Shown here: positions 1-45,763 of the stretch, one piece after another
How the letters are laid out: each line of letters opens with the position of its first letter
Numbering within the stretch: position 1 is the first letter of the stretch
Assembly: GCA_945901085.1 (NCBI GenBank)
Contig: CAMDJV010000027.1
Span: 1 to 45,763, forward strand
Origin: Rhodovarius crocodyli
GTDB lineage: Bacteria; Pseudomonadota; Alphaproteobacteria; Acetobacterales; Acetobacteraceae
Direction of reading: 5' to 3'
Length of the DNA: 45,763 nucleotides
Notes under the pieces: generated by a model
What the model saw: the letters and a program-made list of their open reading frames with translations, nothing else
What the model was told of the DNA's origin: nothing
The model's database searches: none
Made by a program: the position numbers and the translations under genes

Positions 1-1
1 C

Positions 2-316
2 CAGAGCCTGTCGCCGCATCTGTTTCGCGACTGTGCAGCCACCAGCATCGCCATCGACACCCCGCGCCACGTTCGAGACAGCCAACATGTTCTCGGTCAC
101 AGCTCGCTGGCCACCACTGAAATCCATTACAACCAAGCCAAATGTCTTAGCGCGGCTCATGCCTGGCAGGACACGTTGGCGGAATTGCGTGCCCGAGGTC
201 ACGCCCGATGCGGCGACGTGATGGACGAGCAGGGCGAGGACCGTTCCCTTCGGGACACGTCAAGCTATTGTGGTGTGAGCAGCGCCGCACGCGATTTCCG
301 GGAGGATCAGGTGTGA
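2..316 (+). CDS. Tyrosine recombinase/integrase, C-terminal part (5' end outside window)
   Basis: This frame is open from the left edge to a TGA at 314-316 and encodes the last 104 residues of a phage-integrase-type recombinase. The visible catalytic-domain signatures are HLFRD at residues 6-10 (the H-x-x-R element), HVLGH at 29-33 and the nucleophile context IHYNQA, with Tyr at visible residue 43. About 60 residues follow the tyrosine, a longer tail than in many integrases. The N-terminal DNA-binding and core-binding domains lie outside the window. Its stop overlaps the start of the downstream serine recombinase (ATGA), so the two are probably translationally coupled. Family membership is well supported; the element it belongs to is inferred. 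Confidence 0.85.
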   Translation, partial: QSLSPHLFRDCAATSIAIDTPRHVRDSQHVLGHSSLATTEIHYNQAKCLSAAHAWQDTLAELRARGHARCGDVMDEQGEDRSLRDTSSYCGVSSAARDFREDQV

Positions 317-2013
317 TGAGACCGTTGGCTACAAAACTTGGCGCCCGCGTCGCGATCTACGCCCGCTACAGCAGCGACCGCCAGTCTGAAAATTCGATCG
401 AGGATCAGCTCCGCATCTGCCGTGTTCGCGCCGAACGCGAGGGCTGGCAGATCGTCGCTGAATTCCACGACGCCGCAATCTCGGGCTCCACCGATGATCG
501 GCCTGGCTTTCGCGCACTGCAGGAGGCCATCCGTGCCGGCCGGGTCGATATCGTCCTGGCTGAGGCCTTGGATCGCATCTCCCGCGACCAGGAGCATGTG
601 GCGGCCTTCCACAAGTTGGTTCGCTTTGCCGAAATCCGCCTTGTCACCCTGAGCGAGGGCGACGTTGATCGCATCCATGTCGGCCTCAAGGGCACGATGA
701 ATGCACTGTTCCTGGAGGATCTCGGCCGCAAGACCCGCCGTGGGTTGGAGGGGCGGGTGAGGGCCGGCCGGTCAACAGGCCGCGTGATTTATGGCTATCG
801 GCGGGTAACAGGCGTGTTCCGGCCCGATGGCGAGCCGGAACGTGGTTTGCGCGAGATTGATCCCGAGACTGCCAATATCGTCCGCGACATTTTTCGCGAT
901 TACGCGGCGGGGCTGAGCCCGTTGACCATCGCGCGACGGCTGAACCAGGCCGGCATTCCCGGGCCCACTGGCGAGAGCTGGAACCAAATCACCATCCGCG
1001 GCACAGAACGCAAGGCCAATGGCATGCTGCGCCAGCGCCTCTACATCGGCGAGATTGTGTGGAACCGCGGTCACAAGGTCCGCGACCCGGTCACCGGCCA
1101 AGCCCATTCCCGCACCAAGCCGCCTTCTGAGCATGTCATGGGAGCGGCCCCTCATCTGCGAATTATTGACGATGCGGTGTGGGAGCAGGTTCAGCAGCGG
1201 TTGGCTCGGGAGAGCGCCCCGCAAGACATCGCGACAGATGCGCCGCGCTTTTGGGAGAAGCGCCGGCCACAGCATCTGCTCTCGGGAAAACTGTTCTGTG
1301 GGGTCTGCGACGGCCCGTTCAGCAATGCCGATTCCCGGGCCTACTCATGCAACCAGCATCGGCGTGGCCTGTGTACCAATAAGGCACGGGTGGAGCGCCC
1401 GCGGCTTGAAGCGCGGGTGCTGAGTATCCTGGCCGGTCAGATGATGGACCCGGAGCTTGCTGCCTTGTTCGCACAGGAATTCGCGCTGGAGTGGAACCGC
1501 CTAGCGGCCGAGGTGGATCGCGAAAAGGGCCGACTGCGGCGCGAACTTGCCGATGTTGAAAAGCGTCTTGACCATATCGTGGAGGCGGTCGCCTCGGGGC
1601 TGCGGTCAAATAGCCTGCAAGCCAAGCTGGCCGAGTTGGAGGCCGAGCAGACGAGACTTCAGCACCAATTGTTGTCGGCGCCGCCTAGCGCCGTGCGGTT
1701 GATGCCCAATCTCGGGCAGGCTTACCGCGACACGCTGGCGCGGCTGGTTGAGACCTTGGCTGGAGCTGAGGGCGGGGAGGCGCTCCATGCCGCACGAGAG
1801 TTGATTGAACGCGTGGTGATCCATCCCGCGCCCCTCCGCACACCACCGGGGATCACGGTAGAGGGGAAGTTCGCGGCGATGCTGATGATGGGCCAGCCAG
1901 GGTTGTCAGCGGCAGCGGCGGACACTATTGCCCGGGCTGCGAAGTTGGCGGATAAAGAAACTCCGGGAGGGCAAAGCCCTCCCAAGCGCCATCTATGCGA
2001 CCTTAAGAGTTAG
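316..2013 (+). CDS. Large serine recombinase (resolvase/recombinase/zinc-ribbon)
   Basis: This is a 565-residue site-specific recombinase. The resolvase catalytic domain covers about residues 11-150, with the nucleophile motif YARYSSDRQ (Ser19 by alignment with YARVS). The recombinase domain (about 160-330) includes the GYRRV segment. A zinc ribbon follows near 350-395, with cysteines in FCGVC, YSC and LC. A charged coiled-coil stretch rich in E, R and L lies at about 430-490. These are the parts of phage or ICE large serine integrases. ATG 316 was chosen because it overlaps the stop of the tyrosine recombinase (ATGA) and lies directly before the catalytic domain; an upstream in-frame start at 208 would add 36 unrelated residues. 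Its 3' end overlaps the convergent dehydrogenase gene by 11 bases. Confidence 0.93.
   Translation: MRPLATKLGARVAIYARYSSDRQSENSIEDQLRICRVRAEREGWQIVAEFHDAAISGSTDDRPGFRALQEAIRAGRVDIVLAEALDRISRDQEHVAAFHKLVRFAEIRLVTLSEGDVDRIHVGLKGTMNALFLEDLGRKTRRGLEGRVRAGRSTGRVIYGYRRVTGVFRPDGEPERGLREIDPETANIVRDIFRDYAAGLSPLTIARRLNQAGIPGPTGESWNQITIRGTERKANGMLRQRLYIGEIVWNRGHKVRDPVTGQAHSRTKPPSEHVMGAAPHLRIIDDAVWEQVQQRLARESAPQDIATDAPRFWEKRRPQHLLSGKLFCGVCDGPFSNADSRAYSCNQHRRGLCTNKARVERPRLEARVLSILAGQMMDPELAALFAQEFALEWNRLAAEVDREKGRLRRELADVEKRLDHIVEAVASGLRSNSLQAKLAELEAEQTRLQHQLLSAPPSAVRLMPNLGQAYRDTLARLVETLAGAEGGEALHAARELIERVVIHPAPLRTPPGITVEGKFAAMLMMGQPGLSAAAADTIARAAKLADKETPGGQSPPKRHLCDLKS
1965..1983. repeat. Perfect inverted repeat at the 3' end of the serine recombinase gene
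   Basis: GGGAGGGC-AAA-GCCCTCCC is a perfect 8-bp stem with a 3-base loop, lying inside the last codons of the recombinase gene. No T tract follows, so it is not a classical intrinsic terminator. Its GGC-AAA-GCC core matches the complement of the hairpin at 41637-41651, which suggests a dispersed REP-like element. Confidence 0.7.
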
Positions 2014-3046
2014 GCCCACGCCCCAGCCCCACGGGCTGCCAACGCGCCAGCGCCGTATTCTGCAGCACCGAAGGGTTCACGCAGCTCATCGGCCATTTGC
2101 CAGACAGCACCAGCGCCAATTCGCTGCCCACGCGGCGCTTGCGCGCCTCATCGAAGCGCGCCGAGGCCGAGGCCGTATGCGCCGAGAGAATCACATTATC
2201 CATCGACAGGATGGGGTTGTTGTGGCTCGGCGGCTCCACCTCCAGCACGTCGAGGCCGGCATAGGCGAACCAGCCCTCGCTCAGGGCCTTGATCAGCGCA
2301 TTCTCATCGACCGTGGGCCCACGGCCGGTATTGATGAAGATTGCGCTCTTCTTCATCTGCCGGAAATGCTGTTCCTTGAGCAGATGGGTGCATTCCGGCC
2401 GTGCCGGAGCATGCATGGAGACGAAATCCGACTGGCTCATCACCTCGTTCAGCGTCGCCGGCATCACGCCATGTTCGGCGATCTGCGTCTCATCCAGGAA
2501 CGGATCATAGGCGATCATCCGCAGGCCGAAGGGCGCAGCACGGCGCGCAACAGCGCGCGCCACACGGCCGAAGCTGACAAAACCCAGCGTCTGGCCCATC
2601 AGGCGGGGGATTTTCAACAGCGCCGGGCGGCCTTCCTTCCAGCGATGTTCGCGCACCATGCGGTCCTGCTCGATCACCCGGCGGAAGGTGCTGAGCAGCA
2701 GCGTCATGGCATGGTCGGCCACCTCCTCGATGAAGGTATCGGGCACATTGGTCACCGGGATGCCGGCTGCGGTGGCGGCCTTCACATCCACGCTGTCCAC
2801 GCCCACCGAGCCCAGGCTGATCACCTTGCAGTTCTTCAGGGCGGCGATGATCTCGGCGGTGATGGGGATGCCCTTGGCATAGATCGCATCCGCCGTGGCG
2901 GCGGCGGCGATGAAGCCGGCGGTGTCCATCGGCGCTTCGATGATCTCGGCATCCATATTGGCGAGCGCTTCCATCTCCAGCGAGTAATCGCTGCTGCCGA
3001 CGGTGAAGCTGGCCCCGGCCGGGGTGACGATACGTTGTTTTGCCAT
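2003..3046 (-). CDS. D-2-hydroxyacid dehydrogenase (CtBP/PGDH-like)
   Basis: A 347-residue NAD-dependent D-isomer 2-hydroxyacid dehydrogenase, expected to interconvert a 2-keto acid and a D-2-hydroxy acid in the cytoplasm. The catalytic residues are in place: Arg242 in NTGRGP, Glu271 in EVEPP and His290 in LSAHTAS. The nucleotide-binding loop near 155-164 reads LGFVSFGRVA. The usual GxGxxG is therefore SxGxxA; the final Ala is common in CtBP-like members, the initial Ser is less usual. ATG 3046 is preceded by GGAGGA at good spacing; an in-frame ATG 19 codons upstream has no such support. The gene is monocistronic, converges on the serine recombinase, and is divergent from groES across a 346-base regulatory gap. 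The substrate cannot be read from the sequence. Confidence 0.9.
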   Translation of the reverse strand: MAKQRIVTPAGASFTVGSSDYSLEMEALANMDAEIIEAPMDTAGFIAAAATADAIYAKGIPITAEIIAALKNCKVISLGSVGVDSVDVKAATAAGIPVTNVPDTFIEEVADHAMTLLLSTFRRVIEQDRMVREHRWKEGRPALLKIPRLMGQTLGFVSFGRVARAVARRAAPFGLRMIAYDPFLDETQIAEHGVMPATLNEVMSQSDFVSMHAPARPECTHLLKEQHFRQMKKSAIFINTGRGPTVDENALIKALSEGWFAYAGLDVLEVEPPSHNNPILSMDNVILSAHTASASARFDEARKRRVGSELALVLSGKWPMSCVNPSVLQNTALARWQPVGLGRGPNS

Positions 3047-3207
3047 GTGTTCCTCCAATGATAACTTGTCAGGAAGCCAAGCATGCAAGGGCGGGCGCCA
3101 CAACCCTGGGAAAGCAGGCGCATCGCCAGCAGCCCCGTCCGGGCTTTCGGCGCCTCAGCCATGCGTCTTGCGGCAAAAAACCGTAAAAATAACGTAAAAA
3201 CATTGAA

Positions 3208-3234
3208 TTAGCACTCATGCTCGGAGAGTGCTGG
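3208..3234. promoter_or_regulatory. CIRCE element 1 (HrcA operator)
   Basis: TTAGCACTC, nine bases, GAGTGCTGG. This matches the CIRCE consensus TTAGCACTC-N9-GAGTGCTAA in 16 of 18 arm positions. It lies just upstream of the -35 of the groES promoter. CIRCE is the binding site of the heat-shock repressor HrcA; no hrcA gene is in this window. Confidence 0.92.
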
Positions 3235-3240
3235 AAATCC

Positions 3241-3269
3241 CTTGACGCCAGTCAACCAAGCCCCTACAT
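3241..3269 (+). promoter_or_regulatory. Sigma-32-like heat-shock promoter of groESL
   Basis: CTTGAC, 14 bases, then CCCCTACAT. This resembles the alphaproteobacterial RpoH consensus (CTTG in the -35 region, CCCCAT-like -10) and sits between the two CIRCE-like palindromes. Transcription would start near 3275, giving a leader of about 115 bases before groES. The assignment is inferred from motif and position. Confidence 0.7.
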
Positions 3270-3271
3270 CG

Positions 3272-3298
3272 CTGGCACTCCTTGGGTGAGACTGCTAA
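3272..3298. promoter_or_regulatory. Second, degenerate CIRCE-like element
   Basis: CTGGCACTC, nine bases, GACTGCTAA. It has the exact 9-9-9 architecture, 7 of 9 matches in the left arm and 8 of 9 in the right arm. A further half-site, GGGTGCTAA, follows at 3300-3308. Its position over the predicted transcription start is the classic place for HrcA repression. Confidence 0.65.
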
Positions 3299-3322
3299 CG
3301 GGTGCTAAGCCCAGCGGCTTCC

Positions 3323-3355
3323 CCACGGATCCGTGGCCCAGGGGCTCCCCTGGGC
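3323..3355 (+). other. Two adjacent hairpins in the groES leader
   Basis: CCACGGATCCGTGG (3323-3336) is a perfect 14-base palindrome. It abuts CCCAGGGG-CT-CCCCTGGG (3337-3354), which can be extended by one G-C pair (3336-3355). Both lie in the predicted 5' untranslated region, about 20 bases upstream of the groES ribosome-binding site (AGGAGAGG near 3376-3383). They could stabilise the mRNA or tune translation; there is no direct evidence for a thermosensor. Confidence 0.55.
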
Positions 3356-3392
3356 TGCATGACTTTCACCCTTTCAGGAGAGGATTAGCCAT

Positions 3393-3692
3393 ATGAGCTT
3401 TCGCCCCCTGCACGACCGCATCCTGGTCGAGCGCATTGAAGCCGAAGCCAAGACTGCCGGCGGCATCATCATCCCCGACACCGCCAAGGAAAAGCCGCAG
3501 GAAGGTCTCGTGATCTCCGTCGGCAACGGCACGATCAACGAAGATGGCGATGTCCGCCCGCTCGACGTCAAGGCCGGTGACCGCATCCTGTTCGGCAAGT
3601 GGAGCGGCACGGAAGTGAAGCTCGACGGCAAGGATCTCCTCATCATGAAGGAATCCGACGTGATGGGCATCATCGACACCAAGTCCGCCTGA
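3393..3692 (+). CDS. groES: Co-chaperonin GroES (Cpn10)
   Basis: A 99-residue Cpn10, the heptameric lid that caps GroEL during ATP-driven protein folding in the cytosol. The N-terminal strand [12 protein letters not shown], the mobile-loop region [17 protein letters not shown] (about residues 19-35) and the C-terminal half containing [11 protein letters not shown] are all typical, and the length is normal. ATG 3393 follows a strong AGGAGAGG. It is the first gene of the groESL operon, with groEL 78 bases downstream. The CIRCE elements and RpoH-like promoter upstream imply both repression by HrcA and heat-shock activation. Confidence 0.98.
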
Positions 3693-3701
3693 TTTCGGGC
3701 C

Positions 3702-3733
3702 CGGCGCGCGAGGCCGCAAGGCTCGGCGTGCCG
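3702..3733 (+). other. Intercistronic hairpin between groES and groEL
   Basis: An imperfect inverted repeat folds around a GCAA tetraloop (3716-3719), with arms at 3702-3715 and 3720-3733 and an internal two-base mismatch. No T run follows. In Agrobacterium, groESL mRNA is known to be cleaved between the two cistrons; this hairpin is a reasonable candidate for a similar processing or stability element, by inference only. Confidence 0.5.
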
Positions 3734-3755
3734 CCCGTATCCGCAACATTCGTAA

Positions 3756-5417
<1,662 letters not shown>

Positions 5418-5444
5418 GAAGTCCAAGCCTTGCGAGAAACGAAG

Positions 5445-5473
5445 GGGCGGTCCGCAAGGACCGCCCTTTTTTT
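5445..5473 (+). terminator. Intrinsic terminator of groESL
   Basis: GGGCGGTCC-GCAA-GGACCGCCC is a perfect 9-bp GC-rich stem with a GCAA tetraloop, followed directly by seven T residues. It ends at the stop codon of the convergent hydrolase gene. Confidence 0.95.
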
Positions 5474-6314
5474 ATGCGTCGAGGCTCCAGCGCCCACGCT
5501 CCACGGTCGAGAAAAAACTCTGCATCTCGCGGTTAAACGCCGCCGGCTCCTCCAGATTGATGGCGTGCCCGGTGCGCGGCTGCATCCACAGCCCGCAATG
5601 GGGGATGGTGCGCTTGAGGAAGCAATTGGGTTCGATGCAGGGCCAATCCTCATCACCCAACGCCAGCAGGGTGGGCACCATCATGGTCTTGAGTTCCGCC
5701 TCCCAGGCGTAAACCGGGTCGCGCGCGCCCTGGTAATATTGCTGCGTCATCGCCGAGCCCTCTGGCGAATGCTCGCGCAGATGGGCAACGAATTCAGCCC
5801 AGCCGCGCGGGTCCTTCTTCTTCAACTGCACCCGGGTCGGGCTATGGCCGGATTCAAGGGCAAGATCATGCCAGCCATCGCTGCGCAGCGCATCGGCGCG
5901 CACCACCTGTGCGGCGCGAAACGCCTCAAGCTCGGCCAGGTTCGAGCCAGTGCCCACGCCCGCCACCACCAGCGCCGTCGCCATTTGCGGGTAGCGGATG
6001 CCAAAGAGCAGGGTGGCAAAGGCCCCCATCGAGAGCCCCACCACATGCGCCTTGGGAATATCAAGGTGGCGCATCACCGCCGCGATATCGGCCGCGGCAA
6101 AATCCTGGCCATAGAGCCTGGGGTCGCTCGGCACTTCGGAGGGCGTATAGCCGCGCGCATCAAAGGTGATGCAGCGATATTCGCGTGAAAAGAAGCGAAC
6201 CTGCTGCTCCCATTCGCGGTGATCCGAGCCGTATTCATGGACGAAGACGATGGGGTGGCCATGGCCCGTCTCCTCATAATGCAGGCGGGCACCTTCGGCT
6301 TGTGCGTATGGCAT
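5472..6314 (-). CDS. Alpha/beta-hydrolase fold enzyme
   Basis: A 280-residue soluble alpha/beta hydrolase. The nucleophile elbow is GLSMG with Ser95; the likely acid is Asp221 or Asp223 in LGDEDWP, and the base is His250 in RTGHAIN. The oxyanion-hole segment is VHEYGSD near 25-31, where most relatives have HG. ATG 6314 starts the conserved domain; an in-frame ATG 65 codons upstream would add unrelated sequence reaching into the next gene. The gene is divergent from the ABC transporter operon at 6494, with a shared 179-base gap. Possible roles are ester, lactone or C-C bond hydrolysis; the substrate is not evident. Confidence 0.88.
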   Translation of the reverse strand: MPYAQAEGARLHYEETGHGHPIVFVHEYGSDHREWEQQVRFFSREYRCITFDARGYTPSEVPSDPRLYGQDFAAADIAAVMRHLDIPKAHVVGLSMGAFATLLFGIRYPQMATALVVAGVGTGSNLAELEAFRAAQVVRADALRSDGWHDLALESGHSPTRVQLKKKDPRGWAEFVAHLREHSPEGSAMTQQYYQGARDPVYAWEAELKTMMVPTLLALGDEDWPCIEPNCFLKRTIPHCGLWMQPRTGHAINLEEPAAFNREMQSFFSTVERGRWSLDA

Positions 6315-6493
6315 GGTGGTTTCCTCAAACAGTGCCGCCCCAGCTTGGCCCCGCCAATGCCCGCTGCATAGCGGCTGCCCGCCGCGCCCCAACACCCAAA
6401 GCCGCAACGGGCTTGCGAATTTTTGTGATGCGGGCGACATCGCACCCATTGGCGGGAAGCCATGCAGGCAAGCGAAACAGGGAGACCAGGACC

Positions 6494-7675
6494 ATGTCCA
6501 TTGTGACACGACGCAGCGCCATCACCGGGTTTGGCATCGCCCTGGCCACCCCCCCTCTGGCCATCCCCGCCCTGGCCCAATCGGGCGATGTCTTCCGCAT
6601 CGGCCTGATCCTGCCAATGACCGGCCCCTTCGCCAGCACCGGCCGGCAGATCGAGGCCGCCATCCGCGCCTGGCTGCGCGCCAACCCGGCCCCCATCGCC
6701 GGCAAGCGCATCGAAATCCTGCTGCGTGACGATACCGGCGTCGCCCCCGATGTCACCCGCCGCCTGGCGCAGGAGCTGGCGGTGCGTGAGCGGGTGCAGG
6801 CCCTGGCGGGCTTTGGCCTCACGCCGCTCGCTCTCGCCGCCGCCCCCATCGCCACCGAGGCGAAGCTGCCGATGATCGTCATGGCGGCCGCCACCGCCAT
6901 CATCCCCAGCCGCTCGCCCTTCATCCTGCGCACCGCCTTCTCGCTGCCGCAGGCCACCGCCCCCATCGCCGTCTGGGCGCAGCGTGCGGGCATCCGAACC
7001 GCGGTCACATTGGTCACCGATTTCGCCCCGGGCCTGGATGCCGAGCGCGCCTTCAAGGAGCGTTTCACCGCCGCCGGCGGCAGCGTGACGGCCGAGCTGC
7101 GCACGCCGCTGCGCAACCCCGATTACGCCCCCTTCCTGCAGCGGGTGCGCGATGCGCGGCCCGATGCGCTTTTCATTTTCGTGCCCTCCGGCGAGGGCGC
7201 GCCACTGATGCGCCAATTTGCTGAGCGTGGCCTGCGCGAGGCCGGCATTCGCCTCATCGGCACCGGCGATGTGCTCGATGACGATATCCTGAACGATATC
7301 GGCGACAGCGCGCTCGGCGCCGTCACCTCGCACCACTACTCGGCCGCGCATGACAGCGCCGAAAACCGCGCCTTCCTCGCCGCCTATGCCGCCCAGGCGC
7401 CCGGCCAGCGGCCGAATTTCATGGCAGTGGGCGGTTGGGATGGCATGCATCTCCTGGCCGAGGGCCTGCGCCGCACCCAGGGCAATACCGATGGCGAACG
7501 CCTGGTCGCCGCCATGGCCGGCCAGGAATGGATCAGCCCGCGCGGCCCGGTGCGCATCGATGCACAAAGCCGCGACATCGTGCAGGACATCTATATCCGC
7601 CGCACCGAGCGCCGCGACGGCCAGCTGTGGAATATCGAGTTTGACCGCGTCGAGCGTGTGGGCCCGATGGGCTGA
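6494..7675 (+). CDS. ABC transporter substrate-binding protein, LivJ/LivK type
   Basis: A 393-residue periplasmic binding protein of the type I (leucine-binding) fold. The N-terminus carries a twin-arginine-like export signal (TRRSAITGFG, hydrophobic stretch, ending ALAQS near residue 29). The mature part begins FRIGLILPMTGPFASTG, the usual start of amide/urea/branched-chain amino-acid receptors. The start ATG 6494 is preceded by AGGGAGA. The next gene overlaps its stop by one base, and four transport genes follow without gaps, so this is the receptor of that importer. The ligand is not predictable; relatives bind branched-chain amino acids, amides, urea or aromatic acids. Confidence 0.9.
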   Translation: MSIVTRRSAITGFGIALATPPLAIPALAQSGDVFRIGLILPMTGPFASTGRQIEAAIRAWLRANPAPIAGKRIEILLRDDTGVAPDVTRRLAQELAVRERVQALAGFGLTPLALAAAPIATEAKLPMIVMAAATAIIPSRSPFILRTAFSLPQATAPIAVWAQRAGIRTAVTLVTDFAPGLDAERAFKERFTAAGGSVTAELRTPLRNPDYAPFLQRVRDARPDALFIFVPSGEGAPLMRQFAERGLREAGIRLIGTGDVLDDDILNDIGDSALGAVTSHHYSAAHDSAENRAFLAAYAAQAPGQRPNFMAVGGWDGMHLLAEGLRRTQGNTDGERLVAAMAGQEWISPRGPVRIDAQSRDIVQDIYIRRTERRDGQLWNIEFDRVERVGPMG

Positions 7676-8538
7676 TGGCCTCCGCCATCACCGTGCTGCT
7701 CGACGGTGTGGCGGCGGGCATGCTGCTCTTCGTCCTCTCGGTTGGCCTCTCGGTGACGCTGGGGCTGATGAATGTGGTCAATCTGGCGCATGGCGCTTTT
7801 GGCATGCTGGGCGGCTATGTCTGCGTGGTGTTGCTCAACCGGCTGGGTGTGCCGTTTCCCCTCGCTTTGCTGGCGGCGGCCGCGGCGGCGGCGGCCATGG
7901 GTTTTGTGCTCGAGCGGCTGCTCTATGTGCATATTTATGGCCGGGATCACCTCACCCAGGTGCTCTTCTCCATCGGCCTCGTGTTCATCATGGGGGCGGT
8001 GGCGGATTGGCTGATGGGTGCCCGCACCCAACTCATCCAATTGCCATCCTGGCTCTCGGGGCGGATGGAATTCGCCGGCATCGGGCTCGGGCGCTATCGC
8101 CTCTTTCTGATCATCCTCTGCGGCTTTGTGGCACTCGCGCTGCATTTTGGCCTGGTGCGCACCCGTTTTGGCGCCCGGCTGCGCGCTGCGGTGGATGATG
8201 GGGTGGTGGCCCGCGGCATGGGGCTGCCGGTGGGGCGCATCTTCTCCATCACCTTCGCGCTGGGCTCGGGCCTGGCCGGGCTGGGCGGCGCGCTTGGGGT
8301 GGAAATTCTCGGCCTCGATCCGAATTTCCCGCTGAAATACATGGTCTATTTTCTTGTGGTCGTGGCCGTGGGCGGGGCCAATTCGGTGGCCGGGCCGTTT
8401 CTGGCCGCGCTACTGCTGGGGGTGGTGGATGTGGCCGGGAAATATTGGATTCCCGAGGTGGGCGCCTTCATCATCTACACCGCCATGGTCGTGCTGCTCC
8501 TCGCCCGGCCGCAAGGCCTGCTGGCGCGGGCGAAATGA
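7675..8538 (+). CDS. Branched-chain amino-acid-type ABC permease, LivH family
   Basis: A 287-residue inner-membrane permease with multiple hydrophobic segments across its length. Family signatures include LGLMNVVNLAHGAFGMLGGY near residues 22-45 and the loop GVVARGMGLPVGRIFSITFALG near 178-200. ATG 7675 overlaps the stop of the binding-protein gene (TGATG), and its own stop overlaps the next start (ATGA). This indicates tight translational coupling in one operon. Confidence 0.92.
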   Translation: MASAITVLLDGVAAGMLLFVLSVGLSVTLGLMNVVNLAHGAFGMLGGYVCVVLLNRLGVPFPLALLAAAAAAAAMGFVLERLLYVHIYGRDHLTQVLFSIGLVFIMGAVADWLMGARTQLIQLPSWLSGRMEFAGIGLGRYRLFLIILCGFVALALHFGLVRTRFGARLRAAVDDGVVARGMGLPVGRIFSITFALGSGLAGLGGALGVEILGLDPNFPLKYMVYFLVVVAVGGANSVAGPFLAALLLGVVDVAGKYWIPEVGAFIIYTAMVVLLLARPQGLLARAK

Positions 8539-9467
8539 TCCTGCTGCACGCCATCCCCTGGGCTGGGGCGCTGGCCGGCTATTGGCTCTTTCCTGAGCAA
8601 TTGCCGCTGCTCTCGGCCATTGCCATCGCCGCGCTCTTCGCCGTCTCGCTCGACCTCATCGTCGGCTATGCCGGGCTGGTCACGCTGGGCCAAGCCGCGT
8701 TTTTTGGCGCGGGCGCCTATACCGCCGGCATCCTCGCACAGCAGGGCTGGGGCGAGCCATTTTCCGGCCTGCTCGCCGCCGCCGCGGTGGCAGCACTGCT
8801 TGGGCTTATCAGCGCGCCCCTGGTGCTAAGGGCCGGCGAATTGGCCGGGCTGATGGTCACGCTGGGCCTGGGCCTCATGCTTTATGAGGCAGCCAACAAG
8901 GCCGCCGCCATCACCGGCGGCGCCGATGGGCTGCAAGGTGTGGAGATGTGGCCGATTTTTGGCCTTTATCGTTTCGACCTTTGGGGCCGCACCGCCTATC
9001 TCTACTCCCTGGCCGTGCTCTTCGTGCTGTTCATGCTGGCGCGGCTGCTGGTCGCCTCGCCCTTTGGCTGGTCGCTGCGCGCCATTCGCGGCAATGCCCG
9101 CCGCGCGCCCGCCCTGGGCGTGCCGGTCAAGGCAAGGCTGACCGCGGCCTATGTCATCGCCGCAGCCTATGCCGGGGTGGCGGGGGGTCTTTTGGCGCAG
9201 ACCACCAGCTTCGCCTCCCTCGATGCGCTCTCCTTCCAGCGCTCGGCCGATGGGTTATTGATGCTGGTGCTGGGCGGGCTGGGCAGCCTTTATGGCGCGC
9301 TGCTGGGGGCGGTGGCCTTCACCGTGGCGCATCACGCGCTCAGCGAGGCCAGCCCGGTCTTTTGGCAATTCTGGCTGGGCATCGCGCTGGTGGCGCTGGC
9401 CCTGGCAGGGCAGGGCGGGCTGCTCGGCCTCGCCCGCGCCGCCATCGCCAGGCTGCGCCGCCGATGA
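8535..9467 (+). CDS. Branched-chain amino-acid-type ABC permease, LivM family
   Basis: A 310-residue polytopic membrane protein that pairs with the LivH-type subunit. The hallmark GYAGLVTLGQAAFFGAGAY occurs near residues 38-56, and the C-terminal GGLGSLYGALLGA loop is typical. The start ATG 8535 overlaps the upstream stop by four bases (ATGA); the next gene again overlaps by four bases. An in-frame upstream start at 8445 would only read through the end of the livH-type gene. Confidence 0.92.
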   Translation: MILLHAIPWAGALAGYWLFPEQLPLLSAIAIAALFAVSLDLIVGYAGLVTLGQAAFFGAGAYTAGILAQQGWGEPFSGLLAAAAVAALLGLISAPLVLRAGELAGLMVTLGLGLMLYEAANKAAAITGGADGLQGVEMWPIFGLYRFDLWGRTAYLYSLAVLFVLFMLARLLVASPFGWSLRAIRGNARRAPALGVPVKARLTAAYVIAAAYAGVAGGLLAQTTSFASLDALSFQRSADGLLMLVLGGLGSLYGALLGAVAFTVAHHALSEASPVFWQFWLGIALVALALAGQGGLLGLARAAIARLRRR

Positions 9468-10225
9468 GCGCTGCGCTGGAAACCCGGGGCCTCACCCGCC
9501 GCTTCGGCGCCTTCGTCGCCGTTGATGCCGTCTCGCTGCGGGTGGAGCCCGGCGCACGGCACGCCCTGATAGGCCCCAATGGCGCGGGCAAAACCACCTT
9601 CGTCAACCTCCTCTCCGGTGCGCTGGCGGCCAGTGCGGGCCAGGTAAGCCTGCTGGGCCGGGATGTCTCGGCCGCGCCACAGCATCTGCGGGTCCGCCTC
9701 GGCCTGGCCCGCACCTTCCAGGTCAATCAACTCTTCGCCGAACTCACCGCCATGCAGGCCACCACCATGGCGCTGGCCGAGAGGGCGGGGCTGGGCGCCA
9801 TCTGGTGGCGGCCGCTATTCGGCATGGCCGGGCTGCGGGCGGAGGCCCAGCAATTGCTCGACACGGTGCGCCTGCCCGATGCCGCCCGCCACCAGCGAAC
9901 CGCCTCGCTGCCCTATGGCCGGCAGCGGCTGCTGGAAATCGCCCTGGCCCTGGCCATGCGCCCGCGCGTGCTGCTGCTCGACGAGCCCGCCGCCGGCGTG
10001 CCCCCCGCCGATAGCCGCGAGGTGCTGGCCGCCGTGGCCGCCCTGCCGCGCGACGTTGCCGTGCTGTTGATCGAACACGACATGGACCTCGTCTTCCGCT
10101 TTGCCGAGCGCATCACCGTGCTCGCCTTCGGCGCCGTGCTGGCCGATGGCGCACCATCCGAGATCGCCCGCAGCCCGGCGGTGCGCGAGGCCTATCTCGG
10201 CAGCACCGAGGTGGCGCATGGCTGA
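9464..10225 (+). CDS. ABC transporter ATPase, LivG type
   Basis: A 253-residue cytoplasmic ATPase. Walker A is GPNGAGKTT (37-45), Walker B is VLLLDEP, and the switch histidine lies in LLIEHDMDLV. The signature motif is degenerate: SLPYGRQR in place of the LivG-typical LSYGEQR. The C-terminal extension of LivG proteins (after DMDLVFRFAERITVLAFG) is present. ATG 9464 overlaps the upstream stop (ATGA). It would form the ATPase heterodimer with the LivF-type product at 10218. Confidence 0.93.
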   Translation: MSAALETRGLTRRFGAFVAVDAVSLRVEPGARHALIGPNGAGKTTFVNLLSGALAASAGQVSLLGRDVSAAPQHLRVRLGLARTFQVNQLFAELTAMQATTMALAERAGLGAIWWRPLFGMAGLRAEAQQLLDTVRLPDAARHQRTASLPYGRQRLLEIALALAMRPRVLLLDEPAAGVPPADSREVLAAVAALPRDVAVLLIEHDMDLVFRFAERITVLAFGAVLADGAPSEIARSPAVREAYLGSTEVAHG

Positions 10226-10928
10226 GCCGCTTCTCAGTATCGACAATCTGCGCGCCGGCTGGGGCGAGGCCATGGTGCTGGACGGCATCAGCCTCACCTT
10301 GGCGGAGGGCCAGGCGCTGGCACTGCTCGGCCGCAATGGCGCGGGCAAGACCACGCTGATCGCAGCCCTGATGGGCGTGGCCCGCCACCGCGCCGGGGTG
10401 ATCCGCCTGGGTGGTACAGCGCTCGAGCGCCTGCCCAGCGAGCGCCGCGCCGCCCTCGGCTTGGGCTGGGTGCCGCAGGAGCGCAATGTCTTCCGCTCGC
10501 TCACGGTGGAGGAAAACCTCACCGCCGTGGCCCGCCCCGGCCGCTGGGATCTGGCGGCGGTCTATGCCCTCTTCCCCCGGCTGCGCGAGCGGCGGGCCAA
10601 TCTCGGCGGCGCATTGTCGGGCGGTGAGCAGCAAATGCTCGCCCTGGCCCGCGCGCTGATGCTCAACCCGCGCCTGCTGTTGCTCGATGAGCCACTGGAG
10701 GGCCTCGCGCCGGTCATTGTCGAGGATCTGCTCGCCGCCATCCGTCGCCTGGTGCGCGATGAGGGCATGGCCGCCATCATCGTCGAGCAGCACGCCCATC
10801 AGGTGCTGCCGATCGCCGACCACGCGGTGATTCTCGATCGCGGCAGCATCATCCATCGCGGCGCCGCTCCGGCGCTGCTGGCCCAACCCGATCTGCTCTC
10901 CCGGCATCTCGGCCTGCAACACCACTAA
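10218..10928 (+). CDS. ABC transporter ATPase, LivF type
   Basis: A 236-residue ATPase. Walker A is GRNGAGKTT (38-46), the signature ALSGGEQQM is canonical, Walker B is LLLLDEP, and VEQHAHQVL carries the switch histidine. ATG 10218 overlaps the preceding gene by eight bases, an arrangement repeated exactly at the second LivF gene (16899). It completes the five-subunit importer that starts at 6494. The MetE-like gene follows after 11 bases and is probably in the same transcript. Confidence 0.93.
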   Translation: MAEPLLSIDNLRAGWGEAMVLDGISLTLAEGQALALLGRNGAGKTTLIAALMGVARHRAGVIRLGGTALERLPSERRAALGLGWVPQERNVFRSLTVEENLTAVARPGRWDLAAVYALFPRLRERRANLGGALSGGEQQMLALARALMLNPRLLLLDEPLEGLAPVIVEDLLAAIRRLVRDEGMAAIIVEQHAHQVLPIADHAVILDRGSIIHRGAAPALLAQPDLLSRHLGLQHH

Positions 10929-10939
10929 GGACGCTTGTC

Positions 10940-12049
10940 ATGCCCCATGGAGTTCCCCCCTTCCGCGCCGATCACGTTGGCAGCCTGCTCCGCCCGGTGG
11001 CGCTGCGTGAGGCCCGCGCCGCCCGCGCCGCCGGCAGCATCGATGCCGCCACCCTGCGCGCGGCCGAAGACACATGGATCGCCCAGGCGATTGCGGAGCA
11101 AAAGGCGATCGGGCTGAAGGCGGTCACCGATGGCGAGTTCCGCCGCGCCTTCTGGCATTTCGACTTCCTGGGCGAATTGGGCGGGGTGGACATGGTCGAG
11201 ACCGACCAGGGCATCCAGTTCAAGGGTGGCCAGACCAAATCCTACACCCTGAAGGTGACGGATAAGATCAAATACCTCCCCCACCCTTTCGTCGCAGATT
11301 ATCGCTTTGTCGCCGAGCATGCCGGGGGGGCTGTGGTGAAGCAGACCATCCCCTCGCCCTCCGTGCTGCATTTCCGCGGCGGGCGGCGGGCGGTGGACCC
11401 GGCCCTCTATCCGGATATGGACGGCTTCTTCCATGACCTGAAGTTCGCCTATCGCGATGCGGTGCAGGATTTCGCCGCCGCCGGCTGCCGCTATCTCCAA
11501 CTCGATGAGGTCAATATCGCCTATCTCTGCGACCCGGAGCAGATCGCCGGCCTCAAGGCGCGGGGCGAGGAGACCGAGGGCCTGCTCGGCCGCTATGCCG
11601 AACTCATCAATGGCGCCATCGATGGCCGGCCTGCCGACATGATGGTGACCATGCATCTTTGCCGCGGCAATTTCCGTTCCATGCACATCGCCTCGGGCGG
11701 GTATGACCCTGTGGCCGAGGTGCTGTTCAACGGCATCAATGTGAATGGCTACTTCATGGAGTATGATGACGAGCGCTCGGGCAGCTTCGCACCCCTGCGC
11801 TTCCTGCCCAAGGGCAAGACGGTGGTGCTGGGCATCGTCACCTCCAAGCGCGGCGAATTGGAGAGCCGTGACGAATTGCTGCGCCGGATTGAGGAGGCGG
11901 CAAAATACGCCCCGCTCGACCAATTGGCGATCAGCCCGCAATGCGGTTTTGCCTCGACCGAGGAGGGCAATCTGCTCACCGTGGAGCAGGAATGGGCCAA
12001 GCTGCAACTATGCGTCGATGTCGCGCGCGAGGTCTGGGGCGCGGTCTGA
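10940..12049 (+). CDS. MetE-core (cobalamin-independent methionine synthase C-terminal) family protein
   Basis: A 369-residue protein with the fold of the catalytic C-terminal half of MetE (YxjG-like). Probable zinc ligands are His239 and Cys241 in MHLCRGN and Cys335 in SPQCGFAS, which match the H-x-C...C arrangement of this superfamily. It lacks the N-terminal MetE half. Members use zinc-activated thiols in methyl or alkyl transfer; besides methionine synthesis, the superfamily includes epoxyalkane:coenzyme M transferase, so the reaction is open. ATG 10940 follows AAGGA. Its place between two ABC importers suggests a role in processing an imported compound rather than core methionine synthesis. 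Confidence 0.82.
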   Translation: MPHGVPPFRADHVGSLLRPVALREARAARAAGSIDAATLRAAEDTWIAQAIAEQKAIGLKAVTDGEFRRAFWHFDFLGELGGVDMVETDQGIQFKGGQTKSYTLKVTDKIKYLPHPFVADYRFVAEHAGGAVVKQTIPSPSVLHFRGGRRAVDPALYPDMDGFFHDLKFAYRDAVQDFAAAGCRYLQLDEVNIAYLCDPEQIAGLKARGEETEGLLGRYAELINGAIDGRPADMMVTMHLCRGNFRSMHIASGGYDPVAEVLFNGINVNGYFMEYDDERSGSFAPLRFLPKGKTVVLGIVTSKRGELESRDELLRRIEEAAKYAPLDQLAISPQCGFASTEEGNLLTVEQEWAKLQLCVDVAREVWGAV

Positions 12050-12061
12050 GCCGAGTATAGC

Positions 12062-12084
12062 GGCCGGGTCCGATAAACCCGGCC
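12062..12084 (+). terminator. Hairpin after the MetE-like gene, possible weak terminator
   Basis: GGCCGGGT, seven bases, ACCCGGCC is a perfect 8-bp stem starting 13 bases after the stop codon. No T tract follows, so termination is uncertain; it may protect the mRNA 3' end instead. Confidence 0.4.
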
Positions 12085-12205
12085 CGCGCCTGAGCGCTGC
12101 AATCGGCGCGCAACACCGATTGCCAAGCACCGCCCTATACCGCAGTCTTCCCATCATCGAGGCGTGAGGAACGCGCCCCGTGTTCAGGGAAGGACGTCAA
12201 GAGCC

Positions 12206-12979
12206 ATGGATGAGCTCTCATCGCGCCAACGCGCCTTGAAGGAGGAGTTCACCCAAGCGCGCGGCTATTGGAGCCCGACCTGGGACCAGGTCCTCGCGCT
12301 CGATCCGAATTTCTTCGAAGCCTATATGAACTTCTCCTCAGTGCCCTGGCGCCATGGCGTGCTCGACCCCAAGGTGCGGGAGTTCATCTACATCGCCATC
12401 GATGCATCAACCACGCATCTGCACGCCGCGGGCACCCGCGTGCATATGAAAAACGCGCTGGGCTACGGCGCGACCCAGCAGGAAATCATGGAGGTGCTGC
12501 AGCTCATCTCCGTGCTCGGCATCCACAGCGTCACCCATGGCGTGCCCATCCTGATGGAGGAGATGACGGCGGCCGGCCGCGGCGGGGAACTCCCCAAGCC
12601 CGGCGATGGTGGCGAGCGCGCGGCCCGGCTGAAGGCCGAGTTCACCGCCGCGCGCGGCTATTGGTCCGCATTATGGGATGATGTGCTCGCCCTCTCGCCC
12701 GATTTTTTCGAGGCCTATATGCGCTTCTCCTCGGTGCCCTGGCAGCATGGCAGGCTGGAGCCCAAGGTGAAGGAATTCATCTACATCGCAATCGACGCCG
12801 CCACCACGCATCTCTATGCCCCCGGCACCCGCATCCATATCCGCAACGCCATCGGCTACGGCGCGACCAGCCAGGAAATCATGGAAGTGCTGGAGCTGAT
12901 CTCCGTGCTGGGCATCCACAGCACCACACATGGCGTGCCGATCTTGCTGGAAGAGCTCAAAGCCGCCGGCAAAACCTGA
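12206..12979 (+). CDS. Tandem carboxymuconolactone-decarboxylase-fold protein
   Basis: A 257-residue protein made of two nearly identical units, residues 11-126 and 142-257, with a period of 131 residues. Each contains FFEAYM, SSVPW, EFIYIAIDA, NA(L/I)GYGAT, QEIMEVL and GIHS-THGVPIL. The fold matches the CMD/AhpD family, usually single-domain proteins of about 100-130 residues. The paired cysteines of AhpD-type peroxidases are absent; the corresponding region reads TTHL(H/Y)A-GTR-H, keeping only histidines. A lactone decarboxylase-like or purely structural role is therefore more likely than peroxidase activity. ATG 12206 lies at the start of the conserved region, with AAGGA upstream; a start 14 codons earlier is possible. 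Confidence 0.85.
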   Translation: MDELSSRQRALKEEFTQARGYWSPTWDQVLALDPNFFEAYMNFSSVPWRHGVLDPKVREFIYIAIDASTTHLHAAGTRVHMKNALGYGATQQEIMEVLQLISVLGIHSVTHGVPILMEEMTAAGRGGELPKPGDGGERAARLKAEFTAARGYWSALWDDVLALSPDFFEAYMRFSSVPWQHGRLEPKVKEFIYIAIDAATTHLYAPGTRIHIRNAIGYGATSQEIMEVLELISVLGIHSTTHGVPILLEELKAAGKT

Positions 12980-13007
12980 AAAACCAGCGTCAAGGGAGGA
13001 AAACACA

Positions 13008-14210
13008 ATGAATATCAGCCGCAGAACCTTAGGCCTCGGCGCCACGGCCCTCAGCCTGCCCGGCCTCGTGCAGGCGCAACCGGCCACCATCAAGTTCGGC
13101 TTCACCGCAGCGCTGACCGGCCCCTTCAACGAGTTTGGCGAGGGCATTAACCGCGGCGCGCAGATCGCGGTGGAAGAATGCAACAAGGCCGGCGGCATCA
13201 ATGGCCGCATGGTGGCCCTCGCTGAGGTGCTGGACGATCAGCTGGTGCCAGACCGCGCGGTGCAGAACCTGCGCCGCATCCTCGACAATCGGGAGATCGT
13301 CGGCCTGATGTGCCCCTCGGGCTCCGGCCCCACCCTCGCCATCGCCGATATGATCCAGGCCGATGGCCGGCCGATCATCAACCCGCAGGCGCAAACCCCC
13401 ACCATCGTCTATCCCAATGGCCTGGATAAGCCGCCACGGCCCAACCTCTTTTCCGTCTCCATCAGCAATACGGTGGAATCGGAAAAACTGGCGGCGGCCT
13501 TGGCGCAATACAGCCGCGTCGGCATCGTCCATGAAAGCACGGGCTATGGCGTCACCGGCGCCGAGTTGGTCCGCCAGGAGCTGGTGAAGCGCAAACCCGG
13601 CATGCGGGTGAGCGTGGAGAGCTACAACCAGCGCGCCCAGGACATGACGGCGCAGCTCGTGCGCGTGCAGCGCGCCAATGCCGAGGCGATGCTGGTGATC
13701 GGCCTGGGTGCTGACTTCGCCGTCATCCGCCGCAATATGAGCCGGCTGAACATGAACCTCGCCCTGTTTGGCGCCGCCGGTGCGGTCACCATGCCCTATA
13801 TCGAAGGTGCGGGTGATCTCGTGGCCGGCACCCGCGCGGTCAACCACGCCGCCTTTGGCCGGCGGCCAATGCATGCGGCAGCGGCGAAATTCGTCGATCT
13901 CTACCGCGCCAAATTCGGTACCGACCGCTGGTATGGCCAGGATGCCGCCAATCCGCTGATCTCGCTCGCCGCCACCGTGGGCAGCGGCTATGACTGCATC
14001 AACCTCCTGATCGACGCCATTCGCCGCGCTGGCTCCACCAATGCCGCCGAGATTGTGCGGGCCCTCGACCAGACCCGCGATTTCGCGGGCGCCACCATCG
14101 AGAAAATCAGCTTCACCCCGCAAAACCATGTGGCGCTGAAGCTGGAGGATCTGGGCACCTATGAGATGCTCAAGCGCGGCGATCGCGTGGTGCTGGAACT
14201 GCGCGACTAA
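13008..14210 (+). CDS. ABC transporter substrate-binding protein, LivJ/LivK type (second system)
   Basis: A 400-residue periplasmic receptor with a Tat-like signal (ISRRTLGLGATALSLPG, ending VQAQ near residue 24). The mature protein begins IKFGFTAALTGPFNEFGEG. ATG 13008 has a strong GGGAGG ribosome-binding site. The LivH-type gene starts on the next base after its stop, so it heads the second importer operon. The CMD-fold gene is 28 bases upstream and may share the transcript. It is clearly diverged from the receptor at 6494, so the two systems probably bind different ligands. Confidence 0.92.
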   Translation: MNISRRTLGLGATALSLPGLVQAQPATIKFGFTAALTGPFNEFGEGINRGAQIAVEECNKAGGINGRMVALAEVLDDQLVPDRAVQNLRRILDNREIVGLMCPSGSGPTLAIADMIQADGRPIINPQAQTPTIVYPNGLDKPPRPNLFSVSISNTVESEKLAAALAQYSRVGIVHESTGYGVTGAELVRQELVKRKPGMRVSVESYNQRAQDMTAQLVRVQRANAEAMLVIGLGADFAVIRRNMSRLNMNLALFGAAGAVTMPYIEGAGDLVAGTRAVNHAAFGRRPMHAAAAKFVDLYRAKFGTDRWYGQDAANPLISLAATVGSGYDCINLLIDAIRRAGSTNAAEIVRALDQTRDFAGATIEKISFTPQNHVALKLEDLGTYEMLKRGDRVVLELRD

Positions 14211-15104
14211 ATGATGGACGACTTCTTCTTCTCCCTGCTGCTGGCCGGCATCAGCGTGGGCGCGGTCTATGCGCTCATCGCCCTCGGCCTGAACCTGACC
14301 TTCTGGACCACGAAGACGATGAATTTCGGCCAGGGCTCGCTGATGATGCTCTGCGCCATGCTCACCGTCTTCCTCTCCAGTCAGGGGCTGGCAATGGCCC
14401 TCGCGGTCATCGGCAGCCTGCTGGTGGTGGCCGCTTTCGGCGTCTTCATCGAGCGCTGGACGGTGCGGCCGGCGCTGCAGGCCAGTGGCGGCAGCATGGG
14501 ATGGGTGGTCTCCACGCTGGGCTTTGGCATTTTCCTCCAGGGCGTGGCGGCGAAGTATTTCGGCTCCCAGGCGGTGGCCTTCCCCGATGTGGTGTTCACC
14601 GCGCAGGATTTCGTCACCGTCTTCGGCCAATATGTCTCGCTGCAATACCTGGTGGTGCTGGCGGTGGCGGTTGCGCTGATTCTGGCGCTGGAGCTTTTCG
14701 TCCGCAAAACCGTCTGGGGCCAGGCGGTGCATGCCGTCTCGCTCGACCCTGAACTGGCGCTGGTGCAGGGCATTCCGGTGCGGCTGCTGGTGCTGGGCTC
14801 CTTCATGCTCTCCTCGGCCCTGGCCGGGGTGGCCGGCGTGCTGATTGCGCAGATCGGCGGCACGGTGGACCCCGCCTTTGGCTTCGATCTGGTGCTGCTG
14901 GGCTTCGTGGCGGCGGTGCTGGGCGGCATGGGCAGTTCCATGGGTGCGCTGGCCGGCGGGCTGCTGGTGGGCATCCTCAGCAAGCTGGTGGGCGGCTATG
15001 TCTCCACCGCGGCCGAGCATGGCATCGCCTTCGCCCTGCTGATGCTGGCCCTGGCGCTGCGCCCGCAGGGGCTGTTTGGCCGCCCGGAGGTAAGCAAGGC
15101 ATGA
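14211..15104 (+). CDS. ABC permease, LivH family (second system)
   Basis: A 297-residue polytopic membrane protein. Family features include the N-terminal segment GISVGAVYALIALGLNLTFW, then MNFGQGSLMML, and the C-terminal GGMGSSMGALAGGLLVG. Two consecutive ATG codons (14211 and 14214) follow directly on the receptor stop, and either could be used. Its stop overlaps the start of the LivM-LivG fusion (ATGA). Confidence 0.92.
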   Translation: MMDDFFFSLLLAGISVGAVYALIALGLNLTFWTTKTMNFGQGSLMMLCAMLTVFLSSQGLAMALAVIGSLLVVAAFGVFIERWTVRPALQASGGSMGWVVSTLGFGIFLQGVAAKYFGSQAVAFPDVVFTAQDFVTVFGQYVSLQYLVVLAVAVALILALELFVRKTVWGQAVHAVSLDPELALVQGIPVRLLVLGSFMLSSALAGVAGVLIAQIGGTVDPAFGFDLVLLGFVAAVLGGMGSSMGALAGGLLVGILSKLVGGYVSTAAEHGIAFALLMLALALRPQGLFGRPEVSKA

Positions 15105-16906
15105 ACCGGCTTCGTGCATTGCTCAGCGCGCTGGTGGCCGATTGGCGGCTGCAGGCGCTGCTGGTTCTGGCGCTGCTGCTGGGCGCGCCGCAGCTCTCAC
15201 CTGGCACGGTGCAGATCGCCAGCTTCGTGCTCATCGCCGCGATCTTCGCCCAGAGCATCAACCTTCTCACCGGCCTGGCCGGGCAGATTTCCCTCGGCCA
15301 TGCCGGCTTTTTCGGCATTGGCGCCTATTGCACCGGCGTGCTGGTCAAGACCCATGGCCTGGATGTCACCATCGGCGTGCCCCTGGCCGTGCTGCTGGCC
15401 GGGGTGGCCGGCTGGCTGCTCTCCTTCCCCGCCAAGCGGGTGCGCGATGTCTATCTGGCGATGATGACGCTGGGCTTCGGCATGGTGTTCTTCGAGGTGG
15501 TGCGCGAGTGGAACAGCGTCACCGGCGGCACCATGGGCCTGCCCGGCGTGCCCTCGGCGGCGCTACGCACCCTCACCATCCTTGGCATCAAGGTGGATGG
15601 CCTGGCCTATTTCCAGCTTCTGCTGCTCATCACCGCCGCCACCATGCTCGCGGTGCGCAACCTCACCCAGTCGCGCATCGGCCGCGCCTTCTATGCCATT
15701 CATATCAGCGAGATCGCGGCTGGCAGCATTGGCATCCCTGCTGGGGCCACAAAGCAATGGGCCTATGCGCTCTCGGGTGGGCTGGCTGGGCTGGCCGGCG
15801 CGCTCTACGCCCATCTGGTGGGCTATTTGGGGCCGGAAAGCTTCGCCCTGCCGCGCTCGATTGAGGTGCTGGTCATCGCCATTGTCGGCGGGCTGGGCAG
15901 CATCGCCGGCCAGGTGCTCAGCGCCACGCTCTTCACCTTCCTGCCCGAGCGGTTGCAGGTCTTCGCCGAATGGCAATTCATCGCCTATGGCCTGATCCTC
16001 ACCTTCTCCCTGATGCTGCTGCCCAAGGGCATTGGCGGCCTGCTGTTTGAAGCACCGCGCTTCATCCGCCCAGGCGCGCGCGCCCGGGCGGGGGCGCTGC
16101 ATGCCGATGCGGCGATGCTCCGCCCGGCCGATCAGGGCGCCGCCCTCGAAGCCGAGCGCATCACCATGCGCTTTGGCGGGCTGGTTGCGGTGGATGACGT
16201 CTCGTTGCGCCTGGAACCGGGGCGCATCACCGCGCTGGTCGGGCCAAATGGCTCGGGCAAGAGCACCTTGGTCAATGTCATCACCGGCATTTACCGCCCC
16301 AGCGCCGGGCAGGTTCGCTTCGCCGGGCGCGACATCACGGGCCTTGCCGACCACCAGGTGGCCGCGGCCGGCGTGGTCCGCACCTTCCAGGACCCCCGGC
16401 TGGTGCCGCATTTCACCGTGCGGGAAAACCTGCTGCTGGGTGCGCATCGCCAATTGCGCCATTCCGGCGTTGCGGCGGTGCTGGCCCTGCCCAGCGCCAC
16501 CGCCGAGGAGGCCAGCCAACTCGCCCTGGTCGAGGCCGTGCTGGCGCTCGCCGATCTCACCGCCGTGGCCGACCGCCCGATTGATACGCTGCCCTATGGC
16601 ACCCGCCGCATGGCCGAGGTGGGCCGCGCGCTGCTCGCCCGGCCGCGGGTCATCCTGCTCGATGAACCCGCCGCCGGCCTCTCGGAGCCCGAGATGGAGC
16701 GCCTCACCCAGTTGATCCGGGATATGAAGGCCATGGGCCTCGCCATCCTGCTCATCGACCATCACATGGATTTCCTGGCCGATCTGGTGGATGACGTGGT
16801 GGTGCTCGATAGCGGCCGCATGATCTATCGCGGTGACATTGCCGGCATGCGCGGCGACGCCCAGGTGATCGCTGCCTATCTGGGAGATGAGGCCGCCCAT
16901 GCTTGA
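15101..16906 (+). CDS. Fused ABC permease-ATPase, LivM-LivG
   Basis: A 601-residue fusion. Residues 1 to about 315 are a LivM-type permease (GLAGQISLGHAGFFGIGAY at 58-76, GGLGSIAGQVL near 263-273). A linker rich in Ala, Arg and Pro (about 320-347) leads into a LivG-type ATPase. Its Walker A is GPNGSGKST (381-389), the degenerate signature is LPYGTRR, Walker B is ILLDEPA and the switch segment is LIDHHMDFL. The reading frame crosses the junction without a stop. Such M-G fusions exist in some Proteobacteria, but here a fused and an unfused system lie 6 kb apart. It would assemble with the LivH-type product and the LivF at 16899. Confidence 0.93.
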   Translation: MNRLRALLSALVADWRLQALLVLALLLGAPQLSPGTVQIASFVLIAAIFAQSINLLTGLAGQISLGHAGFFGIGAYCTGVLVKTHGLDVTIGVPLAVLLAGVAGWLLSFPAKRVRDVYLAMMTLGFGMVFFEVVREWNSVTGGTMGLPGVPSAALRTLTILGIKVDGLAYFQLLLLITAATMLAVRNLTQSRIGRAFYAIHISEIAAGSIGIPAGATKQWAYALSGGLAGLAGALYAHLVGYLGPESFALPRSIEVLVIAIVGGLGSIAGQVLSATLFTFLPERLQVFAEWQFIAYGLILTFSLMLLPKGIGGLLFEAPRFIRPGARARAGALHADAAMLRPADQGAALEAERITMRFGGLVAVDDVSLRLEPGRITALVGPNGSGKSTLVNVITGIYRPSAGQVRFAGRDITGLADHQVAAAGVVRTFQDPRLVPHFTVRENLLLGAHRQLRHSGVAAVLALPSATAEEASQLALVEAVLALADLTAVADRPIDTLPYGTRRMAEVGRALLARPRVILLDEPAAGLSEPEMERLTQLIRDMKAMGLAILLIDHHMDFLADLVDDVVVLDSGRMIYRGDIAGMRGDAQVIAAYLGDEAAHA

Positions 16907-17609
16907 GCTGCAAGGACTGACAGTGCGCTACGGCGCGGTGCAAGCGCTGGAGGGCGTCTCGCTGCAGGCCGGGGCAGGGGGCATTACCGCCATTCTGGGC
17001 GCCAATGGCGCGGGCAAATCCTCGCTGATGCGCGCGGTCTCCGGCATTGCCCCGGTGACGGCGGGGCGCATCCTGCTCGATGGCCAGGACATCACCGCCC
17101 TGCCGGCGGCCGAGCGGGCCAGGCTCGGCATCGCCCATGCCATGGAAGGCCGCCGCCTGTTCCGCCAACTGACCGTCGAGGACAATCTCAAACTGGCCTG
17201 GAGCTTTGGCGCCCGTACAGCGCCGCTGGCCGCCTCGCTGGCCGAGACCTATGCGCGCTTCCCCATCCTCAAGGAGAAGGCGCGTATCGCCGCCGGCCTG
17301 CTCTCCGGCGGCCAGCAGCAAATGGTGATTTTGAGTTGCACCACCATCCGCAGCCCGCGCTGCCTGCTGCTCGATGAGCCCTCGCTCGGCCTCGCACCCA
17401 TCATCGTGCAGCAGATCTACGCCTTCATCACCGATTACGCCGCGCGCAGCGGCATCATCGTGGTCATCGCCGAGCAAATGGCCGCCCTCGCGCTGCGGGT
17501 CTCCAGCCATGGGCTGGTGCTGCGGCGCGGCCGCGCGGTGTTGCAGGGCAGCAGTGCCGAATTGTTGCACGGCCATGACGGCAAGACATTGGCCGCGAGC
17601 TATCTCTAG
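16899..17609 (+). CDS. ABC transporter ATPase, LivF type (second system)
   Basis: A 236-residue ATPase with Walker A GANGAGKSS (34-42), signature LSGGQQQ (135-141) and Walker B LLLDEP (156-161). The helix after the signature reads MVILSCTTIRSPRC, where LivF proteins normally have an A-x-x-RAL segment; this may alter the ATPase interface. ATG 16899 overlaps the upstream stop by eight bases and has GGGAGATGAGG upstream. The in-frame ATG at 16887 sits directly on that Shine-Dalgarno sequence and is less likely. A Bug gene follows after 13 bases. Confidence 0.9.
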   Translation: MLELQGLTVRYGAVQALEGVSLQAGAGGITAILGANGAGKSSLMRAVSGIAPVTAGRILLDGQDITALPAAERARLGIAHAMEGRRLFRQLTVEDNLKLAWSFGARTAPLAASLAETYARFPILKEKARIAAGLLSGGQQQMVILSCTTIRSPRCLLLDEPSLGLAPIIVQQIYAFITDYAARSGIIVVIAEQMAALALRVSSHGLVLRRGRAVLQGSSAELLHGHDGKTLAASYL

Positions 17610-17622
17610 GGAACCCCGAACC

Positions 17623-18588
17623 ATGACCCTCTCCCGCCGCGCGCTGCTGGGCAGCACCCTAGCCCTGCCGGGACTTGCCCGGGCCCAGGGCTTCACCGAG
17701 GGCCGCCCGGTCTCCATCGTGCTGCCCTATACCCCCAGTGCTGGGCAGGAGGTGAACAGCCGCATCCTGACCGATGGCTTCGCCGAGTATTTCCGCGGCG
17801 GCACCTATGTGAATGAGCATCGCCCCGGGGCTGGCACCACTGTCGCCGCGCGCCACGTTGCCCGCGCGAGGGCCGATGGCACCACCCTGCTCCTGGCCAC
17901 CAATGTCACCTTCACCGTGGCGCAATTCGCCTATCGCAATCCGGGCTTCGACCCTGACGCCGATTTCGCCCATATCTCGCTGCTGAGCGAGGCGCTGTAT
18001 TTCCTTGCCGCCAATCCGAAATGGCAAAGCGTGGAGGAGCTGGTGGCTGCGGCCAAGCGCCGGCCCGGCGAGTTGGTATTCACCAGCTGGGGCGTGGGCT
18101 CGGTTGCGCATCTGCTGGGGGTGGATTTTTGCCGCCGCAACGGTATCGAGATGCTGCATCTGCCCTTCAATGGCACGCCCCCCGCACTCATCGAGATCAT
18201 CGCCGGCCGGGCAGATATGATCTTCAGCACCATGGCGGCAGCCCTGCCCAGCGTGCAGTCCAATCGGCTGCGCGCCCTGGCCACCCCCTCGCCGCAGCGC
18301 ATCGCCTCCTACCCCGATCTGCCGACGATGCAGGAACTTGGCTACCGCGATTTCGTGATGCTGCCCTGGTACAGCCTCTCGGCCCCGGCCGGCACGCCGC
18401 CCGCCTTGCTGGCGCAACTGGAGGAGGCAGCGATGCGCGGCTTCGCCACCCCAGCAGCCGCGGCCAAACTCACCGAGAACGGCTTGGTCCCCGCCGCCCG
18501 CGGCCGCTCTGATATGCTGGCGCGGATCGTGGAAGACCGCCGCCGCAACCAAGAACTCATGCGGGTGGCGGGAATTCAGCCGGAATAA
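17623..18588 (+). CDS. Bug/TctC-family tripartite tricarboxylate receptor
   Basis: A 321-residue periplasmic binding protein of the Bug family. It has a Tat-like signal (LSRRALLGSTLALPGLARAQG, split here near residues 3-23), then RPVSIVLPYTPSAGQEVNSR, and the conserved LPFNGTPPALIEIIAGRADM region. Bug proteins bind small carboxylates such as tricarboxylates, nicotinate or terephthalate. No tctA or tctB membrane gene is present, so it is an orphan receptor placed 13 bases behind the second ABC importer. It may be cotranscribed with that operon and share its physiological role. Confidence 0.9.
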   Translation: MTLSRRALLGSTLALPGLARAQGFTEGRPVSIVLPYTPSAGQEVNSRILTDGFAEYFRGGTYVNEHRPGAGTTVAARHVARARADGTTLLLATNVTFTVAQFAYRNPGFDPDADFAHISLLSEALYFLAANPKWQSVEELVAAAKRRPGELVFTSWGVGSVAHLLGVDFCRRNGIEMLHLPFNGTPPALIEIIAGRADMIFSTMAAALPSVQSNRLRALATPSPQRIASYPDLPTMQELGYRDFVMLPWYSLSAPAGTPPALLAQLEEAAMRGFATPAAAAKLTENGLVPAARGRSDMLARIVEDRRRNQELMRVAGIQPE

Positions 18589-18634
18589 GCCACCCCGGCT
18601 TCAACGCCCGTCCCGCATCGCCCATAGCAACCAC

Positions 18635-21469
18635 TCAGCCAAAGAGGATGTAGTCAGCCCCATCGGATGAGCCATAGCTCGGAGTGGGGAGTTGAGCCTG
18701 GCTCAGGCCGGAGAAGGTCACCGAGGCGTCGGTCACGCCATTGCCATCAAGGTCGCAATGCAGCGTTGCACCCTTGAAACCGCTGGTACCATCGCTCGCG
18801 ACCCAAGTGAACTTGCTCACGCCGGACTTGAAGCCCCAGATGGTCAGGGATTCGTCCGCCGAGAAATCGGTGATGGTGGACCAAGTGGTATTGGTGCCGG
18901 CCCCGCGGCCATCGACGAAGAACCTGTCAGTGCCGCCGCCACCGGCGACGAAACTCGAGCCCTGGCCGCCATCGATCACATCATTGCCCGCACCGCCATT
19001 GACGGCATCATTGCCCGCCCCGGCATTGATGAAATCAGCCTTGTCGCTGCCGAGCACGATATCGGCCGTGGCAGCTCCGAGATACTGGTTCACCAACCCC
19101 GATACCGGCCCGCTATAAGCATCGGCCACGGCGTAGAGGTTCTTGCCACCGATATTGGCGTAGATCAGGCCATTATCGCTCGTGCCAGCCTGCAGGGTGG
19201 CGATGCTCACCGCCGCCGCAGTGCCGAATTTCAGCAATTCCACATTGCTCAACTGGTCCATGCCATCGGCACCCTTGATGACCATCACGCCGTCGCGGAA
19301 GCCAAAACGGTAGGATGATTGGGCGGCGGAGAAGTTCGCCGTATCGGTGCCCGCACCGCCTTCGATCGTATCATTGGCGCCGCCCGCGGTGAGGCTGTCA
19401 TCGCCGCCGCCACCATTGAGCACATCATTGGTCGAACTGCCATTGAGCGTGTCCGCTCCACCGGTGCCGGTGCTATTGACGCCAAAGACGACATTGCTGC
19501 GCAGGCTGAGATTTTCGATGCGCTCATCGCCGCCTTGCGTCGTATCCGCCTGGCCATAGGCGGTGGCGGGGGTGGCGTGGAAGGCCTTCAGATAATCTTG
19601 GAAGGCCTTTTGCTCACCCAACAGCGTGCTGCCGGTATCATCCAGCCCGGCCGAATTGAAGCCGGCCTTGGCGGTGAGGTCGGTTGTCGGGTCGGCTGCC
19701 TTGCTGAGGGTGCCATTGCTCAGCAAATAGCGGAAATTGCTGGCATTGGCCTTGATGGGGTAGGCGTCACCGCCATTGGCGGTGAAGTTCAGCGCGACGA
19801 TGCTGATGGTCGCCGGTGCGTCGGCCACCGCCGCACCATTCTTCCAGATCTGAGCGATCTGATTGCCCGCGAGGTCAACCAGGGCGATGTCGGTAACCTT
19901 ACTGCCCGACGCCCGGGTCGGGTCGATCGCCACGCGCACACCGCCAAGCTGTGCATAGCCGCCATTGCCCGCCGCCAGGGTGGTGCCGTATTCGAGGATG
20001 TTCTTCAGCCCCTGCGCGGTGGTGTCGAACACCATCAGCTTATTGTCGAAGCGCAGTGCGTTCTCGATATCGAGCTGGGAGATGCCGCCGCTGGGCTTCA
20101 CATCGGTGGCGCTGGGCGGAAGCTTGGTGCCATCGCCCCCGACCGAGCCGACCGAGGCGCGCAGGCCACCGCCATTCTTCAGCGACACCATGATGTTGCC
20201 ACCGGTCGCCGCCAGCGCCTTCCAGGCATTGGCATCGGCGGTGACGTCGCCGAAATTCACCTCCTGGGCGCGGCCATACACCCGGTCACCTTCCATATAG
20301 ACATTGGTGTAGCCAAAGATATTGCTGTCCTTGGCGATGATGACATTGTTGATCGCCGTGGTGATGGCATTGACCTGCGAGCCGATGGTGCTGGAGGCGA
20401 CGATCTGCGCCGCCGTCTGGGTCGTGCCATAGGCCGCCTGCAGCGTCGCCTCGTTTGAGGCATAGGCACCATTGATCGCCGTGTTGAGACTGCCCAGCAC
20501 CACCTCGCCATTGGCGTCAAAATCAACCACGAGGCGGCCGAGATAGCTGAACTCGGTATCGGTGGTCACGATCAGGGTGGGTTTGCCGTCCTTGCCGGTG
20601 GCGATGATCGGATAGCTGCCATCGGGATAGGGGGTGGCGTCATGGCCATTGAAGGGGGCGAGTTTGTCCGTGGAATCGACCAGACGGTCATGCGAGCCGC
20701 CGGCGACGACCACATCCACGCCGCTCAGCAGCGGTGCCAGCAGCTTATTGCGCGCCAGGGTATCGAGCTGGTCAACCATGACGATCTTATTGACGCCGGC
20801 CGCGATCAGCGCATCGACCGAGGCCTGGATGACGGCCGCCAGCTCGGGAATTTTCAGGCTGTCATCAATGCTGGCAAGGCCGGTGGTCACGGTACCATTC
20901 GGCGAGCTCTTATTCAGCAATTCATAGGTGGTTGCGCCAACGAAGCCGATCTTCTCACCGCCCACGGTGGAGATGGCATAGGGCGCGATCTTGCCCTTCA
21001 GCGCGCTGACATCAAGGCCGGCATAGTTATTGGTGCTGGTGCCGCCAAGTGATTTGTCTGCGAGGGAGCGCAGCGAGTTATCGGCGGAGACGTTCAGATT
21101 GTTGCTGATGTAAGCGAATTGCGCTCCCACCCATGGGCTGCCGGCGTTGATCGCTGCGGCGAAAACCGGCGAGCCGAGATCGAATTCATGGTTGCCCAGC
21201 GCCGAAACGGTCGTGCCAAAGGCGTTCATGATCGCAATATCCGGCCGGCCCAAAGCCGTCGACCCAATACCAGCAACAGCGCTCAGCGAGGGGTCGGCGC
21301 CGCCCACCAGCCAGGGGCCAGGGATGAAGGTGTCGCCCTCGGCAATCTTGATGGTATTGGCATATTGGTCATCGAATTTGTCGATCAGCGCGCCCATGAT
21401 CGGCGCGGTCTTCACGCCCAGAAGGCCGCTCTCGCCATAATAATGCAGGATTTGCAGTGTGAATGACAT
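18635..21469 (-). CDS. RTX (calcium-binding repeat) protein with 5'-nucleotidase-like body
   Basis: A 944-residue protein. Residues 1 to about 330 resemble the calcineurin-type metallophosphatase domain of 5'-nucleotidases, with AEGDTFIPG (Asp46), GNHEFD (92-97) and a GGSHD segment. Residues about 370-600 resemble the 5'-nucleotidase C-terminal domain. RTX nonapeptide blocks lie near 668-710 and 805-845. There is no N-terminal signal peptide; together with the RTX tail this points to type I secretion, though no secretion genes are present. The N-terminal metal motif, typically an Asp followed by His or Glu, is replaced: LHYYGES, with Gly at the expected Asp. The dinuclear site may be altered or inactive. 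The start has AGAGGACC upstream. Confidence 0.85.
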   Translation of the reverse strand: MSFTLQILHYYGESGLLGVKTAPIMGALIDKFDDQYANTIKIAEGDTFIPGPWLVGGADPSLSAVAGIGSTALGRPDIAIMNAFGTTVSALGNHEFDLGSPVFAAAINAGSPWVGAQFAYISNNLNVSADNSLRSLADKSLGGTSTNNYAGLDVSALKGKIAPYAISTVGGEKIGFVGATTYELLNKSSPNGTVTTGLASIDDSLKIPELAAVIQASVDALIAAGVNKIVMVDQLDTLARNKLLAPLLSGVDVVVAGGSHDRLVDSTDKLAPFNGHDATPYPDGSYPIIATGKDGKPTLIVTTDTEFSYLGRLVVDFDANGEVVLGSLNTAINGAYASNEATLQAAYGTTQTAAQIVASSTIGSQVNAITTAINNVIIAKDSNIFGYTNVYMEGDRVYGRAQEVNFGDVTADANAWKALAATGGNIMVSLKNGGGLRASVGSVGGDGTKLPPSATDVKPSGGISQLDIENALRFDNKLMVFDTTAQGLKNILEYGTTLAAGNGGYAQLGGVRVAIDPTRASGSKVTDIALVDLAGNQIAQIWKNGAAVADAPATISIVALNFTANGGDAYPIKANASNFRYLLSNGTLSKAADPTTDLTAKAGFNSAGLDDTGSTLLGEQKAFQDYLKAFHATPATAYGQADTTQGGDERIENLSLRSNVVFGVNSTGTGGADTLNGSSTNDVLNGGGGDDSLTAGGANDTIEGGAGTDTANFSAAQSSYRFGFRDGVMVIKGADGMDQLSNVELLKFGTAAAVSIATLQAGTSDNGLIYANIGGKNLYAVADAYSGPVSGLVNQYLGAATADIVLGSDKADFINAGAGNDAVNGGAGNDVIDGGQGSSFVAGGGGTDRFFVDGRGAGTNTTWSTITDFSADESLTIWGFKSGVSKFTWVASDGTSGFKGATLHCDLDGNGVTDASVTFSGLSQAQLPTPSYGSSDGADYILFG

Positions 21470-21837
21470 CGTGGAGGTCCTCTAGAGCCTGTTGACGAGG
21501 CTTCAGTCCGGCCGCTGCCGCGCCAAGAGACATTGCTGCCAACCTGGCGGGTTAACCACGAATCTGACTGTCACCCCAAGACCTGGACTACTCAACGAAT
21601 TACATGCCTTCGTCATGGTATTTTTAGTTTAAATTTTATGAAATTCCCGACTGAATTCATTTTGTTATGTTGTCCGCGCCGCCCATTGTCCAATATTCGT
21701 TAAAAAAATGTTTATAAAAAGAAGAAAAGTCAAAAATTAGATTATTGGGCGCATAATCTCATTCACGGCGAATATTCTAGACTGCCCCAGGCCGCATCTC
21801 AATCCATGCAACCAAACCCATTTTCACAAGCAACGCG
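21470..21837. other. AT-rich intergenic region upstream of the RTX gene
   Basis: This 368-base gap separates the RTX gene (start at 21469, minus strand) from the 3' end of the crotonase gene. Positions about 21600-21780 are much richer in A and T than the surrounding genes. No open gene, tRNA or convincing -35/-10 pair was recognised. It most likely holds the RTX promoter and may bind a silencing or nucleoid protein; this is inference from composition. Confidence 0.5.
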
Positions 21838-22599
21838 CTACTCAGGCTGCTCCATCAGCGCCAAGCCCTCCATCGCCAGCCCATAGCCCAGCAAATCCTG
21901 CATCCGCTTGCGCAAATGCTCGGTGAACATCAGCCTTGTATAGCGCAGCAGCAGCGTCGGCCGCGCCGCCAGCAGCCTTGCATGCTCCCAGGCGCGGGCC
22001 AGCACCTGATCGGCCGGCAGGACCTCATTCACCAGGCCCAACTCCTGCGCCTCATGCGCGCTCAGCGTCTGGCCGGTCAGCAGGAAATACCGGCCGCGAT
22101 TCATCCCCATTAGCAGCGGCATGACAATATGCATCCCATCCCCGGGCAGCATGCCGGACATGAAATGCGCGCTGTCCTGAAACTGCGCCGTGTCCGAAGC
22201 CAGCACGATATCCGACAGCAGCGGAATTTCGCAATGCCGCCATGCCGGGCCATTGATCGCGGCAATCACCGGGCATTCGATATTCAGCAGGTTCATCAGC
22301 AGGGCGCGGCCCTCCCAATGCACCCGGTCATAGGCCCGGGCGGTGATGCCCTGCGCCAGCGAGCGGCTCGCCACATTGGCGCGAATACCCGAAAATTCAT
22401 CGCCGGTGCCGGTGAGAATCACCACGCGATTGTCTCGGTCACGCCCCACCTCGGCAAAGGCATCGGGCAATTCGCCGTGCGGTATCAGGCCCCAGCGCAG
22501 CGGCCCGTCATCGGTATGCAGCCGCATCTCCAGAATGCCATCCTCGCGGCGCATCCGCAGGCAGGAGAATTTGTCGCGGTAGGTTTCAAACCGGCTCAC
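21838..22599 (-). CDS. Crotonase-fold hydrolase, 6-oxocamphor-hydrolase-like
   Basis: A 253-residue crotonase-superfamily protein. It carries His122 (WRHCEIP), His145 (DSAHF), Asp154 (PGDG) and Glu244 (AMEG). These are the numbers reported, from memory, for the active site of 6-oxocamphor hydrolase, which cleaves a C-C bond in cyclic beta-diketones (retro-Claisen). The segment NRGRYFLLTGQ and the EIP-SDIVLA stretch also fit that branch rather than ordinary enoyl-CoA hydratases. It starts with GTG at 22599, overlapping the stop of the upstream dehydrogenase (GTGA). Annotation as a plain enoyl-CoA hydratase is the alternative. Substrate and activity are unproven. Confidence 0.82.
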   Translation of the reverse strand: MSRFETYRDKFSCLRMRREDGILEMRLHTDDGPLRWGLIPHGELPDAFAEVGRDRDNRVVILTGTGDEFSGIRANVASRSLAQGITARAYDRVHWEGRALLMNLLNIECPVIAAINGPAWRHCEIPLLSDIVLASDTAQFQDSAHFMSGMLPGDGMHIVMPLLMGMNRGRYFLLTGQTLSAHEAQELGLVNEVLPADQVLARAWEHARLLAARPTLLLRYTRLMFTEHLRKRMQDLLGYGLAMEGLALMEQPE

Positions 22600-23744
22600 G
22601 CCGCCAGTTCCAGAATCTCCAGCACCTGCTCAGGCCCGGCAATCGGCCGCGGATTGCGCGGCACCCAAGGTGTCGCCATCGCCGCCGCGGCAATGCGGGC
22701 AAAATCGTCACGCCCGATGCCCACAGCAGCCAGGCTGCGCGGCATGCCAAGCGCTGTGATCAGTTCATCGAGCAGCGCCGCCGCATCCCCGCCAGGCTGG
22801 CCCATCGCGGTGGCCACCATCGCCTGCCGCGCGGCATTCGCGCCCAGATTCCACCGCATCACCGCCGGCAGCATGATGCAGGAGGTATGGCCATGCGGAA
22901 TATCAAAAGCCGCGCCCAGCACATAGCCAATGCCATGGCTCGCACCCATCGGCACCCCAGCCGCCAAAGGCCCCATGGAAAGCCAGGAGCCCAACTGGCA
23001 ATCCAGCCGCGCATCGAGATCACCCGGGTCGCGCTTCACCCGCTCCAGCCCCGAGGCCAGCAGCGCCAGCCCGCGCAGCGCCTGCGCATCGGTGTAAGGA
23101 TGCGCCTCCGCCGCGCAAATTCCCTCCACGCAATGATCCACCGCCCGGATGCCGGTGGAGAGAAACAGCCATTCCGGCGTGGCCAGTGTCATCGCCGGGT
23201 CCAGCACCACGGCGGCGGGGATGATGTCAGGATGGCGGAACAATTCCTTCACCCGGCTGCGTTCATCCGTCACGCCAGAAACCGCGCTGAACTCCCCAGC
23301 CGAGAGCGTGGTGGGCACCGCAATCTGCCGCACCCTCGGCGCCACCAGCGCCGCACCACCCGGGCGCAACCGGTCCATCGCCTCAATGCTGTCAATGCCA
23401 TTGGCCAGGCATAGCTGCACCGCCTTGGCCGCATCGGTGATCGACCCGCCGCCAATGGTGACGATGAGATCAGCATCCACCCGCCGCGCCGCCGCCGTCG
23501 CCTCCAGCACCGCAGCCCGCGGCGAATGCGCCGGCATGCCCTGATACTGCGCCGCGAAGCGCGGCCCCAGCGCCTCACGAATGCCGGCCACGCAGCCAGT
23601 CTCCCGGTCCAACGTCGCGCTGGCCATCACCAGCACCCGCTCGGCTCCGCGGCGCCCGGCCAACTCCGCCACCGCACCGGCGGCAGGCTGGCCAAACACC
23701 ACCTCATCCATCCGGCTGAACATTACCCGTCCCTGGCGGCTCAT
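22596..23744 (-). CDS. Iron-containing alcohol dehydrogenase / maleylacetate reductase-like
   Basis: A 382-residue group III alcohol dehydrogenase-family enzyme. The dinucleotide site GGGSITDAAK starts at residue 98. Likely metal-site histidines are His204 (VDHCVE), His270 (GASHGIGY) and His284 (IPHGHT). The Asp that normally precedes the first His by four residues is replaced by Arg200, as in maleylacetate-reductase-like branches, so metal use is doubtful. ATG 23744 is preceded by AGGGAGAAG. It overlaps the crotonase gene and lies 27 bases from the monooxygenase gene, suggesting one operon. It could oxidise an alcohol or reduce an enoate within the same route. Confidence 0.85.
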   Translation of the reverse strand: MSRQGRVMFSRMDEVVFGQPAAGAVAELAGRRGAERVLVMASATLDRETGCVAGIREALGPRFAAQYQGMPAHSPRAAVLEATAAARRVDADLIVTIGGGSITDAAKAVQLCLANGIDSIEAMDRLRPGGAALVAPRVRQIAVPTTLSAGEFSAVSGVTDERSRVKELFRHPDIIPAAVVLDPAMTLATPEWLFLSTGIRAVDHCVEGICAAEAHPYTDAQALRGLALLASGLERVKRDPGDLDARLDCQLGSWLSMGPLAAGVPMGASHGIGYVLGAAFDIPHGHTSCIMLPAVMRWNLGANAARQAMVATAMGQPGGDAAALLDELITALGMPRSLAAVGIGRDDFARIAAAAMATPWVPRNPRPIAGPEQVLEILELAA

Positions 23745-23771
23745 CGGCTTCTCCCTTGTTTGCTTACGGCA

Positions 23772-25559
23772 CTACAGCGGCCCGAGTTGGCCCAACTCCA
23801 TCGCCTTGATCTGCAAGGCCAGAAATTTCGAGTTGATGCGGCATTGCGGCAGCCCGCCAGCAATGAACCACAAGCCCTGCTGCGGCGTGCGCTTATACAT
23901 ATTGTTCAGCTCACCATCTGGGCCAATGCCCCAAACCGGGCCAATGCGCTCCACCATCGCCTCGCCCATGCTGCGGCGGATCAACTCCTGCTGCGGGTAA
24001 TAGCCGGTGGCCAGCAGCACCAAATCCGCCGGCACCAGGCTGCCATCATGCAGCAGCGCGCCCTCGGCGACGAAGCGCTCGATCCGGTCATATTGCAACA
24101 GGCCAATCTCACCCTTGATCAGCAATTCGGAACTGCCGGCATCCAGATTATACCCGCCACCCCGGCGGAAATACTTCATCTGATGGCCGGTCTCATCCTC
24201 GCCGATATCATGCTTGAAGCCGATGCGCCGGAGCCCCTCCACGATCTCGCGGTCCAGCTCCATCATCCGCTTCACCACCGCCCGGTAATTGCGCAGCACC
24301 AGCGGCGGCGGCACTGAGGATGCGATGACATCGGCATCCTCCATCGTGCCCGGCTCGTCCCACACCGCCTCATTCAACCGCGCGCTGGGGTTGATGGAGA
24401 CCACCGTGGTCGAGCCACGCTGGATCATCGTGGTGTGCACGCCATGGCTGTGCAGGTCGAGCGCCATGTCATTGGCACTGCTGCCAGTGCCCAGAATCAG
24501 CGCTCGCTTGCCGCCCCAGCCAGCACCGCTATCAAAGCCCTCAGAATGCATCACCGTGCCCTGGAACGCATCCAGCCCCGGCACATCGGGCATCATCGGA
24601 TAGCTGCTGACGCCATTGGCGCAGACGATATGCCGCGGCCGCATCACCCGCTCGCTGCCATCGCCACGCTTCAGCCGGGCATTCCAGCATTGCGCCGGGC
24701 CATCCCATTCCGCGCCGGCGAATTCGGTATCGGTCCAGCAATTGATCTCCATCGCATCGGCATAGAACTCGAACCAGTTCCCCAGCATGTCTTTGGGGAT
24801 ATAGGTCGGCCAGCTCGGCGGGAATGGCATATAGGGCAGGTGGTTGATATGGATGGAATTATGCAGCGCCAGCGAATGGTAACGCTTGCGCCAGCTATCG
24901 CCGATGCGCGGCCATTTCTCCACCACCAGCGTGTCCACGCCCAGCCGGTTCAGCCGCGCGGCCACGGCCAGGCCAGCCTGCGCGCCGCCCACCACCAGCA
25001 CCGCCGGGTCACGATCCTCATAGGCCGCCGCCTTGCGCCGAACATCGGCCCAATTGTCACCACCGAAATTGCGCGAATAGGCCGAGCCGCTCGGCCGATT
25101 GGCGCCGATGCGCTCCTCATGGCCGGTGATGGATTGCAGCGTGGTCGAAAGCAGCCAGGCCTTCATCAGCCCATCCTCGGCCTCCGACAGCCGAAAGATG
25201 CCCGCGCCGCCGCCGATGGCGGTGCTGAACTCATACAGCGCCTCAATGCAGCGCGTGCCGAGCCGGGTGACCAGCCGCGGTGCGCGCCGCTCGGCTGGCA
25301 GCACGAAGCCCCGGGCACGAACCCGGCCCTGCTCGGCCAATAGCCGCTGCACGATGGCATCGGCACCGGCCACAGGGGTCACATGCCATGTGAAGGCCAG
25401 CACATCGCGCCAATGGGCATCGGCGTGGAACATCCGGCCCAGCGCGGTGGCATCGCCGCTGGCCAGGGCAGCCTCAAAACCGGCCAGCCAACCCGCCGCC
25501 ACCCGGCGCAGTTCCAATGCGGCGCGCTGCTCCTGCAGCCCGTCATCTTCGGTGTCCAT
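23772..25559 (-). CDS. Flavin-containing monooxygenase with N-terminal NTF2-like domain
   Basis: A 595-residue protein. Residues about 15-145 look like a SnoaL/NTF2-like domain. The FAD-binding motif is GGAQAG (191-196) within VLVVGGAQAGLAVAARL. The FMO fingerprint is FQGTVMHSEGF (332-342), with Phe where Baeyer-Villiger enzymes have Trp. The NAD(P)H motif is GTGSSANDMA (357-366). It should insert oxygen into a substrate using NAD(P)H and O2, by N/S-oxygenation, hydroxylation or possibly Baeyer-Villiger chemistry. ATG 25559 follows GAGGGAC. It is upstream of the dehydrogenase and crotonase genes and downstream of the IclR gene, all on one strand. Confidence 0.9.
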   Translation of the reverse strand: MDTEDDGLQEQRAALELRRVAAGWLAGFEAALASGDATALGRMFHADAHWRDVLAFTWHVTPVAGADAIVQRLLAEQGRVRARGFVLPAERRAPRLVTRLGTRCIEALYEFSTAIGGGAGIFRLSEAEDGLMKAWLLSTTLQSITGHEERIGANRPSGSAYSRNFGGDNWADVRRKAAAYEDRDPAVLVVGGAQAGLAVAARLNRLGVDTLVVEKWPRIGDSWRKRYHSLALHNSIHINHLPYMPFPPSWPTYIPKDMLGNWFEFYADAMEINCWTDTEFAGAEWDGPAQCWNARLKRGDGSERVMRPRHIVCANGVSSYPMMPDVPGLDAFQGTVMHSEGFDSGAGWGGKRALILGTGSSANDMALDLHSHGVHTTMIQRGSTTVVSINPSARLNEAVWDEPGTMEDADVIASSVPPPLVLRNYRAVVKRMMELDREIVEGLRRIGFKHDIGEDETGHQMKYFRRGGGYNLDAGSSELLIKGEIGLLQYDRIERFVAEGALLHDGSLVPADLVLLATGYYPQQELIRRSMGEAMVERIGPVWGIGPDGELNNMYKRTPQQGLWFIAGGLPQCRINSKFLALQIKAMELGQLGPL

Positions 25560-25609
25560 GGCGTCCCTCTTCGCGCGCCCTGGTTCCAGCCTGGCGCTTC
25601 AAAGACAGC

Positions 25610-26404
25610 TTAGGCGCCCTCGGAAGCCGCCGTCCACGGGGGGAGGGCTGCAATCGCGCCCGCCGCCGTTTTACCGCCCAGCGCCAGCGTCGCCCGCTCC
25701 GCCCCCGCCAGCAGCGCCGCCACCGCTTCGCCCCCAGGCGCAATCGGCAAGGTGCTTTGCGCGCCGATGATGCTGAGCGCAAACCGCACCTCACCACTCC
25801 AGTCACGAATGGGCGAAGCGGCTGAGACATAGCCAGTGCCATCATCGCGCCGTACCACCACATACCCGGCATCGGCCAATTCCCGCCGCGCCGCCGCGGC
25901 AAAGCCCGCCACCGCATGCGGCTCACGCGCCAGCAATGGCCGGGTCACCGCCTGCGGCATGCAGGCGGCAAAAACCTTGCCCGCCGCCGTCGTGGTCATC
26001 GACAGCAGGCCGGTGCGCAATTCCAGCGCCGAGCGCCATTCGCCCTCCTGCTTGAACAGGCTGACCGGCCCATCCGCGCTCCAGGCCGAGACGGCGGCGC
26101 TGTGCCTTGTGCCGGCGCGCAGCAGCATCACCTCGCGCCGGATCACCGCAAAACCATCAATCTGGCGGATCGCGCTCATCCCCAAGCCCAGCGCGGCGGG
26201 GCCCAGCCGGTAATGCCCCGCCTTGTCATCCGCCGCCGCCAGCCCCGTCCGCACCAGGCTCACCAGATAATTATTGGCAGCGCTGGGTGACATGCCGGCG
26301 CCCTGGGCAATCTCGCGCAAGGGCAGGGCGCCCGGCGCCTCCTGCAGCACCTGTAATAGCCGATAGGCAATCTCAATCGACTGAATCCCGCGACGTTCGG
26401 CCAT
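25610..26404 (-). CDS. IclR-family transcriptional regulator
   Basis: A 264-residue regulator. A winged helix-turn-helix lies at about residues 8-70 (SIEIAYRLLQVL, then LREIAQGAGMSPSAANNYL), followed by an IclR effector-binding domain. ATG 26404 begins this domain; a further-upstream start would read through promoter repeats. IclR proteins control catabolic operons in response to aromatic or carboxylic ligands. It is divergent from the Bug gene at 26557 and precedes the monooxygenase gene on its own strand, so it probably regulates both arms. Confidence 0.9.
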   Translation of the reverse strand: MAERRGIQSIEIAYRLLQVLQEAPGALPLREIAQGAGMSPSAANNYLVSLVRTGLAAADDKAGHYRLGPAALGLGMSAIRQIDGFAVIRREVMLLRAGTRHSAAVSAWSADGPVSLFKQEGEWRSALELRTGLLSMTTTAAGKVFAACMPQAVTRPLLAREPHAVAGFAAAARRELADAGYVVVRRDDGTGYVSAASPIRDWSGEVRFALSIIGAQSTLPIAPGGEAVAALLAGAERATLALGGKTAAGAIAALPPWTAASEGA

Positions 26405-26417
26405 GCATGCTCCAGGC

Positions 26418-26453
26418 GGGAAGGCCAAAGGGGAAGGCCAAAGGGAAAGGCCA
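26418..26453. repeat. Short tandem repeat upstream of the IclR gene
   Basis: GGGAAGGCCAAAG occurs twice in exact tandem (26418-26430 and 26431-26443), followed by a partial third copy, GGAAAGGCCA (26444-26453). It lies 14 bases upstream of the iclR-like start, so in its leader or promoter. It could be repeated operator half-sites or a slippage-prone tract. Confidence 0.7.
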
Positions 26454-26511
26454 GCGCTCCGGCATTGACACCACGCGCCCCCGCCGCTCAGGATACAACA
26501 AATCAACAGCC

Positions 26512-26528
26512 ATTCAACAGTTTTGAAT
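26512..26528. promoter_or_regulatory. Inverted repeat, candidate IclR operator
   Basis: ATTCAA-CAGTT-TTGAAT is a perfect 6-5-6 palindrome in the divergent gap, 28 bases upstream of the Bug start. IclR-family operators are often palindromes of this size. The assignment rests only on symmetry and position. Confidence 0.45.
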
Positions 26529-26556
26529 GAAAAATCTGAGGCGGAGGAAATAATCC

Positions 26557-27531
26557 ATGAGGCAGAGCTTCCTCATGCGCAGACGGCACGCCGCAGCTGC
26601 GCTGCTCGGCGCCGTGCCTGCCGCCGCGCAGGCGCCCTTTCCATCGCGCCCCCTCACCATCATCGTGCCCTTCGCCCCCGGCGGCCTGGCCGATATCCTC
26701 GCCCGTCTGGTGGCCGACAAGCTGCGCGCCAGCCTCGGTGTCGCGGTGGTGGTGGAAAACCGCCCCGGCGCGGGTGGTATTGCCGGCGCGCGGGCCGTCG
26801 CCGCCGCCGCGCCGGATGGTCATACCCTGCTGCTGGCCAATACCAACCTCGCCATCAACCCAAGCCTTTACCGCAGCCTGCCCTATGACACCCAGGCCGC
26901 CTTCGCCCCGGTCATTCTCGCCATCACCCTGCCCAATATCCTCGTGGTCCGCGCCGATATGCCCGCCCGCAGCCTTGGCGAATTGATCGCCCTGGCGCGC
27001 GAGGCCCCCGGCCGGCTGAACTATGCCTCCGCCGGCGCCGGCACCTTCCCGCATCTGGCCATGGCGCTGGTCCTGCAACGCGCCGGCATCGATGTGGCGC
27101 ATATCCCCTTCAATGGCGCCGCCCCGGCCATGGCGGCCATCCTGGCCCGGCAGGTCGAACTCCTCGCCAGTGACCCGCCCGGCGCCATTCCGCAGATCGC
27201 CGCCGGCACGCTGCGCCCGCTCGCCGTCACCTCCTCCGCCCGGCTTGCCGTGCTGCCCGATGTGCCCAGCGCCGCCGAGGCCGGCCTGCCCGGCTTCGAG
27301 GCCGTGGGCTGGCAAGGCTTCGTCGCACCCGCCGGCACGCCCGAGCCGGTGATCCGCAGCCTGAACGCCGCCATCACCGCCGCATTGGCAGCACCCGATC
27401 TGCGCGAGCGCCTGCTCTCCCAGGGCGTCACCTTCGCCCCCGGCAGCCCAGCCGATTTCGCCGCCTTCCTGCGGCAGGATACGGAGCGCTGGCGCGGGGC
27501 CGTCGCCGCTTCCGGCGCGCGCGTGGAATAA
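26557..27531 (+). CDS. Bug/TctC-family tripartite tricarboxylate receptor
   Basis: A 324-residue periplasmic receptor with a signal peptide ending near AAAQA (about residue 25). It then has RPLTIIVPFAPGGLADILARL, the standard Bug N-terminus, plus IPFNGAAPAMAAILARQVE. The start has GGCGGAGG upstream at correct spacing; MRRR at 26575 is an alternative. Its stop overlaps the aldo/keto reductase start (TAATG), so it heads a catabolic operon. No TctA/TctB partners are present. The ligand is probably the carboxylated substrate or intermediate of this gene cluster. Confidence 0.92.
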   Translation: MRQSFLMRRRHAAAALLGAVPAAAQAPFPSRPLTIIVPFAPGGLADILARLVADKLRASLGVAVVVENRPGAGGIAGARAVAAAAPDGHTLLLANTNLAINPSLYRSLPYDTQAAFAPVILAITLPNILVVRADMPARSLGELIALAREAPGRLNYASAGAGTFPHLAMALVLQRAGIDVAHIPFNGAAPAMAAILARQVELLASDPPGAIPQIAAGTLRPLAVTSSARLAVLPDVPSAAEAGLPGFEAVGWQGFVAPAGTPEPVIRSLNAAITAALAAPDLRERLLSQGVTFAPGSPADFAAFLRQDTERWRGAVAASGARVE

Positions 27532-28496
27532 TGCAACACCGCCAACTCGGCCGTTCCGGCCTGCGCGTCTCCGCCATCGGCCTGGGCTGCAACAATATCG
27601 GCGGGCGCTGCGACTTCGCCGCCTCGCGCGCCGTGGTGCATGCGGCACTCGACCATGGCATCACCCTTTTCGACACCGCCAATGTCTATCCGCGCGGCGC
27701 GCGCGGCCGCTCGGAGGAATTCCTCGGCCAAATTCTGGGCGAGCGCCGCCGGGATATCGTGCTGGCCACCAAGGTCGGCATCGCGATGGATGGCGGGCGG
27801 CTCGGCGGTGCCTCGCGCGCCACCATCATGGCCTCGGTCGAGGAGAGCCTGCGCCGCCTCGGCACCGACTGGATCGACCTTTACCAGGTGCATAAATTCG
27901 ACCCCCTGACCCCCATCGAGGAAACGCTCCGCGCCCTCGATGACCTGATCCGTCAAGGCAAGCTGCGCTATATCGGCTGCTCCCGCTTCGCCGCCTGGCA
28001 GGTAGTGGATGCGCTCTGGACCTCGCGCTCCGCCAGCCTCAATGCCTTCATCTCCTGCCAGGATGAATACAGCCTGCTGGCGCGCGAACCCGATCTCGGC
28101 CTGCTCGACGCCATGGCCGCCAATGGCCTGGGTATGCTGCCCTATTTCCCGCTGGCCAGCGGGTTGCTCACCGGCAAATACCGCCGAGGCGCGCCGCCGC
28201 CGCCGGGTGCGCGGCTGGCCATCACCCCGGTGCTCTCCGATCACTTCGTCACCGAGCAGAACTGGTCGGTGCTCGAAGCCCTTGAGGCCTTCTGCGCCAC
28301 CCGCGGCCGCACGCTGCTCGAACTCGCCTTCTCCTGGCTGCTGGCCCGCCCGACGGTGGCCAGCGTCATCGCCGGCGCCACAAGGCCCGAGCAGATCACG
28401 CAAAACATCGCCGCCACCGGCTGGGCCCTGGCCCCCGATGAACTGGCCGAGATCGACCACATCACCGCGCCCCACCGCGCCGTGCCCGCCCCATGA
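27531..28496 (+). CDS. Aldo/keto reductase
   Basis: A 321-residue NADPH-dependent oxidoreductase of the AKR superfamily (TIM barrel). The catalytic tetrad is complete: Asp48 and Tyr53 (FDTANVY), Lys81 (LATKVG) and His121 (YQVHKFD). The segment RRLGTDWIDLYQVH is typical. ATG 27531 overlaps the Bug stop by one base. It is expected to reduce a carbonyl group, or oxidise an alcohol, in the compound handled by this operon. Confidence 0.93.
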   Translation: MQHRQLGRSGLRVSAIGLGCNNIGGRCDFAASRAVVHAALDHGITLFDTANVYPRGARGRSEEFLGQILGERRRDIVLATKVGIAMDGGRLGGASRATIMASVEESLRRLGTDWIDLYQVHKFDPLTPIEETLRALDDLIRQGKLRYIGCSRFAAWQVVDALWTSRSASLNAFISCQDEYSLLAREPDLGLLDAMAANGLGMLPYFPLASGLLTGKYRRGAPPPPGARLAITPVLSDHFVTEQNWSVLEALEAFCATRGRTLLELAFSWLLARPTVASVIAGATRPEQITQNIAATGWALAPDELAEIDHITAPHRAVPAP

Positions 28497-28534
28497 CCAT
28501 CGCCTGACAGCCCCAACCCGAACAGGACAGACCC

Positions 28535-29566
28535 ATGCAATTCGGCATCTTCGACCAGAATGACCGCGGCAGCCTGCCGCTCGCCGAGCAATATGAGCAT
28601 CGTCTGCGCCTCGCCGCGCTGTATGACGAACTTGGCTTCGACCGCTATCACATGAGCGAACACCACGCGACGCCGCTCAGCACCGCGCCCTCGCCCAGCG
28701 TCTTCATCGCCGCCCTCACCCAGCGCACCAGCCGCCTCAGGCTCTGCCCGCTGGTCTATCTGCTGCCCACCTACCACCCGCTGCGGCTGGCGGAGGAGAT
28801 GTGCATGCTCGACCATCTCAGCCGCGGCCGCTTCGAATTCGGCATCGGCCGTGGCGCCTCGCCGCATGAACTGGCCGCCTTCGGCGTGCAGCCGGAGAAT
28901 GCGCGGGAGATGTATGCCGAGGCGCTGGAGGTGATTCGCGGCTTCTTCGCCGCCGGCGACAGCTTCAGCCATCACGGCCGCTTCTGGCAGATTGACGATG
29001 TGCCGGTGGAAATCGCCCCCCTGCAACAGCCCCATCCCGCCATGTGGTACGCGCTGGCATCACCGGATTCCACCGTCTGGCCGGCACGCAATGGGGTGAA
29101 TGTGCTCTGCGGCGGCCCCGTCGCCCGCGTGCGCGCGGTCAGCGACCGCTACCGCGCCGAATGGCGCCTCTCCCATCCCCAGGGCGGCGATGAGCCGCTG
29201 ATCGGCGTCAACCGCTATATCCTGGTCGCCGATACCGATCAGGAGGCGCTGGAACTGGGCCGCGCCGCCTGGCCGGTCTTCTATCGCCACTTCATGAAGC
29301 TCTGGCACAAGCATGGCACCCTGCCGGTCAATGCCAAGCTGCCGCCGGATTTCGACACGCTGGTGGAAGCCGGCCAAGCCGTGGCCGGCTCGCCCTCCAC
29401 GGTGCGCGATGCGCTGCTGCGCCAGGTGCGCGATGGCGGGTTGAACTACCTCATCGGCAATTTCACCTTCGGCGGCCTCGCCCCGGCCGATACCGAAGCC
29501 TCGGTCCGGCTCTACGCCGCCGAGGTGATGCCGGCGCTGCGCGAAATCAGCCCCGTGCTGGCGTGA
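28535..29566 (+). CDS. Luciferase-like (LLM class) flavin-dependent oxidoreductase
   Basis: A 343-residue bacterial-luciferase-superfamily enzyme. The N-terminus MQFGIFDQND, the YHMSEHHATPLS segment and LSRGRFEFGIGRGASPHE are characteristic. These proteins use FMNH2 or F420 for oxygenation or redox chemistry; a two-component monooxygenase would need a separate flavin reductase, which is not in the window. AACAGGACAG precedes the start. The alpha/beta hydrolase begins inside its stop (GTGA), suggesting sequential reactions, for example ring oxygenation and then lactone hydrolysis. Confidence 0.92.
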   Translation: MQFGIFDQNDRGSLPLAEQYEHRLRLAALYDELGFDRYHMSEHHATPLSTAPSPSVFIAALTQRTSRLRLCPLVYLLPTYHPLRLAEEMCMLDHLSRGRFEFGIGRGASPHELAAFGVQPENAREMYAEALEVIRGFFAAGDSFSHHGRFWQIDDVPVEIAPLQQPHPAMWYALASPDSTVWPARNGVNVLCGGPVARVRAVSDRYRAEWRLSHPQGGDEPLIGVNRYILVADTDQEALELGRAAWPVFYRHFMKLWHKHGTLPVNAKLPPDFDTLVEAGQAVAGSPSTVRDALLRQVRDGGLNYLIGNFTFGGLAPADTEASVRLYAAEVMPALREISPVLA

Positions 29567-30420
29567 GCGCCATCACCGCCGATGAGGCCGCATGGCTGGC
29601 CGCTGACCTGCCGCCGCTGCAGCGCCAGGTGACGCAGCCGAGCGGGAGCGTCATCGAGTACCGCGAAGCCGGGCCGTCCAACGCACCGGCCATAGTGCTG
29701 CTGCATGGCGTGGGCTCCAGTTCGGCGGGCTACCGCGCGCAATTCGCCGGCCTGTCGGACAGTTTTCGCGTTATCGCCTGGAACGCCCCGGGCTATGGCG
29801 GCAGCACCCTCCTGGCCGAGCCCAACCCCACGGCGCTGGACTATGCCGCCGCCCTGGCCGGTTTCCTCGATGGGTTGGGGCTCGCCCGCCCCGCCGTGCT
29901 GGCCGGCAGTTCCTGGGGCAGCGTCATCGCGCTGAACCTCGCTGTGGCGCAGCCCGAGCGGGTGGGCGCGCTGCTCCTCTCAGCCCCCAATACCGGCCGT
30001 GGCAGCCTGCCCCCCGAGGCGCGTGCCGAGGCCCTGGCGGCGCTGCGCGCCAAGCCCCCCTCGGCCAGTGATGACCGCAGCGCGGTGGCCGAACGCCTGC
30101 TCACCCCCGATACCCCCCAGCCGGTCCGCGCCCTGGTGGAGCGCCTGCGCGATGCGCTCACACCCGTCGGCTGGTCGGCGGCGATGCATATGATGTTCAC
30201 CACCGACACCCCCTGCCTCATCGCCCGCGCCCAAGGGCCGGTGGCACTGCTGGCCGGCACGCGGGACCGGATGGCGCCGCTGGAGGCGCATGCCGCCAAA
30301 CTCCACGCGGCCCGGCCCGATGCGCACTTGCATGTCTTCGAGGGCTGCGGCCACATGCTGAAACTGGAGGCGCCAGCCCGCTTCAATGCGATCCTGCGTG
30401 CCATGGCAACGGGCGATTAA
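29563..30420 (+). CDS. Alpha/beta-hydrolase fold enzyme
   Basis: A 285-residue hydrolase starting at GTG 29563, overlapping the LLM gene stop by four bases. The triad is Ser117 (GSSWGS), Asp235 (GTRDRM) and His264 (GCGHML); LLHGVGSS supplies the oxyanion hole. The family includes ring-cleavage (meta-cleavage), lactone and ester hydrolases. Coupling to the LLM oxygenase favours cleavage of its product. Confidence 0.92.
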   Translation: MSAITADEAAWLAADLPPLQRQVTQPSGSVIEYREAGPSNAPAIVLLHGVGSSSAGYRAQFAGLSDSFRVIAWNAPGYGGSTLLAEPNPTALDYAAALAGFLDGLGLARPAVLAGSSWGSVIALNLAVAQPERVGALLLSAPNTGRGSLPPEARAEALAALRAKPPSASDDRSAVAERLLTPDTPQPVRALVERLRDALTPVGWSAAMHMMFTTDTPCLIARAQGPVALLAGTRDRMAPLEAHAAKLHAARPDAHLHVFEGCGHMLKLEAPARFNAILRAMATGD

Positions 30421-30445
30421 CGCCCGCGCCGATGAGGAGGAAACG

Positions 30446-31420
30446 ATGAAAAAACTACCCTTCCTGGCGCTGCTGGCGCTGGTGGTGATGATCGCCCCCG
30501 CGGCGCGTGCCCAGCAGGGCTTGCAGCCGGGCGGCGGCACGGTGCGCCTCGTGCTGGCCGGCGCGCCGGGCAGCGCGGCTGATGCTGTGGCGCGGGTGTT
30601 GGCGGAGCCGCTGGCGGAAATATTCGGCCAGCCCGTGGTGGTGGAGAATGCCGTGGGCGGCGGCGGCGTGGTCGGCGCCGCGCGGGTCATGCAGTCCCGC
30701 CGCGATGGCATGACCATTCTCTCCGCCGTCTCAGGCGCGCTGATCGGCCCGATGCTCGACACCACCCTGCCTTACGAAATCGGCCGCGACCTTGTGCCGG
30801 TGTCGCAGATCACCGCGGCCATGGCGGTCTTCGTGGTGCGCGCGAGCCTGCCGGCAACCACGCTGCAGGATTTCATCGCCCGGGCGAAGGCAGGGCGTGA
30901 ACAACTGGCCTTTGGCAATTACGGCTATGGCTCCGCCAGCCATCTGCAGGGCATGTTGCTCGCCCGACAGGCCGGGCTCGATGTCGAGCCGGTGCCCTTC
31001 AACGGCACCGCGCAATTCATCTCCGAATTGCTGGCCGGGCGGCTATGCTGCGGTTTCATCGATGCCGGCTCGGCGCGCGACTTTATTCGCTCCGGCCAGC
31101 TTCGCCCGCTCGGTTCCACCGGCCCGCGCCGCGCCCCGGGACTGCCCGATCTCCCCACCTTGACCGAGCAGGGCATGACCAGCTTCGACCCGCAGATCTG
31201 GCAGGGCATGTTCCTGCCCTCCGGCACGCCGCCGGCCATTGTGGCCGCGGTCGGCCGGGCCATGGCCGAAGCGGTGCGCCGCCCGGCACCCACCAACCTC
31301 ATCCGCGGCGTGGGCTATGAGCCCGTGGGAAGTTCGCCCGAGGAATTCGCGGCGATGATCGCCCATGATGCGCCGATCTGGCGGCGGATCATCAATGAGA
31401 CGGGTGTTCGCATCCGCTGA
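30446..31420 (+). CDS. Bug/TctC-family tripartite tricarboxylate receptor
   Basis: A 324-residue Bug protein with a Sec signal peptide (MKKLPFLALLALVVM, cleavage near ARAQ), then TVRLVLAGAPGSAADAVARVL, VPFNGTAQFISELLAGRL and the C-terminal GVGYEPVGSSPEEF. A very good ribosome-binding site, GAGGAGG, lies upstream of ATG 30446. It is 25 bases from the hydrolase gene and is the last gene of the operon, ahead of a strong hairpin. It is the third orphan Bug protein in the window. Confidence 0.92.
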   Translation: MKKLPFLALLALVVMIAPAARAQQGLQPGGGTVRLVLAGAPGSAADAVARVLAEPLAEIFGQPVVVENAVGGGGVVGAARVMQSRRDGMTILSAVSGALIGPMLDTTLPYEIGRDLVPVSQITAAMAVFVVRASLPATTLQDFIARAKAGREQLAFGNYGYGSASHLQGMLLARQAGLDVEPVPFNGTAQFISELLAGRLCCGFIDAGSARDFIRSGQLRPLGSTGPRRAPGLPDLPTLTEQGMTSFDPQIWQGMFLPSGTPPAIVAAVGRAMAEAVRRPAPTNLIRGVGYEPVGSSPEEFAAMIAHDAPIWRRIINETGVRIR

Positions 31421-31444
31421 GGTGGCGCCGCATGCCACCACCAT

Positions 31445-31477
31445 GCAACACCGGCGCGCAACCCGCGCCGGTGTTGC
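31445..31477 (+). terminator. Perfect 14-bp hairpin after the Bug gene, probable terminator
   Basis: GCAACACCGGCGCG, a CAACC loop, then CGCGCCGGTGTTGC form a perfect 14-bp stem 24 bases after the stop codon. The T-rich stretch (CTCTTTT near 31488-31494) is not directly adjacent, so efficiency is uncertain, but this is the strongest inverted repeat in the window. Confidence 0.7.
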
Positions 31478-31796
31478 CCGGCTTCATGTCTCTTTTGGCA
31501 TAATAGTCCCAGACGATATGATAAAAATTACCGTAAAATCAAAACTTGTTAAATTTCTCGGCTGCTACTAGCATTGCCACTATCTTTTAAAGTTCTGTTT
31601 TTAAATTAAATGCTGGCGAAGATTGGTCTTCAATTCTCAAAAATCGGCCGGCATTTTGAGCAAAAAATGGATCTCCGCTATCGATGGTAATTCGCGCTTC
31701 TATCCAGAATTCTCCTATAGTCCGGCAATGTGGTGAATTGCCCTGCAAAGGTTGCGCCGCCGGCGCATCGGCGCAGCCGGCCCAAGCCGGCCAGCC
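31478..31796. other. AT-rich intergenic region upstream of the NCS2 permease
   Basis: This 319-base stretch is markedly AT-rich from about 31495 to 31690 and contains no recognisable gene. Weak promoter-like elements include TTGAGC-N17-TATCGA (31656-31684) and TATAGT (31716-31721). It presumably carries the permease promoter; composition unlike the flanking genes could also reflect older transfer. Confidence 0.45.
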
Positions 31797-33521
31797 ATGA
31801 CACTATTCCCCTTCGCGCCCAGATCATCCGACCGCAAGGCCACCCGCCCGCAAGACCTTCTCTTCGCCGCGCATGAGAGCATGCCCTGGCCGATGGCCAC
31901 CGCCATGGCCTTACAGCATTTGGCGCTGCAATCGATTTACATCGTCCTGCCCGTCGCCGTCGCCGACGCCCTGGGGCTCGATACCCGTTCGGCCGCCAAT
32001 TTCCTCTGCCTGTCATTGCTGGCCATGGCGATCCTGACCCTGGCGCATGCAATGTGGCGGGGCCCCGTGGGGGCCGGCTACCAGATGGCGAGCATTCCCG
32101 CGCCCGTTTTTGTCGGCGCCTATCTGGTCTGTGCCGCCAATGGCGTGGCGATTGATCAGATCGCGGCCCTGGTTGTCATCAGCGGCGTGGTGGCCATAGG
32201 CCTCGTGCTGCTCATGCCGCGGCCGGAGAAGATATTTCCCTCTGAGCTGGCCGGTGTCTCGGTCTTTCTACTGGGCGCCTCGCTCCTGCCGCTGGTGTTC
32301 GACCTGCTGAGCAATAAAGGCCAGTTGGCCCCGGCTGTGATCATGATGGAGATGGCGATTATCATCCCGGCCTTCATGGTCATGATGGTTGTGGTGCTGT
32401 CCAGGCTGCCCATTGCGCCATTTGCCGTGATCATCGGCGCCACACTGGGCTTGATGCTTGCGGCTTGGCTGATGCCTGAGCAGTTGCAATTCGCCACCGC
32501 CTTAGCGTCCAATCCCTGGCTGGCGGTTCCTCAGCCCATCCTGCCACGCTTTGAGGGGATCACGCTTGGCCTCGTCATCATGTTCGTCATTCCCATCCTG
32601 CCGACTTTTATTTCCCTGCTGGGCAGTCTCACCGCCCTGCAACGCGCCGCCGATGCCGACTGGAAAAAACCCGATAGCCCCCCACTGCGACGCGGGTTGT
32701 TGGCGGCCAGCCTTTCAATCTTCGCTGCAGGTCTGCTGGGCGGCATGGTGGCCAGCCCGTCCTCCGCCTGCTACTCGCTATCGATCGCCAATCGCGCGCT
32801 CTCCCGCCATATCGCTTTCCTCGGCGCGGCCTTCCTCTGCGCAATGGCTTTTTCGCCACAAATTGCCGCGTTTTTCGGTTTGCTGCCAAAAACCGTTCAA
32901 GCGGTCATGCTGATCTATGTCGCCGTCATCATGCTGGTGTCCGGCATCCAGTTGATCACGGCGCGCATGCTCGATACCCGACGCACCCTGGTCGCGGGTG
33001 TGGGCATATTTGCCGGGATGTCGGTGCTCATTCTGCCCGGGGTGTTCCGGATATATCTGCCGGCTCTGGCCTCACCGCTCAGCTTTGGTTGCCTGGCCGC
33101 GCTGCTGGTTCACCTGCTCACCCTGCCGCTGGTCACGCGCCAGGCCAGTCTTTCCCTGCCGGTCGGCGCCAGCCTGCCACGCCTGGCCGAGGATGAGACA
33201 ATCCGCCTGGGCGGCGCCTGGGCCACCCACCGCGCGACGATGCAAAAGGTCGAAAACTTCCTCATCGAGATCGGCGAGGTGATGGCGCTGCGCGGCGAGA
33301 ACACCATCAACGTCGCCATTCGCCACCTGGAGGGTGAGGTTTCGGTGGTGCTGAAACACCAGGGCGGCATGCTGCCCGCACCCTCATCCCAGCCTGCGGT
33401 GCTGTCACTCGATAACGGAATGGACGATGATGTGGCCTTCATCCTATGGCTTGCCGTCCGTCAGGCATCGACGGTCGAGCGCAAAGCCGGCGAATTGCGC
33501 CTGACCTTTCTCGACGCATAG
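31797..33521 (+). CDS. NCS2-family purine/pyrimidine (xanthine/uracil) permease with C-terminal extra domain
   Basis: A 574-residue protein. Residues about 25-460 form a polytopic transporter of the nucleobase:cation symporter-2 (SLC23) family, entered by ESMPWPMATAMALQHLALQSIYIVLP and with a GYQMASIPAPVFVGAYL segment. Residues about 465-574 form a soluble domain (HRATMQKVENFLIEIGEVMA, AIRHLEGEVSVVLKHQG) that most NCS2 proteins lack and that resembles a degenerate anti-sigma/histidine-kinase ATPase domain. The canonical QNxG-type signature is not evident, so the substrate is uncertain. ATG 31797 was chosen over an upstream TTG at 31752; neither has a strong ribosome-binding site. Confidence 0.85.
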   Translation: MTLFPFAPRSSDRKATRPQDLLFAAHESMPWPMATAMALQHLALQSIYIVLPVAVADALGLDTRSAANFLCLSLLAMAILTLAHAMWRGPVGAGYQMASIPAPVFVGAYLVCAANGVAIDQIAALVVISGVVAIGLVLLMPRPEKIFPSELAGVSVFLLGASLLPLVFDLLSNKGQLAPAVIMMEMAIIIPAFMVMMVVVLSRLPIAPFAVIIGATLGLMLAAWLMPEQLQFATALASNPWLAVPQPILPRFEGITLGLVIMFVIPILPTFISLLGSLTALQRAADADWKKPDSPPLRRGLLAASLSIFAAGLLGGMVASPSSACYSLSIANRALSRHIAFLGAAFLCAMAFSPQIAAFFGLLPKTVQAVMLIYVAVIMLVSGIQLITARMLDTRRTLVAGVGIFAGMSVLILPGVFRIYLPALASPLSFGCLAALLVHLLTLPLVTRQASLSLPVGASLPRLAEDETIRLGGAWATHRATMQKVENFLIEIGEVMALRGENTINVAIRHLEGEVSVVLKHQGGMLPAPSSQPAVLSLDNGMDDDVAFILWLAVRQASTVERKAGELRLTFLDA

Positions 33522-33525
33522 CGCC

Positions 33526-34992
33526 TCAAGCTACCCCCACCGCCCCCCGCCAGGCCGTCGGCACATGGCGAAACGGCAGCCCGGCCAAATCCAGCGCCGC
33601 CGGCCCAGCAAAATCTGCCTCCACAATGGCGGCGCAGCGGGCCGCGAAGGCGGCGCGGAAATGGTTCTTGGCCTTATTGGCCAGCAGCCGAACCTCACCC
33701 AGCGCAATCCCGTGCAGTTCAAAAAACGCCGGGTCCACCGCCGCCTCCTTGCGTGAGGTGAGGATCACCCGCAGCGCGCCGCGCCGCAGCACCGCGCTCG
33801 GCCCCAGATCCACCGGGCTGCCCGCCTCCATCGGACCCTGGTTGAGGAAGCGCCCATGCGTCAGCCGCTCCACCACCCCGGCAAAAGCCACCGGCGGGCC
33901 AAAGGCGGCGGTGCTGCGCCCGCCCAACAGGCGCGCAATCGGCGCCCCAACACCCAGTGCCGCGGCCTCGGCCACCGCTTCAGGGTCATGCAGAAAGGCC
34001 AGCACGGTTTCCACCGGCGGGCCCGCCTCCAGCAGCAGCCGCAACAGCCCCGGCGTATCGGCGGCACCGCCGCTGAGCGGGTTGTCAGCCGGGTCGAGCA
34101 GCGCCACCAGCCCCGGGGGCGCTTCCAGCGCCGCAGCCAGCCCCGCCGGCCCATCGGGCAGCGCCACGGCAAAGCGGGGCAGTCGGGCAGCCAATTCGGC
34201 CATCACCGCGCGTGCCGCCGCGCGGGCCCCGTCGGCACTTTCCCCCCAGGCCATGGCCGAGGGCCCAGCCCCCGGCGAATCCCCCCAGGCAAAGCCGCCA
34301 AACAGGCTCACATCCGGCAGCGCGGGGCTTTCCATCGCCTGGGCCAGCGCCCAGGTCTCGGCCATCGGCCCCGCCTCGCTGCGCATATGGAAGGAGTGCA
34401 GCACCTGCGGCAGCTTGGCCAGGGCGCCATGCAGCCGCCGCCCCGAGAACCGCGCCTCCAGCAGCCGCAGCGCCCGCCAGGCGGCATCCGCCATGTCGAT
34501 ATGGGGGTAGGTGCGATAGCCGCTCGCGCCATCGAGCAGCCCCACCAGCTGCGGGCTGAGATTGGCATGCATGTCAAAACTCGCCACCAGCGGCACCGAA
34601 GGCCCGATGATCGCGCGCGTCAGGCGGATGATGGTGAGGTCCGCCTCCGGGTCGCTTTCGGTGAGGCAGGCGCCATGCAGCGAGAGATAAACCCCATCAA
34701 ACCCGCCAGAAGCGAGCCCCGCCGCCACCTCCTCCCACCAGGTGGCGAAGGCCTGATCGGTCATCGGCCCGCCCGGCTGGGCCGAGGTGCAGCGCAGCAT
34801 GGTGGCCGACCATTCAGGCCGCTCGCGCAGAAAGGCATCCAGCCCGCCCAATTCGGTGGCCGTGCCACGATAGCGGGCGCGGGCATCATCGCCCGCCACC
34901 CATTCACGCGATTGGAAGGCGGCCAGAGGGGTGGCTTCGGGGGCGAAGGAATTGGCCTCGAACCAAAGACGGGCAACGGCGATATGGGGCAT
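33526..34992 (-). CDS. M81-family metallopeptidase, MlrC-like
   Basis: A 488-residue protein of the MlrC family, named from the last enzyme of microcystin degradation. Motifs are RLWFEANSFAP at the N-terminus, SLHGA (His106), SFDMHAN (Asp140, His142) and TYPHIDM (His164), the probable zinc ligands. The second half contains DPADNPLSGGAADTPGLL and the C-terminal domain seen in MlrC proteins. Most homologues occur near transporters in bacteria that never meet microcystin, so a broader amide or amino-acid-derivative hydrolase role is likely. It is divergent from the TAXI receptor gene across 68 bases and converges on the permease gene. Confidence 0.92.
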   Translation of the reverse strand: MPHIAVARLWFEANSFAPEATPLAAFQSREWVAGDDARARYRGTATELGGLDAFLRERPEWSATMLRCTSAQPGGPMTDQAFATWWEEVAAGLASGGFDGVYLSLHGACLTESDPEADLTIIRLTRAIIGPSVPLVASFDMHANLSPQLVGLLDGASGYRTYPHIDMADAAWRALRLLEARFSGRRLHGALAKLPQVLHSFHMRSEAGPMAETWALAQAMESPALPDVSLFGGFAWGDSPGAGPSAMAWGESADGARAAARAVMAELAARLPRFAVALPDGPAGLAAALEAPPGLVALLDPADNPLSGGAADTPGLLRLLLEAGPPVETVLAFLHDPEAVAEAAALGVGAPIARLLGGRSTAAFGPPVAFAGVVERLTHGRFLNQGPMEAGSPVDLGPSAVLRRGALRVILTSRKEAAVDPAFFELHGIALGEVRLLANKAKNHFRAAFAARCAAIVEADFAGPAALDLAGLPFRHVPTAWRGAVGVA

Positions 34993-35060
34993 GGCGGCAA
35001 AACTGGCAGGCGGCGACGAGGAGGGCTAGCCTGCTCCCTCACCCAAGCCAGAGATTCGCC

Positions 35061-35990
35061 ATGAACCGACGCGCCGCCATGGCCAGCCCCCTCATCGCCC
35101 TCACCCAGCCCGCCCAGGCCCAGGTGCCCTTGCGGATATTTGCCGCAGGGCCGGGCAGCGCCTTCCTGCCCTATGCCGAGGGTCTGGCCGCCTATCTTCG
35201 CCAGGGCGGCATCCCCGCCGAGGCCCGCACCAGCGCCGGCTCGCTGCAAAACCTCGCCCTGGTGGAGGATGACCCCCTGGCGCTGGGCACCGCCTTTCTG
35301 GGCAGCGTGCAGGATGCGCTGCAGGGCAGCCAGGCGGCGGGCGGGCGGCGGCATGTCGCGGTGCGCGCGCTGTTTCCCATGTATGAGACGGCCTTTCACA
35401 TCGCCGCGCTCACCAGCAGCGGCCTCACCCGCTTCAACCAACTCAATGGCAAACGGGTGGGGGCTGGCCCCGCCCGCGGCCCGGCCGAGAGTTTTCTCCG
35501 CGCCGCCGCCGAGGCCGCGGGCATCCATATCGAGGTGGTGAGTGGTGACCCCTCGGCGATGACGGAGGGCCTGCTGAGTGGTGCCATGGACGCGCTCTGG
35601 CAAGGTGCGATCGTGCCCATCCCCTCGCTGGTGGCGGTGCTCGGCCGGGCGCCGGCCATCATCTTCGGCCCCGGCAATGAGGTCACCGCCCGGGTGATTG
35701 CCCGCATGCCCTATCTCGCCCCCAGCAATACCCCCGCCGGCAGCTATGCGGGGCAGGGGGCGCCGGTGGCCAGCTTCGCCGCCTGGAATTTTGTGATTGC
35801 CAATGCCGCGCTCTCAGATGCCACGGCCTATGCGATCACCCGCCAAGTGCTCAGCGCCGCCAATCCGGCGGCGGAGATCCACTCCAGTGCGGCGGCCACC
35901 CGCGCCGCCAATGCGGTGAATAATCGCATCATGCCCTTCCACCCCGGTGCGCTACGGTATTTCCGTGAGGTCGGGTTTGAACTGGCATAG
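35061..35990 (+). CDS. TRAP transporter solute receptor, TAXI family
   Basis: A 309-residue periplasmic binding protein. A short signal (MNRRAAMASPLIAL, ending near AQAQ) precedes LRIFAAGPGSAFLPYAEGLAAYL, the TAXI-type start. NGKRVGAGPARGPAES matches the conserved domain interface. TAXI receptors feed TRAP membrane subunits, but no dctQM-type gene is present. It is divergently paired with the MlrC-like gene, suggesting import of a compound that MlrC processes. The Shine-Dalgarno sequence is poor (AGAG). Confidence 0.88.
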   Translation: MNRRAAMASPLIALTQPAQAQVPLRIFAAGPGSAFLPYAEGLAAYLRQGGIPAEARTSAGSLQNLALVEDDPLALGTAFLGSVQDALQGSQAAGGRRHVAVRALFPMYETAFHIAALTSSGLTRFNQLNGKRVGAGPARGPAESFLRAAAEAAGIHIEVVSGDPSAMTEGLLSGAMDALWQGAIVPIPSLVAVLGRAPAIIFGPGNEVTARVIARMPYLAPSNTPAGSYAGQGAPVASFAAWNFVIANAALSDATAYAITRQVLSAANPAAEIHSSAAATRAANAVNNRIMPFHPGALRYFREVGFELA

Positions 35991-36010
35991 CTGCTCCCAG
36001 GGCCGCGCCC

Positions 36011-37093
36011 TCAGCCCATCACCGCCGGCAAAGCCGCCAGCGCCGCCGCCACATCATCCATGCCATTATAGCCATGGAAGCTGAAGCGCAGCCGCCCCCG
36101 CCCGCCCCAGGCCATCACGCCCCGCGCCTGCAAACCCGCCACGGCAGCGGCTGAGTCAGGGTGGGGAATACAGACATTGGCGCCATGGCGGCTGGGCGTC
36201 CAACAGGGCAGCCCCGCTGCCAGCACGCCCTGCCGCATGGCGGCAGTCAGCGCCAGAACATGCGCCTCCACCGCCGCCGCCCCGGCCCAGCCACGCGCCA
36301 CCGTCACCGCATGGCCCAGCATATAGAGCGGCACAAAGGCCGGGTTGCCGCGGCAAAACCGCATGGCATCCGCCACCAGGGCAGGGGCGTGCCAGTCAAT
36401 CGGCGCCACCAGGCTGAACCAGCCGCCCGAGCGTGGCGCCCAGCCCGGCTGCCGCGCCATATTCCAATAGGCCACCGTGATGCCGGTGCTCCCCAGCAGC
36501 CATTTATAGCAGGAGGAGAAGGCAAAATCGGCCATCGGCGCATCCACCCGCTTCCACCCCGCCGCCTGGGTGAAATCCACGATCAAAGCCGCCCCCACCG
36601 CATCGGCCAGGGCGCGCAGCGCCGGCAAATCAGCCGCCTCGCCGGTGAGTTGCGAAATATCGGAGACCAGAATCGCGCGGGTCCGCGCATCCACCAATCC
36701 AGCAATGCCGGCCAGCCCCTGGCCGATGCGCATCTCCACCCCCGGCCGCAGCGCAAAGCCACCCAGCACCGAGGAATATTCAATATCCGCCGCCACCACA
36801 TTGCAGCCCGGCGGCAATTCCAGGCTCTCGCCCAGCATGGCGCAGCCATCGGCCACCGAGGAGACAAAACCAATCTCCGCCAAGGCCACGCCCCATTCCT
36901 CCGCCAGCAGGCCACGCACCGCCAGCACCTCGGCATCCATCAGGTCGCGCCCGGTGAAGCCGCCATTGCGGTGCTCGGCATAGCGGGCCATGGCCATGGA
37001 GTGGCTGCGCAGCCAGGGCGGCTCCCCGCCGCAGCACAAATGCGCCACACCCGGGCCAATATCGAAGGCCTCGCGCGGGAAGAGCGGGGTCAC
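36011..37093 (-). CDS. Class V aminotransferase-fold PLP enzyme
   Basis: A 360-residue PLP-dependent enzyme of fold type I, related to cysteine desulfurases, kynureninases and isopenicillin epimerases. The Schiff-base lysine is Lys197 in SSCYKWLLGSTG, and Asp173 in LIVDFTQAAGW contacts the pyridine nitrogen. It starts with GTG at 37093, overlapping the upstream Ldh2-type stop (GTGA), so the two are coupled. No obvious desulfurase active-site Cys loop was seen. It might transaminate, deaminate or racemise an amino acid linked to the 2-keto acid made by its partner. Confidence 0.85.
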   Translation of the reverse strand: MTPLFPREAFDIGPGVAHLCCGGEPPWLRSHSMAMARYAEHRNGGFTGRDLMDAEVLAVRGLLAEEWGVALAEIGFVSSVADGCAMLGESLELPPGCNVVAADIEYSSVLGGFALRPGVEMRIGQGLAGIAGLVDARTRAILVSDISQLTGEAADLPALRALADAVGAALIVDFTQAAGWKRVDAPMADFAFSSCYKWLLGSTGITVAYWNMARQPGWAPRSGGWFSLVAPIDWHAPALVADAMRFCRGNPAFVPLYMLGHAVTVARGWAGAAAVEAHVLALTAAMRQGVLAAGLPCWTPSRHGANVCIPHPDSAAAVAGLQARGVMAWGGRGRLRFSFHGYNGMDDVAAALAALPAVMG

Positions 37094-38148
37094 GCCAGCG
37101 CGGCCTGAATGAGCGCCTCGGGCATGCCCAGCCGCGTCGCCGTCACCGCCAGATCGCCCCAGCTCACCTCATCAAGCGGGATGCCATCGCTGCCGCTGCG
37201 CTGGGCGCGGGTGCGCCGCTCCGGCTCGCCCGGCAGCAGCACATTATCCGGTGCCGAGGCTCGCACATGGTCACAAATCGCCTGGACCTCATGGGCAAAG
37301 CCCGGCAGATCGGCCATGCGCGCAGGGTCGAGCATGATGCCGAACATGCCATTGACGATGCCACGATCATTGGGCGTCTGAGGCTGATTGGTGCCGCCGC
37401 CAGTCAACGCGCCGCCGAGAATTTCGCAAATCAAGGCCAGCCCATAACCCTTATGCCCACCAAAGGGCCCCAGCGCGCCGCGCGGCCCCTGGCCATAAAT
37501 CACCGCAGGGTCGGTCGAGGCCTCGCCCAGATGGGTGATCAACACCCCGGGCGGCACCTGCTTGCCGGCATTAAACGCCACCTTCACCTTGCCCACCGCA
37601 ATGGCCGAGGTGGCGAAATCCAAAATGATCGGCTCAGGCGCCATCGGCACGCCGATACAAACCGGATTGGTTCCCATCCTTCCATCCATGCCGCCAAAGG
37701 GCGCCACCACGCCCCGCCCGCTCACCGCATTGACGAAGAACAGCGAAATCATCCCCGCCGCCGCCGCCTGCTCGGCATAGCCGCCGATGCGGCCCAGATG
37801 GTGGGTGCGGCGCAGCCCGAACATCGCCATGCCCTGCGCCCGGCTGGTCTCAATCGCCCAATCCGTCACCGCGCGGCCCACGACCTGGCCAAACCCCATG
37901 CCGCCATCCCACACCGCCATCGCCCCCTCGCCGCCCACCCGGCTGGGCTGGGTATTGGGGTTGATCAGCCCCGCCTCGGCATTCTCGATATAGCGCGGCA
38001 CGAGTTGCACGCCGTGGCTGTCATGGCCGCGAAGATTGGCCTCCACCAGGTCGGAGGCGATTCGCGCGGCCTCAGGGCCGCTGCTGCCCACCGCCTCGAA
38101 CATGGCGCTGACAAGGGTGATGAGGGCAGGGGCGGTGATGCGGGGCAT
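37090..38148 (-). CDS. Malate/L-lactate dehydrogenase family (Ldh2) oxidoreductase
   Basis: A 352-residue NAD(P)-dependent dehydrogenase of the Ldh2/YlbC type, distinct from the Rossmann MDH/LDH family. Characteristic segments are LRGHDSHGVQLVPRY (40-53), THHLGRIGGYAE, GTNPVCIGVPMAP and GGHKGYGLALICEILGGALTGGG. Members act on malate, lactate, ureidoglycolate, 2,3-diketogulonate or delta-1-piperideine-2-carboxylate. ATG 38148 was chosen because it begins the conserved domain; a start 23 codons upstream is in frame but unsupported. It is translationally coupled to the class V aminotransferase-fold gene. Confidence 0.92.
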   Translation of the reverse strand: MPRITAPALITLVSAMFEAVGSSGPEAARIASDLVEANLRGHDSHGVQLVPRYIENAEAGLINPNTQPSRVGGEGAMAVWDGGMGFGQVVGRAVTDWAIETSRAQGMAMFGLRRTHHLGRIGGYAEQAAAAGMISLFFVNAVSGRGVVAPFGGMDGRMGTNPVCIGVPMAPEPIILDFATSAIAVGKVKVAFNAGKQVPPGVLITHLGEASTDPAVIYGQGPRGALGPFGGHKGYGLALICEILGGALTGGGTNQPQTPNDRGIVNGMFGIMLDPARMADLPGFAHEVQAICDHVRASAPDNVLLPGEPERRTRAQRSGSDGIPLDEVSWGDLAVTATRLGMPEALIQAALA

Positions 38149-38284
38149 GGCGTTTCTCGTTCTTGGATCGCGGCAGCACAACACAATTGCCGCCGCAGGG
38201 CCACGGCGACCCTTCAAACCTATCCCCAGGCTACGGCCCTGCGCTATAGCCCAAGGTCTGCGACCAAACCCCCGGGATTAGCTC

Positions 38285-41200
38285 ATGACCATTCATGTCG
38301 CGCTGCGCCACCGCACCAGCTACACCTATGAAAAGCCGGTGGCACTCGGGCCCCAGGTCATCCGCCTGCGCCCCGCGCCGCATGCCCGCACCCCGGTTCT
38401 GGCCTATTCGCTCCACATTTCGCCGCGCGGCCATTTCCTGAACTGGCAGCAGGATCCGCAGGGCAATTTCCAGGCCCGCGTGGTCTTCCCCGAAAAGGTC
38501 ACCCATTTCGACGTGACCGTGGATTTGATCGCCGATATGGCGACGCAAAACCCCTTCGACTTCTTCCTCGAGCCCGGAGCCGAGACCTGGCCCTTCGCCT
38601 ATGATCCTGTGCTGGACGAGGAACTCGCCCCCTTCCGCAAAACCACCGAATCCGGGCCGCTGCTCAAAGCCTTCCTGGCCGATGTCCCCCGCACCGAGCG
38701 GCGCAGCATCGACATGCTGGTGGGCCTCAACCAGATGATCCAAGGCCGCACCAACTACATCGTGCGGATGGAGCCCGGCGTCTGGTCGCCAGAGCAAACC
38801 CTTGAAGAAGGCCGTGGCTCCTGCCGCGACTCTGCCTGGCTGCTGGTCCAGGCGCTGCGCCATCTCGGCCTCGCCGCGCGTTTCGTCTCCGGCTACCTCA
38901 TCCAATTGGTGGGCGACGTAAAACCGGTGACCGGCGCCGAGGGCCCCGCCGCCGATTTCACCGATCTGCATGCCTGGGCCGAGGTCTATCTCCCCGGCGC
39001 TGGCTGGATCGGCCTTGATGCAACCTCAGGCCTGCTGACCGGCGAAGGCCATATCCCACTCGCCGCCTCGCCCGAGCCCGCTTCGGCCGCGCCCATCTCC
39101 GGCATGGTGGAGGAGGCGAAATGCGAATTCGGCTTCGAAATGCATGTCACCCGCGTGCTGGAAACGCCCCGCGTCACCAAGCCCTATAGCCCAGCGCAAT
39201 GGCAACGCATTCTCGCCACCGGCCGCGCCGTGGATGCCGAACTCGCCGCCGGTGATGTCCGCCTGAGCATGGGCGGCGAGCCCACCTTCGTCGCCGATAC
39301 CGATCGCGACGCGCGGGAATGGAACATCGACGCGCTGGGCCCGACCAAGCGGGGCTATGCCGGGCGCCTGCTGCGCCGCCTGGCACCGCTCTGGGCCCCG
39401 GGTGCCGCGCTGCAATATACCCAGGGCAAGCAATACCCCGGCGAGCCGCTGCCGCGCTTCGCCCTCTATTGCCATTGGCGGGCCGATGGCGTTCCAGTCT
39501 GGGAAAACCCCGCCCTGCTGGCCAGCGACGATGACACTGATAACGCCACCCCCGCCGATGCCGCGCACTTCACCAAACTCCTCGCCGCCCGGCTGCAGGT
39601 CGACCCCGCCATGGTGCAATCCGGCCATGAGGACATCCATTACTACCTCTGGAAGGAAGGCCGCCTGCCGGCCAATATCCTCGCCGAGGACAGCAAGCTG
39701 GCCGACCCGCTGGAGCGCGCCCGCCTCAAGCGCATTTTCGCCCAGGGGCTGAGCGCCCCGGTCGGCTCCGTGCTGCCGCTGCGCCGGGTGCAGGCCGAGG
39801 GGGGGGCGCGCCTCTGGCAGACCGGACGCTGGTTCTTTCGCGATGATGTGATGTTCCTAGTCCCCGGCGATAGCCCCATGGGCCTGCGCCTGCCGCTCGC
39901 CTCACTGCCCTGGATCGACCCGGCCGCGCTGGAGGCGGATGCCGAGCCCGATCCCTTCGCCGATACCGCGCCCCTGCCCAGCGCTGAGGCGATGGTGCGG
40001 CGCCGCCAACTCGCCCTCAGCCGTGCCATGGACGCGCTGCATGATGACCTCGGCATCGAGGATTTCCGCCCCCACCCGCAACCCAGCACCCAGGCGGCTA
40101 TAGACCCAGGCCAGATCCGCACCGCGCTCTGCGTCGAGCCGCGCGGGGGGCTGCTGCATGTCTTCCTCCCCCCCGTCTTCGCCGCCGAGGATTGGCTGGA
40201 CCTCGTCGCCGCCATCGAGGGCACCGCCGCCCAAACCGGCCGCAAAATCTTCCTCGAAGGCTATCTGCCGCCCGAGGATCCACGCCTGCCGCATTTCTCC
40301 GTCACCCCCGATCCGGGCGTGATCGAGGTGAATATCCACCCCGCCCATGGCTGGCATGAGGTGGTGGACCGCACCGCCCAACTCTATGAGCAGGCCCGCC
40401 AGGTCGGCCTCACCGCCGAAAAATTCATGATGGATGGCCGCCATGTCGGCACCGGCGGCGGCAATCATGTGGTGATGGGTGCGGCCGATGCCGCCGATAG
40501 CCCCTTTCTGCGCCGGCCGGATCTGCTGAGATCGCTGCTCGGTTTCTGGCACAACCACCCCAGCCTCTCCTATCTCTTCTCCGGCCTCTTCATCGGCCCC
40601 ACCAGCCAGCACCCGCGCATCGACGAGGCGCGGCAGGATAATGTTCGCGAACTGGAAATCGCCTTCGCCGAAGCCGCCAAAACCCGCCCCACGCCGCCCT
40701 GGCTGGTGGACCGCCTCTTCCGCAACATCCTCGCCGACATGACCGGCAATACCCACCGCACCGAGTTCTGCATCGACAAGATGTACAACCCGGACAGCGC
40801 CTCCGGCCGGCGCGGCCTCGTCGAGTTCCGCGGCTTCGAAATGCCGCCGCATGCCGAAATGTCCACCGCCCAGATGCTGCTGATGCGCGCCGCCGTCGCC
40901 GCCTTCTGGAACCGCCCCTATGAACGCCGCCTTATCCGCTGGGGCACCCGGCTGCATGACAATTTCATGCTGCCCGAACTCTGCGGCCAGGATTTTAACG
41001 ACGCGCTGGAAGATCTCGGCCAATTCGGCTTCAAGCTGGACCCGGCCTGGTTCGCCCCCCACATGGAATTCCGCTTCCCGCTGATCGGCGAAACCACGCT
41101 GCGCGACATGCGCCTCGAAATCCGCCACGCGCTGGAACCCTGGCACGTGCTGGGCGAGGAACAGGCGGCCGGCGGCACCGCGCGCTATGTCGACAGCTCG

Positions 41201-41617
41201 GTCGAACGCATCCAGGTGAAACTCGCCAATTTCTCGCCGGAGCGTTTTTCACTGATCTGCAACGGTGTCACAGTCCCGCTCACCGCCACCGAAACCACCG
41301 GCGAATACATCGCCGGCATCCGCTTCAAGGCCTGGGCGCCCTATTCAGCCCTGCACCCCACCATCAAGGCGCAAACACCGCTCACCATCGACATCCACGA
41401 CACCTGGAACAACCGTGCCATTGGCGGCGTGCAACACCACACCATCCACCCGGGCGGGCGCAATTACGACAGCTTCCCGGTCAATGCCAATGAAGCCGAG
41501 GCCCGGCGGCGCTCGCGCTTCTTCACCATCAATCACACGCCGGGCTTCAGCGCGCCGCTGCACGCGGTTCGCAGTGCGGAACATCCGTTGACGCTGGATT
41601 TGCGGGCCTATGCTTAA
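38285..41617 (+). CDS. Transglutaminase-DUF2126 (putative amidoligase) two-domain protein
   Basis: An 1110-residue protein. Residues 1-90 are a transglutaminase N-terminal domain. A transglutaminase-like cysteine-peptidase core follows, with Cys180 (GRGSCRDS), His229 (DLHAWAE) and Asp245 (GLDATSG). From about residue 270 to the end is a DUF2126 region, described in Pfam as a putative amidoligase. It is recognised by LSMGGEPTFV, QYPGEPLPRFALY, EGYLPPEDPRLPHFSVTPDPG, GRHVGTGGGNHVV and HPSLSYLFSGLFIGPTSQHPR (split). The protein would join and hydrolyse amide bonds in some peptide-like product. It heads a three-gene cluster with the ATP-grasp/alpha-E fusion and a second transglutaminase. ATG 38285 has a weak GGGA upstream. 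Confidence 0.93.
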   Translation: MTIHVALRHRTSYTYEKPVALGPQVIRLRPAPHARTPVLAYSLHISPRGHFLNWQQDPQGNFQARVVFPEKVTHFDVTVDLIADMATQNPFDFFLEPGAETWPFAYDPVLDEELAPFRKTTESGPLLKAFLADVPRTERRSIDMLVGLNQMIQGRTNYIVRMEPGVWSPEQTLEEGRGSCRDSAWLLVQALRHLGLAARFVSGYLIQLVGDVKPVTGAEGPAADFTDLHAWAEVYLPGAGWIGLDATSGLLTGEGHIPLAASPEPASAAPISGMVEEAKCEFGFEMHVTRVLETPRVTKPYSPAQWQRILATGRAVDAELAAGDVRLSMGGEPTFVADTDRDAREWNIDALGPTKRGYAGRLLRRLAPLWAPGAALQYTQGKQYPGEPLPRFALYCHWRADGVPVWENPALLASDDDTDNATPADAAHFTKLLAARLQVDPAMVQSGHEDIHYYLWKEGRLPANILAEDSKLADPLERARLKRIFAQGLSAPVGSVLPLRRVQAEGGARLWQTGRWFFRDDVMFLVPGDSPMGLRLPLASLPWIDPAALEADAEPDPFADTAPLPSAEAMVRRRQLALSRAMDALHDDLGIEDFRPHPQPSTQAAIDPGQIRTALCVEPRGGLLHVFLPPVFAAEDWLDLVAAIEGTAAQTGRKIFLEGYLPPEDPRLPHFSVTPDPGVIEVNIHPAHGWHEVVDRTAQLYEQARQVGLTAEKFMMDGRHVGTGGGNHVVMGAADAADSPFLRRPDLLRSLLGFWHNHPSLSYLFSGLFIGPTSQHPRIDEARQDNVRELEIAFAEAAKTRPTPPWLVDRLFRNILADMTGNTHRTEFCIDKMYNPDSASGRRGLVEFRGFEMPPHAEMSTAQMLLMRAAVAAFWNRPYERRLIRWGTRLHDNFMLPELCGQDFNDALEDLGQFGFKLDPAWFAPHMEFRFPLIGETTLRDMRLEIRHALEPWHVLGEEQAAGGTARYVDSSVERIQVKLANFSPERFSLICNGVTVPLTATETTGEYIAGIRFKAWAPYSALHPTIKAQTPLTIDIHDTWNNRAIGGVQHHTIHPGGRNYDSFPVNANEAEARRRSRFFTINHTPGFSAPLHAVRSAEHPLTLDLRAYA

Positions 41618-41636
41618 CGGGGAGGGCGGCTTGTCA

Positions 41637-41684
41637 GGGGGCTTTGCCCCCCGACACCCCCCACCAGGGGCGACCCGCCCCTGG
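41637..41684. repeat. Pair of REP-like hairpins
   Basis: GGGGGC-TTT-GCCCCC (41637-41651) and CCAGGGGCG-ACC-CGCCCCTGG (41664-41684) are perfect stems in the 90-base gap between the DUF2126 and ATP-grasp genes. Their spacing and GC-rich form resemble bacterial REP/BIME pairs. No T tract follows, so transcription may continue through them. Confidence 0.6.
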
Positions 41685-41707
41685 ACCGTGTTTGAATTGG
41701 GTCGCCG

Positions 41708-44185
41708 ATGAGCGCGCCTATGGATGAGATGGTGGATGGCGCAGGGCGGATCAGGCCGCATTGGCGCAATCTGCTCGGTGCCGTCGGTGGCCTCGGCAAG
41801 CCGCAATTGGAGGAGCGCGCCCGACGTTTGCAGCGCGCCGCCGAGGAGGAGGGCATCGCCTCCATCCTGCCCGGCACCAAAGCGGCGGGCATGGGCTGGC
41901 GCTGTGACCCCGTGCCCCTGCCTATGCCGGCAGCCGAATTTGCCACCCTCGAGGCCGGGCTGGCCCAGCGGGCGCGGCTGCTGGAGGCCGTCCTGGCCGA
42001 TCTCTATGGCCCGCAAACTCTCCTGCGCCTGGGTTTGCTGCCGCCGATGCTGGTCTATGGCAATCCGCAATTCCTGCGCGCCTCGCGCCGCGCCAATGCC
42101 CCCGCACCAAACCCCCTGCTTCAACTCTATGCAGCCGAAATGCTGCGCGGCCCGGATGGGCAATGGCGGGTGATGAGTGACCGTGCCGGCCTGGTCTCCG
42201 GCATGGGACACGCGATGGAAAATCGCCGCCTGATGGGCCAGGCGATGCCCGAGGCATTTCGCGCCGCCAAGCCGCGCGGCCTGTCGATTTTTTTCGAGCT
42301 TTGGCAGGACAGCCTGCAACGCCTGGGCCCGCAGCGCGCCGGCGCACCGGCCGTGGCCCTGCTCAGCCCGGGCACCGCTGATCCGCATTGGTTCGAGCAT
42401 GTCGTGCTCAGCCGCGAAATCTCGGCTGCGCTCGTCGAGCCGGGCGACCTCACGGTGCGCGGCGGCGCACTCTTCCTCAAGACCCTACAGGGCCTGCAGC
42501 CCATCGATGTGCTGCTCTCCCGGGTCGAGGCCAATACGCTCGACCCGCTGGAATTCCCCGAAGCCGATGCCGCAGGCGGCGTGCCCGGCGTGCTGGATGC
42601 GGCGCGGCATGGCGCCCTGGCGCTGGTCAATGCCCCGGGTGCCGACCTGGCCGAATCCCCAGCCCTCGCAGCCTTCCTGCCGGCCTTGTGCGAGCATCTT
42701 CTGGGCGAGAGCCTCTTGCTGGAAAGCCTGCCCACGCTCTGGCTCGGCAGCCCAGGCGCCATGGCGCAAGTGCTGGCGGCAGGCGAGCCCATCCTCATCC
42801 GCCCCGCCATGGATGGTGCCGCCCCGGGCGAGGTCTATACCCCCGCCATGGCCCCCCGCCTGGAGGCCGCGCCGGGCGCCTGGTGCGCCACCTGGCTGCC
42901 CACCGCCTCGGTCGCGCCGTGTTTTTCCGGCACCGCCCTGGCCCCCCTGCCGCTGGCGCTGCGGCTTTTTGCGGTCAGCGATGATACCGGCTGGCATGCC
43001 ATGCCCGGTGGCCTCGCGCGCGTGCTCGATGGCACCGCACCCATGGCCGGGCGGCTGCCGCGTTCGGGCTGGTGCAAGGATGTCTGGGTGCTGGCCGAAG
43101 AAGAAGCACTGCCGATCATCGGCCCCGCCGCGCAGCAATTGCCCCCCATCGCCATACGCCGCAATTCCGGCGCCATCCCCTCCCGCGTGGCCGACAACCT
43201 CTATTGGCTGGGCCGTTATGTGGAGCGGCTGGACCGCGCGGCGCGGCTGATCCGCGCCACCCTCACCCGCCTGCGCCGCGGCGCGCCGCTGCCGCGCGAG
43301 ATCGCCGAGGTCGCCGCCCTGGCGCGTTGCCTGCGCGAGGCCGGGCTGATCGATGCCGAGGCGCTGCCCGGTGGTGGCTCCACCACGGCGCTCGCCGCCG
43401 CCCTGGCCCATGCCGCGCGGCCCGAGGGTGCTGTCGGGCAATTGCAGGCCCGCATCGCCAATCTGACCGAGACGGTGCGCGACCGGCTGACCGATGACAT
43501 GCACGCCACCTTCAATCTCAGCCTGCGCGCCGCCCGCGCGGCCGGCGAGACGGCGGGCACCGGCCTCGAATCCCTCTCCCGCGCCATGGTGGCCAATCTG
43601 CGCTTCGCCACCGCCGTGGCCGGCGTGGCCAGCGAGAATATGGTGCGCGGCGGTGGACGGCTGTTCCTGGAACTCGGCCGCCGGCTGGAGCGCTCGCAGG
43701 CGGTGCTGGCCGAGATCGGCCTGGTGCTGGACCAGCCGCCCGCGCGCATCGAGGCCGGCTTGCGCCTCGTGCTGGAACTCTGCGACAGCGTGATCACCTA
43801 TCGCAGCCGCTACCTCGCCGTGCTGCAGCCCACCCCGGTGCTCGACCTTGTGCTGGCCGACCCATCGAACCCGCGCGGCCTTGCCTTTCAGATCAGCGCC
43901 ATCCAGGCCGCGCTGGCCGAGGTATCCGGCCTCACAGAGGACCCCCTGGTGGATGAGGCCGGCGCCCTGTCGCGCGATGCCGAGGCGTTGGTGCAATCCA
44001 TCCTGGCCTCGCCCGAGCAGGCGGTGGCCGCCGCCATGCTGCCGCCGCAACTGTCCGAGATGGCCGACCGCCTGGGCGGGCTCAGTGACGGCGTCACCAG
44101 GCGCTATTTCGCCATGCTGCCGGTCGCGCGCTCGCTGGGCCTCGATGGCCCGGTGGCAGTACCGGCCGAGGTGCTCCCCACATGA
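41708..44185 (+). CDS. Circularly permuted ATP-grasp / alpha-E fusion protein
   Basis: An 825-residue fusion. Residues 1 to about 480 are a circularly permuted ATP-grasp protein (DUF404/DUF407). It is shown by VLADLYGPQ, VYGNPQFLRA, SDRAGLVSGMGHAMENR, HWFEHVVLSREI and AFLPALCEHLLGESLLLESL. Residues about 485-815 are an alpha-E domain (DUF403), beginning SGAIPSRVADNLYWLGRYVERL and almost entirely helical. The two parts are commonly separate neighbouring genes (COG2308 and COG2307). ATP-grasp enzymes form amide bonds through acyl phosphates; the alpha-E role is unknown. Its stop overlaps the next transglutaminase start (ATGA). The operon pairs a ligase with two transglutaminase-fold proteins. 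Confidence 0.92.
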   Translation: MSAPMDEMVDGAGRIRPHWRNLLGAVGGLGKPQLEERARRLQRAAEEEGIASILPGTKAAGMGWRCDPVPLPMPAAEFATLEAGLAQRARLLEAVLADLYGPQTLLRLGLLPPMLVYGNPQFLRASRRANAPAPNPLLQLYAAEMLRGPDGQWRVMSDRAGLVSGMGHAMENRRLMGQAMPEAFRAAKPRGLSIFFELWQDSLQRLGPQRAGAPAVALLSPGTADPHWFEHVVLSREISAALVEPGDLTVRGGALFLKTLQGLQPIDVLLSRVEANTLDPLEFPEADAAGGVPGVLDAARHGALALVNAPGADLAESPALAAFLPALCEHLLGESLLLESLPTLWLGSPGAMAQVLAAGEPILIRPAMDGAAPGEVYTPAMAPRLEAAPGAWCATWLPTASVAPCFSGTALAPLPLALRLFAVSDDTGWHAMPGGLARVLDGTAPMAGRLPRSGWCKDVWVLAEEEALPIIGPAAQQLPPIAIRRNSGAIPSRVADNLYWLGRYVERLDRAARLIRATLTRLRRGAPLPREIAEVAALARCLREAGLIDAEALPGGGSTTALAAALAHAARPEGAVGQLQARIANLTETVRDRLTDDMHATFNLSLRAARAAGETAGTGLESLSRAMVANLRFATAVAGVASENMVRGGGRLFLELGRRLERSQAVLAEIGLVLDQPPARIEAGLRLVLELCDSVITYRSRYLAVLQPTPVLDLVLADPSNPRGLAFQISAIQAALAEVSGLTEDPLVDEAGALSRDAEALVQSILASPEQAVAAAMLPPQLSEMADRLGGLSDGVTRRYFAMLPVARSLGLDGPVAVPAEVLPT

Positions 44186-45054
44186 TGTATTGGGTGCGCC
44201 ACATCACCGCCTATGCCTATGACCAGCCGGTCGATCTGGCTGCCCATCTGCTGCACCTCAAGCCGCGCGCCCTGCCGGGCCAGCGGGTGATTCATGCCCG
44301 CATCCGCTGCCAGCCCGCCCCCGACCACGCGACCGAGACGCATGACCATTTTGGCAATGCCGCCACCCGCATCTTCATCGCCGCCCCGCATCAGCATTTC
44401 GAGGTAACGGCCGAGGCGTTGGTCGAGGTTAACTTCGCCCCGCCGCCCCAACCCGAGGCGACGCTGCCCTGGGATGTGGTGGCTGACCAGGCCCAGCGCG
44501 GCTGCGACGAGGCCACGGAATACCTCCATGCCTCAGCCCATGCCCCCGCCCTGGCCGAGGCGGCAGAATTCGCCCGCCCCTGCTTCCCCCCCGGCCGGCC
44601 GGTGCTGGCGGCCCTGCTGCATCTCAATGAGCGCATCGCCACCGAATTCCGCTTCCAGGCCGGCGTGACCTCCATCTCCACCCCGGTGGAGGAGGTGCTG
44701 CGGCTGCGCCGCGGCGTCTGCCAGGATTTCACCCATCTGATGATCGCAGCCCTGCGCGGCCTCGGCCTGCCGGCCCGATATATGTCTGGCTATATCCGCA
44801 CCCGCCCGCTGCCCGGCCAGGAGCGCCGCCGCGGCGCCGACCAAAGCCATGCCTGGGTCGGCGCCTGGCTGGGCGAGCGCGATGGCTGGGTGGGGCTGGA
44901 CCCCACCAATGGCATCGTGGTGCGCGATGAGCATGTGGTGATCGCCTGGGGGCGCGATTTCGCCGATATCTCGCCGCTGCGCGGGGTGATTTTGGGCGGC
45001 GGCGCGCATCACCTGAGCGTCAGCGTTGATCTGGAACCCGCAGAGGGCGGCTGA
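44182..45054 (+). CDS. Transglutaminase-like cysteine peptidase family protein
   Basis: A 290-residue protein with an N-terminal transglutaminase-associated beta domain (YWVRHITAYAYDQPV) and a catalytic core. The core has Cys180 (RRGVCQDF), His223 (DQSHAWVGAW) and Asp240 (VGLDPTNG), a complete triad. It is cytoplasmic, with no signal peptide. ATG 44182 overlaps the upstream fusion gene by four bases (the next codon is also ATG), so it is translated as part of that operon. It may trim, transfer or hydrolyse the amide product made by the ligase partners. Confidence 0.93.
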   Translation: MMYWVRHITAYAYDQPVDLAAHLLHLKPRALPGQRVIHARIRCQPAPDHATETHDHFGNAATRIFIAAPHQHFEVTAEALVEVNFAPPPQPEATLPWDVVADQAQRGCDEATEYLHASAHAPALAEAAEFARPCFPPGRPVLAALLHLNERIATEFRFQAGVTSISTPVEEVLRLRRGVCQDFTHLMIAALRGLGLPARYMSGYIRTRPLPGQERRRGADQSHAWVGAWLGERDGWVGLDPTNGIVVRDEHVVIAWGRDFADISPLRGVILGGGAHHLSVSVDLEPAEGG

Positions 45055-45055
45055 A

Positions 45056-45763
45056 CTACAGCAACCCCTGCCGCCGAAAGGAGAGGTGCTGCCCGCGCCC
45101 GACCACCACATGATCATGCAGCACAATCCCCAGCGCCTCGGCGGCGCGGCGGGTTTCGGCCGTCATCTCAATATCAGCGCGTGAGGGTGTTGGGTCACCA
45201 CTCGGGTGATTATGCACCAAAATCAAGGCGGTTGCGTGCAATTCCAGCGCCCGCTTCACCACCTCCCGCGGATAGACCGGCGTGTGGTTCACCGTGCCCC
45301 GCGCCTGCGCCTCATCGGCGATCAGCCTGTTCTTGCTGTCGAGAAACAGCACGCGAAACTGCTCAATCGGCTCGCGCGCCATCACCGCCGTCAGGTGCTC
45401 GAGCAGCCGCTCCCAATTGTTCAGCAGGTTCTGCGATTTGATTGAGGCGGCAGAGAGCCTGAGTGCCGCGCCCTGCACCAGTTTCAGCGCTGCCGCACCG
45501 GCCTCGCCCATGCCCTCCACCGCCTGCAAGGCGGCTATGGGTGCGGCGATGGTATCGGCAAAACTGCCAAAACGGTCGAGCAGCGCGCGGGCAATGGGTT
45601 TGGTGTCGCGCCGCGGCATGGCGGTGAAGAGCAGCATCTCCAGCATTTCATGGTCGAGCAGCGCATCCGGCCCCGCCCGCAGCAGCCGCTCCCGCATGCG
45701 GGCGCGATGGCCGAGATGCCCCGGCGGCGGCGGCACTTCGCCGGCAAAAAGGTCACCAGCCTC
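45056..45763 (-). CDS. radC: RadC/JAB-domain protein (5' end may lie outside window)
   Basis: The frame stays open to the right edge, so the start may be beyond the window; a GTG at 45736 gives 226 residues. The N-terminal UPF0758 helical region (ARMRERLLRAGPDALLDHE) carries a helix-hairpin-helix (VEGMGEAGAAAL). The JAB/MPN metalloprotease-like domain follows, with HNHPSGDPTPSRAD (His175, His177 and Asp188 counted from the GTG). RadC was once linked to DNA repair, but that role is disputed and its function is not settled. The gene converges on the transglutaminase gene with only one base between their stops. Confidence 0.93.
   Translation of the reverse strand, partial: EAGDLFAGEVPPPPGHLGHRARMRERLLRAGPDALLDHEMLEMLLFTAMPRRDTKPIARALLDRFGSFADTIAAPIAALQAVEGMGEAGAAALKLVQGAALRLSAASIKSQNLLNNWERLLEHLTAVMAREPIEQFRVLFLDSKNRLIADEAQARGTVNHTPVYPREVVKRALELHATALILVHNHPSGDPTPSRADIEMTAETRRAAEALGIVLHDHVVVGRGQHLSFRRQGLL

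Follow-up and report, generated by a model that had tools for sequence, protein, structure and literature searches.

A transglutaminase–DUF2126 cassette of Rhodovarius crocodyli with a fused ATP-grasp/Alpha-E protein that appears to have lost its ATP site

The window, by which we mean the whole 45,763-nucleotide stretch of Rhodovarius crocodyli DNA analyzed here, carries a cassette of three genes on one strand, as an earlier reading made from the sequence only had described, and open reading frames and Pfam matches agree on its composition:

38285..41617, + strand: TG-DUF2126, 1110 aa, a transglutaminase-fold (TG) domain fused to DUF2126, a putative glutamine-synthetase-like amidoligase family
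41708..44185, + strand: circularly permuted (CP) ATP-grasp fused to Alpha-E, 825 aa, with ATP-grasp at residues 70–439 and Alpha-E at residues 491–801
44182..45054, + strand: separate transglutaminase-fold protein, 290 aa, with C180, H223 and D240
45056-45736, − strand: radC, the next gene after the cassette, convergent with it

A gap of 90 bp lies between TG-DUF2126 and the ATP-grasp/Alpha-E gene, and the start of the second TG gene overlaps the stop of the latter by 4 bp. Pfam assigns Bact_transglu_N, Transglut_core and DUF2126 (1239 bits, profile positions 1–826 of 826) to the first gene, CP_ATPgrasp_2 (345 bits) and Alpha-E (183 bits), both above the curated cut-off, to the middle gene, and Bact_transglu_N with Transglut_core to the third; these assignments are far beyond chance. 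All three proteins are probably cytosolic, since no signal peptide was found in them by eye. When 1219 neighboring ORFs, drawn from up to 155 loci, were clustered, no family reached more than 18 loci, and a conserved extra neighbor gene was rejected as a candidate: the 14 largest neighbor families all lack a member in the window, and some resemble antisense ORFs or close kin.

Both TG proteins carry the intact Cys-His-Asp triads previously ascribed to them. The triad of the TG domain of TG-DUF2126 (residues 6–246), C180-H229-D245, and that of the separate protein, C180-H223-D240, do not vary across alignments of 18 and 17 sequences, respectively. In larger sets, with the window counted in each case as in the alignments, a complete triad occurs in each of the 153 DUF2126-linked TG domains and, among the separate TGs, in 146 of 148. 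The separate set takes in TGs from further operons as well as two additional TGs of the same genome. Those two genes (contigs C5 and C9) have no ATP-grasp, Alpha-E, DUF2126 or Anbu within 18 and 17 kb around them. In two Achromobacter records a TG with Ser for Cys is an extra gene; it was ruled out as a split-off part of TG-DUF2126, as a complete TG-DUF2126 follows it.

The DUF2126 region spans residues 276–1107, and its full-length match (PF09899) in one ORF with the TG domain, found likewise at 74 of 75 loci, confirms the proposed joining of a putative amidoligase to a transglutaminase. In a program-drawn sample of 249 genomes from Pseudomonadota, the phylum of the window, 75 have DUF2126. 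Its assignment to the glutamine synthetase superfamily was made in PMC2588565, which in 2008 also named the fusion of a TG domain to a carboxylate-amine ligase, with Rv2566 as an example; Foldseek matched DUF2126 to glutamine synthetases weakly, with E values no lower than 0.03 and probabilities reaching 0.97. Median pairwise identity is higher for TG-DUF2126 (0.575, 55 rows) than for the fused ATP-grasp/Alpha-E protein (0.353, 63 rows), the two values coming from different sets of rows. The two intact triads and the amidoligase support the view that the cluster is concerned with peptide or amide bonds, and an experimentally defined product of such clusters was not found in the literature searched.

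The ATP-grasp part of the middle protein had been called an enzyme, which its ATP site does not bear out. Where unfused copies have E-D-N the window protein has S157-D158-R159, so that S157 and R159 replace the outer residues of the E-x-N required in a competent ATP-grasp ligase; at the position of D-D-K stands E316-S317-P318, R365 replaces the loop lysine, and the glycine loop is gone, which leaves the protein with neither of the two phosphate lysines nor the glycine-rich loop. All five ATP-site hallmarks are kept in 59 of 61 unfused copies. Among 139 fused copies, 76 keep none, 63 keep one and none keeps more than one of the five; singly, the Glu survives in 1/139, the Asn in 0/139, the D-D-K Lys in 1/139, the loop Lys in 61/139 and the glycine loop in 0/139. 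Inspection of an alignment by eye shows four or more of the five missing from fused copies of Acidobacteriota, Actinomycetota and a Sinorhizobium, and the hallmarks present in an unfused copy from Bacillota. The hallmarks correspond to known ATP-grasp chemistry (PMC2845819, PMC6899670), and the roles of the Mg2+, lysine and G-loop sites are those described for glutathione synthetases (PMC2845819), mapped by fold, order and spacing and not by alignment. The fused ATP-grasp looks catalytically dead from its residues, and the fused protein is probably a pseudoenzyme because Mg2+ ligands, phosphate lysines and glycine loop are lost; under this reading an ATPase assay on it would come out negative. 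The literature searched, which did not include Iyer et al. 2009, held no description of an inactive fused ATP-grasp.

The fused clade has residues of its own at these sites. Arg stands at the Asn site in 126/139 copies and Gly at the Ser site in 137/139, preferences that argue against random decay, and Gln is found at the Arg site in 117/139 and Glu at the first Asp of D-D-K in 133/139. The ER motif of Alpha-E is kept in the window (R503, E506, R507), each residue occurring in at least 138 of the 139 fused copies. A single branch (SH-aLRT 100, length 1.28) splits fused from unfused ATP-grasp domains in a tree of 94 + 60 rows made by a quick method, with no known root and with some very long rows (L074, L107). 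The ATP-grasp alignments hold one row per locus and type, and separate ATP-grasp ORFs were dropped if shorter than 350 aa or below 150 bits in the first alignment, with 250 bits applied to rows added later. The open frames of the fused genes are partly a selection effect, since these genes were picked as single ORFs, and the two fused-locus sets share at least one locus (L059 and L128, whose contigs are of equal length).

The fusion itself was correctly recognized, but its supposed rarity relative to two separate genes was not borne out: it is found at 68 of the 75 DUF2126 loci of the phylum, with the same gene order in 55 of the 75, and in 71 of 80 named loci, these being the best 80 of 590 and biased to close relatives. 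Seven of the 75 loci lack a full fused gene: an unfused set replaces it at L057 and L068, L069 has Anbu and no ATP-grasp within the stretch, L062 consists of TG-DUF2126 only, L088 and L101 lie at contig ends, and at L114 the fused gene is split. DUF2126 may thus not need the fused protein in order to work. Fused ATP-grasp/Alpha-E proteins were seen in Pseudomonadota, Acidobacteriota and Actinomycetota, with DUF2126 adjacent in the first two.

The proteasome-like protease Anbu is absent from the window cassette, as had been reported, but the implied lack of it in the system did not hold: the suggested search of the rest of the genome located Anbu on contig C14 (38166-38894), next to an unfused ATP-grasp and Alpha-E. 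Counted by eye, this protein has Thr1, Asp17 and Lys32. An unfused-type ATP-grasp, a type assigned by score (E 1.1e-205 or lower), is present in all 75 genomes with DUF2126; the hallmarks themselves were checked in 61 copies only. All 75 likewise have a high-scoring Alpha-E place. Within about 20 kb, both ATP-grasp types occur at 27 of the 75 DUF2126 loci and Anbu at 12.

Comparative genomics in 2009 reportedly predicted that both ligases, the fused ATP-grasp and DUF2126, work and jointly build a peptide or tag, a view that the earlier reading also implied. The fused protein does retain its fold, with CP_ATPgrasp and Alpha-E matches well above cut-off, and the ATP-grasp encoded in the Anbu operon of Yersinia liberates phosphate from ATP (PMC6376114). 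That protein, however, belongs to an operon in which ATP-grasp and Alpha-E are separate, and given the hallmark counts of the fused family, with the E-x-N Asn in no copy, two working ligases in the cassette seem highly improbable. The fused protein might instead have new chemistry, as an enzyme or as a receptor, its old ATP site rebuilt for another ligand with conserved residues of its own. The widespread derived Arg, Gln and Glu are in keeping with such a rebuilding, as are R173, E230, D247, D279 and N308, which are invariant in 63 fused rows and probably line the pocket; even the derived motif, however, is partly lost in the window copy and in L116, L120 and L121, its three nearest kin among those shown, and we consider a rebuilt site unlikely.

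The cassette might also dismantle, as a nitrogen-limitation system in which the TGs would act on amide or isopeptide bonds by hydrolysis or deamidation, and DUF2126 would recycle the pieces. In B. cenocepacia, a cluster that comprises DUF404/407, DUF403 and two TGs is activated via NtrC and sigma54 (PMC5491218), the P. putida TG PP_2686 and its neighbors are up in nitrogen limitation (PMC7801951), and marine metagenomes show a correlation of these domains with urea genes (PMC3597751). Sigma54-like sites lie within 200 bp upstream of TG-DUF2126 in 20 of 153 regions (mean 0.35 and maximum 3 in 20 sets of dinucleotide shuffles), although the reverse strand of the same regions, which are not independent, has 7; upstream of unfused operons there are 4 in 60. 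The 350 bp upstream of the window cassette contain no such site, in an analysis whose shuffles kept base make-up only, and nitrogen regulation of this cassette was dropped despite the sites in its relatives. Regulation is, moreover, silent on direction, and an ATP-using ligase favors synthesis, so dismantling strikes us as rather doubtful.

We favor a division of labor, with a probability of roughly 0.55, in which DUF2126 acts as the ligase of the cassette, amide bonds are formed or cleaved by the TG domains, and the fused protein serves as a partner without catalytic activity. DUF2126, by inference the sole plausible ATP-using ligase within the cassette, would activate a carboxylate as an acyl phosphate and then join it to an amine, and the TG domains, to judge from their intact triads, would form, exchange or cleave amide or isopeptide bonds. 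The fused protein, which retains its fold, part of its pocket and the Alpha-E domain, may bind or hand over a substrate of the ATP-grasp/Alpha-E/Anbu module on the other contig. Related operons of other bacteria are turned on under nitrogen limitation. Loss of motif residues, as seen here in the sequence, leaves room for other chemistry, a point against calling the fused protein a pseudoenzyme.

More tentatively, and with somewhat less confidence than in these roles, we propose that a dedicated pseudo-ATP-grasp/Alpha-E protein, split once from the working Anbu-type pair, could, in three phyla or more, link an Anbu-type ligase to the DUF2126 ligase as a bridge without catalytic activity. If so, many proteins annotated as ATP-grasp would not be enzymes of that kind. 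Knowing which presumed ligase can work narrows the search for the product of these widespread clusters: attention would shift to DUF2126 and the unfused ATP-grasp as ligases and to the fused protein as a binding partner, and the two modules may act together though they lie on different contigs. Caution also suggests that the fused proteins should not be named ATP-grasp enzymes.

The cluster type itself was already predicted by others in 2008–2009. Iyer et al. 2009 are said to have predicted a peptide-synthesis or tagging system of CP ATP-grasp, glutamine-synthetase-like ligase, Alpha-E and Anbu; the window cassette shares these domain families but differs in that Anbu lies outside it, on a different contig where it has an unfused ATP-grasp and Alpha-E of its own, and in that the cassette ATP-grasp is fused and without ATP-site residues. 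That prediction is cited by PMC5666114 and PMC6376114. The Anbu operon (ATP-grasp, Alpha-E, transglutaminase and Anbu, e.g., in Yersinia bercovieri) has homologs of the ATP-grasp, Alpha-E and TG of the cassette, and the R. crocodyli genome also has an ATP-grasp/Alpha-E/Anbu set; unlike the cassette, the Yersinia operon as described in PMC6376114 has no DUF2126, and its ATP-grasp and Alpha-E are separate proteins. The same source reports that Anbu was not seen to interact specifically with the other proteins of its operon, an observation that bears against a hand-off role. Rlo/Rim-type systems, in which a RimK-like ATP-grasp is paired with an aspartic protease (PMC12239564), were set aside. The best fold match of the fused protein is the solved structure 3n6x, a putative glutathionylspermidine synthase of Methylobacillus flagellatus, which aligns with the unfused copy of the genome at 637 bits and has the E-D-N, A-D-D-K and K...SGGYG motifs that the window copy lacks. 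A sequence-profile link in the PDB from the unfused ATP-grasp to a glutathione synthetase was sought and gave only 3n6x; by fold, eukaryotic-type glutathione synthetases are the next best matches of the fused protein, and these are active ligases that depend on ATP and carry Mg2+, lysine and G-loop sites (PMC2845819).

The loss of the ATP site across the whole fused ATP-grasp/Alpha-E family is the point of this locus that deserves attention. The locus belongs to an already known cluster type, and its interpretation in the sequence-only reading needs correction on three points. The three cassette genes follow one another in the same orientation (+ strand), with a 4-bp overlap between the second and third, and none of their proteins matched an NCBIfam model at E 0.01.

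Cassette genes and flanking genes in the window (TG, transglutaminase-fold)
37090-38217, minus strand: malate/lactate family dehydrogenase gene, divergent, upstream of the cassette
38285-41617, plus strand: TG-DUF2126, 1110 aa (Pfam Bact_transglu_N, Transglut_core and DUF2126)
41708-44185, plus strand: fused CP-ATP-grasp/Alpha-E, 825 aa (Pfam CP_ATPgrasp and Alpha-E)
44182-45054, plus strand: separate TG, 290 aa (Pfam Bact_transglu_N and Transglut_core)
45056-45736, minus strand: radC, convergent, downstream of the cassette

Elsewhere in the window, a large serine recombinase (208-2013, plus strand; Resolvase, Recombinase and zinc ribbon domains) at its start suggests the edge of a mobile element, and a 944-aa protein (18635-21469, minus strand) combines a 5'-nucleotidase C-terminal domain with RTX calcium-binding repeats.

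We aligned the ATP-grasp domains of 68 fused and 31 unfused proteins, then of 139 fused and 61 unfused proteins, and scored five hallmarks: the Glu and Asn of E-x-N, the Lys of A-D-D-K, a loop Lys and a glycine-rich loop. All five were kept in 59 of the 61 unfused copies; of the two exceptions, L071 runs off the edge of its stretch, and L185, interrupted by a contig end, has the residues of what looks like a truncated fused gene. Among the 139 fused copies, 76 kept none of the hallmarks, 63 kept one and none kept more (Glu 1, Asn 0, D-D-K Lys 1, loop Lys 61, glycine loop 0), which leaves the earlier description of the fused ATP-grasp as an enzyme unsupported. The window protein has S157-D158-R159, E316-S317-P318 and R365 at these sites, and its glycine loop is gone. 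Residues of this kind in solved ATP-grasp enzymes are described as binding Mg2+ and ATP phosphates (PMC2845819, PMC6899670), and their correspondence to the hallmark positions is predicted from fold, order and spacing; a sequence alignment of the ATP-grasp to glutathione synthetase was sought and none was obtained. The model of the fused protein (63 sequences, mean pLDDT 90) matched 3n6x best in Foldseek (E 3.7e-25), followed by human, yeast and plant glutathione synthetases and YgiC, with no convincing match for its Alpha-E domain among the 50 rows listed. In the TG-DUF2126 model (55 sequences, pLDDT 84), the TG domain matched 3isr and TgpA, and matches to glutamine synthetase were weak (E 0.03 and above).

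In an unrooted tree, built by a quick method and with some very long rows, one branch set 94 fused domains apart from 60 unfused ones (SH-aLRT 100, length 1.28). By eye, at most one of the five hallmarks was left in the fused copies of Granulicella (Acidobacteriota; here the loop Lys), Tsukamurella (Actinomycetota) and a Sinorhizobium, and a Paenibacillus unfused copy had the hallmarks. From these sequences, the loss appears to be old and common to the fused clade. Median pairwise identity was 0.575 for TG-DUF2126, 0.531 for the unfused ATP-grasp and 0.353 for the fused protein, in row sets that differ. Simple decay of the fused proteins is argued against by derived residues, which are frequent in the clade (139-copy alignment), and by Alpha-E residues W500, R503, E506, R507, R513, G639, G657, E661 and R662, each present in at least 136 of 139 fused copies. 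Other residues conserved among unfused Alpha-E domains are not kept in fused proteins, and the derived motif, too, is incomplete in the window copy and in the three nearest kin shown.

The ATP-grasp/Alpha-E fusion, which had been taken as unusual, proved to be the standard form of the cassette, since it was present at 68 of 75 DUF2126 loci (up to 20 kb around the gene in 74 other genomes and the window) and at 71 of 80 named loci (the best 80 of 590 in a scan of species genomes). TG and DUF2126 formed a single ORF at 74 of the 75 loci, and gene order was collinear with the window at 55. At the seven loci without a full fused gene, an unfused set took its place (L057, L068), Anbu, a proteasome-like protein, was present with no ATP-grasp within the stretch (L069), TG-DUF2126 stood alone (L062), the contig ended (L088, L101) or the locus was split (L114). 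In the last (genome G218), the TG domain lies on a separate ORF, and the DUF2126 ORF, of 714 aa, matches the profile only in parts and looks degraded or rearranged. Two of the nine named loci without the fused gene (L177, L185) had the ATP-grasp interrupted by a contig end. Three of the closest named loci, from a Proteobacteria MAG (L117), Acetobacter sp. (L119) and Acidisphaera sp. (L122), carried TG-DUF2126 and no fused gene within the stretch read around each. On a 148-kb Tsukamurella record called a plasmid, a fused ATP-grasp/Alpha-E and a TG (L198:8866-12248, plus strand) are flanked by aspS and alaS and have no DUF2126 next to them.

The claim of two transglutaminase-fold proteins with complete triads held, the triad being complete in all 153 DUF2126-fused TG domains and, among separate TGs, in 146 of 148, counts that include the window. 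In two Achromobacter records (L187:9968-10783 and L194:1423-2376, both plus strand), an additional TG-like gene with Ser at the active-site Cys position directly precedes a complete TG-DUF2126 and may encode an inactive transglutaminase.

The system had also been thought to lack a proteasome-like protease, and the proposed search elsewhere in the genome (3.85 Mb, 91 contigs) located one: on contig C14, an Anbu-type protein and an unfused CP-ATP-grasp adjoin a second Alpha-E. By eye, this protein has Thr1, Asp17 and Lys32, described as candidate catalytic residues of Yersinia Anbu (PMC6376114); a second proteasome-family match, on C29, is probably HslV. Contigs C5 and C9 each carry one more TG gene, the stand-alone C9 gene (L196:7352-8143, minus strand) between a TssG (type VI secretion) gene and an IstB-like gene.

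Of 249 sampled genomes of the window's phylum (Pseudomonadota, as judged by named relatives), 75 carried DUF2126, 145 Alpha-E and 99 Anbu, and 48 carried DUF2126 and Anbu together. By score, each of the 75 DUF2126 genomes had a match to the unfused type of ATP-grasp (E 1.1e-205 or lower), and each had a high-scoring Alpha-E place, unfused in all 29 cases checkable within loci. Of these genomes, 68 had two Alpha-E, 2 had three and 5 had one; the 51 Anbu genomes without DUF2126 had one (49) or none (2). Within about 20 kb, both ATP-grasp types occurred at 27 of 75 loci and Anbu at 12. The ubiquity of the unfused-type copy, the Alpha-E numbers and the shared loci support a single system of two modules, in which the DUF2126 cassette is an add-on to an ATP-grasp/Alpha-E core. 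In-frame TAG codons were seen within the unfused ATP-grasp match in three genomes (G139, G062, G016) and within the DUF2126 match in G053.

Beside the observed gene content, triads, ATP-site residue loss and co-occurrence, all that concerns the reactions, partnership and product of the cassette is what we infer. DUF2126, the best conserved part, would most likely be its ATP-using ligase, the TG domains would work on amide or isopeptide bonds, and the fused ATP-grasp/Alpha-E would be a non-catalytic partner, with the working ATP-grasp supplied by the Anbu-type module.

Upstream of TG-DUF2126, 20 of 153 regions carried a sigma54-like site no more than 200 bp away; dinucleotide shuffles gave a mean of 0.35, and the reverse strand of these regions held 7. 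There was none upstream of the window cassette. Nitrogen limitation acts on related operons of other bacteria: Burkholderia cenocepacia BCAM1233-1236, of which BCAM1236 would be a TG-DUF2126, are reported as NtrC and sigma54 targets (PMC5491218), P. putida PP_2686 and its neighbours, a putative Anbu-type operon, as rising in nitrogen limitation (PMC7801951), and urea genes as correlating with these domains at sea (PMC3597751).

We found no description of an inactive ATP-grasp in this system in the literature searched, as far as its accessible text extends, and Iyer et al. (2009) might have one. This system was reportedly predicted by Iyer et al. in 2009, and the M. tuberculosis cluster presumably has Rv2569c as its TG. 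That prediction is cited in PMC5666114 and PMC6376114, a TG domain joined to a carboxylate-amine ligase was reported in 2008 with Rv2566 as example (PMC2588565), and Rv2569c is described as a protease (PMC11081392). The cluster type was thus already known (2008, 2009), and the main new result is that the fused ATP-grasp lacks its ATP site: the motifs present in 3n6x, the closest solved structure, are missing from the window protein.
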